Below are positions 1 through 64,000 of a DNA stretch of 64,000 bases, piece by piece. Position 1 is the stretch's first letter. Every line of letters begins with the position of its first letter. The position numbers and the translations under genes were made by a program. The notes under the pieces were generated by a model. That model searched no databases. It worked only from the letters and a program-made list of their open reading frames with translations, and was not told where the DNA came from. The DNA lies in the NCBI GenBank assembly GCA_014871385.1, contig CM026426.1, forward strand, positions 34,563,020-34,627,019, in the 5' to 3' direction. Origin of the DNA: Ceratodon purpureus (lineage: Eukaryota > Streptophyta > Bryopsida > Pseudoditrichales > Ditrichaceae).

Positions 1-929
1 GTTTAACTATGCTTTTGGTAATTCCTCATGACCAAATTCCTTGTTCGTGATTATTTAAACCCCGGCCGCCTTGACATTTATGCTAAAAATTTATCTCTGA
101 CTCAAAAGCTGACCCTCCGGCCATAATGAACTACAAAGATGCTGCTTTGGAGGGGAGGGAAGGCGAGCCGCGAGGTCCCTCAACTATCCAGGGAAGTTGG
201 CTTTAGAAGGATGTGACGCCCTGAATTTATGCGTTGGCGGGGTCCATTTGTGGCCGAGTGGGGAGCTTGAACGCCAACGACCCCTCGGATTTGAGGTTGG
301 CGGGGCAAAAAGAGCTTGCGGTGCAGATGCTCTAAAGAGAGTTGGGACTGCGGGGTTGAACTAAAGTTGGACCTTTGCAAGGTGCTGCAGCTCCGTGGAG
401 GTGTTGATATACCTAGAATTGTCAAAGGGAGCCGTCAAGGAGACAAAAGTAGGAGTTGAAGGGTGAAAATACACTACGGTTGTACAAAATCGCACTTACG
501 GCAGCATTTCAAGGCAGGGTGTAAGTTTGGAGCCAAATTAACCCCATTCTTGGGAACCTTTTGTTAAAAGTAATATTTAGAAGTAGTCTTACATCTCGTC
601 TATTTTTGAGATTGCTTGCTATCTTTGGCTTGCATCCCTTAATTCATCATAATGAGTACAAATTTGAAATGAAAGTACTGTCATATTTTCAGGATAAGTG
701 TTTTGTACTATTTATGTGAAGGTATAACTTAGATTCTTTCAGTTTAAAGAGCCAAAGTCCATGTTCTAGTACTTGACTAACATCCTCAACTATTTCCATA
801 TGCCACGAGAGACTATACAACACAAAACCCTAGAAAATGGAGGTTTTGGATTGGTGGGCCAAAACACAACGTAAAAGTTATTTTTTGATATTGTTTTTTG
901 AAAATTAGTAAAAATACGTTTTGGTTTAG
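1..929. other. No gene recognised
   Basis: Mixed-composition DNA with only short open frames and no recognisable motif. I see no RNA gene, repeat array or transposon end here. Confidence 0.5.
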
Positions 930-1353
930 ATGGGCCTAACATTGACAAATGACAAAAATGGTTTATTGGGGCTAGTTGAGAGCATCGAAGATTTCAGCCC
1001 TCACTTGAACTTCAGCCCATCAAAAACGATTAGGGTTAGCTCTTGTACTGGTTTTGTACATAGCGTACTGGTTGTACACAATGGACCAATCATCGTCCTA
1101 GAACGTGGCGATAAAAACAAGAATGACCTGACACTTCCAGGTTATATGGGGCCTTTTGCAGCGACATTCTCTCCTCTACATTCGAATTTGCAAAGGCGGC
1201 AGTTGAAGACTTTGTCGTTTCTCTATACCACCATGAGGGAATTTCACAGCGCCGCCTCTAAGTCATTCTTTCTGGTTTCTGTTGTTCTCTCTCTTGAGGA
1301 GAAAGGTGGGATGCCTTTCAAGAATTGGCTTCTCAACACATCCCTCAAACCAG
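930..1353 (+). CDS. Possible exon upstream of gene A
   Basis: An open frame begins near 930 and reads into a good donor-like site (CAG then GTGAGT) at 1354. The peptide has no motif I recognise. It could be a leader exon of the coiled-coil/zinc-finger gene that follows, but I could not find an acceptor near 2,250 that keeps the frame. It may equally be untranslated or chance open sequence. The downstream stretch to 2,270 is rich in GTAC and holds a diverged duplication. Confidence 0.2.
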
Positions 1354-1635
1354 GTGAGTACTGTGTTATCCTTTGTTTCCTTGTGCATGCACAAGAATTG
1401 CTTTGTGGGTTTTTGAAATATGTGGCGAAAATTCAGCCAGGAAGGTGCAATGAGCGGTACTCTTGTCGAAGAAATAGGTTTTCGTAGCGTTCTTCAAGAT
1501 GTGTGGGTTCCCTTCTCTGCTGCTTTGGGCTCCTGCTTGCCTGCTCACTTGCTCTTGCAATTACTATGGGCGTCTTGTACGGTTGACCGTTTCGTTTTCG
1601 TGAGAGTAGTTGTTCGGAAGGTTCTGCATAGACTT

Positions 1636-2170
1636 GAGTAAATAAACTCTTCGGAGTGTTTTCAGACATAGTGACAACTCAGAAAATTAGAGGTTTGATT
1701 ACAGTCCACTCGTCCGTGTCAGAAGTTTGTCGATTTTAACGTCCTTATCATTTTGTAACTCCGCTAGTACTTGGTGTACAAGTTACAGTACAATATGTAC
1801 TTCTTTTCGTACAACTCTATACTGCGATGTTATTCCTAAGTTCATACATCCTTTCCACCGGCCGGTGCTGTGTATCGTAATAGCTTGTGTTCTTAGAATG
1901 ACTCATATAATACTCCTAGAGCAGTCCACGTTGTTATCCATGTCGTTAGTATAGTTGTTCCAGGGTTGCGCACAAAATTGAGAAAATGCACTCTTCGTAG
2001 TGTTTTCAGCCATGGTGAGTTCTCAGTATTCCTAACATTCGATTACATTTGACTCGTCGTTGTTAGAAACTTATCGTGTGGTTTCATTGTTATGATTTTG
2101 TACTTCTAATAGTTCATAGTGTACAGATTGAAGTACCTCATTCACTACTTCCAGCACAACTCTCCTGCTT
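1636..2170. repeat. Diverged direct duplication, about 190 bp
   Basis: The segment 1,636-1,830 is repeated in the same orientation at 1,983-2,170. Both begin with a ctcttcg-agtgttttcag block, then share a gattaca-(g/t)t-actcgtc block, a cattttgta / gattttgta block and a run of GTAC motifs. The copies are clearly diverged and contain no open frame. They lie just upstream of gene A. Confidence 0.5.
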
Positions 2171-2270
2171 CTAGCACAACTCTCCTCTACGTTATAAGTA
2201 TTTTCTGATCCTACAATGTATCACCTTCTAATTTCCGAAACATTTTCTGTCTTGCAGTTCTTAGGTTTAC

Positions 2271-4799
2271 ATGGATTACGATGGCAAAGATTGGATGGTT
2301 CGGAGCAGGGTCTTCTCCAGGGAAGACGAGCCGGCCAGTGACGACTACGAAGATGGTGATGACGTCGATCTCCCTGCTAGTCCACGGGCTGAAGGCGCAG
2401 TCGACGGGAAGGTGAAGAAGACCCCTTTGGTCAAGCAGCTTGATAAGTTGGCATCTCTTGAGACGCATCCTCCACCCCGTGCCGTCACTGCAGAGGAGTT
2501 TGAGAGCAAGTACGGCTTGCCCAACAGAGGTAAAAACCCGCACAAGCTCCGACCTCCACATGACCTGCATGACAAAGACGTGAGTGATGTTTTTGGGCCA
2601 GCGAAGGGGAGAAAGGGGAGATCTGGGTATCATTATGGAGAATGCAAGGATGTCAAAGTCTTAGCCCGCATAGCAGAAATTTTCCTGATTGTGTACCTGC
2701 GAGACTTCCCCAAGTCCAAGGTGATAGGAAAGCAGTTTGCCAGAGGTATAATTATGGAGAAGCACAAGAAGAAGCCTGTGAGCTGGTCGGAGTTTGCAAG
2801 GACCTCCAACAAGAACCAGCGGAACAAATGGCTCAAAAATGTAAGGTTGTGTCTCACGGGCCTACCTGAGCTCACTGGTGCTGATGAGGTGGAGTTATAC
2901 AAGATGGAAGGGATAAATGATCTCTTCCATGACCCTACCGCTGGATCATCATCGGGACTTCTAAGGAGTTCTAAGGTGAAAGAAGAAGTGGAGGAGAAGA
3001 TTCCAAATGGACCAAAGAGGGAGAAAGACATCAACGACATAATGTAGATGTTGAAGTTGGTGGGATTGCAGCTTCATGCTGTGAATGAAGACCACGTTGG
3101 CGTAGGGAAAGAGAGAGTAGAGTTGGCTTCTAAAGTTGCTCAAGAGGAGGGGGTGTTGCGGAAGACTGATGCCAAGGTTGCAAAACTACATAAGGTATGT
3201 GATAAGCCCGAGGATGTGGATGGTGTGGAGGCCTCCTCTAAGAAGGAAGAGGCTTACCATGATATGGTAAGAGATGCCACAGTTGATTTTGAAGCTGCTA
3301 CATCAGAGTTGAAGGAGTCTAACCTCATGTATGAGAAGCTTCAAATCAGGCAAACTTGTTTAAGGAGGCAATTTGATGCCTTGTCGTTCCAACTGTCGCG
3401 CATGAAGAGAGGAGAAGTTGCAGTATCGATGAGGCCGAGACCACTGTGTTCCATGTTTGACCCCAAAACAGTGTCACTATCTGATCTATTGCTTTGATGC
3501 CTCGTGCTCTTTGCTTAAACCATTTTCCTCTCAACAATATCATAGTATGCACATGCAAGCACCTTTACCACCCCTGGTGCGCAGGGGTTTGGTTCTGAGT
3601 GGCTAACATATGTGCCGATCCAAGTTGCGGATCAACAGTGCATCCGAATTGGTTTCGTTGTTTGGGATTCGGCCAGCTACATTTACCTCTTCAGAAGCTT
3701 GTTCAATCTTTAGATTTAGAAAAGCAGCGAGAGATGATCCTAGCAACGTTGACATCTACTGCCCTCGAGTCCCATCCTAATATCGGTGAGCTTGTTACTT
3801 GAAGTTCAGTAGGATTGAATATCTAAGGTACACTATCTAGTACGCATTGTACCAATTGGTACATTGTATCCGGTGTTAAGTTCTTTTGCGGTAGAAAAAG
3901 TACGAAACAATCACCGGTGTTATTCCTAAGTCCTTATATTGAATCTAGGCTTGTCGACATTAGGGTACAGACATTGGGTCATCTGCTTCCAATACCAATA
4001 CCGTATCCTCCATCTATTGATTTATAACCTAACACACCTTATTCTCCTTTGTGCAGATCCGGACAAGGTGTATCAAGAGCAATTTGAACAATCCATCGCG
4101 TGCACATGGACTCAAAGTTTTGGTGGTACAGAGGCTATAACTTTGACTGAAAGCATGGGGGTACAGAGTCTGGGCAATAACAGTGCAACTGGGAGCGAAC
4201 AACGTCGGCTAGAGTCTCCAAAACATCTACTAAGGGTAATCTCGCAACTTAGTCTTCCGTACATAGATGAGGTCAACTCCCCAGAGAAAACGGAGCCTCT
4301 GCTGTGCACACAACCGTTGGCAAATGGCGATGGTGATGGAGGCGATTATACAGCCATGATAACAAAGCCGCAGCTTGTAGCCAATGACACAGACAGTCGC
4401 GTCACGGAGGTTATTGGAGGGGGCTCTCTGGCGGCCGCTTGCAAGACAGGAGTAGAGACAGAGTTAGAGGAGCGTATTAAGAAATTGAGAGAAGAAGCTG
4501 CAGAATTTGAGAGGCTCCAGAAATTACGACAGGAGGCTGTGAAACTTGAGCGTCTTAAGGAGTTGAGAGAGGAAGCCGCCAAGCTAGAGCTTCAGAAAGA
4601 GTTGAGGAATGATGGCCAAACTTCTGAGTTAGACAATAATAGATCAGAGAGACAAGGCGTGACTCAAATGGTAATCAAGGTGCCTCAGCCACCTCCACTC
4701 CCTCCTCTTGGTAAAGAGATGGAAACTACGGCATCAAAGCGTAAGACAAGAAGTGAGGTCGTTGCAGAGGAAGTAGCAAAGGAGGCAGTTGAATCATGA
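2271..4799 (+). pseudogene. Gene A: coiled-coil, zinc-finger-like family protein, disrupted
   Basis: Function unknown; the family is defined here by comparison with gene B (8.5-11.9 kb). Exon 1 (2,271-3,785) encodes an acidic N-terminus, a conserved block containing RGIIMEKHKKKPVSW and NQRNKW, a charged coiled coil (about 3,050-3,420), then a finger-like block with LCLNHFPLNNIIV, CKHLYHPWCA and C-x4-C followed by HPNWFRCLGFG. Exon 2 (4,057-4,799) joins in phase (donor GTGAGC at 3,786, acceptor TGCAG at 4,056). It encodes E/K-rich heptads with repeated LREEA and a basic KRKTR tail. Breaks are an in-frame TAG at 3,045-3,047, a frame change between about 3,440 and 3,510, and an in-frame TGA at 3,596-3,598 inside the finger. 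The matching finger of gene B is open, so this copy is probably non-functional. Multiple copies with decay suggest a transposon-borne family; that is inference. Confidence 0.6.
3786..4056 (+). other. GTAC-rich intron of gene A
   Basis: This is the intron between the two long coding exons of gene A, with GTGAGC donor and TGCAG acceptor. It contains six GTAC tetramers in 271 bp, where about one is expected by chance. It is one of several introns in the window with this property. Confidence 0.6.
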
Positions 4800-7700
4800 A
4801 AGAAACGTAGGAGAGGTTCCAGAAACAAATAGCCTCAGGGAACTTACTTAGTTTGGTGGGAGTGTGTTCATTCTTGGAGATTCAGAATTATCTCCATGTT
4901 GATTATTGTTTTTTCTACGGTTGGGTCAATTTTGAGTATTGGCGCCACCTATTATTGTGTGACTGAGATTTAATTTAATCAACTTTCCACCAACATCAAC
5001 CAATTCTTGTGCCACAATGTTTGATAAGATGGTGGTATCGCCCTTGAAACATTTCCCAACGTCCACTTCCAACTCTCATCATAACTCCAAATTTGGATCT
5101 GTTTTCCATGGGCTCAAAGTCTACTTCGACTTGCAAGGAAGTACCACTCGTGATACAAAAAGTACCTTATATTGTCCACAACGAACAAAGCAAGGTACAT
5201 ATTGTACAAATTAGTATAGAAATCTCTACAATTTCTTATGTGATATTGGAGTTACTTCGTAACCCCAAGAGTTATGCTTATATGGTGATGACGTAATGCG
5301 TCACCGCGAAGCTCCACAATGTGCCATGTCGCCTAAATATATATTTGGAAACTTTTGGTGAGTCAATATCTAGAAAGGTCAAACTTGCCACCACTATCAA
5401 ATGGTGTATCCAGGCAAGGCACATGATGTGTTGTCTCTAAACAACACATAGTGTACCTATTTCAAGACAAGGGCGTTATCTTTTGGGGGTATCCAATGGG
5501 GCTCACAGTTGGCAACTTGGCGATAAACTGAGGCCCACCAACCAGGGCTTCCATTGAAGGACGCTTAAAGCCGCGTAAGGGTTTCCTCTTCATGATAAAT
5601 AAAACGTTTTTTAATAAGAAATTTTAGAAATTATGAGCTAAATAAAGTTGACTATGTATTGTTCTTCAAGACTAATTTGAGGTCTTTCCAATCTTTGAAA
5701 ATATAAGATGTTATATCTATGGTTTTTTACATTGTATGACAAAAATGATAATTCTTGAAATCAACATTATCAAAATCTGTGAAAATATTCCAACTATATT
5801 GTAGAAGTTATAATGGTTATTATAAGAATATTAGTTGTCATGGCGTTCGGTTTCAAACAATGTTTTATTCTAGATCTAACAATGTTTTATTCTAGAATTC
5901 AGTGTACAATATAATCGAAAAGTAAAAAATATCCATTTTACATTAAGTTCAGATTAAACTCCAATAGGGTGAAAAGAACTTTGGGAGAGTTTTTATTTTT
6001 TAAATTATCAAAGCATAGTTTGTAGTATAAATGAAGAAATCATGTAAATTCACGTTCAAAACTCTAGCATGTAATGATCTTACAATATTCTAAATGTGAT
6101 TATATATTATGTCTAAATAAATTCAGTTATAATGGAGGATTCAATTTCAAGAGTACTTGTGATTAATAATGTCACATATTATTAATGATGAGAAGATGCT
6201 ACTTTGGATAGAAAATTAGTAATACTACCAATTTATAATTGTTATCTTTAAAATAATCTTTTACTTCAATTATTTTTGCTATAACAATCAGTTGTATATT
6301 CTTTATAATTTAATCTCCCACAACAATAAATTACATCAAGTATTCTAATAGTGGTTTACTTTTATTTTATGGAAGTTAAATATCAATTATACTATGAAAT
6401 AATACATATTAAATTATCATTTATTTTCACTTTAGATATGAAGCTAGTCTCATTGATTAAAAGTAATGTTGAATATGTCTCAATAGTATTTGAATTATTA
6501 TGAATATGCTTGTTTCTTAAATTACTATGCATACTTCAAAATCAACTCATTAATCAATTAATAATTGGGACAAAAATAAAATAATAAAATCCAATAGTAT
6601 TGAATATTGAATATATTTGAATGCACAAACATGAAGAATAACACATACGAAAGGATCAAATATGGATATATATATATTTATAACTAAACTATGCGATAAA
6701 CTAACTTCATATTAAATTCATCATGTACTCTTCACTATATATGAAGATTGATTGATTGATAAAGTAATGTTGTAAATATGTAAATATTATTTGAATTATT
6801 ATAAATACATTTCATTCTAAAATTACTATGTATACTTTAAGATTAATTCATAAATTGATTAATAATTGGGACAAAAATAAATATTAAAAATTCCCATAGC
6901 ATTGGAAAAGGAGTATACTTCAATGCACAAATATAAACAAGAACAAGTACGGAAGGGAAAAAAATTTCACTAGATATTTACAACCATTAATTTATTAAAT
7001 AGCCTATTGAATTTTCTTAATAACTAGTACTATGATTCACCAATAATCGTCGGGGTTGTGAATTATTATAGAATATCTTCTTCTGAATCCCTTTGGTCAA
7101 AATATATATTATTCACGAAATATCTTAGCTATAGGTCTCCATTATACATTGTACAACTCAATTTCAGCAAAATATATTTCCGTTACCTAAAAAACTATAT
7201 TTCACTATGTTTCACTATACTACATTATAATTAAATATATTGGCAAGGACTAATTTGAGATTCAATTTACTTCAAGATCAACTTTTACAATGTTGAAGTG
7301 CATTCCATATTGTGTTTTTACAACGTTAAAGGGAATTCCATATTGTGTTTGGAAGTTTTATCACAAGTTCATCCAATTCCAAACAGTTTATCGTCAACCG
7401 GATGACAGTTGTGCACCAACCATGTAGTACTGTCCTGCATTAATCCCTTTCCAACCGGAGCTGGCGGTTAGAAGTGAAGCAATCCGTCAAATTGCATACA
7501 TGGGCAACCGATGACCAAAGGTTTCTTGAGGAAGGCAACCGGTGACCGACGGTGGCACTAGTTTAACTGGCACAACCCGGTCACAATGCAGTCGGACTGG
7601 TTACTACCGGTAGTAGTCGTCTCGCACCTTGGGTCGGGGGAACTAGAGTTTTGTATCCATACCTTTGCGCGCTGGTCTCGCGAGTGCCGAGCGTCGTCTT

Positions 7701-8480
7701 CCTCGCTAGGAGAGAGGACCGTCACATTGAGTTTGGATCTACTCTCAAAGGTCAGTTAGGTGCTTCGTTTCTTTAGAAGGAAGTAGTTGGGGGAGTGCAA
7801 CAATGAGCTCTTTCAAGCGGAGCAACTCTCGGTAGAGATGGAGGTGTTGATAGGGAGGCGATTGGCGGGGAGTAAGTAGGTGAGGAGTCGGTTCTTGGTT
7901 AGGTTTAGTTACCTGCTAGCGCAAGCAAGGGAGGCGAGTTCAGCTACTGCATTCTGTTGAGCCGGATTAAGGTGCGCCATTTGTGTGTCCTCTTGCATTG
8001 GTTTTGATATTTAAAATTTTGCAATGCGCAGATTGCTAACATGGAGGGGTCAGGGTTTTGTAGAGTTTTCGTGGGCTGCGTTTGATTGAATTTCCAGAGT
8101 TAGGGTTGTAGCATTTGTAGAGTTAGTAAGACATTTAAGTTCGGATTTAGATCGTACAATTGGTTTTCACTTCTTTGAGTTTGCATACTTTGGCATTGCC
8201 TTTGTCGATTTGCCGAGCAAAATCTTATTGCATAGTTTACATCTTCATAATATTGTTTTGTGGCTGTGGTAGGTGGGATTATCTATCTACAGCGGTACTT
8301 CGATTTGTATAGTGCGTACAAGTTTGTACTACAGGTACCCCCTTTATCTTTTCCTTCAGAGGTTAGGTTTTAGCATATTACTATCATGCGTTATTCTTTC
8401 TATCGTAATTCAGACTCCGTAATTCTAGACCAAGAACGCACTCTTCTTATGTTTTAGGTTTAAAAGGAGAAATGGAGTGT
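4800..8480. other. Gene-free interval, AT-rich in its middle
   Basis: 4,800-5,340 is the 3' flank of gene A and still carries GTAC motifs (about 5,150-5,215). 5,580-7,380 is strongly AT-rich with no open frame of note. 7,380-8,100 rises in GC and has several AACCGG/ACCGG motifs; it could be a promoter or 5' region of gene B. 8,280-8,530 again has a GTAC cluster. No RNA gene was recognised. Confidence 0.5.
6370..6955. repeat. Diverged tandem duplication, about 290 bp
   Basis: 6,370-6,660 and 6,680-6,955 share the same order of blocks in direct orientation: a gattgat / cattgat block, aagtaatgttg, atttgaattatta, aaattactatg, and attaataattgggacaaaaa, ending near a shared aatgcacaaa. The copies are AT-rich and non-coding. 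Confidence 0.5.
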
Positions 8481-9850
8481 GCAGTGTGTACTGATTAGGA
8501 TAAAATGTACTAATATTGATAGAAATGTACTGTGGGACAGGGAATATGGCAAGAACCAGGGGCAAGGGCGCTAATTCCGGATCAAGGGGGCGTGGGACAG
8601 AGACGTCCGCACTTACCGATCTGGCATTGGCGGCCCAAAACCAGAGGGGCAGTGGGACGGTCGGGAAGATGAGAGCATGGAGGGAGACACTGGAGAAGAG
8701 AACAGTGAACAAATAAAGAAGAGGGTTTAGGAGCTCATGGCGGCTCTCTGTCAACAGGAAGCTTTGCCTCACTTGCTCCCCCACAAGATAACTAGGGGGA
8801 TTGTTTTGGAAGAGGAGAACGAGAAGGTGGATTGGACCGCCTACAGTGCAGCAACAAATCTAACTCAGCGTAAGACACATGCTCGTAACGTCGTCAAGCT
8901 TGTAAAGGCGAAGGAGGGAACTGCAGCTCAACAAGGCGCGTGGCAAAAGATTCCAGTGGATCCTCGAGAGCTTCACTCATAGGTATGCAAAGGGAGGGGT
9001 AGCGCAGTGGGCGGAAAGATTACAGATGGAGATGACAGCGGCTCCCGGCTAGAGTACGTGGAGAAATTATTGGCGGTGGAGAACATGGAGCTTGAGGCAA
9101 GGATTGAGGGTGAACGGGTGGCTACTCGGACCAAAGAGAAACAGGTTAAAAAAATTGAGCACAATGCCGGGGTGGTTCGTATCTTGAAGAAGAGGCTGAA
9201 GACGTACGAGAAGGACTTAGCAGGAGCTAGGTCTAACGGAACAATGGATTCGTTGGCGCTTTCGGCCTTGGAGGAGAAAGTGAAAGCATGTTCTGAGTTA
9301 GTACAGAGCGAGCAAAACACTGCGAAGAGTATACAGAAGAGTGTTTCTGAACTAGAGAAGAGTCTCTCAATTCAGAGCAAATCAGTGGCACGAAAGCGGA
9401 TGCAGGTTGAGGGTCTTCAAGTAGAGCATGCACACCTTGGACGTGGAAGTGCTGACTTGCATATGAGACCACTGCCTTTGGTGTACTCAGTAGGGGAAGG
9501 AGGCAATACTCGAGGACCCATTGACATAGGCGGTTACTCTCTTTGTGGATTTGATTTTCCCCATTCACAGATCATTGTCTCTAGTTGTAGGCACGTCTAC
9601 CACCCATGGTGTGCATTGGTAGTATTTACCCGTGGCTCAGAATGTTATGCTCCAGAATGCAAACAGGTTCAGCCCATCAAATGGATCATGAATTTCGGAT
9701 GGAGAGGTGTGCATGGTTGGGGACGTCTTGGCGGCGAAGGTGATGAGTGGATCAAGATGCACACGGAGTGTGCATCTACTACTACTGCAGACGTAGCAGC
9801 TAGAAGTGAAGCCGTTGGAGCATATCTTAAGGCCATCAAATTCGTAGAAG

Positions 9851-10480
9851 GTAATGTTGTACACAATATACCTTTTTGTACATCTATGATCTCTATCATT
9901 TTCTATGTACAAGGCTTCTAAGGACGTGTCACTAGGAATGGTTGTATTGTAAAGTTTGTAGTGCCGGAGGTATTGTTTGTATATTCATATTCTTTATTTT
10001 TATGATTCGTACCAAGTCAGTTGATATTGCGTACTCTGTAATGCGGTGTGGTCAGAGCTAATACCTTGGCGTTTTTGTATACGTACATGATGTTATATGT
10101 TTTTACAAAGAATTACATAGTTTATTGTATAGTTGGTACTGTCGTATAGTTTGTATGTTCATTGCACTTGTTTCGTGAAGTTGCGATATGTCCATGTTTC
10201 CGGTTGGACTATTTGTACTTTGAATTGTATTGAGCTTGTGTCCGTCCATTCACTTGTACTCATTGCACCTTTTGATCATCTCTAAGTAGTTTTTTACCTT
10301 CGTTTGTACTGTTCATTAGTGTTACTAGAGTAGTGTACTCTATTTTGTACAGCTAAATTGTACTATGTGTATAAAGTTGTACACCGTTTATAGCCAAGTC
10401 CAGATTATTTGTACCTTGTTTGTACATTTTAGACTCCAGTCCAAACCATAATGTACTATGTGTTACTTGACATTGCATAG
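9851..10480 (+). other. GTAC-saturated intron of gene B
   Basis: Intron with donor GTAATG and acceptor GCATAG; the flanking exons join in phase. Ten GTAC tetramers fall within 10,201-10,460 alone, about tenfold above chance, mostly in the context TTGTAC or GTACT. No open frame of note. Confidence 0.6.
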
Positions 10481-10632
10481 AGCATGGCACCGAATATGGA
10501 GGCAGCGACGATGAGGAGCTCATCGACACTGACATGCGAGGAAGGGATTCACCAACAACTGTTGGATTTATAGAAGACCAAGTTCTTAGCACAGTCGAAG
10601 AGGTAGGGATACAAGCTGAAGTTCACGAAGCA

Positions 10633-11046
10633 ATTGAGAACACCATTGCAGGCAGAGGAGAAGATGAGAGAGCTGCGTTGGGGCCTGGGGGACAAGATAT
10701 TTCGGAGGGTGATACACTACTGATATCCACTGCAGGTGAGGGGGTCGGGCCGGGAACAATTACAGATGTAATTGGAAACACCCTTGCGAGCGTAGGAGAA
10801 GATGAGGGAGGTGTCTTATGGCCTGGGGGACATGAACTCACGGAGGGTGATACTTTAGTGATACCCACTGCGGGTGAGGGGGATGGGGACGGAAGAATTA
10901 CAGATGTAATTGAGAACACCATTGCAGTCAGAGGAGAAGATGATGGAGGTGTGTTGGGGCCAGGGGGACAAGAGGCAGCGCAGGGTGATACACTAGTGAT
11001 ATCCACTACGATTGTGGGGGGTGGAGAGGGAACAATTACAGGACAT
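10633..11046 (+). repeat. Three 138-bp tandem repeats coding 46-residue acidic units
   Basis: Units start at 10,633, 10,771 and 10,909. Each encodes I(E/G)NT(I/L)A, then GED, PGG, (E/Q)GDTL(L/V)I and ends G-x-ITD/ITG. The period is a multiple of three and the reading frame is kept, so the repeat is part of the gene B protein. The unit is rich in Gly, Glu and Asp. I do not recognise it. Confidence 0.7.
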
Positions 11047-11994
11047 GAGCAAGAGGCAGGGGCAGTTGAAATCATCATCGAGGAGCATGGAGCAAGCGGG
11101 GGAACATTACAACTCCCAATTACATCATCAAGGTATGTACATGCAACTTTGCCAAATATTATTCCCATTTCATATCATCTCATGTGAAATGTAAAGCTGA
11201 TTAGTGTACTTAGTGAGTACTTAGTGTACTAATTTTGTTCTCAGTGTACTAGTTTTGTTACTAATGTCTCGAGTTATAGGGCCGGCAATCCCAGCGGCGA
11301 AGATCGTAGAGGAATGCCTGATGCCGGAGAACCTGAAGTATCCGATACTCAGGCCGAAGGTCGTTGTAAGAATAAGGCAGATTCAAGAGGAAGAAAGCGG
11401 AATGTTGGGGAAACCCCACTGCGAATTCAGCCGACAAGGGGTGTAAGTTCGGAGAAGGAAGGAGGGACAGTTACAGTTTAAAAAAAAGCGAACAGGTTGA
11501 CAGCAAAAAGATCAAGAACAAGATGTAGACCAGGCCGAGGGCTCAGTTATAGCTAAAACAAAGAAGCGAAAGGGTAGGGAGCAGAAAGACCAAGACGAAG
11601 ATGCAGACCAGGCCGAGGGCACAGGCTCGAGGAAGAAGCGCAAGGTTCTCAAAAATCAGACTGAGCGGGCGAATGTTGGTGATCAGCAGAAGGGCGATTC
11701 TCTTGAAGACGACGCGGACATTCAAGAGGAGCGGGTTGGAGTAGGCAAGAAACAGGGAAAGCGCGACAACAAGAAGAAGAAGCATTCAAAGCCGAAACTG
11801 AGGAAAGGAGGACCGATCCTCAATCGCCCGTTGATGCCCGCAGCCCCTTGAGTGTTGCAGCGGTTTCCTAGTTGGTCGAGGAGGTTGCTGCAACCAGACC
11901 AGTTTTGATTTTTTGATTTACACTTGTAGCTTCTCCAATACTAGATTCTGGATTAGGAGCTCATACAGTTTTGAGGTTTCGTTTGTGTCCATAG

Positions 11995-12981
11995 GAACAT
12001 TTGTGGTATGATGCACGCGACTTGTGGAATGGATTAGAACGCATTCTAGTCTCGGTGTGGGTGCCAGGTAAGGAACTTCATGCTTTAGAGGAATTCACAT
12101 ACATTCCTCACTCCAGAGCATCCACACTTGCATCTATCCACTTTAGTAAGATGGAGGAGACTGTTTTCTGTGGATTAACGTGTTCACCCGAGGAAGGTTC
12201 TTCAAGCCCTGGTCATACCAACAGGGCTTTTCTTCAAGAATGCAATGATGGCTGCAGCTGCAAGTGGTCGTGTGGCAACAGAGTAGTCCAGCGAGGTTAT
12301 CCATTCCCCTTCAAGTGTTTTGGACTAGTTCGAAGGGGTGGGGACTGCGAGCAACTAGCCCCATTCAGAAAGGGAGTTTTGTGTTTGAATATACAGGGGA
12401 GATTGTTACAAATGCGGAGCTCATGCAACGGAGGGCTACTGCGAAGCTAGGGAAATCAGAGGCATTTACACTAGCACTAGATGCTAATTGGAAATCCGAG
12501 CAAGTAGTAAACGATGATGTCGCGTTGTGCATAGACGGCACAAATCTCTCTAATGTCTCCCGATTTGTAAACCACAGGTATGAGTATTTTCTGTACACTG
12601 GATCCCTTGTAAATGTGTCTAATTGTGGGTATAGCACTACTGAGGATTCATGCATGTAGTTGGTTTCTTTCTCCATTTCTCACTACATGTGGTCGTTTGT
12701 TGATCAGATGTGAGGATGCCAACCTTATTGACGTGCCAGTGAGAGTCAACAGCAACCATGGTGGAGTGTACCATGTTGCCTACTTCGCACGATTTAATAT
12801 TCCAGCATTTGAAGAACTAACCTGGGACTATGGTTGTAGTTTTCAGAGACCAGAAGTGAATGCTGTTGATGCCGTTTTTCCTTTCCATTGTAAGTGTGGT
12901 AGCACTCACTGCCGTGACATTGTAACCGAAGAACCCCCTATTCTTCTTGTAGTCGATCTTCTTGCTAATTCTATGGAATGA
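11995..12981 (+). pseudogene. SUVR-type SET-domain histone lysine methyltransferase, frameshifted
   Basis: Two exons: 11,995-12,577 and 12,708-12,981 (donor GTATGA, acceptor GATCAG). The first holds a pre-SET-like segment with ECNDGCSC and CGNRVVQRG, then the SET core (GWGLRA, FVFEYTGEI, SRFVNH). The second continues with RCEDANLIDVPV, ELTWDYG and a post-SET CKCGSTHC. The NHRC-x-DANL signature is that of plant SUVR1/2/4-like enzymes, known to methylate H3K9 in chromatin. A single-base frame change near 12,298 separates the pre-SET segment from the SET core, so as written no full protein is made. An isolated error in the sequence is possible. It lies about 130 bp after the basic tail of gene B on the same strand, and the acceptor at 11,994 suggests it may be the C-terminal half of gene B. 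Confidence 0.75.
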
Positions 12982-13040
12982 TACTAAAGAGGTTATGATT
13001 CGTGGCATGTAGTCCCAGGTTACACAGAGGCTATTCTTCA

Positions 13041-13260
13041 AAAGCGTGGACCACAGTTCGTTTCTTTTGAATCCACATTAACCAAATATTCATGCCCTTC
13101 AGAAAGACTGGCCGCTCGTGCTAATTCCTGTACAAATCTTGTACTACATGTACAGAAATTGTACATTTTATTACAATATACTACATTCTGTATCATTTCT
13201 GTCCACTGCTAGCTTCTATTAGACTTAAATGAAAATTGCAAGTCACTTTGTTCACAATGC
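13041..13260. other. GTAC cluster downstream of the SET gene
   Basis: 13,128-13,175 contains four GTAC motifs in about 45 bp, immediately 3' of the SET gene. The piggyBac element starts at the TTAA at 13,261. Confidence 0.5.
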
Positions 13261-13264
13261 TTAA

Positions 13265-13278
13265 CCCCTAAAGGACCA
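13265..13278 (+). repeat. piggyBac terminal inverted repeat, left
   Basis: CCCCTAAAGGACCA directly follows TTAA. It is the exact reverse complement of 19,379-19,392. The match stops after 14 bp. Confidence 0.93.
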
Positions 13279-14399
13279 AGGTGTTTTGGAACCTCCAAGC
13301 TCCAAAACTGTGATTTTTGACCCACTTGGAGAAGTTTACGTATGTTTCATTTTTTTTTACTTTTCTGGTATTTCCAACCGTAAGATCTTGAACCTAACTA
13401 CCTGCACTTACATCATAATAAATTTCAACCGTTGGATCTTTACCATTTGTGAAATTATAACGTTCAAAGTTCACTGAAAAGTTTTTTTTGCCTTTGCCCG
13501 AAAGGAGCCTCTAAATGGTGCAAAGGGAGACTTGATGATCATTGTCCCCAACATTTTGCTCATATTTTTTTCTATATAGGGAACTAAGTTGGGCACCTCC
13601 ATGAAAAATTTTAGACCTAGATTCATTTTTTACAACCTTCATGCAGAATTCTTTGTAGGAGGTGGTCTAAAAACATGAACAAGGTCACAATGGGGGTGGT
13701 GTTGAAGATCTACCATCAAAACAATTTTTTTTTCAAATCGCAACGGTCAAAACATAGCTTTGTGTGAATGAAAAATTTGAGTGAAATTTTTTTCTAAAAA
13801 AGATAAAATCTCAATTCATGCCAAATTTTGAAAGGAAACCTATGTATATGCATTGTGAAAATCCAGTGGGCAGCATGCAATATTGGAAACCCTCTTCCAC
13901 CCGAACGGGCCCAATGCAAAGAGGGTGTCAGAATCATAAGTAATCTGCAGCCACAATAAATTCTACGCAAATAAAGTCCTAGATAGATCTAAAGAAGGGG
14001 TAGGTCAATAAAGGATAAGGCTTCCAAGTGGCATTACAGCCGTTGCAAAAGGAATCTGTTGGGTTTTTTGGCCTAGCTGTGAAAGGAGCTGATTTGCTCA
14101 AGCTCTGATTTGGAGACTGAGAGAAGGATGCTATTTCTGAGTAGCATGCTAGAAATTCGCTATTTCTGAATTGGGTTGGGGAGAGAAGGGGGGGTAATTG
14201 GGCCCGCGACGAAGGGTGGGGGGGGGGTTGGAAAAGCACCCTGGCTGCTCTGCAGGTGCAATTGCATGCCACATATGGTCACCCCTTAGTGGAATTTGCA
14301 ACCCCCAGTCCCCATTACAGTCTCTGTGCTGTGCCCAAGCTGGTCCATGCCTGTGCATCGCAATCCCAAAAAATGTGACCAAAGTAGTTGATGAAAAAA

Positions 14400-15165
14400 A
14401 TAAATCAACATGAAATTTGGTAAGACTTAGAAGTTGACATAGATTCATGTAAAAAAAAAAAGGGGAAAAAGAAGCAAACAAAAAATAGGATGATGTAAAG
14501 AGTGGGTATAGGGTGAGATTTAGAGAGACATAAAAGATGATATGGATTCATGGGGAAAAAAAAAAAAAAAAAAAAAAAAAAACAAACAAAAAATAGGATG
14601 ATGTAAAGAGGTAAGTTTATGGTGGAATTTGGTGAAACTTAGAAGATGACATGGATTCATGCCAAAAAAAAAAAGGGAGGGGGGAAAAAAGAAGCAAACA
14701 AAAAATAGGATGATGTAAAGAGTAGGTCTAGGGTGAAATTTAGAGAGACATAGAAGATGATATGGATTCATGGGGGAAAAAAAAAAAAAAAAAAAAAAAA
14801 ACAAACAAAAAATAGGATGATGTAAAGAGGTAAGTTTATGGTGGAATTTGGTGAAACTTAGAAGATGACATGGATTCATGCCAAAAAAAAAATGGGGGGG
14901 GGGGGGGGGGAAAAAGAAGCAAACAAAAAATAGGATGATGTAAAGAGTAGGTCTAGGGTGAAATTTAGAGAGACATAGAAGATGATATGGATTCATGGGG
15001 AAAAAAAAAAAAAAAAAAAAAAAAACAAACAAAAAATAGGATGATGTAAAGAGGTAAGTTTATGGTGAAATTTGGTGAAACTTAGAAGATGACATGGATT
15101 CATGCCAAAAAAAAAAAAAAAACCACATGATGGGATGATGTAAAAAGTAAGACTTACATGGCTAG
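14400..15165. repeat. Dimeric tandem array with poly-A tracts inside piggyBac
   Basis: Two related subunits of about 110 bp alternate, giving a period near 220-230 bp. Both contain taggatgatgtaaagag, a gaaattt(a/g)g block, gatga(c/t)atggattcatg and a long A run. One type has gagagacata and an uninterrupted poly-A; the other has gtgaaactta and poly-A broken by G runs. About three and a half dimers are present between the 3' end of the transposase and the left terminus. The 170-residue Phe/Pro-rich open frame on the minus strand is an artefact of the A tracts. Confidence 0.85.
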
Positions 15166-15169
15166 AAAG

Positions 15170-18160
15170 CTAGGTTCGTCGTTGTCGTTGGTTGTGGAGC
15201 TCGGTGTGCCACCTCTCAAAACACCCACGTTGGAGGCACATCCATTTCTTCCCGCAATTGTGACAATACCAATTCGGAGCATGTGTTTTACAAACAACAC
15301 ATTGCCGCCGTAAAGTGGATCTCCTAGGAACACATATCACCGGGTCCCTTGGAAGTGCGGGAAAGTCGGTTGGAGTAGAAGTCGTCCTTGGCCAACCCAC
15401 AAGTAAGGCCTCACATAGACCCTTCTTGAATTGAAGATGGGTCATAGGAGTAACCGGTCTCCGCCTCACATTGAATTGGGCCACACAATCCAAGTAGTAA
15501 ATATACATATTCACCACCGACATGTCCAAGAGGAAGAAAAAAATGCGATGCCACCATTTGTGACTCCGGACTTGGCAACTATAGGATGCCCGGAGTTGAT
15601 CCGCGACGTCAACCCCCCTCATATGAGTTGTATACTCTAATAGAACCGGTGAGGTTTGAATGAATTCTCGAGTTGCACCATTTCGCCGAGGAACCACCAC
15701 AACCTTCTCACATGGAGCTTGAATCGGTAAAGCATGGGTAGAAATAAGTCGCACCGGCTTCTTATCTTTCCACATTACACATGAGATAGTCCCGGAGTCA
15801 TGCATTCTCCATAATGTTGTGCCTTGGGGCACATTCTTGAGTGCACTTGTGTTTTTCAAACACAATGGAAGGCCAATCCGATTAGCCCGTATGGTTCCAC
15901 TTGCATACACTCCCTTAGCTAAAAGTGTAGTGAAAAGTCCGATACTAGTAAAGTAGTTATCCATAGTGACACAATGGCCTACACCCCATAGGCCATCAAG
16001 CAACCTTAGAACTACGTTATGTGCCAATCGTGCATCCCGATGTAATATTGGTTGTGGCTCTTCTAATGGAGGAGGATTTATCCCATTGTCTTTCCCGCAA
16101 TATATCTCAAAGTTCCATACGAATTTAGAAGTAGAACATGCCAAACACCACACTTTCAAACCCCACTTTTGGGGCTTTTTTGGCATGTATTGGCGAATTG
16201 GGGAATAAGTCCCCTTGTATCTTATCATCATTTCATCAATTGTAAGAAATTTCCCCAAACACCATGCCATTTTGCATCTCTCACGAATTGCATCAACAAG
16301 CCACCTCGTTTGACCAATTTTGTCATAGCCCGGATCATCCCTAGAAATCCCATCCATATTTGTAAGATGCAAACACCTCCTAATTTCCTCATACCGGCGC
16401 CTACAATATATGCTTGATATAACGGGGCATTTGAAAAGGTCATCCCGCATCCAATAAGTCCTCAAGTTGGGTTGAACCTTCAAACCCATAAATAATGCTA
16501 GTGCCATGAATGCTTTGAGGCCACATATGGTCAAATTCTCCCACTTAGGACCACCCTTGGTATGCCCGAAATCATCTAGAGGAGCATTAGCATACCGATT
16601 TGTCTCCTCCACAATGGTAGATAATATTTGGGGAGTCCAAAATAATGTAAATAATTCCATAAAACTTGGTAAAACACGGTGGTTTCGAGATGTGCCTCTT
16701 CTAAGACCCGAAAATGGGTTAGGCATAGGACTGTACATAATTCTTGGGTTTCCCCAAGTTGAATCTCTAAATTCAAATCGCAGCCCTTCTCCTTCTTGGC
16801 CTAATCCCTCACTGTCCCCACCATCACTATCTGAGGCAAAGTCCATCTCTGGAAAATCCTCACTATCCCGACCATGCGCATTACCAATTCCACCATCATG
16901 CAATCTTTCCCTTCTACGTCCTAAATTCCCACCACGGTTATTGTTAGGCAGTCGCTCCTCTTCATTATTCTGGTCACCAATTTCTCCAAAATCAGGACTT
17001 GGCTGCTGCTGAAAAACACCATCAAAAACGGTCGGGTGGCTGTCACCGGGGTGCAAGCCATCGTCGCCATGCTTATACCCATGCCCATCCAAAACAAAAT
17101 TAGAGGCCAGGTGGGAAAAGCCCTCAACGCCACTATTCCCTCTGCTGAAAAAAGTATTCTGGACCGGTTCCCCTCCCCCCGCGTCCCCACCATGGCTTGG
17201 TTCCCCTCCCCTCCCGTCCCCACCATGATGGGGTTCCCCTCCCCCCACATCCCCGTCTTCTAACGCTGTGACGCGTGGCAGAGAAGCCCCGCCGAGGCTT
17301 GGCGCGGTCGACCAGTCTGGCACCCACGCGGGTCTCGCCCGGTCCCCGCCGATGCCCAGTTGCCCCCCGCCTTCGGCACTGCAGGCCGGGGTCGCGGTTG
17401 ACGTCGACGCCCCTTCGGCGCCTCGACCTCCCGACTGCAGGCTCCCTCTCTCCATTTCGGTGCCCCCGCCCCTTGCTCCTTCGACGTACACTCCCCCAGC
17501 ATCCTTTCTGACATTTCTCCGCTTCATACCTCTCCTCCCGTAATTCCTAGCTTGTATCAAAAGTTCTGGTGGCCATAGCATATTTTCAAGTCCTCCTCCA
17601 TATTCATTGTCAGAATCCGAATCTGTTGCATCTAGAAATTCGTCTTCACTTGAGTATTGTGCATGAGCTTGCTCTTGGGAAGGCAAATAGTTCCCATCAA
17701 ACACAATTTCAGTATCAGGTAGATCAAAAGTCTCCACAGTAGGTCCCATGTCTGGAAGCTCATCGATCTGCACAGGTGAAAATTCGTCATCGTAATCAGA
17801 GGGAGAGGTGGGTGGACTCAATGCTGCCTCTGGTTCTTGCTGAAGTCTTGAGCTCCGGCGCACTGGAATCCCCTCCCACTCCATCTGCACCCAAATTTCA
17901 CACGTTAGGTTCATGAGATTACACAGGGTTTGAGAGGCTTTGAGAGGCTTCGGTTTTACTTTGCTGGCAGGTTTTGGAACTACTGTAGGCTCTACAAGTC
18001 CAGTCGTTGCATCTGTTATAGTCCTAGGATTGCCTCTGTATTCTGTGCAACAAGTGCTCGACACCAACATGTGCCAGGTTAGTTTTACACTTTGCATGAA
18101 TTCTCTGAACAGAAAGTTCACCTCCTTTGACCGCTTCGACGATCGCCTCCGAGGCGGCAT
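15170..18160 (-). CDS. piggyBac transposase, intact
   Basis: A 996-codon frame. DDE-type transposase that cuts and pastes the element at TTAA. The N-terminal third is acidic and low complexity; the transposase domain starts near PNPFSGLRRG. The three catalytic aspartates align as D642 (LTIDEMMIRYKG), D734 (VTMDNYFTS) and D851 (MRGVDVADQLR), spaced like the D-D-D of piggyBac. The C-terminus has the cysteine-rich zinc-binding domain starting at C954 (C-x2-C, C-x2-C and further Cys/His). At 996 residues it is longer than the about 600 of insect piggyBac because of the N-terminal extension. Start is uncertain: ATG at 18,160 gives the longest frame, but a splice acceptor (GGGTGCAG) precedes an internal ATG at 17,884 (MEWEGIPVRRSSR). 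The real N-terminus may therefore start there or be spliced from the upstream ORF. No stop or frameshift seen. Confidence 0.93.
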   Translation of the reverse strand: MPPRRRSSKRSKEVNFLFREFMQSVKLTWHMLVSSTCCTEYRGNPRTITDATTGLVEPTVVPKPASKVKPKPLKASQTLCNLMNLTCEIWVQMEWEGIPVRRSSRLQQEPEAALSPPTSPSDYDDEFSPVQIDELPDMGPTVETFDLPDTEIVFDGNYLPSQEQAHAQYSSEDEFLDATDSDSDNEYGGGLENMLWPPELLIQARNYGRRGMKRRNVRKDAGGVYVEGARGGGTEMERGSLQSGGRGAEGASTSTATPACSAEGGGQLGIGGDRARPAWVPDWSTAPSLGGASLPRVTALEDGDVGGGEPHHGGDGRGGEPSHGGDAGGGEPVQNTFFSRGNSGVEGFSHLASNFVLDGHGYKHGDDGLHPGDSHPTVFDGVFQQQPSPDFGEIGDQNNEEERLPNNNRGGNLGRRRERLHDGGIGNAHGRDSEDFPEMDFASDSDGGDSEGLGQEGEGLRFEFRDSTWGNPRIMYSPMPNPFSGLRRGTSRNHRVLPSFMELFTLFWTPQILSTIVEETNRYANAPLDDFGHTKGGPKWENLTICGLKAFMALALFMGLKVQPNLRTYWMRDDLFKCPVISSIYCRRRYEEIRRCLHLTNMDGISRDDPGYDKIGQTRWLVDAIRERCKMAWCLGKFLTIDEMMIRYKGTYSPIRQYMPKKPQKWGLKVWCLACSTSKFVWNFEIYCGKDNGINPPPLEEPQPILHRDARLAHNVVLRLLDGLWGVGHCVTMDNYFTSIGLFTTLLAKGVYASGTIRANRIGLPLCLKNTSALKNVPQGTTLWRMHDSGTISCVMWKDKKPVRLISTHALPIQAPCEKVVVVPRRNGATREFIQTSPVLLEYTTHMRGVDVADQLRASYSCQVRSHKWWHRIFFFLLDMSVVNMYIYYLDCVAQFNVRRRPVTPMTHLQFKKGLCEALLVGWPRTTSTPTDFPALPRDPVICVPRRSTLRRQCVVCKTHAPNWYCHNCGKKWMCLQRGCFERWHTELHNQRQRRT

Positions 18161-18851
18161 GATCTTCGTCAGGAAAGGTTAGTCTCACAATCTCTAGAAA
18201 TTCCTTTTCAAAAACCTGTTGCTCGACCCAACCAAGAAGGTGCGCTGCCTGTCTGTAAAAATGATGTCTGTAATTGTTAGCTCGAGGCTGCTTCGGCCAT
18301 GCACGGGACTTCTTGCGAATTTGAAGTTGACGCAAGTACTGCCTGTCTAAGAGGAGCACCAAGGATTTGGTAAGGCTAGATCCCAGCCCCTTACGGAGAC
18401 CCCATGCCCGGAGCCGCTGTGCAGGAGAGAGGGGCGGTGCGAGCTCCGTCGACGGAGAGACAAGCACCTCTAGCGGTCCAGTACCCTCCGAACCCACTGT
18501 CGAAGCTGCTTGCAGCGAGAGCGCTGATCCCGCCTCCAGCCCGCCGCACTTCAACGTTGTCACAGTTGCGTCTAAAATGACATCGCTGCTCCCTGCTCCC
18601 CCTCCCAAACTCCGCCCACGCTTAGACTCCGGAACCTCCTCCACCTGCTTGACTGTAAGCTCGACCCTCTTCAAACGCCGTAGCTTTGTGCATGGTTCGG
18701 TACCGCAACTCTCTGTCGCAGCCCTCTCTAATCCCTGTGTCTCTCTCACTAATCCCTCCTCTGCTCCAGATCTCTCATTCGGTGAAACTGCAAGTTTCCT
18801 CGCAGCATTTTCTGTGCATGAGCCTCGGATTCCATGACCTGAAGCCTCCAT
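18024..18851 (-). CDS. Second piggyBac-borne ORF, upstream of and overlapping the transposase
   Basis: A 275-codon frame beginning at an ATG at 18,851 inside the element and overlapping the first 137 bases of the long transposase ORF in another frame. The N-terminal part is low complexity, with a basic KLRRLKR cluster. The C-terminal 100 residues look globular (YRQAAHLLGWVEQQVF, FLEIVRLTFPDEDH, VKGGELSVQRIHAKC). I do not recognise the fold. It could be an accessory protein of the element, or a 5' exon spliced to the transposase exon whose acceptor lies at 17,885. The frame differs from the transposase, so splicing, not read-through, would be needed for a fusion. Confidence 0.6.
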   Translation of the reverse strand: MEASGHGIRGSCTENAARKLAVSPNERSGAEEGLVRETQGLERAATESCGTEPCTKLRRLKRVELTVKQVEEVPESKRGRSLGGGAGSSDVILDATVTTLKCGGLEAGSALSLQAASTVGSEGTGPLEVLVSPSTELAPPLSPAQRLRAWGLRKGLGSSLTKSLVLLLDRQYLRQLQIRKKSRAWPKQPRANNYRHHFYRQAAHLLGWVEQQVFEKEFLEIVRLTFPDEDHAASEAIVEAVKGGELSVQRIHAKCKTNLAHVGVEHLLHRIQRQS

Positions 18852-19378
18852 GATTCTGATCCTGAAAATATTGTAGTTGCTGTGATTTCTGACTGTTTGA
18901 TTGAAGGAGATTCAGTGACTTTGTGTATATATTCTTGTTTGTTCAAACGTTCATATTGACTGAGAGACTTTGGATTCTCGGGGCATTGTCATGGTAGCCG
19001 TCGTTCATGAGATTACAATCAGATTCATAATGGTTGATGACTTACAGGTGGCTCCATTCTCCATCAATGCTAAACTGGGTTTTGCTAAACCCATGCTAAA
19101 CCCACTGCCCTCACCTAAACATTGTCCAGTGCCCAAGCTGCTGCCCCCTCTGACGCCCTCTTCGCTGATTTGCCCAGGCTGCAGCCCGCCCTGCCCTATT
19201 TGGGTTTCAAAACTAAAATGTGGCGTAAAAAATTCTCATTTTTGAATTTGACTTTGAAATTTTTACCACTCAAAGATTAGATGTTTCCCTACATCTCCTA
19301 AAAATTACAGTCCAAAATATTGAAATATGGACCTTCATCTAAGCTGCCCAAAACAGCAAAAAGCAGTTTCCGCTTTCC

Positions 19379-19392
19379 TGGTCCTTTAGGGG
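19379..19392 (-). repeat. piggyBac terminal inverted repeat, right
   Basis: TGGTCCTTTAGGGG, followed by TTAA. Exact reverse complement of the left end at 13,265-13,278. Confidence 0.93.
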
Positions 19393-19497
19393 TTAATGTT
19401 ATTTTCTTCTTCATCTACTTAGCACATTGGAAAGGAATTTTATAAGTGCCTTAAATGAGATGCGAGTCCAAGCATCAGATATGAAGAGTTCATACCA

Positions 19498-20320
19498 TTA
19501 ATCTTTGAAATTCAAATATAAAATATAAACTACGAAGCAAAGCTCTCTCATAGTCCTTACCGTGTTTGCATTGCGATATCTCAATTTTTGAACCCGGTTC
19601 ACATAGGGAAATATATGGATCCATAATTCAAGCACTACAATCAAATTAAATATAAAATTGCCATCAAATTGAAATTGTTGTTCAAAAATTTCCATTAAGT
19701 TGATCCTTAAAGTACAATGCAGACATGAAAGCTCGCTCAAAGGAAATCTGCTCCAATAGTAATGAAAATTTTAAATTGTGGTCTATCGATGTTTTGGTGA
19801 GACCCAAATGTATGGTCTTGGAACCACCTTTTTTCTCTTGACTGCAACTAGAGAGTGTGATTCCTACTATCACCAAGCAAGGCCCTCAAATGATTCAGTT
19901 CACAACAAATTAATTCGTCTAGTGACGCCGTCTCCAATCTTTCATTGCCGATTGGTTTTGTAAGGGCCTAAGAATTCTTAAAGATGTTCCACTTCACGTT
20001 AAATTGATACGACTGATATTCATCTTTCGGAATCCAGCGGCACTCTGTATATGAATCATAGTCCCACTTTGCCAACCTCAAGCAAGCGTATTCAGGACTA
20101 TTATCAATCTCTCTTTTTCAAAGTAAAGAAACTGTACGAGCATTCTCAATGTCTTTAAATGTAACCATTGCTGGTGGAGTATAAAATGGAGAACAAGCCA
20201 CGGAATCCCACGGGTCATTTCGAGTTGTCATACGGTTGAGTAGATTTTTGTAAAATGGTCTCACAAGCTACAACCTCCAGCGAATTGGACATCCTCTTCA
20301 AAAAAATTTATATTATTAAA
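19498..20320 (-). pseudogene. Decayed coding remnant, unrecognised
   Basis: On the minus strand the sequence reads as protein in pieces with stops and frame changes. One stretch carries WDSVACSPFYTPPAMVTFKD, then (after a TGA) EYACLRLAKWDYDSYTECRW. The next carries TKPIGNERLETASLDELI. A third, in shifted frames, carries ERAFMSALYFKDQLNGNF and FDGNFIFNLIVVLELW. The composition is protein-like and not AT-driven, which argues for a dead gene. The remnant ends close to the piggyBac insertion at 19,396. I do not recognise the family. Confidence 0.4.
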
Positions 20321-21189
20321 GATTACTTAATTTTCCCTAAACCATGGTAGCAAAGTCATTTACTTGCAATTCAATACTTTCAAATTTTTTTTGTATCAAA
20401 AAATAATTATAATATAGAAATTGAAATCCGAGTAAACACTTTTCTTAAGCTTCAAAAGTATATACCAATATAATATAAATAAGTGTTTTTAAATTTTTAT
20501 CTAAACAAAGTAAAAAAATACAGTGAAGCAACCTACTCTTCAATTCGAGTCTCCTGAAAGAGAAAGAGCCAGTTTATTTTACTTACGAACTACAACACTC
20601 AGATTTCACAATATAGCGCATGCAGCACACTTCCCCAAGTGCCGAATACTGGATTCAATGCCTCTCTCTTTCGCACAACAAGTCCATCGCACTGCACTCC
20701 TGTTATTTCAATTTTCGCACTTCACTCCAACTATCTCAGTTTTTTGCGAGCGTGGAATTTGATGTCCGGTATTTTGGTTTTGAAGTCAAGCAAGTTCGAT
20801 TGAACAGAGTCACGTCTCTTCCCAAACACTGCGACAATGAATTAATGTACAAATGTTGTACTACCTATACTCAAAGTGTACAGTGTATACATGTATTGTA
20901 CATTATGTACATTATTTGCACACTGTAAACTTTGAACAGTTCTGCTCGATTGTCGTAATTGCACCATAATTATTGGGATTAGTCTCCCGGTCTCATACTT
21001 AAGGCGTGTTTGATCGGGGTTAAGAGTCAAGGGTTTGGGAGAACACTAGAGTCCATCATGTTTCAACAGTACATGAAAACTGATGGGCTCGTTCCATTGG
21101 GCTTCGAAGGAAGTGCTCCACTTCGGAACAATGGAGGTATTCTCTAAACCCATTGACACCCCCGCCACCATTTGGACCCTTAAACAACA

Positions 21190-21410
21190 GCCTATTACAT
21201 CATCAGGGTATGATCATGCAACTTTGCCAAATATTATTCCCATTTCATATCATCTCATGTGAAATGTAAAGCTGAATAGTGTACTCAGTGAGTACTTAGT
21301 GTACTAATTCTGTTCTCTGTGTATTAGTTTTGTTACTAATGTCCCAAGTTATAGGGGCGGCAATCCCAGCGGCGAAGTACGTAGAAGAATGCCTGATGCT
21401 GGACAATGTC
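21190..21410 (+). repeat. Partial copy of the gene B intron 11,133-11,279 and its exon edges
   Basis: 21,190-21,410 matches 11,117-11,336 nearly base for base, in the same orientation. It covers the exon end (attacatcatca), the whole intron with its GTAC motifs, and the start of the next exon (ggcaatcccagcggcgaag). The donor has changed from AGGTATGTAC to GGGTATGATC. Sequence on either side is unrelated to gene B. It is therefore a fragment of another family member, not a full gene. Confidence 0.85.
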
Positions 21411-21564
21411 AGTAAAGTCGTAATTTCATTCATAATTACAACTGCATACTTCAACAATGACCAGGTATACGAAAAATGTAATTTTTGAATTTTTAAATAC
21501 ATAAAGTCGTACAAGAAATGTTCTAAAATTCTATCCACCGTCTGCTTACCAAAACCACAAGAAA

Positions 21565-21852
21565 CTAACATTCCATTGCATTCTCTAGATTGTCCATCTC
21601 TTCCTCACACATCCCTTCATAGAAGTCATTCCACATAGCTTGGATCTCAACTTCTGTCCATTTAAGACTACTTCTGCGCTTGCACTTCTTCCTCCTATGC
21701 TCCTTCCTCTTAACTTTTACACAATTTAAACAACAATAGAAAACATAAAATAACAGCATAAGAATGCATCCTATGACTAGAAAACCTTCGAAGGAACCTT
21801 CTTCTTCCAAGTCTGCTGAAACCAAAGTATGGTCCATCGAGTCACTGCAAAA
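21565..21852 (-). CDS. Putative terminal exon coding a single-pass membrane protein
   Basis: The open frame follows an acceptor-like TATTTTGCAG. It encodes an acidic lead (MDHTLVSADLEEEGSFEG), one hydrophobic segment (FLVIGCILMLLFYVFYC), a strongly basic stop-transfer stretch (KVKRKEHRRKKCKRR) and a short acidic tail ending at TAG. The arrangement predicts one membrane span with the basic side in the cytosol. It is unrelated to its neighbours and unrecognised. It may be a fragment or a chance frame. Confidence 0.35.
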   Translation of the reverse strand, partial: FCSDSMDHTLVSADLEEEGSFEGFLVIGCILMLLFYVFYCCLNCVKVKRKEHRRKKCKRRSSLKWTEVEIQAMWNDFYEGMCEEEMDNLENAMEC

Positions 21853-22064
21853 TATAGTCACTCTAAGTTAGTATTCTATAGTGTTATTAGTACTGACTGT
21901 ACAATTTTTACGATTGCGGGTACTTTGTGTTCAAATGAGTACATAATCTCTGTACAAAGAACTGTACGACCTAGTTGCCACAAATTTCTATTCAATTATT
22001 TGTACAATAGAACAGTACTATTTACGTAGCTCAAGTACAAATGTACCCTAGTACTACATCCACT

Positions 22065-22148
22065 CTCAGTGTAGTACAAACAACACTAAGTGTAGTACAA
22101 ACAGCACTAAGTGTAGTACAAACAGCACTAAGTGTAGTACAAACATCC
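22065..22148 (+). repeat. Four 21-bp tandem repeats containing GTAC
   Basis: Four direct copies of ctaagtgtagtacaaacagca with small changes, at 22,065, 22,086, 22,107 and 22,128. Each has one GTAC. The surrounding 21,870-22,620 is rich in single GTAC motifs. Confidence 0.85.
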
Positions 22149-25100
22149 CTAGTTGCTCAACTCCTATCACACTTCATACAATTTGTACTGAAGATACCAA
22201 AGAATGTTACTAGAAACAATGTTCTTGCTTACCTCTTTTTCCACTCACTGCATACAAACCCATTTCTCTTAGTACATATGGTACAAACAGTACAATAAGT
22301 ACAACTACTCTATAATAGCGACTACAAAAATTCATGTTGTAGAAGGGGACCTAGCAACTCACAAAATGGTTGTACATGTAGTACTTCTTGAAAAGATCGA
22401 AGTATGAACTATACTCCTGCCACTGTACACAGAGTAAGCACCACCAAGAATGTTGAATACACTTGTACGAATCCAAGTACACACATCACTTTGAATAGTA
22501 TCCTCACTCCAATAAACTACTATTGCAAGGGAATCTTGTACCAACAATATACTAGGAAGTAGCAAATACTTACAATCCTAAGTTGTCCATTACAATTTGT
22601 ACTACAGAGTACACTCTCCCACTATGCAGAATTGAATTTTAATAAATTCCAATACAACTAATACAAGGGATAGAAGAAGTTCTTATAGTGGGATGTGTAG
22701 CTGACCCCAGTTCCCTAAGTACGCCTCTTTCAAAAAACGGACCAGAGCAAACTCTCAGCGCTTCCAGTATGCTCTCATATTGTCCTTGCAAAGAACCCAC
22801 TTGAAAGAACTAGATAGAAACATTGCATTTGCAAACTACCCGTCAGTACCCAAACGTAGACACCAGTGTACATTATTTACAAAACAGTACATAGTTGAGA
22901 AGTTGAAGGCTTCTATTCATGCGAGAGATTGCGAGAAATTTTGGAAGCAAATCTGAAAGTAAACTAGTAAACAACGGAGAATACCAACCTTCATGTCCTC
23001 TGACGATTAGCCGACTCACAACTAGTGGTAGCATAGTGATGGAGGGATTCTACCTCTACCACACCCGCTTGCCCAAACAATGCCGCACTGCTTCAAACAA
23101 CCCGACTTGGAGAGCTCTATACAGTGTTGCAAAGTCCTAGATAGAATGCAATGTTACCCTGCTTTGACTCCGGAGTTTCTGAGACATAGCCGTCTGTTGT
23201 GGTAAGCAAGGAATTAAACCTGGTGACTACATCGGCATGAGAAGTATGTCAACTATACAGCAGAAAGAACGAGGTGATGAGCTTCTGAACATGTTTAGAG
23301 TTAGGGAATTTCCGCTTGGTCATGGCCACAAAGAATTCCAAGCAGGCACTAGAAGATAGACTTCAAATTAAGAACGGGAGACAACGAGAAACAGGAGGCA
23401 ACATGCAAAGGAAAAGCAAAGAAAATCGGCCGCAAGTCTCACCTCTCAACATCCACACCACTCAGACACAGTCTCTCAACATCCAACAAAGGAACTGCAT
23501 GAACATGCGCGACCAGACGAGCGGACTCCCCAGGCTGCGACCTCACAACACGGCAACTCCCGAGGCTGCGACCTCACTACGTACCCGCACCACTCCCATC
23601 CTCCCCCGCCCTCACCCGCCACCCGCCCAAACCCGTCACAATATATTGAATTCATAGATATTAGCTCTGAAATGTAAGGAGGGGCTAGACGGTGATGGTG
23701 ACGGAGTGTATTACGAGGTCGGACAAATAGGGGCCATGCATGTCTTTGCATAAAGATGACAGTTAAGCACGTATTTTATCTGATTATATATCATACATTG
23801 TAAATGTATTAGTCCAAATATTATCATTTTTCATGTGTCAAAACTTTTAAATACAAGTATTAAGAAAGATCAAAATTTTAATTAGATATAATTGATAATG
23901 TATAACTTAGAAACATAGGTAATGGAATTAAGGGAATATAGTATTGAAGTAATCGTTCTTCAATTAATTTATTTTGGATGCTTGTTTAGGATAATGTGCA
24001 TTTTTGAATTATATGTTCAACACTTAAATATTGGAGACGTAGTTCATACTGCTTGATATAAAGATATAGTAATGCATATTTATTCATAATATGTATAAAA
24101 CGTAAGTATAAATATTTGCGTTAGCCATTTTTGTTGAAAATATGAATATGCATAAACAACAAACTAATTAGTATAAATAATTAATTACATTATTCGTGCA
24201 ATGGGAGAATACAAGACCTTTCTAAGAAAATGGAAATTAAAAATATTACTTCCACTTTCCAATAAATCAAGTACACGATCCTATCATTCCTTGAATGAAT
24301 TATACCATTACATGTTAAGAAGACAACAGAAGGGTAATATACAACTTAATAATAATGTTCTAGTCATTTTTGAATTCATATTAGTTATAGGTCTTATAAC
24401 TTCGATGTTGACACCCAAAAATCACAACCATAAACCCTAGAAACCCTAAGAAATCCCTACATACCCTAAAGATTCCCACCGTTCCCTAAATATTCCCACC
24501 TGATCCTAGATATTTCGTCCACCTGTCATTCTACAAGACCCCAATTTGTCTCCTTTGAGAATCACTTTGTCTACTGGGAACATATGGCTAAAAATATGCG
24601 ATGTTACAAATAATTGTCGCCCACAAGGCTTGTCATTTGGCACATATAGAAACTGAACGATGAATGTATCAGTCATTGGTCGAGTTACAAGGCATCTGTC
24701 AGATGTGGCAGTCCACTGAGAACATTCTAAGTTGCGCGTGAATATGATCCCTCCATCTGGAATCCTATGTCATCAACATGAATGCCGTTGCTACGCCTTC
24801 TGAGATGATTCGCAAAGTATCAATTGAGATCATAATGTATGGGCAAGCTCATTTGAATACAATTTCAGTACTCATAGTACTATTCTCTACAAAGTAGTAT
24901 TGGTTTGTACTTTATTGATGTGACCGATGGACCTTGCTTGAGAAGACCCTTTCTTCAATGAACCGACGAGTGTTTGCTTTCTTTAGAGCTGCGTCGTGGA
25001 CTCAACGAGTGTAATAATTCACACGTACCAATTGCATAAGAAGATGTGCATAGGCTCTACATGCTTTATTTTTATTATCAAATTTTCCTCCATTACTTCA

Positions 25101-25170
25101 AAGGAAGTGCACACAGGCATGACAAAACTGGGAATAAAACCATTAGGATACCATGTACTTATTTTACAAG
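22149..25170. other. No intact gene; possible coding scraps
   Basis: Mostly non-coding. About 22,690-22,860 on the minus strand reads FKWVLCKDNMRAYWKR, a stop, then EFALVRFLKEAYLGNWG, a possible exon remnant I cannot place. 23,760-24,420 is AT-rich. 24,420-25,170 shows nothing beyond short open frames. Confidence 0.35.
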
Positions 25171-25176
25171 TAGTCC

Positions 25177-28100
25177 CTACTCTTCGTGTTTCCTAAACCT
25201 CTCTAATACAGCTCGAATGGTTGCAAGACTGTCCTCAGTCATGTTGTAGATGACCTCCCCCCCTTTGCGTCTACCTGGCTTTGGAACCATAGCAAATTTG
25301 CCATGCACCACCAGATATGCGTCAATATGTGCTGGTTGGGAGTTGCTGAGGAATACGTAGCCATTGTTCCACTTCTGATAGTAAATGCCACGTATGACGA
25401 GGTCACCAACTTCAAACTCCGGGCCCCATGGGCATTTGAATCCAACATCCACCTCATATTTTGCCCTACTGCACTGGAGAACATAAAATTCTACTCCTTC
25501 ATTGTTGCCCTCCATCGCTAGGACAACAATGTTATCACCTGGCCGAATCAGGTCGCCAAATCCTTCGCCTTCTACAGCCTCCTCCCAGTCCTCATCAGCT
25601 GATACATCGTGGTCAATCATTTGCTCTCGCACTCCCTGAAGATCGTAAGGTTTTAGTTTCACAAATTTCCAGTCTTCAACATGGGACGTATTCACGCAAT
25701 TTGTAGAGTCCCCGTCTAAACAGAATGCACAAAAGCATGACAATCTCCGAACAAAAAGTTGCGTTGGGTCAGCAACAGCAAATGAGTACACTGAATATAA
25801 TGCCTGGGAACCTTTCATAGTCTCACATTCATAGCTACGTTGCCTCATACAGTCCTTGGGAATTTCCCAGATATACGAGTTGACCTCCTTGATGCCCGTC
25901 TTTTCGAAGTTGGTATCCACTCGACCGGCCATTCTATCGTTCAGGGAGCACACTGCATCATGTGCATTGTGCATCCTCCTCCAGGTGTTCTGTAGCTGGG
26001 ACTGCCAAAAAGCACGCTTCATCAATGCGCCTGCATCGTCCCACTCCCCTCTCCCATGTCCCGTTCCAAAAAAGTTCCAGTTCATAGTGCAACTGTTCGT
26101 GAGTCCAGGGTATCTAGCCACAAAATACAATGCTCGGGCACCCTTGAACTGGCCCGCACAACCGTCGGACCACACTACATGGTGCTTTGGGGAAATGCGT
26201 AGAAGGAGGTGCATAATGAGTAATCTTTATAAGCCAGCAATATATGAAATTCGCGTACGTAATGATGGTTTGAAGTTTGCCTTGAAGTACCGTGTCTATA
26301 GAAGGATCCCGATTTTGTACAAAAAGGTACTAATAATACAGACACTGAACTATCTACTGCCCAGTATACAATGTGTAATGGAGCTTTAATGGTACTATTA
26401 AATAAGATAAGCAGCACGTTGTTCAAACATGATATGTACGTAGTTTAAATAAGCTATGCACTGAATATACAGATCATATTGATAATAGAATTAAAAGTAC
26501 CCAACACACCTTGAGACTCTAGCCATCGCCAATGCTCCATCATGCAGTGCTGGACAAAGAGGGGATTGAGTTGTTCATCGTCTGTTATATAGAAATGGAA
26601 GTCCTTCACAAGTTCTCCATCTGGTTTAATCCGGTAAGTAATGTGCACAAGGATACTGATCTGCGTTGAGCACCAGTACATGCTCTGGATCTGGTTCTGA
26701 ATCTCAAAGGTATAGTTCTCCGCAAAATCAAAATGTGATATAATTACGTCTTTGCCCATACATTGCATCGACCGCCTGCAATGGTCGTCCTGCCACCTTG
26801 CAATGAAGTTGTGCCTCACAAACTGGGGCAGTTTAGACTTGAAGTAACTAAGAAAAATTTCAGGAGAGGTCTCCTTGTAAACCTCTGTGATCCTCTTCTG
26901 CGGCCTCCCATCCCTTGTGAAGCAAATGATTTCATTTTCAAAACACTTCCAAGTCACAGTGGTTGATGTTGAAGACTCCAAAGGGCAAATCGGCAGCTTT
27001 GAAATACCACACTCTACGCACTTACCCATGACGCACGATAGTGCGTGCCACTCTGCATTCTCCGGCTTTGGGCACACAATCTCCTGCCAAAGCGATGTTG
27101 TCCCGGCGTAAGTCTTAAGTTGGGCGCTGCAATTAGATTCTTCCAATAGGAAGAGGCATACATCACACTCGCATTGGCAGTTGTCTAGGATGTGGATTCC
27201 CCTCCTCCCATCCCGAATCCTATTGAATCCTTCCCTGAGCATGTCAATCTCCACGTGGTATCTACAGCAACAGACGTTCCTCTAGCTGCAAGCTCTAACA
27301 AAAGATGGCTTCAGCCTCTCAAAGGCAACCAGCTTGATGGGAGTGTCTAGATGCGCCTCGGCAAATCTCTTATAAAAAGAGCTCTGCAAGCATGAACAGA
27401 GCCTATGAGAAGAGATAGAAGGAACTAGATTATTTGGATTTTGTGTACGGACTTATACAAACACAGTACTCAGATGTACCAAAGAGTACCAAGGAGTATC
27501 CAGTAGTACAAACAATACGGATTTAACTACATCCGGTCATCCAAATTTGAAATTTGGCAGCACAATGTATGCATGTGACTTATACACTACAACGATCCTA
27601 CATTCAAGCACAATAGGAAAGAATTTATACCTGAGTTTCAAGCGGATAGTGGGTGCAATGTTGTTCTCTTACATTGCGACTTATCCACTTTTGAACAATT
27701 TCCTTTCTGTTGGGGCTCACGCAAGTCCACTCTGTCCACCATTTTAATACAAGCTCCTTCACCGCGTTAGGCACACCGGGTCTCTTCTTACGTTTCGCAA
27801 GAGCAAAAGGTGTTCCATCCACACGCACAATACGTCAGCGGCTTATAGCAACCTTCAAATTCCTAGGATAAACCTTCAAAACCTTGGACAAAGCCTTGGC
27901 GTTTGTCACCGTTGAAGATACGCCCGCATCAAGAAGAACAGCCTCCTAGCAAGCATATCTGCCGAATGAGACCCCTTCACAATGTTCAACTCATGCTGGT
28001 AATTCTTTAGAAATTCAATCTGACCCTTCGCATCTTCCACACAAGGATAGTACTCAGGAAGAAACAGAGAAACACATTCGTCCTGCAGAAAAAGCTCCAT

Positions 28101-28406
28101 GATCTTCAAACGAGACTGGGCATCCGGACAACCTTGCATCTGACTTATGAAAAAATTCACGGTCTGAGACACCACACGCAGTAGTTCTCGAGAAGACAGC
28201 TCGTTGCCCTCCCCAGGTTCCTCCTCGGCAGTGGCAAGCAACCTAGCCTCCCTTTCTCTCTCCCTCTGCAACTCTCCACGTTTACATTGTCTCTCTGCCT
28301 CCCCCTCTCTTAGACCTTCCCTCATCGCATCATAATCCTCAGTTCTTGTAGAGGGCCCCTTTCTCTTCACTCCTGCACGTCGCTGTGCACCTCTTGCATT
28401 CCCCAT
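25177..28406 (-). pseudogene. DDE-type (RNase H-like) transposase of an unnamed family, disrupted
   Basis: Three exons on the minus strand: 27,631-28,406, 26,510-27,383 and 25,177 to about 26,214. Exons 1 and 2 join in phase; the exon 2/3 acceptor is unclear. Signature motifs in order are RPGVPNAVKELVLKWW, a Cys-rich CCCRYHVEIDMLREG, HFDFAENYTFEIQNQIQS, HHVVWSDGCAGQFKG and GTGHGRGEWDDAGALMKRA. From memory, similar motif order (FAENY / W(S/T)D / HGKG-x2-DG-x-G) occurs in multicopy transposase-like proteins of animals and plants. The three aspartates would be the catalytic triad. A C-terminal domain of about 150 residues (GDNIVVLAMEG and on) follows. Breaks: a frame change near 27,907, TGA at 27,835-27,837 and TAG at 27,282-27,284. 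Both stops are one C-to-T step from sense codons. Introns carry seven and five GTAC motifs. Confidence 0.7.
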
Positions 28407-29179
28407 TGCCTAAGAGAAGAACAATCTAAGCTCAACAAATTCAGAAACCCTACATGCACAAACAATATGCAACAACAACAATTAAAATTCCCTCCACAGC
28501 ATTGATGGGTCAGCGTGGACACCATCACCGAGGCGCGGGAATAAACGGGAGCAGGCTGCAGGCTGCCCTCTCCCCTCCGAGACACCATCAACCTCAGTAG
28601 AAGCGACAAATAGGACTCTGCACGATAGAAAAGCGCCCGCAATGCCGCCAGAATACACGGAGTACCGTTCCTTGGACATTTTGTACTAAGTGTACACGAT
28701 GTACACGGTGGTACTCAAAGGCCCAAGAGCGACCCTAGCATATTCTCACCCTGAACAGCCGTGGTGGAAGATTGGAGTTGGCTGCAGAGAAGGGCGGAGA
28801 AGAAGAGGTAATGAGGCCGCATTCCTAAGGGAGGTTGCGAGGCTGGAAAACCCTAATGTCCGGGTTTGCGTGGGCGGAAGAATGTCACTCGCGGTAGGGG
28901 TCGAGGTTGGATTGCCCCTGGGTCCAGAGACACAAACCTGAAAGGGTTCTTCTAGGGGTATAGTACGGTTGTTGTGATGGTGGAGAACTCGTATTTTGGA
29001 GAAGACTAAGTCAAAGGTGAAGTCAAGAAGCAGGGTTCCATAGAGCATCAATCAACTATTGAGAGGTGGGAGCAGCTCTGCGTTGTAGAATGGGGCTCGA
29101 TGTCTGCAGCGGTCGTCCACGCTCAATATTGAGAGTAGTCAATGGTGCTGCCATTTCTAGTGCTAGGGCTGAGGGAAAG
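28407..29179. other. Flank between transposase remnant and gypsy element
   Basis: A GTAC cluster (four motifs within 28,682-28,715) lies about 280 bp upstream of the transposase start. No supported gene; open frames here are short and featureless. The 3' end of the gypsy element may extend into this interval, but I see no terminal repeat. Confidence 0.4.
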
Positions 29180-30488
29180 TCAAACGGTGTCTAGCAGTCC
29201 AACTAAATGTGCTTCCCCTTTAGTGATGGTTTTGGTTTGCTGGCTGGTGCTATCCATGGTAAGAAGCACCTGTTTAGGGCTGAAAGTCACTAACTGGTCC
29301 TTCGGGTAGAAATGATTGGGTTTTAATTTGTTGATATCGACAATGATTGACTTTGGCTTAAAATGTGCCTCAAGGCTCAGATACCAGCAATGCAATATTG
29401 TTGGGTAACTTATATTGTACCCGCTACGGTCTAAACTAACAAGATTTAAATTTCCCTACATGCTCCTTCTTGCCCTTCAGATACCAGAAAACATTATCTC
29501 CTACCTGGAAATCTTTCAGAAGATAAAGCTGCTGACTCCATACTGACCTGCTCCAGTGGCGACTTCCAGCTTCTGCCTGTGCCGCTAGTTTGTAACTATC
29601 TAATTGCTCTAGGTCGGCAATTTGTGCTTGTAGTACTCTGGTAGGGGTAAAGTTGATGGTGCCATTAGTTTTGTGTGTGGGAATATTGTATTCCATAGGC
29701 ATCAGAGGGTGTAACCTAGAAACGAGCTGGAACGGCGTATGTCTAGTGCTGACCTTGATGGCTGACATGTAGGACAATAGAGCTGTGGGTAGATGCTAAT
29801 CCTAGTCGACTCTATTGTCGCTTACGAGTTTCATCAATAGTTGACCTAACACTTTGTTGGCCGACTCTGCCTAATCGTTGCCCTGTGGGTAGTACGTCGT
29901 CGACGTCTGATGCTGCTATAAAAAGTGTTGCACCAAATATTTAATGGCATCATTGATGAAATGAGTCCCTTGGTCAGTAACAAGGGTGAGAGGGCAGCCA
30001 TAGCGCGTTAGAATCTGTTTGTAGAGGAACTTGGTCGTAACAGCCGCTGTATTAGTGCAAAGGACCTTGGCCTCTACCCACTTGGTAGCATAGTCGGTGG
30101 TGACTAAAATGTATCTGTTACCTGTGCGTACTGTCACTAGTTTGATAGGGCCAACAAATTTGAGGCCTCACTTCATGAATGGCTCGGTAAGTAAACTGGT
30201 GACCAGTTGGGCAAGCCCTGTGTTAGCCAGGCCACCGACCAGCTGGCACTTGTCGCAGACTCTGCAGTACTCTGAAACATCCTTGTGCATCGTCGGCCAC
30301 CAGTAACCAGCAACGAGAATCTTTCTGGAGGTGATACCCTGGAAAAAATTACCCCCTACACAGCCGTTGTGCATCTCCCCCATCACTGTGTTGGCTTGTG
30401 TAGGGTCCAAAACTTTGCGTAGCACCGGGTCCTGTCCTTTTTTGTACAACACCCCCTGAATCAAGATATACGGGAGTGCTCGCAACAA
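29180..30488 (-). pseudogene. Gypsy integrase, broken
   Basis: Contains the zinc-binding segment (GYWWPTMHKDVSEYC, then CDKCQ; the second His of the expected HHCC appears replaced by Asn). The catalytic core follows with TTDYATKWVEA and VTDQGTHF, and then a C-terminal GKK-x-HVGKFK / VDINKLKPN segment running to about 29,190. Interrupted by a TGA near 30,170, a frame change near 29,390 and other stops. The element inserted its cDNA through this enzyme. Confidence 0.8.
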
Positions 30489-30699
30489 TAACTTGCGCTT
30501 TTTGTCCTTCGACGTTGTCTTGGGTGGCGCTTCTAACTGCAGTTAGTCGACAACGTCTTGGAGCCACTCAGGTTTTACGTAAAACACACTAGCATCTCAG
30601 AGTTGGTCAAGCACGCCCTTAGGTGGCTCTCCATTCAAAATTCTATTCAGCAAGTCGGTCTCGTCATGAGTCCTCCCAGGTTTATACACCACAATGAAG

Positions 30700-32270
30700 T
30701 CGTATTCCTAAAACAACAACAGCCAACGAGCAATGCGCCCTAACACTTGGGGCTTGTTAACCAAGTAGACCAAAGCCATATGATCCACATAAAAAACCAG
30801 CTTATTCCCCAACAAATAATGACGATACTTAGTCAAAGCATACACCATTGCTAGGGCTTCCCTTTCCGTGGTTGTATAGTTCTGTTCAGCGGAATCCTGC
30901 AATCGAGATACGTAAGAGTGGGCTGGTCACACTTGTCTGGTTTTTGGGCCAGCATGGCTCCAACAGCAATGTGGAACGCGTCAACATAAATGTGAAACTC
31001 TGTATCCCACCTTGGTGCAACCAAAATGGGTGCCTTGGTATGACGGTCCTTGATGTCTATCCACGCAGCTTCACAATTTTCAGTCTAGTCGAACTCCTCA
31101 ATCTTTTGCATCAACCTGGAGATAGGCTCCATGATGTGGGCATAAGACTTGATGTAAATCCTGTTGAACTGTGCAAATCCATTAAAAACTTGCACGTCAG
31201 CTGAGCGTCGAGGTCGCGGCATATCCTAGATGACCTCCATTTTCTTGGGATCGGGCATCTTGCCTTCCGTGGATACGACATGTCCAACGATGATGCCAGA
31301 GGTTACCATGAAGGCGCACTTCTCTGGGTTTAAACTGATACCGTACTCCGGACACTTCTGGAAGCACAGCCTTAGTTTGACTAAATGGTCAACGGCAGCG
31401 CTGTCGACTGTAAAGTCATCCAGAAACAATTTCATGAAATCTCCAAGGTAGTCCTTGAACGCCTTATGTACAGCGTGCTCGTAAGTCGGCGGTGCATTAG
31501 TTAGGCCAAACGGCATCACCAGCCATACAAAAGCGCCCCATTCGATGATGAATGCAGTCTTATGTCGACTTTCTGGAGCGATCATGATCTGATAGTACTC
31601 AAACCAATCATCCAAGAAAGTGTACATTTCAAACCCTGCCACAGCATCCAATACTTCCTAAGTAACCGGTAAGGGATAAGGATCCATCTTAGTGGCAGCA
31701 CTCAACTTTCTATAATTAATACAGATACGTAATTGCTCATTTTTTTAGGAACAATGACAACAGATGAGAGCAAATTCGCCTCTTCGACTACTGTATGTGA
31801 TTGGCCAGTTCGACAGATATTAAATTAAAATTGAAATCGCCGAAAAATCCAAAATTTTCTATTTTTAGAAGAAAAAAAATTGTAATCAAAAAATACGGAA
31901 TTGGCACGGAAATAGAACAATCAAATTGAAAATCCTAAAATAGTAATAATTATTTGACAGCAAGGTGTCAAACTGGCCTATTATGCACGGTAGTACGATG
32001 AACCCAGCAGCTAGTTGTTTGTCAATATCATGTTTCACGATGCTTGTATAGTTGAAGTATATCCTATATCGAGCCTGATGGATGGATGGAACATCCTTGT
32101 CCACCACAATTCCATGTTTTGCTAGTGATGGTGGTATGCCCTTGAGATCCTTGTAGGTCCAGGCAAAAACGTGAGTGTACTCTTTCAGTAGTGCCTCTGC
32201 AGCCTTGGCCTCGTCTAACTGCAGGTGTACACTAATCTTCACAATTTTGGGGGCTTCTTTAGTCCCCACA
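30700..32270 (-). pseudogene. Gypsy reverse transcriptase and RNase H, broken
   Basis: The reverse transcriptase starts with WTYKDLKGIPPSLAKHGI and continues with QARYR, MPFGLTNAPPTYEH and the catalytic FLDDF (in place of the usual Y-x-DD). RNase H motifs include TTEREALAMVYALTKYRHYL and VFYVDHMALVYL. A 176-bp inverted-repeat insertion (31,803-31,978) splits the domain between the fingers and the palm. Further breaks are in-frame TAGs near 31,660 and 31,227 and one near 31,085. Confidence 0.85.
31803..31978. mobile_element. Small MITE nested in the gypsy reverse transcriptase
   Basis: 176-bp AT-rich insertion with terminal inverted repeats GGCCAGTT(C/T)GACA (31,803-31,815 and 31,966-31,978; 12 of 13 match). 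Coding similarity to reverse transcriptase stops at one end and resumes at the other, so it is an insertion and not part of the element. Target duplication is not clear. Confidence 0.75.
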
Positions 32271-32763
32271 TTAAGTCAAAGCAGCTGATCTTCTTCAGTC
32301 AAATTTGACGCTACTACCTTCATTTCTCCACACTTGTCTCGTACAAGTGTTTCATCGACTTCCACTTCTCCTTCTCTGAAAGTATGAAACTGCTCCAAGT
32401 AAGTGACGGAGTCTGTAGTCAAGAAGACCGCACTGGCAACGTTCGTTGTCTCCGAGTCGACGGTGTCGGCGCCGATTAGGTGCAAGTTGACGATGGCTAT
32501 CAAACATCTATGGGGCCCGACAATGTGAAGGTCCTGACAGCAAACAGATCATCCTCAGTTCTCAAAAACCGATCCTCATCCTCGTTTGTCAAGCCTTTCG
32601 CTAGATTGTAGCACTTCTAGAGTGCTAGATACCAACACTTTTGGCATTTTGGGCAAGTTCCTATATTCTGATTGATGCAGATGGTCTTCTCGATACAATT
32701 CCCATGAATCGTCACTAACTTGTTACCCCAGTCATGAGTGACTTTCGCATCAATTAGCCAAGA

Positions 32764-33033
32764 TCAACCTAACAACATGATGTACGCCTCATTGACCTCC
32801 TTGTTACGAATGACAGTAAGGTTGATGTTGTACGAGATGCCATGGATGTGAATCCTGACATTTTGTATCAAACCAACTGGCTCTACCACAACCTGATGAG
32901 CCATCTGTAATTGATAAGGTGCTGGAGAAGGGTCTTTAAGACCTAGTTGTAGTCTTTCCTCCTCTGTGATTAGGTTCATTTTAGAGCTGCCATCAAAAAA
33001 CATGTTTTCTAGCGTCAACTGACCCACTTGCAC
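32764..33033 (-). pseudogene. Gypsy aspartic protease remnant
   Basis: The FFDGSSKMNLITEEE motif matches the D-(S/T/G)-G active-site loop of retroelement proteases (DGS here), followed by a beta-rich segment ending in a stop. It lies between gag and reverse transcriptase as expected. Neighbouring coding sequence to 33,660 and down to 32,280 is in pieces. Confidence 0.6.
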
Positions 33034-33779
33034 AGAAATCAGAGGAAGTCCTCGGTCAATATCTACTGCGCGACCACAAGGTTAGGGCGTCCCTGCGAGC
33101 CGGTTGAGCTCGGTGTACAGACAGAAGTTAAAGTCGACGGTGTAGTTGACGATGGTGGGTGAGGGGGCATGGCTTGTTGTGAAGGGTCGGTCGATGTTGT
33201 CGAGAGTCGCAAAATGTTTGGAAACACCTTCGCCTTCATGTATTCCGTTAGATTTGGAGCTACCTACAGCAGCTGCCTCAAAGACACTGTTATGGGGGTT
33301 TCCATAATCTCTCGACTAACTGTATTGGCCAAAGTCTGGGTCTGAGGTCGAGCATGATTGTCAGGGATTGCTACAGGCGCCTCTGTCGGTGTATCTTGTA
33401 AGCAGTCGGGATTTAGGAATCCCACTCAATCATCGTCTAAAATTGGTCGTGCGGGGGGTATTAACTCCTGAGTCGACTATGGCCAACTTTTGTACGTCCT
33501 CCTCAACCTGACAAGCTAACTTGTTCTCCCTCTTTATCTCCTCAGTGAATGCAATGAGCTCCTTCCGGATACGCTCTTCCTTCTCCCAATCGGCCTGCGT
33601 TTTAGGCTGTCTTGTTTCTGGCTCCTTGACCTCCTTATCCTCCAAAGGTAGGTCAGCCCTCACTATAGCTGCCCTCGTTAGTGTGACTGCTACCTCAGTA
33701 TCTTCGAGCTCCTATAGTTCCACACTATTTACGCATACAGTATTAGTACCTTGCTTTTTAGCAGCTATCAACTGCTGAA

Positions 33780-34640
33780 ACTTCAATCGTAACGGGCAAT
33801 TGCACATTTGATGATCTAAATCCTTGCAGATGCAGCAAGAGTTGCCCTGGCTAGGGTTGTTGTACTAGTATCCTCTAGGTCAATTGTTACTCAATCTTCT
33901 AGAATCACCGGCATGCTCGTGAGGGGATACCTTGTGGACTTCAACTATCGATTTGCCATCCTATCTCTAAAGTCGGTTGTTTGGGTTGGTTGGATTAACA
34001 ACACAATACGCATTTTCGTGTCCAAACTTCTTGCAAACTGTACAAAACCTCCAGTTAGCAGAGTTGACGCCGTCTATCAGCACTATTTTAGTTGTAGACT
34101 GACTGTTGGTTGTCTCTGTCTTCTTAGGCTGGAAGTACAATTTCTTCCCTGAAGCGTATGTGCAGTTAGTCTCGCAGCGCCGAGCTAAGTCCTTCAACTC
34201 TATCAGTGTATTGGCTGTAGATCCGTTGGTTGTCACCTTCAAGTAATCCAACAATCCAGCTCTGAAATATGTCAACTTAAAGCCCTCACCTACCTCAAAT
34301 TGAAGACATTTCACCAACTTCATGAAGCGCTCATAGTAGTCTTGAACTTTCTCCCCCTCTCCCTGTTTGAAGGTCCGCAGCGTCATGTAGACCTACTCAT
34401 TTGAATCCTATTCTCTGCACCGGAGCTTGAAAGCTTCCTTGGCCTCCTTCCAAGTGCAGTTTGGATGATGGTCCAGCCAGTCATCAAAATAGCGTTGGGC
34501 CTTGTCTACGAGAGTGGTCCCAAATTGTGTGATGATAACAGTCTTGTCCGTCTCACCATTGAACCAAACGCAGTTGTCAAAATACTTGAGGTGCGCATTA
34601 GGGTCGTTTCCTTCTTGTACGCCGTGTAGGGTAACTATTT
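33780..34640 (-). pseudogene. Gypsy gag with zinc knuckles, broken
   Basis: Capsid-like core with WFNGETDK, TLVDKAQRYFDDWL, LRTFKQGEGEKVQDYYERF and AGLLDYLK, then a zinc knuckle CTVCKKFGHENAYC. A second cysteine/histidine motif (C-x2-C-x4-H-x2-C) lies at about 33,800-33,840. Two in-frame TAGs within 34,395-34,415 interrupt the core. This is the structural protein that packages element RNA. Confidence 0.8.
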
Positions 34641-34934
34641 ATGCTGTGTGCTAACAGGTGGCCGTGGAGGTGCTGACATGAAGTTAGTCGTGCGCATGAC
34701 AAGCACCAAGCGTGGATACACTCTGGATGCTGCAGGATAAGGTAATGGAACCTATTGCAGTGATGGTCTGACGTGGCTAACTCCTAAAAATGCAACTGTA
34801 TTATAGCCTACAGGCGCCGGAAATAGTAGAGTCATTGTTGGCTGACCCACGTGGGTATGTAATGGGACTGGGCCCTAAAAAGTTGGCTCTACTAATTTCG
34901 CGAGATACGATGTTGACTTAGTCGACGGCGCAGA

Positions 34935-35198
34935 CTAATACACGTCACTGCTAAGATGGTTCACGTGCCCTGGAAGTCTTTGGATGGCAGCGGGAATCGC
35001 TACAGGGGGTGGTCCAGTAACACCTTTGTCAACCCTCAATTCCGGTGGAATAGTGAATAAAAAAGCAGCTCTGGCAGCAGCTTCTTCAGTGTGCTCCCGC
35101 TCTTGCTGCCTTCTCTGCTCTTCCCACAAGTCTTGAAGCTGTGCAAGCTCCTGCTTCTCTCTCTCTAGACGCTCATGTTCTTGCTGTTGTGCAGCCAA
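34935..35198 (-). pseudogene. Gag-upstream coiled-coil segment
   Basis: Gln/Glu/Arg-rich heptads (HERLEREKQELAQLQDLWEE) ending in VDKGVTGPPPVAIPAAI. It lies upstream of gag on the same strand and is likely the N-terminal part of the element's gag polyprotein. Further Q/E-rich segments continue, with stops, up to about 35,900. Confidence 0.5.
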
Positions 35199-36247
35199 GT
35201 GCTGAGCTGCTTCTTGGACCCGTCAGTTCAACTCTTGCTCTAACAATCTCAATCGATGGTCCATGGCTCCTTGCAGCTCTCCCTGCTAGAGTTGTAACGT
35301 AGTTGCTTTTGCTGATGTAGTCGACTGTAATGCTTCCAGCAATAGAAGATACTTACCTGGATCTATCCAGCCTTGAGGTGGTGGTTGCGGCATCCGCTGC
35401 TGTTGAGCTTGCTCCCTCTTAGCCAACAGATCAGCCTTAAACCTCTCCACTACAAGTTGATCCTCTTCTTCCTATGCCCACTCAGCCTGCAGCCTGTAGT
35501 CGTCTAGTAAGTGAACAATTTTTATCAGAATAACCTATGGCAAGGTATTGATAGGCTGCTCTTGTAGTGGTCGTCCCTTTGTCTCATCCCGTTTCTATTG
35601 AAGGCTTTGAAACGCTGCTGGAAGTGTCTCTGAAGTCTTCGGCAGCCGGATTGGGGACTTCGGTTGATTCCGTAACACCATCGCCTTCGCCTTCACGTCA
35701 ACTCTGCAAATGACCTGAATTAGCCACTGCGACGACTCTGCAAAGGCCTCCTGCGTCTAACGTCGTACTTCGTGAAAGGTGTTGTAGTCATCCAATGCAG
35801 TGGAGAAGTCCCTTGTGAACAACGTAGTCTTCCTCATGTCTCAATAACTCTAGGGGATAATTGATGCATCAGAATGACTGTTCAGCCTATCCCCTTTTTC
35901 AAACTGTCTCCCTTCTTCAAATTGACTCTCCTTCATCTTCCCATCCGATGATGAGATATTATTTTTGACATCCATTTTGATAAGCTCCTCCATATGCTTA
36001 GCTGCACTGCCCTATGAGCTAAATTGACCATGTACGTATGCTCCAGTTGGCTCTGCTGCACGCTCCTCACATTGCAGCCAGCGCCAGTATCTCTCCACGG
36101 CATGACTCTCAACCCTTAGATTGTTCACGTCACCTTCCTCGATGGTGTGTGAACTCTCAAAGCTGACAACGTTGTAGGATTCAGTCTACTACGCTTAGTT
36201 GACTAAAATTTTGTCACGGTCTGATGCGTCGATTCTAATGCGTTCAA

Positions 36248-36358
36248 CGATGCTTGACCAACCCAGTATGTCTGTTGCAATCGACGATGTTCGACCCTCC
36301 CAATATGTCTGTTGTAGTCGACGATGTTCGACCATCCGAGTACGTTTGTTGTAGTCGA
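36248..36358 (-). repeat. 37-bp tandem repeat, three copies
   Basis: Units at 36,248, 36,285 and 36,322, each starting cgatg(c/t)t(t/c)gacc and ending gt(a/c)(g/a)tcga, with a partial fourth to about 36,375. They lie in the 5' part of the gypsy element. Confidence 0.85.
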
Positions 36359-37677
36359 TGATGCTCGACGTCACCCTAGTTGACTCTCCTGATGTTTTTC
36401 TTATCTCTGCCAGTTCAGCATTTATTGAACCCAGTAGTCGGATCTCTGGCCTAGTTAGTGTTTACAGGCAGTTTGTTTTCTAGCAATTTTAGCAGTAGCT
36501 CAAGGTAATTTCCAAGACTCTTTTTACTAGTTTCTGTCCCCTTTTTTGCACTGTACTGATACTTGGAATTTTTAGTTCAATAGTTAAATTCCTTGTTTTT
36601 AGTTGTGAGGGTACTTGGAAATCACTATTCTGTCCAAAATGCTCTTAGCAACCTAAATTTTTAGTCTGTTCTGATCTTTCAAGCCTAGATCCAGATCCTG
36701 ATTTTCAAACAACGTTTCTAAACGACGTTCTAAGTATCAATTGAGGTCCTAAATCAAGATCCGCATCATCAATCGAGATCCCTAAATTCAAAATTCAAAT
36801 TTTACAAGATTCTAAATTTTTGGATCTCAAAACTAAAATTTTGAAATCCTGAATTTTTGAATTACTTACCTTCCACTTGTTTCTATAGTGGAAGTCTAGT
36901 CTCTTACCTTGTCGGCGCCTATCCCCTTTTTCGAGGTTGAATTGCCCTCAGTTCACGAGACTCGACTCCATATAGGAGAAGGCCCTACTACTGCACCGCA
37001 ACACTCGCACCAAATAGCCACGATGCAGCGTCCACTCTCATGTGCTGCCCCTTGGATACGTGTTGAACTGCTACTACTGCTGCACAACTGCTTCACCCTC
37101 TGAAAACAGCTGAATCCAAGTTGCCTCTGCTCCACTCCTACTACAACGATTTTATCACTCTTAGCACCTCCAGGACCCGAACAGTGACTCGTTAGCACCT
37201 TTGCTGATCCATCTTCAGCACTTCAATGACTTCTTAACCCTGACAGTGACTGCTCAGTACTTCTGGAAGGACAGTTCAACAGTTCAGCACCTCTACAATC
37301 TCTAACGGTGACTTGCTGCACCTTTGCAAAACGAGTTTCAGCACCTCACAACCTCTCTACGGTGTGGAACAACACACAACCATTAGGAGATCACATGGTT
37401 CAAATGGTCACCAATGGTAAAGGGAGGATTTAACCAATAAATCCTAAGCCTTCACAAACTCACCAAAGTCCTACAAACCCAAGTAAACCAAGGCTGGAAA
37501 CATACAAATACAAGTAAAAGGAGTCCAAACTCTATAAAACAAGGCAAAAACAGCCCAAAAACATGGAACACCTCCTCCTAACAGCTCTCAAACCTCCTTG
37601 AGTCTACCTGCTCTAGTGTAGAATGATTACAGGAAACCCCAAACCTGCCTCTTAAACTCCCTGAAAACTGGCAAAAA

Positions 37678-37773
37678 TCATCCAATCGACGGTGATAAAG
37701 TTCATCCAGTCGACGGTGACAGAGTTCATCTAGTCGATGGTGACTGAGGTCATCTAGTCGACTGTGGTAGACT
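37678..37773 (-). repeat. 24-bp tandem repeat, four copies
   Basis: Four units starting tcatc(c/t)a(a/g)tcga at 37,678, 37,702, 37,726 and 37,750. On the minus strand they read as an 8-residue repeat LDELxHRR. They mark the right part of the gypsy region. Confidence 0.85.
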
Positions 37774-39076
37774 GTCGAAGCAGTCAGGATGAAAACTAGG
37801 AGAATAGGTGAAAAGGGTAGAGAGAGACTAATGGAATCTCCAATTGACAACACTCTTACACTCACAAATCTCATATTCAGATTCATTACTTCATTTGCAA
37901 TGTTTACAGAACTCTAAGTTTATTCTATAATCAAAACATGTAAGCTTACACAAAAAGTTTACACAAAAAGTTTTATGAAGATTCTTAATTCTAAGACATA
38001 AGTTTCAAACGTCTTTTTGGTAGCAAAGTCTAGCAATGTTTGTTGCTACTAAAAAGAAGATTCGTCAAATCTAAATTGAGTTCAAATAATAGTATGGACT
38101 CCGGAGAGAGATTATTGGAGAGACGAGTCATTAAATCGAATTTGACTTGAGATATGAATGGAGAGAGAGAAGGGAAGAGAGTGTTTAAATGAACAAAATG
38201 TGCATTTTACCGTTGCGGAAGACAAGCAAATCCTTATTTCTAGAATAGACATAAGGTTTGTCTTCAATATTTTTTTTTGGTTTGCTGAAATTCACTGTAA
38301 AAGATAAAATCTAATTTTTCAAGTCATTATTTGTTTTTTAAACTCAATTTTAAATTTAAATTGAATATTTTTATTATAAATAACTGTTTAATGTTATACT
38401 TGTAGTTCTTTAGGCATTTTTCTGGACATGCCCAAGGGTTTGTTTTTTTTTATTTATTTTGCTAAATTTGGGGCTTGTGGCCCCCAATTATTTAATTGAA
38501 TCCCTCCCTTAGATCAAGTAGGTCCACTCCATCACCAAAACATGAGCAAGTTTTATTCTATCCATCTCAAGTCATCCCAAGCATGTGCTGTAAGCCTTGG
38601 TCGATAGAGATATATAAAAACCTATAACTGTATAGGCTTCAAGAATTTTATCACCTCAATTATTATAGATTGATTCATAAAAATAAGTACCTAAATTCAT
38701 TTCAATGTCAATAACTACTTTTTTTGGCTTGAAAAACCTAAATTTTTTGATAATTACTTCAAAGAATACCATCTTAAGATTAAGCATAAAGACAAGGGAC
38801 ATTTTCAAGTCAAACCATCTTCGTTTTGAAAGTGTTGTGGATGTGAATGAAAGTGAAATATGGAAATCTTTTAAGAGTAACACTTTGTAGTATACTTGAC
38901 ATGTATGATGTAGATTAAATTGAAATCATAAACCCTTATGTATCATTATTTTATGATGTTTTTGACATCAAGATTTAATTGTTATTTAGGCTATTGGAAT
39001 TTAGAGGTAAAATTCTAATATTTAAACCTTTTTTAAGAGATTAATTTCAGATAAGGAAATTCTTTACTATCATTAT

Positions 39077-39285
39077 TTTGGTTTAAATTTATATCCATTG
39101 TTTTCAAAATGAAGATTTCCATGAAATTTGAGGAGTTGATACAAATTGTAGTAAAAACCTCAGCTCAATCGAAGATGTTGACAAAAATAGACAAGCATTT
39201 CAACACAGAGGTATCAAAGCAATGGATATAAATTTGAAAACAATGGATATAAATTTGAAAACAATGGATATAAATCTAAACCAAA
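39077..39285. repeat. Inverted repeat with 32-bp arms plus short tandem copies
   Basis: Left arm 39,077-39,108 and right arm 39,254-39,285 match in inverted orientation with one mismatch in 32. The right arm is the last of three tandem copies of caatggatataaat(c/t)tgaaaa-like 21-mers (from about 39,221). A hairpin or the remains of a MITE. Confidence 0.7.
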
Positions 39286-39556
39286 AAGGTTGATGCTCTT
39301 TTTTGGTGATAAAACATTAAGATTGAAAGTATATTTAACTGTTCTGTAAGAAAATATGAAAGAACATTACCAATATTATTTGTGAGCTTTCAATCTAATT
39401 TTTTTATTTTAACAACACAATTTATTGTAGAATAATTATAACAAAGATTTTAGTCATATATTTATTATTTGGTTTTATAAGAAAAATATTATAAGAAAAA
39501 TATAATTTCTAACCATTCTTAGAAGGAATTTGATACCAAAAAAATTTAAAAATTTA

Positions 39557-39558
<2 letters not shown>

Positions 39559-39591
<33 letters not shown>
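39559..39591. repeat. AAT microsatellite
   Basis: About eleven uninterrupted copies of the trinucleotide aat/ata. Confidence 0.9.
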
Positions 39592-39594
<3 letters not shown>

Positions 39595-42500
39595 CCCATT
39601 TCTTTGAGAAAAAAGTTCTTGAGTAAAAATCCTCTTAAATATACTGAAATGCTTACAAGAAAGACTAGCCCATGTGCCACAAATTTATAAGAATAATTTG
39701 GATTTTCATGTCTTTCCATTTTATATTCATGATAAATAAATTATTTTATTTTTTTCAATTAAAGTTTTATTTTTTATTTTATTTATGAAAATAAAAAAAT
39801 AGAATAAAATAAAAAACGATAATTTAATGGGCATGTTGATGTTCAATGCAAGTTAGATTTGTAGCTGCAAAGTTACAATAATACAACCATATCCATCAGT
39901 ATGGATTAAAGTTGTAAAGATCTTTTTGAATGTTTCTTTTCTACATTGGATGTGCATTGAGAGGGAATAGATATTGACAATTTACTTAGACTGGATTCCT
40001 TATTGTTACTACATTTGGAAATTAAGACTCTTGATTTTGTTGTAGCCTTAAGGTCGTAAATCACCACAAATTTTTAGAGACCTAATGAACACCTTTACCA
40101 AATAACGTAATATGTTTAAAAACATCTTTATTAAAAGCCTTCTTTATAATTTCACGTGGTATAGTACTTCTCTACTATGGGCCTTTTCCTTTGATTTTGA
40201 AAGGTGGAGTGCCCTTCCACTAAGTATATATGTCTAAACTTGTCCCTTCAGCTTGGTCTTTAGTTCCTAGTGTTGCATGCAAAAAGGACATCTCCTATCT
40301 TACACATTAAAATTATAAATTAAATGTTTTATTTTTAGTTAATTATAAGTCAACAATACCAAAATTTAAATCTCCTTGAAAAACCACATCTCTAAATTTT
40401 AGATTTTATTTACATTTTTTATGTGGAATAAGATATGGTCTAAAGTGCAAAACTAAAGGAACAATGATTGAAGGAAAAACTCTCTTGTAATTTCAACTCA
40501 CTAAATGTCATGTTGAACCTTCATATAGTAAAAACCAGTTGGTAGTTCAAGATATCATCACATAAAGATTTTAATCATCTATATGTTGGATGTAGATTAA
40601 TCCACATTAAAAAAATGTGTATTGATTACTTTGAAAATTGCAGTAGTTTTATTGTTGGATGATAAATGATAAACAAACTACAATCATTATGATTCATTGT
40701 AAAAGCTTGATTAATATTATTCAATAATAAGACCATGTTGCTTAAGTTAATGATTGCAAAAAATTCCATCTTACTTCATTTAAGTTTACAATAGACAGTA
40801 AGAAGCACAAGGTTTAGTAAATTGTAGTTTGAAGGGTGCAACTTCTTTCTTTTGATAATAAGATTTCCTTTTTAGGGAATTTTTAATGCATTTATCAAAA
40901 ATTATCATCAAATTAATCATTTTGAAGAGAAAATACTGCTTGCACTAATTTAAAATTATTCATGAAAATAGAATACCCTTATTCCATGGCATGCTAGATT
41001 TCTATGACTTAAAATGCTTACTAGCTGTACCTATTTACAAATATAATTAAGACATAAATATACTTTTATTGGATACTCATGAATAGGTGTATTTTGTATT
41101 TATGAATAGGTATATTCATGAATATGTAAATTTTGTTGTTTATTATTGCATACTTTCATTATTGTAAATTTACGCTATTTCTTTTATCTATATGAATATA
41201 CATGATAAATATTTTGACTTATTTGAACGTTTTTAGCTCTTTCATGACTACATAACAATGCTTTTATATAGATAAAAGAACCACCTTGATAAAAGGTTTT
41301 TAAAGTGAATAATATATATTATTCAAATCATTTTAATTGGTATGAGATTTGAGATCTTCACAAGCTTACTAAATTATTTGAAAATGGTCACTTTGCAATA
41401 TGTTTTGAAGGAAAATAATATTTTCTACAACATAATAAAGAGAAGTTAATTAGTGCATCAAGGATGCTTCTGTAAGGTATCTAAATATAATTTGTTGGTA
41501 AAACAATATTGCAATGGAGCTCACGAGTAGAACCATCCTATTAATTCCCTTTCACCATATAATTAATAAGAAGTTTAATTTTTTTGAACTCAAATTTTCT
41601 TACAACATAGATTTGGTGAAGTCTATTATGGACTTTAGTCATGAAAAATGGTTGTTTTTAAATAACTAAACATTACGAGGCATAATAATCTAACAAGTTA
41701 CCAACGTTATGTACATACCAACGCATTGAAATAGGATGCCATCATAGGATCTTACCTTTCCATCACATATTCAAAGGGGACCTTAAGTTAAGTTTATGTT
41801 TTAAAGAGAATGCTTTGTATAGTATTTTCAATTTGTAAATATCTCAACGCTCTTGACTAAATTTGAGTTTGATATTTAAAATTATGGGTTATAATGCAAG
41901 AGCATGGTGGATGTATACCTATTTTGCATAAACCTTGCTTTTGTAGACCCGTCTTATTTAAAAACTATTAGGAAGCTTTTGACCCCTAAATATCCTTGAA
42001 GTTGTTAGATATTTTTAACAAAGTCTCTGTCAAAAAAAAATGTTATGTTTAAGATCCATATGTAGATTCTTTTTATCATTATGTACATGTCAAGGTTTTT
42101 CACATAAAATTTTGACATGAATGCAACATTTGGAAACGGTTAAAAATTTAGAACTCAATTTTTTTTTTTTTGATTAACTATAATGTTATCATTTTGTAGA
42201 ATTTCAGGTCTAAATATGAAGCTTTGAGCTACTTCATTCCAATAATTTAGATAAGAGACATGAGAAGTCATGTTATGTGGGCCATTCTATCATTCCTTCA
42301 TCAAGTATAACTTCAAAAATTCAATTCAACTTCATTTTTAACAAATGTTTTAAATTAAAAATTGATTTTTTTGTATTACTTGTTATATCATTTTTACTAT
42401 TATAATTGAAATTATACACTTTTATATGGATGCGATCAGCAATTTGATCATACTTTTTTATTCTACACCTCCTTTCAATTTACATTTTTTTTGAAAATGA

Positions 42501-45500
42501 AAACCATGGTTTCATCTTTTGGATAGTTTGATGCACACTCTTAAGTCAATTTTCTAATAGAATATAAAGTTGCACATTCTTAAATTAAAGATGAATTTTT
42601 CAAAAATTGAATATAAGGTTTCAGCTATTTTGAAGGATTGAAAAGAACATGTTTGTGAAGTCTAAACGTTATGATCTTGCTCTATGTTTTGTATTCACTC
42701 TAAAATTTGGAAAATAATGTTTTAATAAGTTGGCTACAAAAACTTGTTGTTTGATTTGCTAAAAAATGTAATGAAATCAAAAAATTAGCTTGTTTTTCAA
42801 AGAGGTGTTGAAAGGCAATTATTGGACTTACTCCAACTTGAAGCTTATTTTACTTTGGACTTACTGCAAGATTCATTATTATCTTATATATATTAGTCTA
42901 CATCCAAGGGCCACAAACGAATGGACTAGTATTAACATAGACTCTCCATGTAATCTACAAGTGAAATTCTACAAATTTTTATAAAGGTATAAAACCATGT
43001 AAGTTTCTTTGTCATATGCATATGGTTGCTTATCTACTATGAAAGTAACCCTAGCTTGTTACATGTATATGATAGTTTTAGAGCTTGTGATGTTACTCAA
43101 GTGCTTTGAAAGTATCTCTAGCTTGCTAATATGCGGGAAATACTTTTAAAGCATGTCAAGTATATGGTCATCTAGAGCTAAATAAAGTGCAACATAGCTA
43201 AGTTGGATGGAACTATCACTCGGGTCTTCTAATTCATTCTTGCAATTAGAGTCTTTCACTTGATTAGTATATATGATGTAGGGTTTATTTTTCTTGTGAC
43301 TACATTAACAAGCTATAGAGGACTATTGTTACATTGTTTACAAATATAATCATGACTATGGTTTTAGTTGTGATTATGTGGATATGTGAAGTCCTTTACC
43401 TTTGGATTTTCTTACTTCACTACATTCAACATTCAAGGGATGAAAAAGGCTTGTGGAAAATCAAACTTGTTTGATATTGTATAATTAGTTTTGAAACAAA
43501 AAATTGATACATTTAGATTTCTAGTCATATATTAGTAGATTGTAAATAGTGTGTTTCTTAAGATGTTTTTAAAAAAAGCACTATGTCATAAATTTGGTGG
43601 TTTGGAGGTGTGTAAGATTATTCTTTTATATACTATTATGTTGTAAGTAGTGTGTTAATTGAAAATTTTATCTTGAAAAGAAATATGTAGTTTAATTGGT
43701 TATATGGTTCTACAACGAAGTGCACTAATTTAATCTGGTTTGGATTGAGAATGGATTGAATAATGATGAATTCTCTTGAGAAAGGTTAGAAATTTTTTCT
43801 TGTAAAGCAATGTCTATCCTACCTACCTTCAATGATAGAAAAGTCTATTTTGGCATTGTAATAACTAAAGACATCGAATTAAGCAGAATTGATGTTCCTT
43901 TGAATGGAATCCATCCAACAACACTCCATATCTATTTTCCTTGTTTATACGTTGAACTATGTTTATGAGAATTAGAAGCTTATATTGATTAAAATACAAT
44001 CTATAGTGCTTTCGCTATTCTTCTTTCTTTAAAATAAGCAACATGTTAAGTTATTGAAAACCTAGTCAGATAAATAATTTGCTTAAATAGAAACAACTAT
44101 GCTAAGTTTCATTTTTTATTGTCAAGAAAGGTAACAAATTATATAGACAAGTCTTCTTTGTTATGCAATTAAATATTCTTGGATAGCATTACATCAAAAC
44201 AATTAAATAATTATTCTTTTCCCCTCATTTTAATGACATGTATTAAATTTAAAATTACAAATAATTTTAACTTCTAAATGTCTCAATACTTGTATTGACT
44301 TTTGTTAAATCCAAGTCTTAGTGACCATTTTTCATTCAACATTGATCATTCTTAGAAAAAAAAAAACTAAAAATAGGTGATATAATGCAATTCAAGCATG
44401 TGATTTCTATTTTAAAAAATTGGTGTAATTATAAGCTATAATGTCATAAACCATTGAGTACAATCAATGATATAATTTTCATCATCAACTTGACTAGAAT
44501 ATTTTGATTTCAAATTTTCTTCCCCCCCTTTTTTTAGGTTTCTATTGATATGTAAGGGCATATAGTTGAAATGGTGGAATAAAAAGATGAAATTCTCGGA
44601 AAGATTTATAATTATTTTCATTTGCACACAGAGTTTTTATTTATATGTTTTTTGAAAAAACTCTCAATTGAGACACTTGTACCTCATTTGTCAATACTTT
44701 CTTATCTTTGAACCAACATATAATTCCCTTCAAAATTTTATTGATATTGAGTCTATACATAAGAAGTGATATGGAGTGCCTAAAATTAAATTAAAATTTA
44801 CGGTCATGGATATTGAAATGTAAAAGAGAGAAAATAAATTCTTAGAAGTATGTCTGAAGTCCATGTTCATGATTGTATATGATTTTACTAATTCTTTTTA
44901 ATTAAGTTAATATAATTTTTGGAACACATAAATTTAAGTGTGAAGATGCAGCAAATTGTTTTTTGAATATAAAGTGATTGATTATTTTGTAGAGATGAAA
45001 GTAAACTTAAAAATTTTAAAAATCTCTTTGAATTTTTTATTGAATTTTTTTGTGTTTTATAAATACTCAAAATTATAAAAAATCCAAATAGATCATAACA
45101 AAAGACTTGAGGTGGCCAATGATTTGATTTCATGTATACTATCATTTAGAATTTGATTGTAACAAGTAGACAAACATAATGTTATTATAATGTTAAAGAT
45201 TTGATATTGCTCTATTTGTAGCGGTGTATATAATTATGTTGTCCATGCTATAGTATCACAAGCAGGTTACACTGACCTATTCTACTTCTTTGTTTTTAGA
45301 TATCTCATTCCTATTTTTTTTTAAATGGTAAAATTTCAAGGTAGTATTTGATGATAACTTGTCAAATATTATGTAATGTCTACCCAGAATTTGCCTATTG
45401 ATCTTATTTTCTTAGAATTTGGTGTTTTTTAACTCAAACATATTCTCCAAAAATAAATATAAGATTTGCACGTAAATTGCTCAAAGCATAAAGTTTCAGG

Positions 45501-46185
45501 TGCTTCCAATGCATACAAATGCTCTTATAGGAAAATCAAATCTTTCTATCTTAAAGATCATGATTTTCTAAATAAAGAATTTATGCATGATTTGCTAAAC
45601 ATAGAATTTATGCATGATTTGAAAAAAATCAACAAAATAGATGTTGGTTATAGAAGGTCAAATTGTTAAAATTGAAATTCCACTAGGTTTTGTTGTGTTT
45701 TATTTTCTCTTCTTAAAAATGAACAATATTTTGAAAATCAAAATTTTCTTCTTTGAAAATCGTGTTGTTGTGATATTAATTTCACAAATCTTCCTCTTAA
45801 ATACCTTCTCAAAGATACCGTAAATGTCAAAATTTCTTTTGTAATCTAAATTATCTCTTTTTGACTCACCACTAAATTTAAACATTAGAAAACAGACAGC
45901 TGTTTCTATTCTAATGATATAAATTCTAAACTGAATTTTCAAGATCCTAAATCTTGGTGGATCTTTAAAGGTTAATTTGATATGTGAAACAGGGTGAAGT
46001 ACAGAAGAAGTTCCTAATTTTGGTCAACATTGGTATCTCCATACAAACCACAATAGAAGATTTCAGATTTTGGAATCCCACAATGATGCAATCAAAGCTA
46101 TGTACTACTAAATTTTGTTTTCAACAACTTCCACTTTCATTCTTTTTTCTATATGAACTCAAGATGGAATTCTTGTTGAACACAC

Positions 46186-47314
46186 CTGTAGTATTCGTCA
46201 CATGGATGCTCCCAGACACTATCACCTGACATAAAGTTGAAGTAGTATATCTCATCATCATCTGTCCTACTTTGCAATGAAACAAAGATTGTTTTGTCAC
46301 TAATAGAATAATCTGTAAACTAATAATGTATTTAACTTACAGTTTTCTATGGGGTTAATGGAGTACAATGGTTTCAAAACGATTACCATAAATACACAAG
46401 ACTCAAGGCAATATTTACATGTAAATTTAGCTCTGATGTTCATTACATAGCAAAATTTATTCTCCTTTAAAATCTTGGGACCCCTAACCTTTACAGATAA
46501 CTTCATTTTGCTCAATCAACTCCCAACAAGACATTACAAAGGTAATCTGTGACAAAGAAAAGTACCAGGGCTTCCAGTAGGCAGGCAGAGGAGCTTTTAG
46601 CCCTTCCCTTGCAATCCATACTAGGTCTTGATCTTCAGGCAAGCTCATGCCAAGCCATCTAACATACTCCATCAGCTCTGCCAAGTAACTAATTACTAGC
46701 CATGTAAAATTTCAAAGCTTCAATTGCTGAGTTAGTTGCTGGGTAAGTCTTGCAATTGATAACCTTCCACTATTCTCTCTCAACTTTGATGTTTAATACA
46801 TGGGAAGGACACAAAAATGTAGTAATTTAGGAGTATTGTTACTGATAATCATTAGCAAAGTTCAAGTTCTTTATTTTGTTAAGATCATTTGTATCAGCTG
46901 ATAGATTGTTAAGGGAACAGTCATCTTAGTTACCATGATTGTGTAATTGTGACAGGCAAGTTCATGCCATTGAGTTCTCAATCATATAGTCAAATCCTAC
47001 CTTTTCTCTTACAAGATTTGGGCTAGTGATTGTGAGGTGATAGTTGTGCGTTTCTTTGTTTTGGTGTTGGGGTACTACGTATGAAGTGTAACAAAAGTAA
47101 TCTCAAAAGCTTAAAAATTTTGAAGATGAAAATGGGGCTCCAAATTGAGGAATATCCTTCAACATCTGAGAATTAACATTTATGAAGAGTTTCTTGACAA
47201 GTTTAGGGATTAGAATTCATGTCACTAGGAGATTGTAGTACCTTCTTCACTGGGTTCAAATTTGTCATCAATCTCTTCTTCCAAAACAACATTGTTTGTT
47301 GGAAGGATTGCCAT
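46186..47314 (-). CDS. WW-domain protein resembling Cep164 N-terminus, first three coding exons
   Basis: Three exons join in phase on the minus strand: exon 1 47,242-47,314 (ATG at 47,314), exon 2 46,566-46,677 and exon 3 46,186-46,269. Exon 1 encodes MAILPTNN then [14 protein letters not shown]. Exon 2 encodes [20 protein letters not shown] then [16 protein letters not shown]. Exon 3 encodes [20 protein letters not shown] then HPCDEYY. The EYA-x-WLGM / [12 protein letters not shown] / WKPC / EIYYFNF / W-x-HPCDEYY signature is that of Cep164 and its homologues. In animals Cep164 is a distal-appendage protein of the basal body needed for ciliogenesis; a role at basal bodies of ciliated cells is inferred here. 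Introns begin GTACTA, GTACTT and GTGTGT. Later exons must lie below 46,186 and were not found. No breaks are visible, so this looks like a live host gene, too finely split for simple ORF calling. Confidence 0.85.
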
Positions 47315-48755
47315 AAATTGAATACCGGTAGTAGCATACAAACTCTTCCAGTCTCTTAACCTTCAATGTATGGGCAGTGGGGGAGCACTGTTCAATAAAC
47401 TACTCATTATTTAATTCTTTGCTAACCAGCAGAAGCACGTCTCACTCTCCATGGTTTTTCAATGTTAAGAACTTCGTTATAGGATTAACTTCTTACAGCT
47501 ATATCTTTGAATTGCTGCATCTTCTTCACTGACTATAAGCAGTATGTCCTTGGGCCATGAGGCCATTGAACAGAGCAATTTTGCTCATCGTTCATAATGT
47601 GTAGAATTTTCCATTTGATAGTTTCAAATTTAGGGGCATACAGTTTTCAAATCTATCACCAGGCTAGGGCATAAAATTGGTTGCTAGATGAATTTCATCC
47701 ATCTTTTTGGAAATTCGAATAAGACATTTAAAACAATGGACTTTAATCATCATGATAAATAATAAAATGTTATAGACTACGATGTACGGTGAGTGACTAT
47801 TAGCCACCATAAAGCACAAGTATTTTAACCAACGGTGTTAGAACACATGCAATTTTAGAATCTTTAGGTTGTAGTATGAGATAATTGTATGGGTCGATGT
47901 AAACATTTGTTACTTGAAACTCTTTTTATTCTTGCATCTAGTGTTAAATTCAGGGTTACAATAATTATCAATGTCTCAAATTACGTTGACAATATTGAAG
48001 AAAAATCGTAGTCGTCATTGTCGTCGTCATAGTTGTCGTCGTAGTGACCGTCGTTGTTATGTCCTTTGGTATTTGAAAAGAAAGAAAAAAATTGATGTTG
48101 AAGTTGAAAAAAAAGAAATATAGAAAGAAGAGATTGAAGTTGGAGTTGAAAACTTGAAAGGTTTATTCAAAGATTATATAGATTACATAGATGACAAGGT
48201 TATATATAATAAAAAAAAATTAAAAAAAAATTGACATATTTTAAAAACAAAAGCAAGACTTGTAAATTTTATTCTACTTCATTTTTACATGAACACCTAT
48301 AATTTTTTATACTCATATTAAAAAATTATGATTTTTGATGACGGTTGTGCCTTACAATGCGTAGCCCTAATTTTTATTTTTTAATTTTATTAATGCCATG
48401 AGATTAAAAAAAAAAAAAACATTGTTAATAAAAAAAAACTAAAAAAATGTATTTGATTTTGAGGCTTTTCTATTGAGATCTTAAATGTTCTATGATCATT
48501 ATTATTTAAAATAGATTATGTGGTGGCTCATAGCATATTATTGTCGCCTATGGCGCCAATGCAAATTCATTTTTGTAAACCATTACAAAACAACATAGTT
48601 AAAAAAATTCATGAGGGTTTGCTCATGTTGCCGGAACATAGTTGTTCATGGATTCCAATGGCATGTTGCCGGAGCTAGTTGTTCATGGAGCCGTTTGCAA
48701 TGGAATGATCGGAGACGTCTGTTGATATGGCGACCATGTCCGGCCAACCATGGCG
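47315..48755. other. Upstream region of the WW gene; no other gene seen
   Basis: Presumed promoter and 5' untranslated region of the minus-strand WW gene, then AT-rich sequence. A short (GTCGTC)-type microsatellite lies at about 48,009-48,060. No open frame of note. Confidence 0.45.
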
Positions 48756-50340
48756 TCATGTGCAAAATCCACTTCGTGTGTTAGGAATCAATAGAACCGT
48801 GTCGGCGCTCATCCATGATGGCTGAGGAGATGCTGCACGTGTTTTGTTACATACAATCACAGGGTTGGTTGCGTCCACGGTTGGAGCTACTTGCTGAGGG
48901 ACTTCCTCAGGAGTATGTATGTCTTGCACATTCAATTCATTGATCTTTGGTGCTGTCGTGCATGTGCTTGCATTAACCAGTCGTAGAAGTATATCTTTGA
49001 AGTCTATCTGCATTTGTAGGACCTCCTCAATCATCACAAAATTCTGTGTTAGTTGTGATACTAGGTCACCGACACGCGATTCCAATTGAGTGATCCTTCC
49101 AATGTCTACCTCACGCCAACGATGTGACTCAAAGGGCTGATGCACTCTACTTGGAGCAACTGCACACTACTCTGGAGTATTGTGTTGCTGCAAACATGCA
49201 CAATTAGTATGCTTATTTTTGAATGAAATATGACGGGAATATAGTCCATGAATATAGTCAAGGAAAATAAAATTTAGTGGAAGCTTGAAGGAGTACCCAA
49301 TGGTATGGAGGACGTGCTTCGTATATTACCTACCTGCTTTTACAATTTCATATTGATTCCATTCAGCAAGGCAAAGAAATATATCAAACTCTGGCACTTG
49401 TCTCCAATAGGGATATAATATGCACATGCTTATGCAAAAAGATTGCGGCCCGTAAGATTTTACCTGATTATACAGTTCACTGGTAGACATAGGTCCTTGA
49501 CTTCCTATACTCTTGGATTTTTGAGGGCCCAGCGCTCTTAGCGCGTTTATTTGTTCGCTTTCTTCCTTACTTGCAACACTCATTCAATACTTCCGCAATG
49601 TGCCAAGTGCCTCATCCAGACATTTGTCATGTTGCGCACCATTGTTTGCAAAGAAATAGTCTTTCCATTCTGGTCTATCGTTCTTGACAATCCCTTTTAG
49701 ATACTTAGAGAGACACCTAACAAATAGTAGGTGATCATATGTAAAGATTTCATCTAGAGCAACATAGATTTTATCTACAACTTTATTCCACGTCCCTTTC
49801 TTCCCTCTGTAACTCCTGATTGATTGGTCCATGCTTTGCCGTGCTATGAGACCTGCCTATGCCATGCGCTATGTAAACCAATAGGCGTACATGTAGTTGT
49901 TGTGGGTACTCAATAACCGGCGACCTGCGCTTAGCATGAGCCGTCGCCATTTCACCAAGGTATGGCTTGGTGTACTCCCGCTGCAATTTTCTACGCTTCA
50001 CTTGATCTTCGTGGGATGTGCGCCATGGGTCTTGCACAGGTGGGCCACGTGAGCCCATCAGCGCCATGCAAAGCTAGGAGTATACATGTACGACAGTTGG
50101 CACCCCTTGGGAACTATTTTCTGGGTAGACAGCGTTGGAGACTCGTCAACAATTGCCATCGAGGATATCGTGTTGATCCACCCTCCCTTGACCAACAGCC
50201 TGTCAGTCAATGCCCATGTACGGTTGGGAAGGTTGCGTGCCTTTGTGATGATCTACATCAGAGTTCTGATGGTTCTCTTTCCATATAGTGTAGTCGGTTG
50301 TGTCGAAATCATCTTCGAATTCATCATCGAATGATCACTC
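48756..50340 (-). pseudogene. Decayed spliced coding remnant, unrecognised
   Basis: Minus-strand coding pieces: an acidic segment with DDEFEDDFDTTDY (about 50,330); a segment with YRGKKGTWNKVVDKIYVALD and WKDYFFANNGAQHDKCLDEA (49,584-49,832). It runs through an in-frame TGA into MSVASKEESEQINALRALGP, ends at a donor near 49,463, and an acceptor at 49,188 leads to a coiled-coil segment (ITQLESRVGDLVSQLTQNF). Frame changes and stops (TGA at 49,584, TAG near 49,170) show decay. Spliced structure and protein-like composition support a former gene; the family is unknown to me. Confidence 0.45.
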
Positions 50341-51939
50341 TCTCTCAGTGATGTTGTCCTCACGCTACATAGGAAAGGTACGGTCAAGCAAAGATGTGTG
50401 CATTTTAGGTACGGTACGTGAAAAACAAGAACAAAAACTGAATATAAATTGACAATGATGATTCGATCATAACTTTGTGTTCCAACAATATAAACTTAGG
50501 TAAAAAATTTAAACAAACTATGACTGCACTAAAAATCCTTTATATTTTTAGACCTAGAAAATCATGAAATATATAATAAAACAGAGAAATCGTACCTCAA
50601 CAAGTACGTGGGAGTTTGATACGCACCTGGAGGCAAAATTGCGAGAGGATTAAGTCCGGTCCAATTTCACCCTCCTGCACAATACGTGCTCGAAACATAA
50701 CAAAACTATGAGGATATGGTGTCGAAATTTCCCACTCTCAACGATGACGTTCTATGGTCGGTGTGAGAAAGACTAGCAAAAGTAGTGAAGAATTTGAGTC
50801 TGCGGAATCATATAGGACAAGAGAGGTATTCTCTGAAGTGCTGAATTTACGGGACAGATCAATGGAGCCGGTATTGGACCCGAACTGATCCATTAGGCTT
50901 ACAAAATCTAACGCTTGGATTTATGTGCACTTAGACCATAACTTAGTGATCCCTGTTCGAGGGTAGCTTGTACGTGAGCGCAGAGCGCAGAGCGGAGAGC
51001 GGTGAGCGCAGATTTGGAGAGCGGAGAGCAGAGAATGGGGGACAGAACCTAAAAATAGCACTTTTTTAACTAAGAATAAATTATAAAATTAGAAGATTCG
51101 AATATTCTTAGTGTATTTTTGGAAATGTACTAATTTTAGTAATTTAATTGACCCTATAACCGTGGACTAATTACAGTATTTTCATTGAATTTGTAGTTCA
51201 TATTATCTTTTCTTGGTGATTAATTTTTTAACGTGCACCTAGTACTATGCTCCTGCTCCTTCTAACTAGTTCAGGCATACAGTAATTCCCATTATCTCCT
51301 TAAATTTATATGCAAAATACTACTTAAAATGTATTGGTATTGAACCACTGAACAGGGATCAAGTAACATTTAATTTCGTAACATTTTCTTAACATTGCTA
51401 GAATTCATCCACCATAGTCTACATGCCTTTTTCCTTTTTTTTGTATATTTTTTATTTTTTTTGATATTTGTCTTGTATTTTTCATAAAATTTTCTTTATT
51501 CTATCTATCTTATTAGAGGGGTCAAAAGCCTCCTTTCATTTAATTCTCTCCTTCATTTTATTTTCACAATCATTTTATTTTCACGTTCAATTTGTTAATC
51601 TCCTTCATATTATTTTCAACCTTCATTTTAAATATTGCTATTCTTTACTTTAATCTATTTAATTTCAATTTATATAATTTGTTTTTTTTTTTTGTTTTTT
51701 TAATTTTTTTTCATTCTTTATTTTTAAAACAAAAATTTAGATGCAAAATGACCTCTGCTAAACCTTCATCTTTTTCCATTTGGTTTAGGAGGATGACAAC
51801 TTTTAAATGAATGAATAGCCGATTTTCAAGGGCGCCAAGCATCTTCTTCAGGGATATTTAAGATAAGAGTAGGGAATGTCTCTGCCTCTTTTGTGTTGGT
51901 GTTATGTGAAGCTCTTTTCCGTAGTGCGGGACAGCAGTT
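50341..51939. other. No gene recognised
   Basis: AT-rich. Contains a short degenerate GAGCG(C/G)AGA-type repeat at about 50,974-51,033. The reading frames at 51,468-51,810 are T-rich low-complexity sequence and not credible genes. Confidence 0.5.
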
Positions 51940-52392
51940 ATGGAAGACGTGAGAGATATTGTTGTTTCACTTGCTGACGATGTTTGTCCATTTCAACCAT
52001 ATGTTGAGGTGGAGGACGAAGAAGAGGTGATGGCCAACAGCCAAGGGCGTCCTTCGACAACGGATGTTGACGTCCAACCGGATGTAAGAGCTGACCCTCC
52101 ACGTTCAGAAAATTCGGATGAAATCATAGTGCTAGAGAAGGACGCAGATGTGCCTTTGCAACCACATGCATACTCGAAGGTTGGAAAGATCCCAAGGGGA
52201 ACCTATTCCAGGGAATCAGTTAATCGGAGGCGGGGAGGTGGGGCATTGCTAAAACGTTCATACCAAGGACACGCTCCAAGTGTGGGAACGAAAGTGAATG
52301 CGAATGTAGTTTGTCCTGTAGTACAGTCAGCGGCAGGCAGTCCTGCTGATAGTGTAGTGGGCCACCCTAAACGTGTTAGGTTCGAAGATTGA
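51940..52392 (+). CDS. Small acidic hypothetical protein or terminal exon
   Basis: A 150-codon frame from ATG at 51,940 to TGA. It has acidic and disordered sequence (VEVEDEEEVM, ENSDEIIVLEKDADVP) and a basic end (GHPKRVRFED). Third-position composition differs from the AT-rich surroundings, which supports real coding. A CAG just before TTATGG at 51,938 could make this a last exon. An AATAAA-like AATAAAAG follows about 30 bp after the stop. No motif recognised; could be a transposon-derived fragment. Confidence 0.5.
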   Translation: MEDVRDIVVSLADDVCPFQPYVEVEDEEEVMANSQGRPSTTDVDVQPDVRADPPRSENSDEIIVLEKDADVPLQPHAYSKVGKIPRGTYSRESVNRRRGGGALLKRSYQGHAPSVGTKVNANVVCPVVQSAAGSPADSVVGHPKRVRFED

Positions 52393-52588
52393 GACATCTA
52401 ATAACAAGTATATGTTTGCTGTAATAAAAGATACATGTCAGGGGATACGAAGTATATAGTGCACTTGTTCAAGATAGAATGTTTTCAAATAGAGTGCAAT
52501 TAATGTGAACGACAAAGCTCTTAATATAATGAAAAAGTCAATACACCTTCTATATTGCTGACTTAGTACATGGGATATTACTAAAATA

Positions 52589-52837
52589 TGACCATATTCG
52601 TTATTTTGAGACAATTTCAGAACTTTGAGACTTTTTGCCTACAATTTCAGCAATTGTTTTTAGACAATTTGAACTTTTTTTCGACTTTCTAATTATAGAT
52701 TATCCTCGAATCGAGGATAATCTTCCCATATATAGTCAAAACGTTTTTGACAAATATAGAATCAATCAAGAAATCAATGAAAAAGCTATAGTCAAGCATT
52801 AAATTGAGACTATGAAAAGTCTCAATATAATGAATAT
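52589..52837. mobile_element. MITE-like inverted-repeat segment
   Basis: About 250 bp with inverted ends (ccatattcgttattttgaga at 52,589 and its near complement at about 52,817-52,837; three mismatches in some 20). It encloses a perfect palindrome with 12-bp arms GATTATCCTCGA (52,698-52,709 and 52,711-52,722). No coding. It sits just downstream of the MULE transposase. Confidence 0.5.
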
Positions 52838-52906
52838 GGTGTTAAATCATTCACTACGTGACAAATGGCCATTGTGGAAATGGCAGTTGTAAAGTAGGAG
52901 GGCTAC

Positions 52907-55900
52907 CTACTTCTTCGCCAAGGGGTGACGCAAGATTCCACTCTCTAGGAGAAGCTTGACCTCGTTGAAGCTAAATAAAGGCGCATGGATGAAAAGCTCC
53001 GCTTCGGGATCACGGTTGCAGACCTTCAAGAGTATGTAGTATAGGTGCTTACAATACGTGAACAGAGTCTTGCCACGGAACGTAGTCATCGTCTTCTTGA
53101 ATGCTGGGCAAGTGCAACCAGGGTAAGAACTGATGGTAATCTGGTACCGCGTGATGTGTGGAGCGACGCCCGAATCCAGCCCAATGATGCAACCGTGGCC
53201 CGGCTCAGGTATCATGGTGACGGAACGGAGGCGCGCTTTAAGAGACTCGGAGGAGCCCATGGAGAGTCGCTGCGCTTGATTGGGACGAGTGGCAGTGCGC
53301 TTCACCATCTTGCCGTCTCTCTTCCCTGGGTAGCGGTCAGCGTCTGCAGGGACTGGCAGCGAGCTGAGATTTGCAGGGGGCGGGGCACAGGAGAAGAGGC
53401 GTCTTGGGGAGACCGGTTTCTTCTGCGGAAGTTGAAAGCCCGCTGCTTCGAGGGCAAGAATCTCAGTAAGTTTTAGGTTAGTACCTAGTTTCACTGGCCA
53501 CACCTCTGGAATGGAGGGGAATTCCTGGTCCTTTGAGTAGTGTGCTACCCACTTGCGCTTAGAGCCTTTCACGCAACGCTCGATATCGTCGGAGTAGAAG
53601 AAGAACTCAGTCTTCTCCACTAGGTTCCTGCGATAGTTAGTCCAGAGCCCAGTGTAGGTCGGTGCAGCTGTGCAATGGGGCCCCCTGACGATTCTCTCAG
53701 TGCACTTCTTCTTCGTTTCAGCTCTTTGGGCCCAGCAGCACTTCGCAGAAAGTTTGTGAAGTCTCGAAATGTGCCACTCCTTCACGTCCACCTTGGTTCC
53801 TTCAACCGCGTTGACATGGCGAATGCCGCCCTTGTTCACAGGTGAAGGTAAAGGGGAATCAACTTCCTGGGCAGGAGGTTGGGTACATTGTACCTCGGTG
53901 TCGTGTTCGGAGTCGTCTTCCACAATGACGGGCATCTGCATAGGGCGAGCCCTGACGGCACGTCTTGGGCCTCTTGGGCGTGAGAAGTTGGTCTTATCCG
54001 GGCGATGAGACTCTTCGTCAGCTCCGATAAGGACGTCGGCTTTTCGCTTCTGTGAACCGAAGACTTCCGCTCCTGGCATGATAGGCTGACGGGTGCAGAA
54101 CTCATCCGCGCCTGGCATATCGAGCATGGGCTTGTCGAGCAGTGTAGGATTTCCCCATTTCTTCGCGTTGCGTTCCGCCATCCGAAGCCTGAGTTCCTTC
54201 TTGGATGGTCCTGTTCCGCCGACGTCACCTTTGAGGAACTGGTAGTAGTTGACAACCTGTAGAAAAGCCCGAACGAAATCGTCCACGGTAGCAACGTACA
54301 GGTCGTTCCCATTGTTTCCTGAAGCTTGGAGCCACTTGTTGTGAACTGTTTCGGCGAGGTTACAGGTGGGCATCTCTGTGAGTTCTTCTTTCGTGAATTT
54401 CTGCAGATTTGACAGTAGGTGCTGTTAGATTCACGGATTAGAGTTCTGTAGGTTAGGGCTAGGAAACCAGTATCAAAAACATCAAAACAGAGTGCAGAGA
54501 TAATACGTCGGTCATGAATCCCCCCCACTGGCGGAAGCGGTGGTGCCAGAATGACAGCCACTGATCGAGTTTGATGAGCCCGCTCTCGCCAACGACCCCG
54601 GTGGATGCCCACCATGCTCGCAACGCGTGGTACAGAGTTTCCGCCTCTGCCATGCTGGTCGCATTCTTGTACTGAGTGCACATCTTCTTGTGCTGTTCCC
54701 AGAGTTCTTCGGGGAAGTGCTTCTGCGTATACGCCACCATGTTCTGAGTCCAGTGGAACAAGCACGACCTCTCCCGGTCCTCCATTGGGTCCTCTTTGTT
54801 GCCATTGCCGTAAAGGATTCGCACTGCATTCCAATTCGCCTGTGCGTTATCCGCCATGAACCCCTTGAAGTTCGGCGCTGCAACGCCATTGATCTCCATG
54901 ACCAGGTTCAGGTTTTTCCAGAAGACGAGCTGCACCTCCGTGTCCTCGGACTGCATGTCGCAATTGGCGATTGTCATCACGCGGCAGTAGGTGGCGTCGT
55001 ACACATGGCACGCCATCGTCGACTAGTCTTTGACGCGTTTTACATGGTCGAACATGATCCATGCGTTCTCCAAATCGCCACCAGCTTGCATACGGCTGAC
55101 CAAGTCGACACCACTGCCCGGCCTGACCTCCGACATCTTGAAGACAAAGACTTTGTCACGCATGGATCCCTGACCAGGAAACCTATTCTCCTGGACATAC
55201 GCCCAGAGACTGTTACCACGGAGCTTGGTGATACCGTCCATGATTCCTTACCTTACGAATTTTTTGAAAGTGGCGACTTTGTTGCGGATGTTGGGCGACG
55301 CCATGTCTTTGCATCGATCCAGAACAGGAACTAGCTCCTCCATCGTCAGTTTCCTCGGTGGTGCATCCTCGGGCTGTAGAAGGTAGCTCCCGATGAGGAG
55401 TTTGCTCGCCTCCAGGACAACGGCGCTCTTTGTTGCTTTGTTGTTCATCTCAACCTGCTCTTCTATTAAGCTACTAATCTCTGCTTTAGAGTCTCTGTAG
55501 TCTCCAACTTTCACTGGATGATCATGTGTTCCTATGTGAAAACAAGCTCTAGTCTGATTCGGTTTGCCCACAACGTAATAAATCTTAGCCTTGCATGTAG
55601 CTACACATGATGGAGGTTCTTTAGATACCTTGCACACTAGCGTCGAGTCAGATGGAGGAGGCTGATCCATGAGAAAAGCTTGCAGGGTACACCCTTCGAA
55701 CTCAGTCTCGTTAACCTCGGAGATCTTGGGAACACGCTTTAGGAAGTCACAGTCCTTGTTGCTGCAACGCAACCATCCGACGCAGGTGGAACTTCGAAAA
55801 GACAGTCCGAAGTCGTTTTTGATGTTTGTTGTGATGGTCTTGGTCCACAAGTGTCCGTCGTATCGTTTGTCCATTCCCTGCATAGACTTGGCGGCGAGCT

Positions 55901-56662
55901 TAGAGGAACCTGCAGCAGCTGGGGGCAACTCAAAAAGAACCGGACCATCAAACTTCGCAGGCAAGTACTCTACTCTCTCGTGTCTAATAGTGGAATAGTC
56001 TATCTTCTTCAAAATGTTTTTGGACCCACGCGTCTTAGCAATCTCTTTAAGGAGCGGAACAATGCTAACTGTGACCTGGGACAATGGAGGAGACACATTG
56101 GAAGGAGGAGCATCTCCATGGACCTTAGGCACCAACTTCACGGGACTGACTTCGTCATCAGAAGAGAGAGATATGACGGTCGGAGGAGGTTTCTCTACAT
56201 CGAAGTCTCGGTACCAGGCTCGACTTTGACTTTGACATCACGAGGTAAGGGAGTCTGAATTGTGCAAGTAGAAGAGCGACGGGGGGTGAGGATCTCAGTG
56301 GATGCAGCCATAAGAGAATCAGTAAGTCCATAGACTCTATAGGATCCAGGGAGGAGTCTCCACTGCAAAATGTTGTTCTTATCTCTCACTGAAGGTTGCC
56401 CGAGGGTGTGGGTAACCTCGGCAGTAACGTCATCAAAGATCTCCTCCTCTATACTGATGGAATCCTCTCGAAAATGGAATCTGAGACTGAGGCGAAGAGA
56501 GGACACCGTAGCTAGACCATCGTCATCTACGCGAAACCTAAGAGGGATGCCCATGCCTTGGGCGTACAGACAGACCATCCCTATATTTGCAGGCAACTCA
56601 GAGATACTAGAGGAAGAAGGGAGAAGAGTGAGTGTACTAGCCAAGCTGTATCGCGAGAGCAA
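52907..56662 (-). pseudogene. Mutator-like (MULE) transposase with SWIM zinc finger, disrupted
   Basis: Reads from 56,662 to 52,907 on the minus strand. The N-terminal part is disordered. A conserved region follows (RYDGHLWTKTITTNI, NDFGLSFRSSTC, TRACFHIGTHDHPVKVGDYR), then the transposase core (GDLENAWIMFDHVKRVKD, ACHVYDATYCRV, FMADNAQANWNAVRILYG, ERSCLFHW, FWHHRFRQWGGFM). A 106-bp intron (54,401-54,506) joins in phase to KFTKEELTEMPTCNLAETVH. Near the C-terminus is a SWIM finger, C-x-C-x18-C-x-H (GCTCPAFKK to YCKHLYY). MULE transposases mobilise elements with long inverted ends; the SWIM finger is typical of MuDR-like proteins. Breaks: a frame change near 56,200, TAA at 55,248-55,250 and TAG at 55,023-55,025, all inside otherwise smooth frames. 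Element ends were not identified. Confidence 0.85.
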
Positions 56663-57405
56663 AGTGAGAGGAATGATGCATCGCTGTTGATCATTTTATT
56701 CAAATTGGAATGTCCATGTGGACGACTAGGTAATGATTCATTCTGCTACGTAACGAATGTATGATTTAAGAGAGCCGGCGCTAACTGATTAGAATGTTAC
56801 TTTTTGCAGGCCCATAAATATGTGGTAAGATTTTCAGAATATTGCTTTAAGTGTTTAAACCGTGGAGCAGATTCTATTTTTTATGGGGTTTGATTGGATT
56901 AAAAAGAGCCGTCTTTTCCTTCTGCATTTAAAACAATAAATATATAGAATTTGAATTAATCATATTCATGCATTAGTTATATATATATAGGACTAATGCA
57001 AGCATATGATTTATTCAAATTCTATATTTTATTCAGTGTTAAGGTTCCTCAATTTTCATAATAGATTGCTGGACAGACAGACCACCCAAATTTCCCAGGT
57101 AACTGAGGTAAGTAGTGAGAAGAGTGAGTGAAGTAGCGAAGCGATATCATGAGAGCAAAGTGATTGGATTGATGCATCGCTATTGATCATTATATTTAGG
57201 TTGGAATGTCCATATTTGATTTTTGATTTAAGAGAGACGGCGCTAACTAATTTGAATGCTGCTTTTTGCAGGCCCAAGTATAAAAGGTAGGATTTTATAG
57301 AACTAAGCATATAATGTTTGAATCGTGAACCCGATTCCATTTGATATGTGGGTAGGTGAGATTAGAGTGAGCCGTCAGAGCCTTCTATATTTAATACAAG
57401 TATAC
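56562..57405. repeat. Direct duplication of the MULE 5' region around a palindrome
   Basis: 56,562-56,936 and 57,070-57,405 are diverged direct copies (cagacagacca, gagaagagtgagtg, gatgcatcgct-ttgatcatt, tttttgcaggccca, gagccgtc-ccttct). The first copy includes the start of the MULE frame at 56,662. Between the copies lies an inverted repeat (56,934-57,033). Confidence 0.75.
56934..57033. repeat. 100-bp near-perfect palindrome, MITE-like
   Basis: Arms 56,942-56,977 and 56,992-57,027 are inverted complements with about three mismatches in 36. The loop is a TATATATATATA run. The match extends weakly outward. It may be a short foldback element inserted between the two direct copies. Confidence 0.8.
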
Positions 57406-57566
57406 CATTGCACAATGAAATCTATTATTATTTTGCGGACATGTTTTTCTTCTTCCAATTTAGATTTATCAGATGAACTTTAATTCAAAATGCATTTATT
57501 TATAGTCTAGGCATAGGGAAAGTATTCACGACTGAGAGTGAGGGGTTGAAGGTTTGGGATATATAA

Positions 57567-60500
57567 GATGAAGGGCAGTTAGAAGGAGAGCTATTTTGTG
57601 ATGAGAGGGGACGATTCTTGTTAGGTAGACACATGAAGGAGAGGGGAGGATCATCTCCCTCTAGTTGTGTCACCCGTAAACCTAGAAGAAAAGCATATGG
57701 TACGGATTTTACGAATAGGAGAGCGAGGAAGAGGAGAGAGACACGTAGAAAGGCGAATTCTAGAGGCAACATTTCGGGTGCACCTCTGAAGGTTCGAGGA
57801 GCTGGGCTGCCTTTGGCAATTAAATTCTGTAGCATTCGTAAACTCATTCTGGAGTCGATCATAGCGGTAGAAGAAGAGGTTTTAGGGGACAACTTAGTTG
57901 AGCATCGGGAGCATGATATAATTAATAGCGGAGAAAAACAGATAGAGATGACGGAAGAACTCGGGCTCAGTTCCAGTCCACCTTTAGAGACACCACAACC
58001 TTCTTTCGGTTTTAAGGAGTGTTCGATAAGAGGCACAGATTCACATTCGGGCGAACATTCTAACACGGATGTGGTAAGTTTCGTAATTGCTACATTGAAT
58101 TATCTGAATGTTAATTATGTATTTTGTAGAGTAACATTCAGTTCTTTGCAATGTCCTCGCGTTTTATTTTTTTACTGATAAGAATTACGATGTTGCATCA
58201 AACATAGATAATGTTAAGAAAAAAAGATGCGAGGTAGAAATTATGGACATTGCCTTAAATTTATGTACAGATTCTCAATTGGTTTAGGATTGATCTAGAG
58301 GTCGTACAGGAAAAGACGCCAGAAGTGGATGCGGGCGAGGAGTCAGATCCTGATACTTTGATAAGAGTGGCTCGTAGAGCAAGGCGAGAAATTATGGAGG
58401 CGGGCGAAGGTGGGGAAGAAAACGCTGCAAGGCTAGCGGGACGAGGGGACCCCGGGAGTCCATCCCAGAGGAGTTTGAACAAAGACCAATTGCAATGTAC
58501 AATGGCGGGGCCCCTTGATGACAACGAGTGTCAGGAGATAGAGGTCGCGGATCGAGGGAGAAGGGTAGGTGGTCCAGGGAGAGGGAGAGGTCGAGGAACT
58601 CGAGGGAGGAAGAGAAGTGGGGGCACATCACAACTCCAACTTGCGGCATCGGAGTTTGAGCATTCTGTTGGAAGAATGGCGGCAGGTGGAGAAGACCGTG
58701 GGGTTGTGGAGATGAGCAGTGCAGGCGGAGAGACAGATCGTGATGGAGCCACAGAGGAGGTAAGGGTTCGGATTTCCGAAGTTGGGTTCATGAATATTGC
58801 TATGGTTGAGGTTTCGGATTCGCATATTGTTCAGCACAAGGTCGTGAAAGGAGAGATTCGAATTGCAAGTGTCCCTGCAGCTCAGTCTGCGAATGCAGAG
58901 GTTGCGAGTTGGGCAGTGATTGTTGAGATGCTCGCATTTGTTGTGGGTGGGGTTTCGGAACTAGAGGGAGTGTACACTAGTTGGGGTTTTGGGGAGGTGG
59001 GGGGAGGCCGCGAGGGCACATTGGAGTGGGATGCGACTGCCATGGCCGCGAAGGCAAGGGGGCGCGGGTTGTACATTCTGTACAGAATGTGGGCGTTTGG
59101 GGAGGTGGAGGGAGGCCGCGAGGGCACATTGGACTGGGATGCGACTGCCATGGCCGCGAAGGCAAGTGGGAGTGTAGACCCACATTCTGTACAGAATGTG
59201 GGGAAGACGCAGATGGGGGAGGTGGAGGGAGGCCGCGAGGGCACATTGGAGTGGGATGCGACTGCCATGGCCACGGAGGCAAGGGGGCGCGGGTTGTACA
59301 TTCTGTACAGAATGTGGGCGTTTGGGGAGGTGGAGGGAGGCCGCGAGGGCACATTGGAGTGGGATGCGACTGCCATGGCCGCGAAGGCAAGGGGGCGGGG
59401 GATGTACATTCGGTACAGCATGTGGGGATTTGGGGAGGTGGGGGGAGGCCGCGAGGGCACATTGGAGTGGGATGCGACTGCCATGGCCGCGAAGGCAAGG
59501 GGGCGGGGGATGTACATTCTGTACAGAATGTGGGCGTTTGGGGAGGTGGAGGGAGGCCGCGAGGGCACATTGGAGTGGGATGCGACTGCCATGGCCGCGA
59601 AGGCAAGTGGGAGTGTAGACCCACATTCTGTACAGAATGTGGGGAAGACGCAGATGGGGGAGGTGGAGGGAGGCCGCGAGGGCACATTGGAGTGGGATGC
59701 GACTGCCATGGCCACGGAGGCAAGGGGGCGCGGGTTGTACAATCTGTACAGAATGTGGGCGTTTGGGGAGGTGGAGGGAGGCCGCGAGGGCACATTGGAG
59801 TGGGATGCGACTGCCATGGCCACGGAGGCAAGGGGGCGCGGGTTGTACATTCTGTACAGAATGTGGGCGTTTGGCGAGGTGGAGGGAGGCCGCGAGGGCA
59901 CATTGGAGTGGGATGCGACTGCCATGGCCACGGAGGCAAGGGGGCGCGGGTTGTACATTCTGTACAGAATGTGGGCGTTTGGGGAGGTGGAGGGAGGCCG
60001 CGAGGGCACATTGGAGTGGGATGCGACTGCCATGGCCACGGAGGCAAGGGGGCGCGGGTTGTACATTCTGTACAGAATGCGGGGGTTTGGGGAGGTGGAG
60101 GGAGGCCGCGAGGGCACATTGGAGTGGGATGCGACTGCCATGGCCGCGAAGGCAAGGAGGCGGGTGTTGTACATTCTGTACAGAATGTGGGCGTTTGGGG
60201 AGGTGGAGGGAGGCCGCGAGGGCACATTGGAGTGGGATGCGACTGCTATGGCGGGGAAGGCAAGTGGGAGTGTAGACCCACATTCTGTACAGAATGTGGG
60301 GAAGACGCAGATGGGGGAGGTGGAGGGAGGCCGCGAGGGCACATTGGAGTGGGATGCGACTGCCATGGCCACGGAGGCAAGGGGGCGCGGGTTGTACATT
60401 CTGTACAGAATGCGGGGGTTTGGGGAGGTGGAGGGAGGCCGCGAGGGCACATTGGAGTGGGATGCGACTGCCATGGCCGCGAAGGCAAGGAGGCGGGTGT

Positions 60501-63500
60501 TGTACATTCTGTACAGAATGTGGGCGTTTGGGGAGGTGGAGGGAGGCCGCGAGGGCACATTGGAGTGGGATGCGACTGCCATGGCCGCGAAGGCAAGTGA
60601 GAGTGTAGACCCACATTCTGTACAGAATGTGGGGAAGACGCAGATGGGGGAGGTGGAGGGAGGCCGCGAGGGCACATTGGAGTGGGATGCGACTGCCATG
60701 GCCACGGAGGCAAGGGGGCGCGGGTTGTACATTCTGTACAGAATGCGGGGGTTTGGGGAGGTGGAGGGAGGCCGCGAGGGCACATTGGAGTGGGATGCGA
60801 CTGCCATGGCCGCGAAGGCAAGGAGGCGGGTGTTGTACATTCTGTACAGAATGTGGGCGTTTGGGGAGGTGGAGGGAGGCCGCGAGGGCACATTGGAGTG
60901 GGATGCGACAGCTATGGCGGGGAAGGCAAGTGGGAGTGTAGACCCACATTCTGTACAGAATGTGGGGAAGACGCAGATGGGGGAGGTGGAGGGAGGCCGC
61001 GAGGGCACATTGGAGTGGGATGCGACTGCCATGGCCACGGAGGCAAGGGGGCGCGGGTTGTACATTCTGTACAGAATGTGGGCGTTTGGGGAGGTGGAGG
61101 GAGGCCGCGAGGGCACATTGGAGTGGGATGCGACTGCCATGGCCGCGAAGGCAAGGGGGCGGGGGATGTACATTCGGTACAGCATGTGGGGATTTGGGGA
61201 GGTGGGGGGAGGCCGCGAGGGCACATTGGAGTGGGATGCGACTGCCATGGCCGCGAAGGCAAGGGGGCGGGGGATGTACATTCGGTACAGCATGTGGGGA
61301 TTTGGGGAGGTGGGGGGAGGCCGCGAGGGCACATTGGAGTGGGATGCGACAGCCATGGCCACGGAGGCAAGGGGGAGTAAAGACCCACATTCTGTACAGA
61401 ATGTGGGGAATACAAATATGGGGGAGGTGGAGGGAGGCCGCGAGGGCACATTGGAGTGGGATGCGACTGCCATGGCCATAAGGGGAGGGGGGAGTTCTAT
61501 GTACATTCTGTACAGAATGTGGGGGTTTGGGGAGATGGGGGAAGGCCGCGAGGGCACTCTAAAGTGGGATGCGCCTTTCATTGCAATGAAGGGATGGGGG
61601 AAGTGGATGTACATTATGTACATGATGTCGGGATTTGGGGAGGTGGGAGGTGGCCGCGAGGGCACATTGGAGTGGGATGCGACTGCCATGGCCATTAATG
61701 CAAGGGGCCGGGGGGTGATAATTTTGCATAAAATGTGGGGGTTTGGGATGGGGAATAGAGAAGTTTCCCACCTCATGACGAATTCTTTTTTTTGGATTGC
61801 TACTTATTTTTTTTTTAAGCTTATAAGTGGTTTGCTGTTTGTAATATAGGAGTTCACAGATCAACTCACAGCGACTGAAGGTGATGGTCCAACTCCTGCA
61901 GAAACTGAGGTAATTTAATCATTTTTGCTTTTGTAATCAACATTGCATTCTTCTTAAATCTTTCTTAAGTAGTTTTGAAAACTAAAATGGTAAATTGACA
62001 TTGTCTTTGTCTCTATGCTTGCAGGTATTCTCAGATGCACCCTTGTCCATCAGTTCCCCTATCTCAGTGATCAATGTTTCCGACCTCTCGGATTCATTTG
62101 ATCAGCCCCATTTATGTAGGTGTGATTTAGGAAGCCCTGTAGATGTAGGTAGTGGACCTCTCGAGGTCCACTCCCCTCAGTACATGCCTACGTCTCCTGT
62201 CTATGAGCCTACATCCCCAGGCTACATGCCTACTTCTCCACGGCTTGGTACCCCGCCGATGTCTCCACCTTCTCCTTCCTCGCCTATTAGAGTGAGGAGG
62301 CCAGCCCATGTTGTCTTCGCCCTTCCGGCGATACTACCATGCCCTGTCCAACAGACCAGGCGTTTTTGGAGGAGGCGCCGTCATTGGAACTGTAGACAGG
62401 CTAGGGAGTATTATAGCCGTGCTCCACGTACATAGTGGCCTATGTACTACTTCCTATTGTTTGGGTTTAGAGTTGGTTTTGCAAATGAGATGTATCAGTT
62501 CTGAAAGCTATTGGTTTATTCATCTTCGTAATTGTTTTACTTATTCTCATCCTTGTCTTCGGATCAAATTTGAAAATACATGACTTTTGGCAGGTAACTC
62601 AGACACAGGATATGTTGCCAGCGCCATCATGTCCTCCTGATTTGACGAATGTAGTGGACAGTGAATTGGGACATCGGGTACAACACAAAGTGGACTCCAT
62701 AAGCGTCATCAATAAGCTCCGAATACTTCCAAAGTCGAAGTCGCGTATACTAGTTCCCCTTTGCAGAATGATCTCTATGGCAAGAGTGAGACCTGTAGGA
62801 GAAATGGGAGTTCAGCATTTGGAGCGCGAGTTTGTCAAAGGATATAGAGATGGAGACCGAGTCATGTACATTTCCATCTACGACCATGAAGAGAAGACAT
62901 CCGACGTCACAGAGGAGACCAAGGCTGAGTGGAGCCCTTGTTGGCAAAAAGCGAATGATGCTTTCGAAGATGAGCTCTTGGCCGACTCGGATTGGAAGCA
63001 GTTTTCTGGGAAGATGTTCTATGTCTGGGAAGGTAACCATCGCCTTGCGGCATGGTACAGACATATCAACAAACATCACAGCGAAGATCCAGCATGGCAC
63101 ATTTCTGTGCATTGCATTGTTCTTGATCCCCGCGGTCATGTGGGAAATCTTCTACATGCCATCCACGACATAAACTGGTGAGGATTGAAACCCCTTATTT
63201 TGTCCATTCCTCTTGCACGCAGGTTGAACTCGATCTTTATGCATTGTACTAACCATCGTCTATTCGTACAGATCTACAGAAAATGATCATGTGAAGAGTA
63301 ATATTCCGGCAAAACTTTATCGAATTCGCTCATTCGGTGTGATGAAATTGGAGGAGTTCAAGGATCTCCTCACACCAGCGGAGTATCATATATGTTTGAA
63401 CCACAAACCGTCCAATCCATCCTGGTTTACATTGCCAACCAAAGTCTTCATCGCGTTTCTTTATCGTGTAAGCACTTCTTTCTCCCCTCATCAAACTTCC

Positions 63501-64000
63501 ATATCGACAAAGGATTTTTGTTTGTTTGTAAACTTACCATTTCTTAAATCTGTTTTCCAGAGAGAAATCACGGCTGCTTCTGACGAAGCTGCCCGAGTCT
63601 ACAAGACAAAAACAGCAATTGAAGACCAAACCGCGACTGGTGTTTGGGATGCCATGACTGCAGCAATAAACAACATGGTCGAATCCATTAAGAGGAAGGA
63701 CTTCACTAAGTACTTGGCAATTGCAAATCCCAAGAACGGTGACGACTTCCTCAATGAAGTGAGACCCTGACCCTGGTTCACTTCAGTATTTCGTTTGACT
63801 ACATCAGATTTGTGATCATATTTTTTAAAACTCCTCTACTTGTTGCAGATTAATCGGCATTTTAGTGAGAACAATAAACCCGAGATGACCCTCGATAAGC
63901 TTCAGAAGATTGTTCCAGCGGCCGTTGAGGCCAAATACAAGGCTCGTTGGTTGAGGTGGTGGAACTCATCTCTGAGTTCCCGAATGTCCTACAGATTTCT
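57567..64000 (+). CDS. Gene C: multi-exon protein with CTD-like heptads and a ParB/sulfiredoxin-like motif, truncated by the window edge
   Basis: Exon model: about 57,567-58,073; 58,310-58,759; 61,850-61,909; 62,025 to about 62,291; 62,594-63,178; 63,272-63,467; 63,561-63,758; 63,849 onward. Most junctions are phase 0. The N-terminal half is charged and disordered (RRARKRRETRRK; RGRGRGTRGRKR). Exon 4 encodes three heptads YMPTSPV YEPTSPG YMPTSPR. Exon 5 carries GEMGVQHLEREFVKGYRDGD and FYVWEGNHRLAAWYRHI; the EGNHR-x-AA pattern is like the nucleotide-binding motif of the ParB/sulfiredoxin fold, with an upstream helix as expected. Exons 6-8 encode LYRIRSFGVMKLEEFKDLLT and further helices. Odd points: the natural 5/6 junction (TG+A) creates TGA, suggesting damage or an unusual splice; the exon 4 donor is chosen between a GTGAGG site at 62,292 and reading on to a stop at 62,435. 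Function unknown; a family of transposon-linked plant proteins is possible. Confidence 0.55.
58991..61744 (+). repeat. 25-unit minisatellite with a palindromic core, in an intron of gene C
   Basis: Nineteen 108-bp units and six 117-bp units in direct order, filling most of the 3,090-bp interval between the exon ending 58,759 (donor GTAAGG) and the exon starting 61,850. Nearly every unit contains the palindrome ACATTCTGTACAGAATGT or its 16-bp core, with a second GTAC 11 bp before the central one. In the 117-bp units (second, sixth, 12th, 15th, 18th and 22nd) it grows to a perfect 24-bp palindrome with half-site CCCACATTCTGT. Units 10-18 form a higher-order array of three 333-bp trimers (59,981-60,979). 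Units are GC-rich and free of stops, so long frames exist on both strands; the one on the plus strand reads through from the upstream exon. Confidence 0.95.

Follow-up and report, generated by a model that had tools for sequence, protein, structure and literature searches.

VANC proteins and the VANDAL elements of Arabidopsis (VANDAL21/VANC21 and VANDAL6/VANC6) are a well-studied pairing in which a transposon lifts silencing from itself only. Maize MuDR and other Mutator-like elements (MULEs) have 9-bp target duplications, terminal inverted repeats (TIRs) and a transposase with a SWIM-like ending, and ParB/parS partition systems have clustered palindromic sites. In one report, the targets of VANC21 and VANC6 are short motifs in tandem repeats, located in noncoding parts of VANDAL copies that include introns; the same report describes fast turnover of these repeats and motifs that differ between related families (PMC5735166). 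In this study, we analyzed a stretch of 64,000 nucleotides from the moss Ceratodon purpureus (the window) in which a palindrome-bearing minisatellite had been noticed. The array is not a stand-alone minisatellite; it is part of a mobile element that is present in many copies. We give about an even chance to the view that it is a cis-acting self-recognition array to which a dimeric protein encoded by the element binds, with an anti-silencing role as in VANDAL.

The tandem array (58988-61747, plus strand) has a period of 108 bp in 25.1 copies and is made up of 25 units, of which 19 have 108 bp and six have 117 bp; for the last unit, the length was assigned by script and not measured. From about position 59981, trimers of 108+108+117 form 333-bp blocks that are 98.8-99.7% identical. 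The original prediction was borne out in its unit count, its higher-order units of recent amplification and its six perfect 24-bp palindromes with the half-site CCCACATTCTGT. The first of these palindromes, CCCACATTCTGTACAGAATGTGGG, lies at 59179-59202 and the others start at 59620, 60277, 60610, 60943 and 61384. A perfect palindrome had been ascribed to every unit; 19 of the 25 units do carry one of at least 16 bp (24 bp in six units, 18 bp in 10 and 16 bp in three), but six units are without. The GTAC cores had been described as close to 50 in number and 11 bp apart. They total 42, two in each of 18 units, one in each of the six 117-bp units and zero in the last, and where paired they stand 9 bp apart, a spacing that does not support helical-turn phasing. 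A 9-bp periodicity of the unit body is weak, and its lag-9 matches of 0.38 and 0.41 are not outstanding. When the genome (362 Mb) was searched, as had been proposed, the 18-bp dyad core of the array, ACATTCTGTACAGAATGT, occurred 204 times, far beyond chance, and the same letters reversed occurred 0 times.

The transposon that contains the array is 16,073 bp long. It occupies 50958-64000 of the window and extends for another 3,030 bp past it, to a right end at position 3030 of L009. Its ends are common to the window copy and to the copies on C7, C10, C13 and C3, in each of which both ends are covered. The window copy is flanked by the 9-bp target duplication ATCCCTGTT and the other four each have a different 9-bp duplication of their own (5 of 5 in total, the left border of C13 being placed by alignment). 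The two ends are alike in inverted orientation and rich in GAGCGGAGAGCG, and the left TIR region (50958-51046, plus strand) gave 40 scored matches of at least 97% identity among 1,270 first-look candidates. On these ends and target duplications, the element would be classed as Mutator-like. A MITE-like insertion of about 252 bp (52588-52843) is missing from the copies compared, and the C3 copy is a mosaic, matching at about 78% over 57356-58531 and at 96% and 93% on the flanks. The main-family set used below comprises 10 copies and leaves out a further long copy, C6:85780245. Rfam and tRNA searches returned nothing.

The transposase gene lies on the minus strand. Its 3' exon (52910-54373) has a CxCx(n)CxH ending that is SWIM-like, and each of the six copies compared keeps its 505-aa frame open. 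In the window copy, stop codons interrupt the 5' exon (54462-56662); in C10 and C13 it is open for 745 aa. Neither C10 frame had a Pfam match at E 10, to a MULE transposase domain or otherwise, and the DDE and SWIM-like motifs were called by eye as what we take to be the motifs of those names. It is conceivable that the array supplies extra copies of a TIR-recognition motif, which would titrate or recruit the transposase. The inner edge of the left TIR resembles the palindrome half-site; it is AGAGAATGGGGG in the window copy, whereas C7 and C10 read ACAGAATG. The form ACAGAATG stands at both ends of C7 and C10, against an expectation of 0.005 for the two 150-bp stretches at the termini. However, only a half-site is found, and it counts as one origin since the TIRs are copies of each other. 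The left end carries it in altered form in the window copy (AGAGAATG) and in C13 and C3 (ACAGAGTG), and it was not found at the right end of C3. We therefore consider a transposase-binding array improbable.

A second gene beside the transposase, here called the helper gene, was found in copies on C1 to C13, the 110-Mb C6 included. All of its predicted exons are on the plus strand. The exon 1 region (57567-58074), with a basic stretch, and exon 2 (58271-58759), which is R/G-rich, are fast-evolving; the alignments of exon 2 with L030 and L033 contain zero out-of-frame indels, as counted from the single best local alignment of each piece. Exon 3 (61850-61909) encodes 20 conserved amino acids. Exon 4 (62025-62434) encodes three RNA polymerase II CTD-like heptads (YMPTSPV YEPTSPG YMPTSPR) and matched Pfam RNA_pol_Rpb1_R at E 8e-4 with 20.0 bits, slightly below the cut-off of 20.3. 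Exon 5 (62594-63170) gave 150 scored matches of 84-100% amino acid identity among 1,902 candidates and contains EGNHRLAAW, which looks ParB-like by eye; Pfam, PHROG and NCBIfam gave zero support for a ParB domain in the helper protein, and the best match of this region among PDB sequences, at E 0.14, is not credible. Later exons (63277-64000) lead into a methyltransferase-like part past the window, at about 1220-2150 of L009. The joined exons of copy C10 exceeded the cut-off of the N6_N4_Mtase profile (E 6.7e-8; 33.2 bits versus 26.7), whereas the window-copy exon alone, at 22.9 bits, fell below it, and a PHROG DNA methyltransferase matched the helper protein at 6.9e-10. Methyltransferase activity is doubtful because the domain reads DIPEN at what we presume to be the position of the DPPY motif. 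For most of the helper gene no Pfam family was found, and the Pfam scans gave no match to DUF1985 or DUF287, the domains of VANC homology.

The array lies between exons 2 and 3, in a predicted phase-0 intron (58760-61849, plus strand) with the borders GAGGAG/GTAAGGGTT and AATATAG/GAGTTCACA and a GC content of 60%, versus 42% for the window. Of 10 main-family copies 7 have both borders, as do 6 of 10 diverged loci. These counts leave out C5 and C6_56, which carry insertions, and C3, with a diverged donor (GACGAG/GTAAGG, an approximate match), as well as L029, L031 and L032, in which the array stands ahead of exon A8, and L036, which is without the acceptor exon. The arrays of C5 and C6_56 had been considered as junctions of chimeric elements. 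They are insertions into the array instead: the array edge adjoins a retroelement between 848-bp direct repeats in C5 and a MITE-like end in C6_56, and pieces of the array recur farther out, at C5:6346388 and C6:56592526.

It is also possible to imagine the array as a retained and translated stretch (an exitron). The unit lengths are multiples of 3, the exon-2 frame of the window runs open for 1,029 codons until the TAG at the splice acceptor, the frame of C13 is likewise open to the last codon, and fewer alleles of the 108-bp units create a stop than would be expected (1 of 88, against an expected 5%). However, the remaining five of the seven main copies have 3 to 14 stops in this frame, the intron length is indivisible by 3 in four of the seven, and all six diverged loci with both borders share an early stop at intron codon 34. 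The alternative alleles of the array are spread flatly over the codon positions (28/29/31 and 13/15/21), without the third-position excess of helper exons 2, 4 and 5 (17 of 28, 15 of 27 and 15 of 28). The codon-position profile, the stops and the loss of frame thus speak against a coding repeat, and we regard translation of the array as very improbable. With conserved GT/AG borders and noncoding statistics, the interval is probably a noncoding intron, as had been proposed, and would be spliced out. The palindrome falls in differing reading frames in 108-bp and 117-bp units, and therefore its letters are kept as DNA; the suggestion that the dyad matters as DNA was judged right.

Conservation of the palindrome among diverged units had also been claimed. 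Inside the window copy the difference between core and rest was not significant (variation of 0.039 versus 0.059 in 108-type units, P 0.25; 0.000 versus 0.029 in 117-type units, P 0.09), and this count located the sites by core similarity, which favours core conservation. Among 190 units of the 10 copies (150 distinct), located by the unit body and not by the core, the core varied on average by 0.054 versus 0.143 for the rest. Among the 91 windows of 18 bp slid along the unit it ranked only 33rd, and conservation thus extends beyond the core. Between families, conservation is clear: with L034 set in register, the representatives of seven families share an identical core (mean core identity 0.937 when L034 stands 9 bp out of register), and the unit bodies average 72%. 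The arrays turn over rapidly. In the covered stretches of the 10 copies, unit numbers range from 11 to 26.

Arrays also occupy this intron in seven other subfamily copies, and they are mostly non-alignable with the array of the window. In blastn among the eight introns (word 11, E 1e-4), only three pairs aligned: L041/L044 (464 bp, 72%), L043/L045 (76 bp) and L040/L046 (60 bp, the intron 3' end by eye). Nevertheless, the dyad TTC[TG]G..C[AC]GA (TTCKG-NN-CMGA) is present in all eight, namely the window, L039, L040, L041, L043, L044, L045 and L046; the donor is seen in L039, L041 and L043, L040 and L046 were recognized by the acceptor side only, and L044 and L045 by the acceptor and upstream exon-2 matches. 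The helper-gene relative L042 is without such an intron and was left out. Whole stretches were scanned for five loci, and a repeat on the introns gave the same result. When 2,269 random dyads of this form were tried, none matched seven or eight introns, and the four that matched six are variants of TTCKG-NN-CMGA. The pattern was written down before L044, L045 and L046 were read and matched all three, of which only L046 is a fully independent test since the motif was defined from five arrays and L044 and L045 resemble L041 and L043. In the 60,914 bp of the window outside the intron, the motif occurs 0 times in forward and once in reverse orientation. In some arrays few units carry a strict site: L046 has 5 over about 13.5 units (12 if one mismatch is allowed), L041 has 2 over 3 units and L044 has 2 over 3.5 units. 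The full symmetric 12-mer TTCKGNNCMGAA is found in only four of the eight introns, and L041/L044 and L043/L045 have the shorter form only. The variant GCATTCTGTACAGAATGC occurs 104 times genome-wide (control, 0); the 50 listed of these 104 sites form 15 clusters, 12 of them just 5' of a helper-gene exon.

These data bear on whether the array is a selfish minisatellite that grows by slippage and unequal exchange, its dyad being kept by ancestry and homogenisation only. The near-identical 333-bp blocks, the range of unit numbers and the conservation of other unit parts alongside the core within the main type would fit such a process, as would the second word GGCCGCG, which, like the G-rich GGGGAGG, is shared by all eight introns. 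However, the dyad persists in every intron when so few pairs align, and we think this account unlikely.

The dyad itself changes between related subfamilies (TTCTG..CAGAA, TTCGG..CCGAA, TTCGG..CCGACA): in five of the seven other loci a T.A pair of the half-site has become G.C on both sides, and the two central bases are TA, CA, AG, AT or GG depending on the array. A host transcription factor might bind the dyad, in which case the array would be an intronic enhancer carried by the transposon. The conserved dyad in a GC-rich array is in keeping with this, and SBP-type factors might suit the GTAC centre found in the main type. However, this centre is not kept across arrays, and a factor of fixed specificity is not expected to tolerate half-site switches particular to each subfamily. 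A host factor is therefore also an unlikely explanation.

The dyad had further been suggested to extrude as a cruciform. In the main-type core, 0 of 85 changed core pairs were compensated (20 loci), and the 108-bp unit folded no better than shuffles (z -0.14); cruciform extrusion is thus unsupported, and the lack of core-pair compensation, together with the folding results, led us to reject an RNA hairpin or cruciform. The 117-bp stretch did fold better than shuffles (z -3.05; L029, z -2.72) and some flank changes are symmetric (CCC/GGG, TTCG/CGAA), but pairing in the flanks is weak (P 0.01, 0.26, 0.06, 0.93 and 0.93 at offsets 1-5). Any action of the array as structure, whether as intronic RNA hairpins or as DNA cruciforms, is scarcely to be expected.

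The explanation that we favour is recognition of the array by a protein of the element itself. This protein would most likely be the helper-gene product, with its variable N-terminal part and basic stretch, its CTD-like heptads and its methyltransferase-like C-terminal domain, and it would bind TTCKG-NN-CMGA as a dimer. With many sites in tandem, local occupancy would be high, and only on the copies of the element itself. In analogy to VANC proteins, such binding may protect the element from the silencing marks of the host. Unequal exchange would build and rebuild the arrays, and subfamilies may switch to new arrays and keep a version of the same dyad.

A further reading, which we consider less likely than not, is that this is a second, independently built system of sequence-specific self-recognition and anti-silencing in plant transposons. 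A helper protein that combines CTD-like heptads with a DNA methyltransferase domain of bacterial type, which may be dead, would read a dyad in its own intron, and subfamilies would co-evolve the protein N-terminus and the array, like VANC and VANDAL in flowering plants. No description of such a system in mosses was found in searches of open-access literature. If true, it would be a convergent or ancient moss counterpart, and would show whether self-specific anti-silencing via fast-evolving arrays is a general MULE strategy. It also provides a directly testable DNA motif with a candidate binder, and would explain GC-rich intronic minisatellites of this class as transposon parts.

The 333-bp trimers resemble satellite higher-order repeats, but the array is interspersed inside a transposon gene and is not a chromosomal satellite. 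With ParB/parS systems the moss element shares clustered palindromic sites and a ParB-like motif seen by eye; it differs in being a eukaryotic transposon with tens of tandem sites and without support from ParB profiles. It resembles other MULEs in its target duplications, TIRs and SWIM-like ending (by eye), and departs from MuDR in a helper gene mostly without a Pfam family and in the internal dyad array, which is not known to be part of MuDR. In the comparison with VANDAL and VANC, the moss helper gave no match to DUF1985 or DUF287 and has a methyltransferase-like domain instead, and its motif is a dyad, whereas the YAGTATTAY motifs of VANC21 are arrayed in one orientation. Both systems are Mutator-like elements with a further gene beside the transposase, and both have a short motif repeated in tandem within introns and within noncoding DNA at the termini, the repeats being gained and lost fast (PMC5735166).

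The array at 58988-61747 (+ strand) of the window (G000:C6:34563020-34627019; contig C6 measures 110,524,308 bp and the assembly 362 Mb) lies in the second, helper gene of a 16,073-bp Mutator-like transposon. Ceratodon purpureus has a genome of 360 Mb, with U and V chromosomes both >100 Mb (PMC8000587). By its length C6 is probably U rather than V. The array comprises the 25 repeat units first noted, 19 of 108 bp and six of 117 bp (the final unit was assigned its length, not measured), and contains 333-bp higher-order blocks, which are 98.8-99.7% identical to one another. A perfect palindrome had been claimed for every unit; six units carry one of 24 bp, ten one of 18 bp and three one of 16 bp, but six have none of at least 16 bp. 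The claimed GTAC pairs 11 bp apart, at close to 50 sites, did not hold up: 42 GTAC were counted, with pairs at 9 bp in 18 units. Modal unit lengths and dyad spacings in the main introns and in the diverged and other-subfamily loci L029-L046 are divisible by 3, mostly by 9 (60, 84, 99, 108, 117, 120, 135, 171, 189, 225, 306, 333, 360 and 381), except for single units of 107, 109, 110, 112, 116, 118 and 143 and one spacing of 44. This divisibility contrasts with the noncoding look of the arrays in the codon-position profile.

The proposed genome-wide search for the palindrome recovered its 18-bp core 204 times and the reversed control (the same letters read backwards) not once; the 20 compared loci account for 164 of the exact copies. 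The core does not differ among seven representatives of the family once L034 is put in register, although identity of the unit bodies averages 72%. The cruciform reading of the palindrome fared badly, since all 85 changed core pairs in the 20 loci are broken and none is compensated. Such a pattern suggests that within the main type the core behaves as a recognised sequence rather than as a structure.

The whole array has 53 matches in the genome, 11 of which, the window counted in, are at least 1.2 kb; nine of the ten other long copies were compared with the window. Similarity among copies spans 50958 to 67030 and ends in inverted repeats, and 9-bp target duplications, which differ from site to site, flank all five copies with both ends in hand. 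The element carries two divergent genes, transposase (- strand) and helper (+ strand). Transposase open frames of 745 and 505 aa are present in copies C10 and C13, and the 5' exon of the window copy is interrupted by stops. No Pfam model of a transposase matched the element's transposase, so the label Mutator-like is based on the ends and target duplications; DDE- and SWIM-like motifs were seen by eye. The transposon family is large. A first look gave 1,270 genome candidates for the left TIR (50958-51105), all 40 scored hits being at least 97% identical, and 1,902 for helper exon 5, with 150 scored matches at 84-100% identity spread over C1 to C13. The great excess of TIR candidates over long array copies suggests many derivatives with the same ends.

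The C3 copy (L017/L018) is a mosaic with a 78% identical segment (versus 57356-58531) between flanks of 96% and 93%, suggesting exchange between subfamilies. The array of the C5 copy (L011/L012) contains a retroelement-like insert with 848-bp direct repeats, which match L036 at 93%. A MITE-like insert of ~252 bp with imperfect inverted ends lies at 52588-52843, and copy C6_56 has a similar end (AATATGGTGTT) where its array stops. Elsewhere, the window holds an open frame of 996 aa that encodes a piggyBac-type transposase domain (15170-18160, - strand; DDE_Tnp_1_7, E 3.5e-77), a tandem repeat of period ~219-224 bp in 3.2 copies (14414-15117) and a 138-bp tandem repeat within a 217-aa open frame (10632-11041).

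The intronic position first proposed for the array is retained as a prediction from sequence (58760-61849), for which conserved borders, stops, a lost frame and a flat codon-position profile argue. Seven of the 10 main copies and six of the 10 diverged loci have both the donor GAGGAG|GTAAG and the acceptor TAG|GAGTTCA; in the remainder there is an insertion, the array sits elsewhere, the donor has diverged or the stretch contains no acceptor. An early stop at intron codon 34 is common to those six diverged loci, the exon-2 frame meets 3 to 14 stops in five of seven main copies, and intron length is indivisible by 3 in four of the seven. Exons 3-6 and the transposase pieces have no out-of-frame indels in any aligned copy, and those in exon 2 are confined to C10 (one) and C3 (two). 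Array alleles fall evenly by codon position (28/29/31 and 13/15/21), and exon alleles mainly at the third (exon 2, 17/28; exon 4, 15/27; exon 5, 15/28; phase fixed from exon starts). It is very improbable that the array is an exitron, a retained and translated stretch; its probability is slightly raised by the exon-2 frame of the window and C13, which stays open through the intron until the TAG of the acceptor. Stop-making array alleles number 1 of 88, against 5% expected.

If the intronic array is a binding platform, other arrays are expected in the same intron of helper-gene copies outside the whole-array matches. Eight loci were hand-picked from helper exon-5 matches across identity and frame-length classes, the stretch compared being the 5' side of exon 5 (L039-L045, and 1,610 bases of it for L046). 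An acceptor exon with an array upstream was found in seven; L042 has no such intron. The array dyads are GGCATTCTGTACAGAATGCC in L039 (nine exact copies), GGCATTCGGCACCGAAAGCC in L040 (28 of 29 units of 117 bp), GCATTCGGAGCCGACA in L041 and L044 (171-bp units), GGCTTTCGGATCCGACACC in L043 and L045 (225-bp units, with about four additional 108-bp units in L043) and GATTCGGGGCCGAAAG in L046 (13.5 units of 108 bp). The pattern TTC[TG]G..C[AC]GA, fixed before the sequences of L044, L045 and L046 were seen, matched each of them, with 2, 4 and 5 strict sites respectively, L046 being the independent test as L044 resembles L041 and L045 resembles L043. It is present in 8/8 introns, that of the window included, and when 2,269 random dyads built in the same way were scanned, the maximum was six, reached by four variants of the pattern itself. 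The full symmetric 12-mer is in 4/8, and the words GGCCGCG and GGGGAGG are likewise in 8/8. Outside the intron, the window (60,914 bp) has no forward and one reverse match to the pattern. Between subfamilies a half-site pair changes from T.A to G.C on both sides, which symmetric recognition would predict. A genome count of the variant core GCATTCTGTACAGAATGC gave 104 sites (control 0), and the 50 sites listed form, by our own count, 15 clusters, 12 of them located 5' of a listed helper exon. In L029, L031 and L032 a dyad array stands directly 5' of helper exon A8, not in the exon 2-3 intron, so the helper gene may have several positions for arrays.

We consider the chances about even that an element-encoded dimer binds the arrays. 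The binder might be the transposase, which the half-site at the TIR edge would allow. The helper protein has a C-terminal amino-methyltransferase domain (Pfam E 6.7e-8, joined C10 exons), three RNA polymerase II CTD-like heptads (YxPTSPx; exon 4, 62181-62245) scoring just below the cut-off, and a ParB-like motif seen by eye only. Divergence is fastest in exons 1 and 2, whose identity in L041, L043, L044 and L045 is 39-73% and 41-59%, respectively, while exon 4, which ends in a TAG, is 90-94% identical in these loci. VANC homology was searched for in the helper protein and not found, so the moss element is not assigned to VANDAL/VANC. An anti-silencing link of the array is drawn by analogy only: the moss element could work like the Arabidopsis VANDAL transposons, whose anti-silencing VANC proteins bind tandem motif arrays. 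VANC proteins also have highly variable regions, thought to determine target specificity (PMC5735166).
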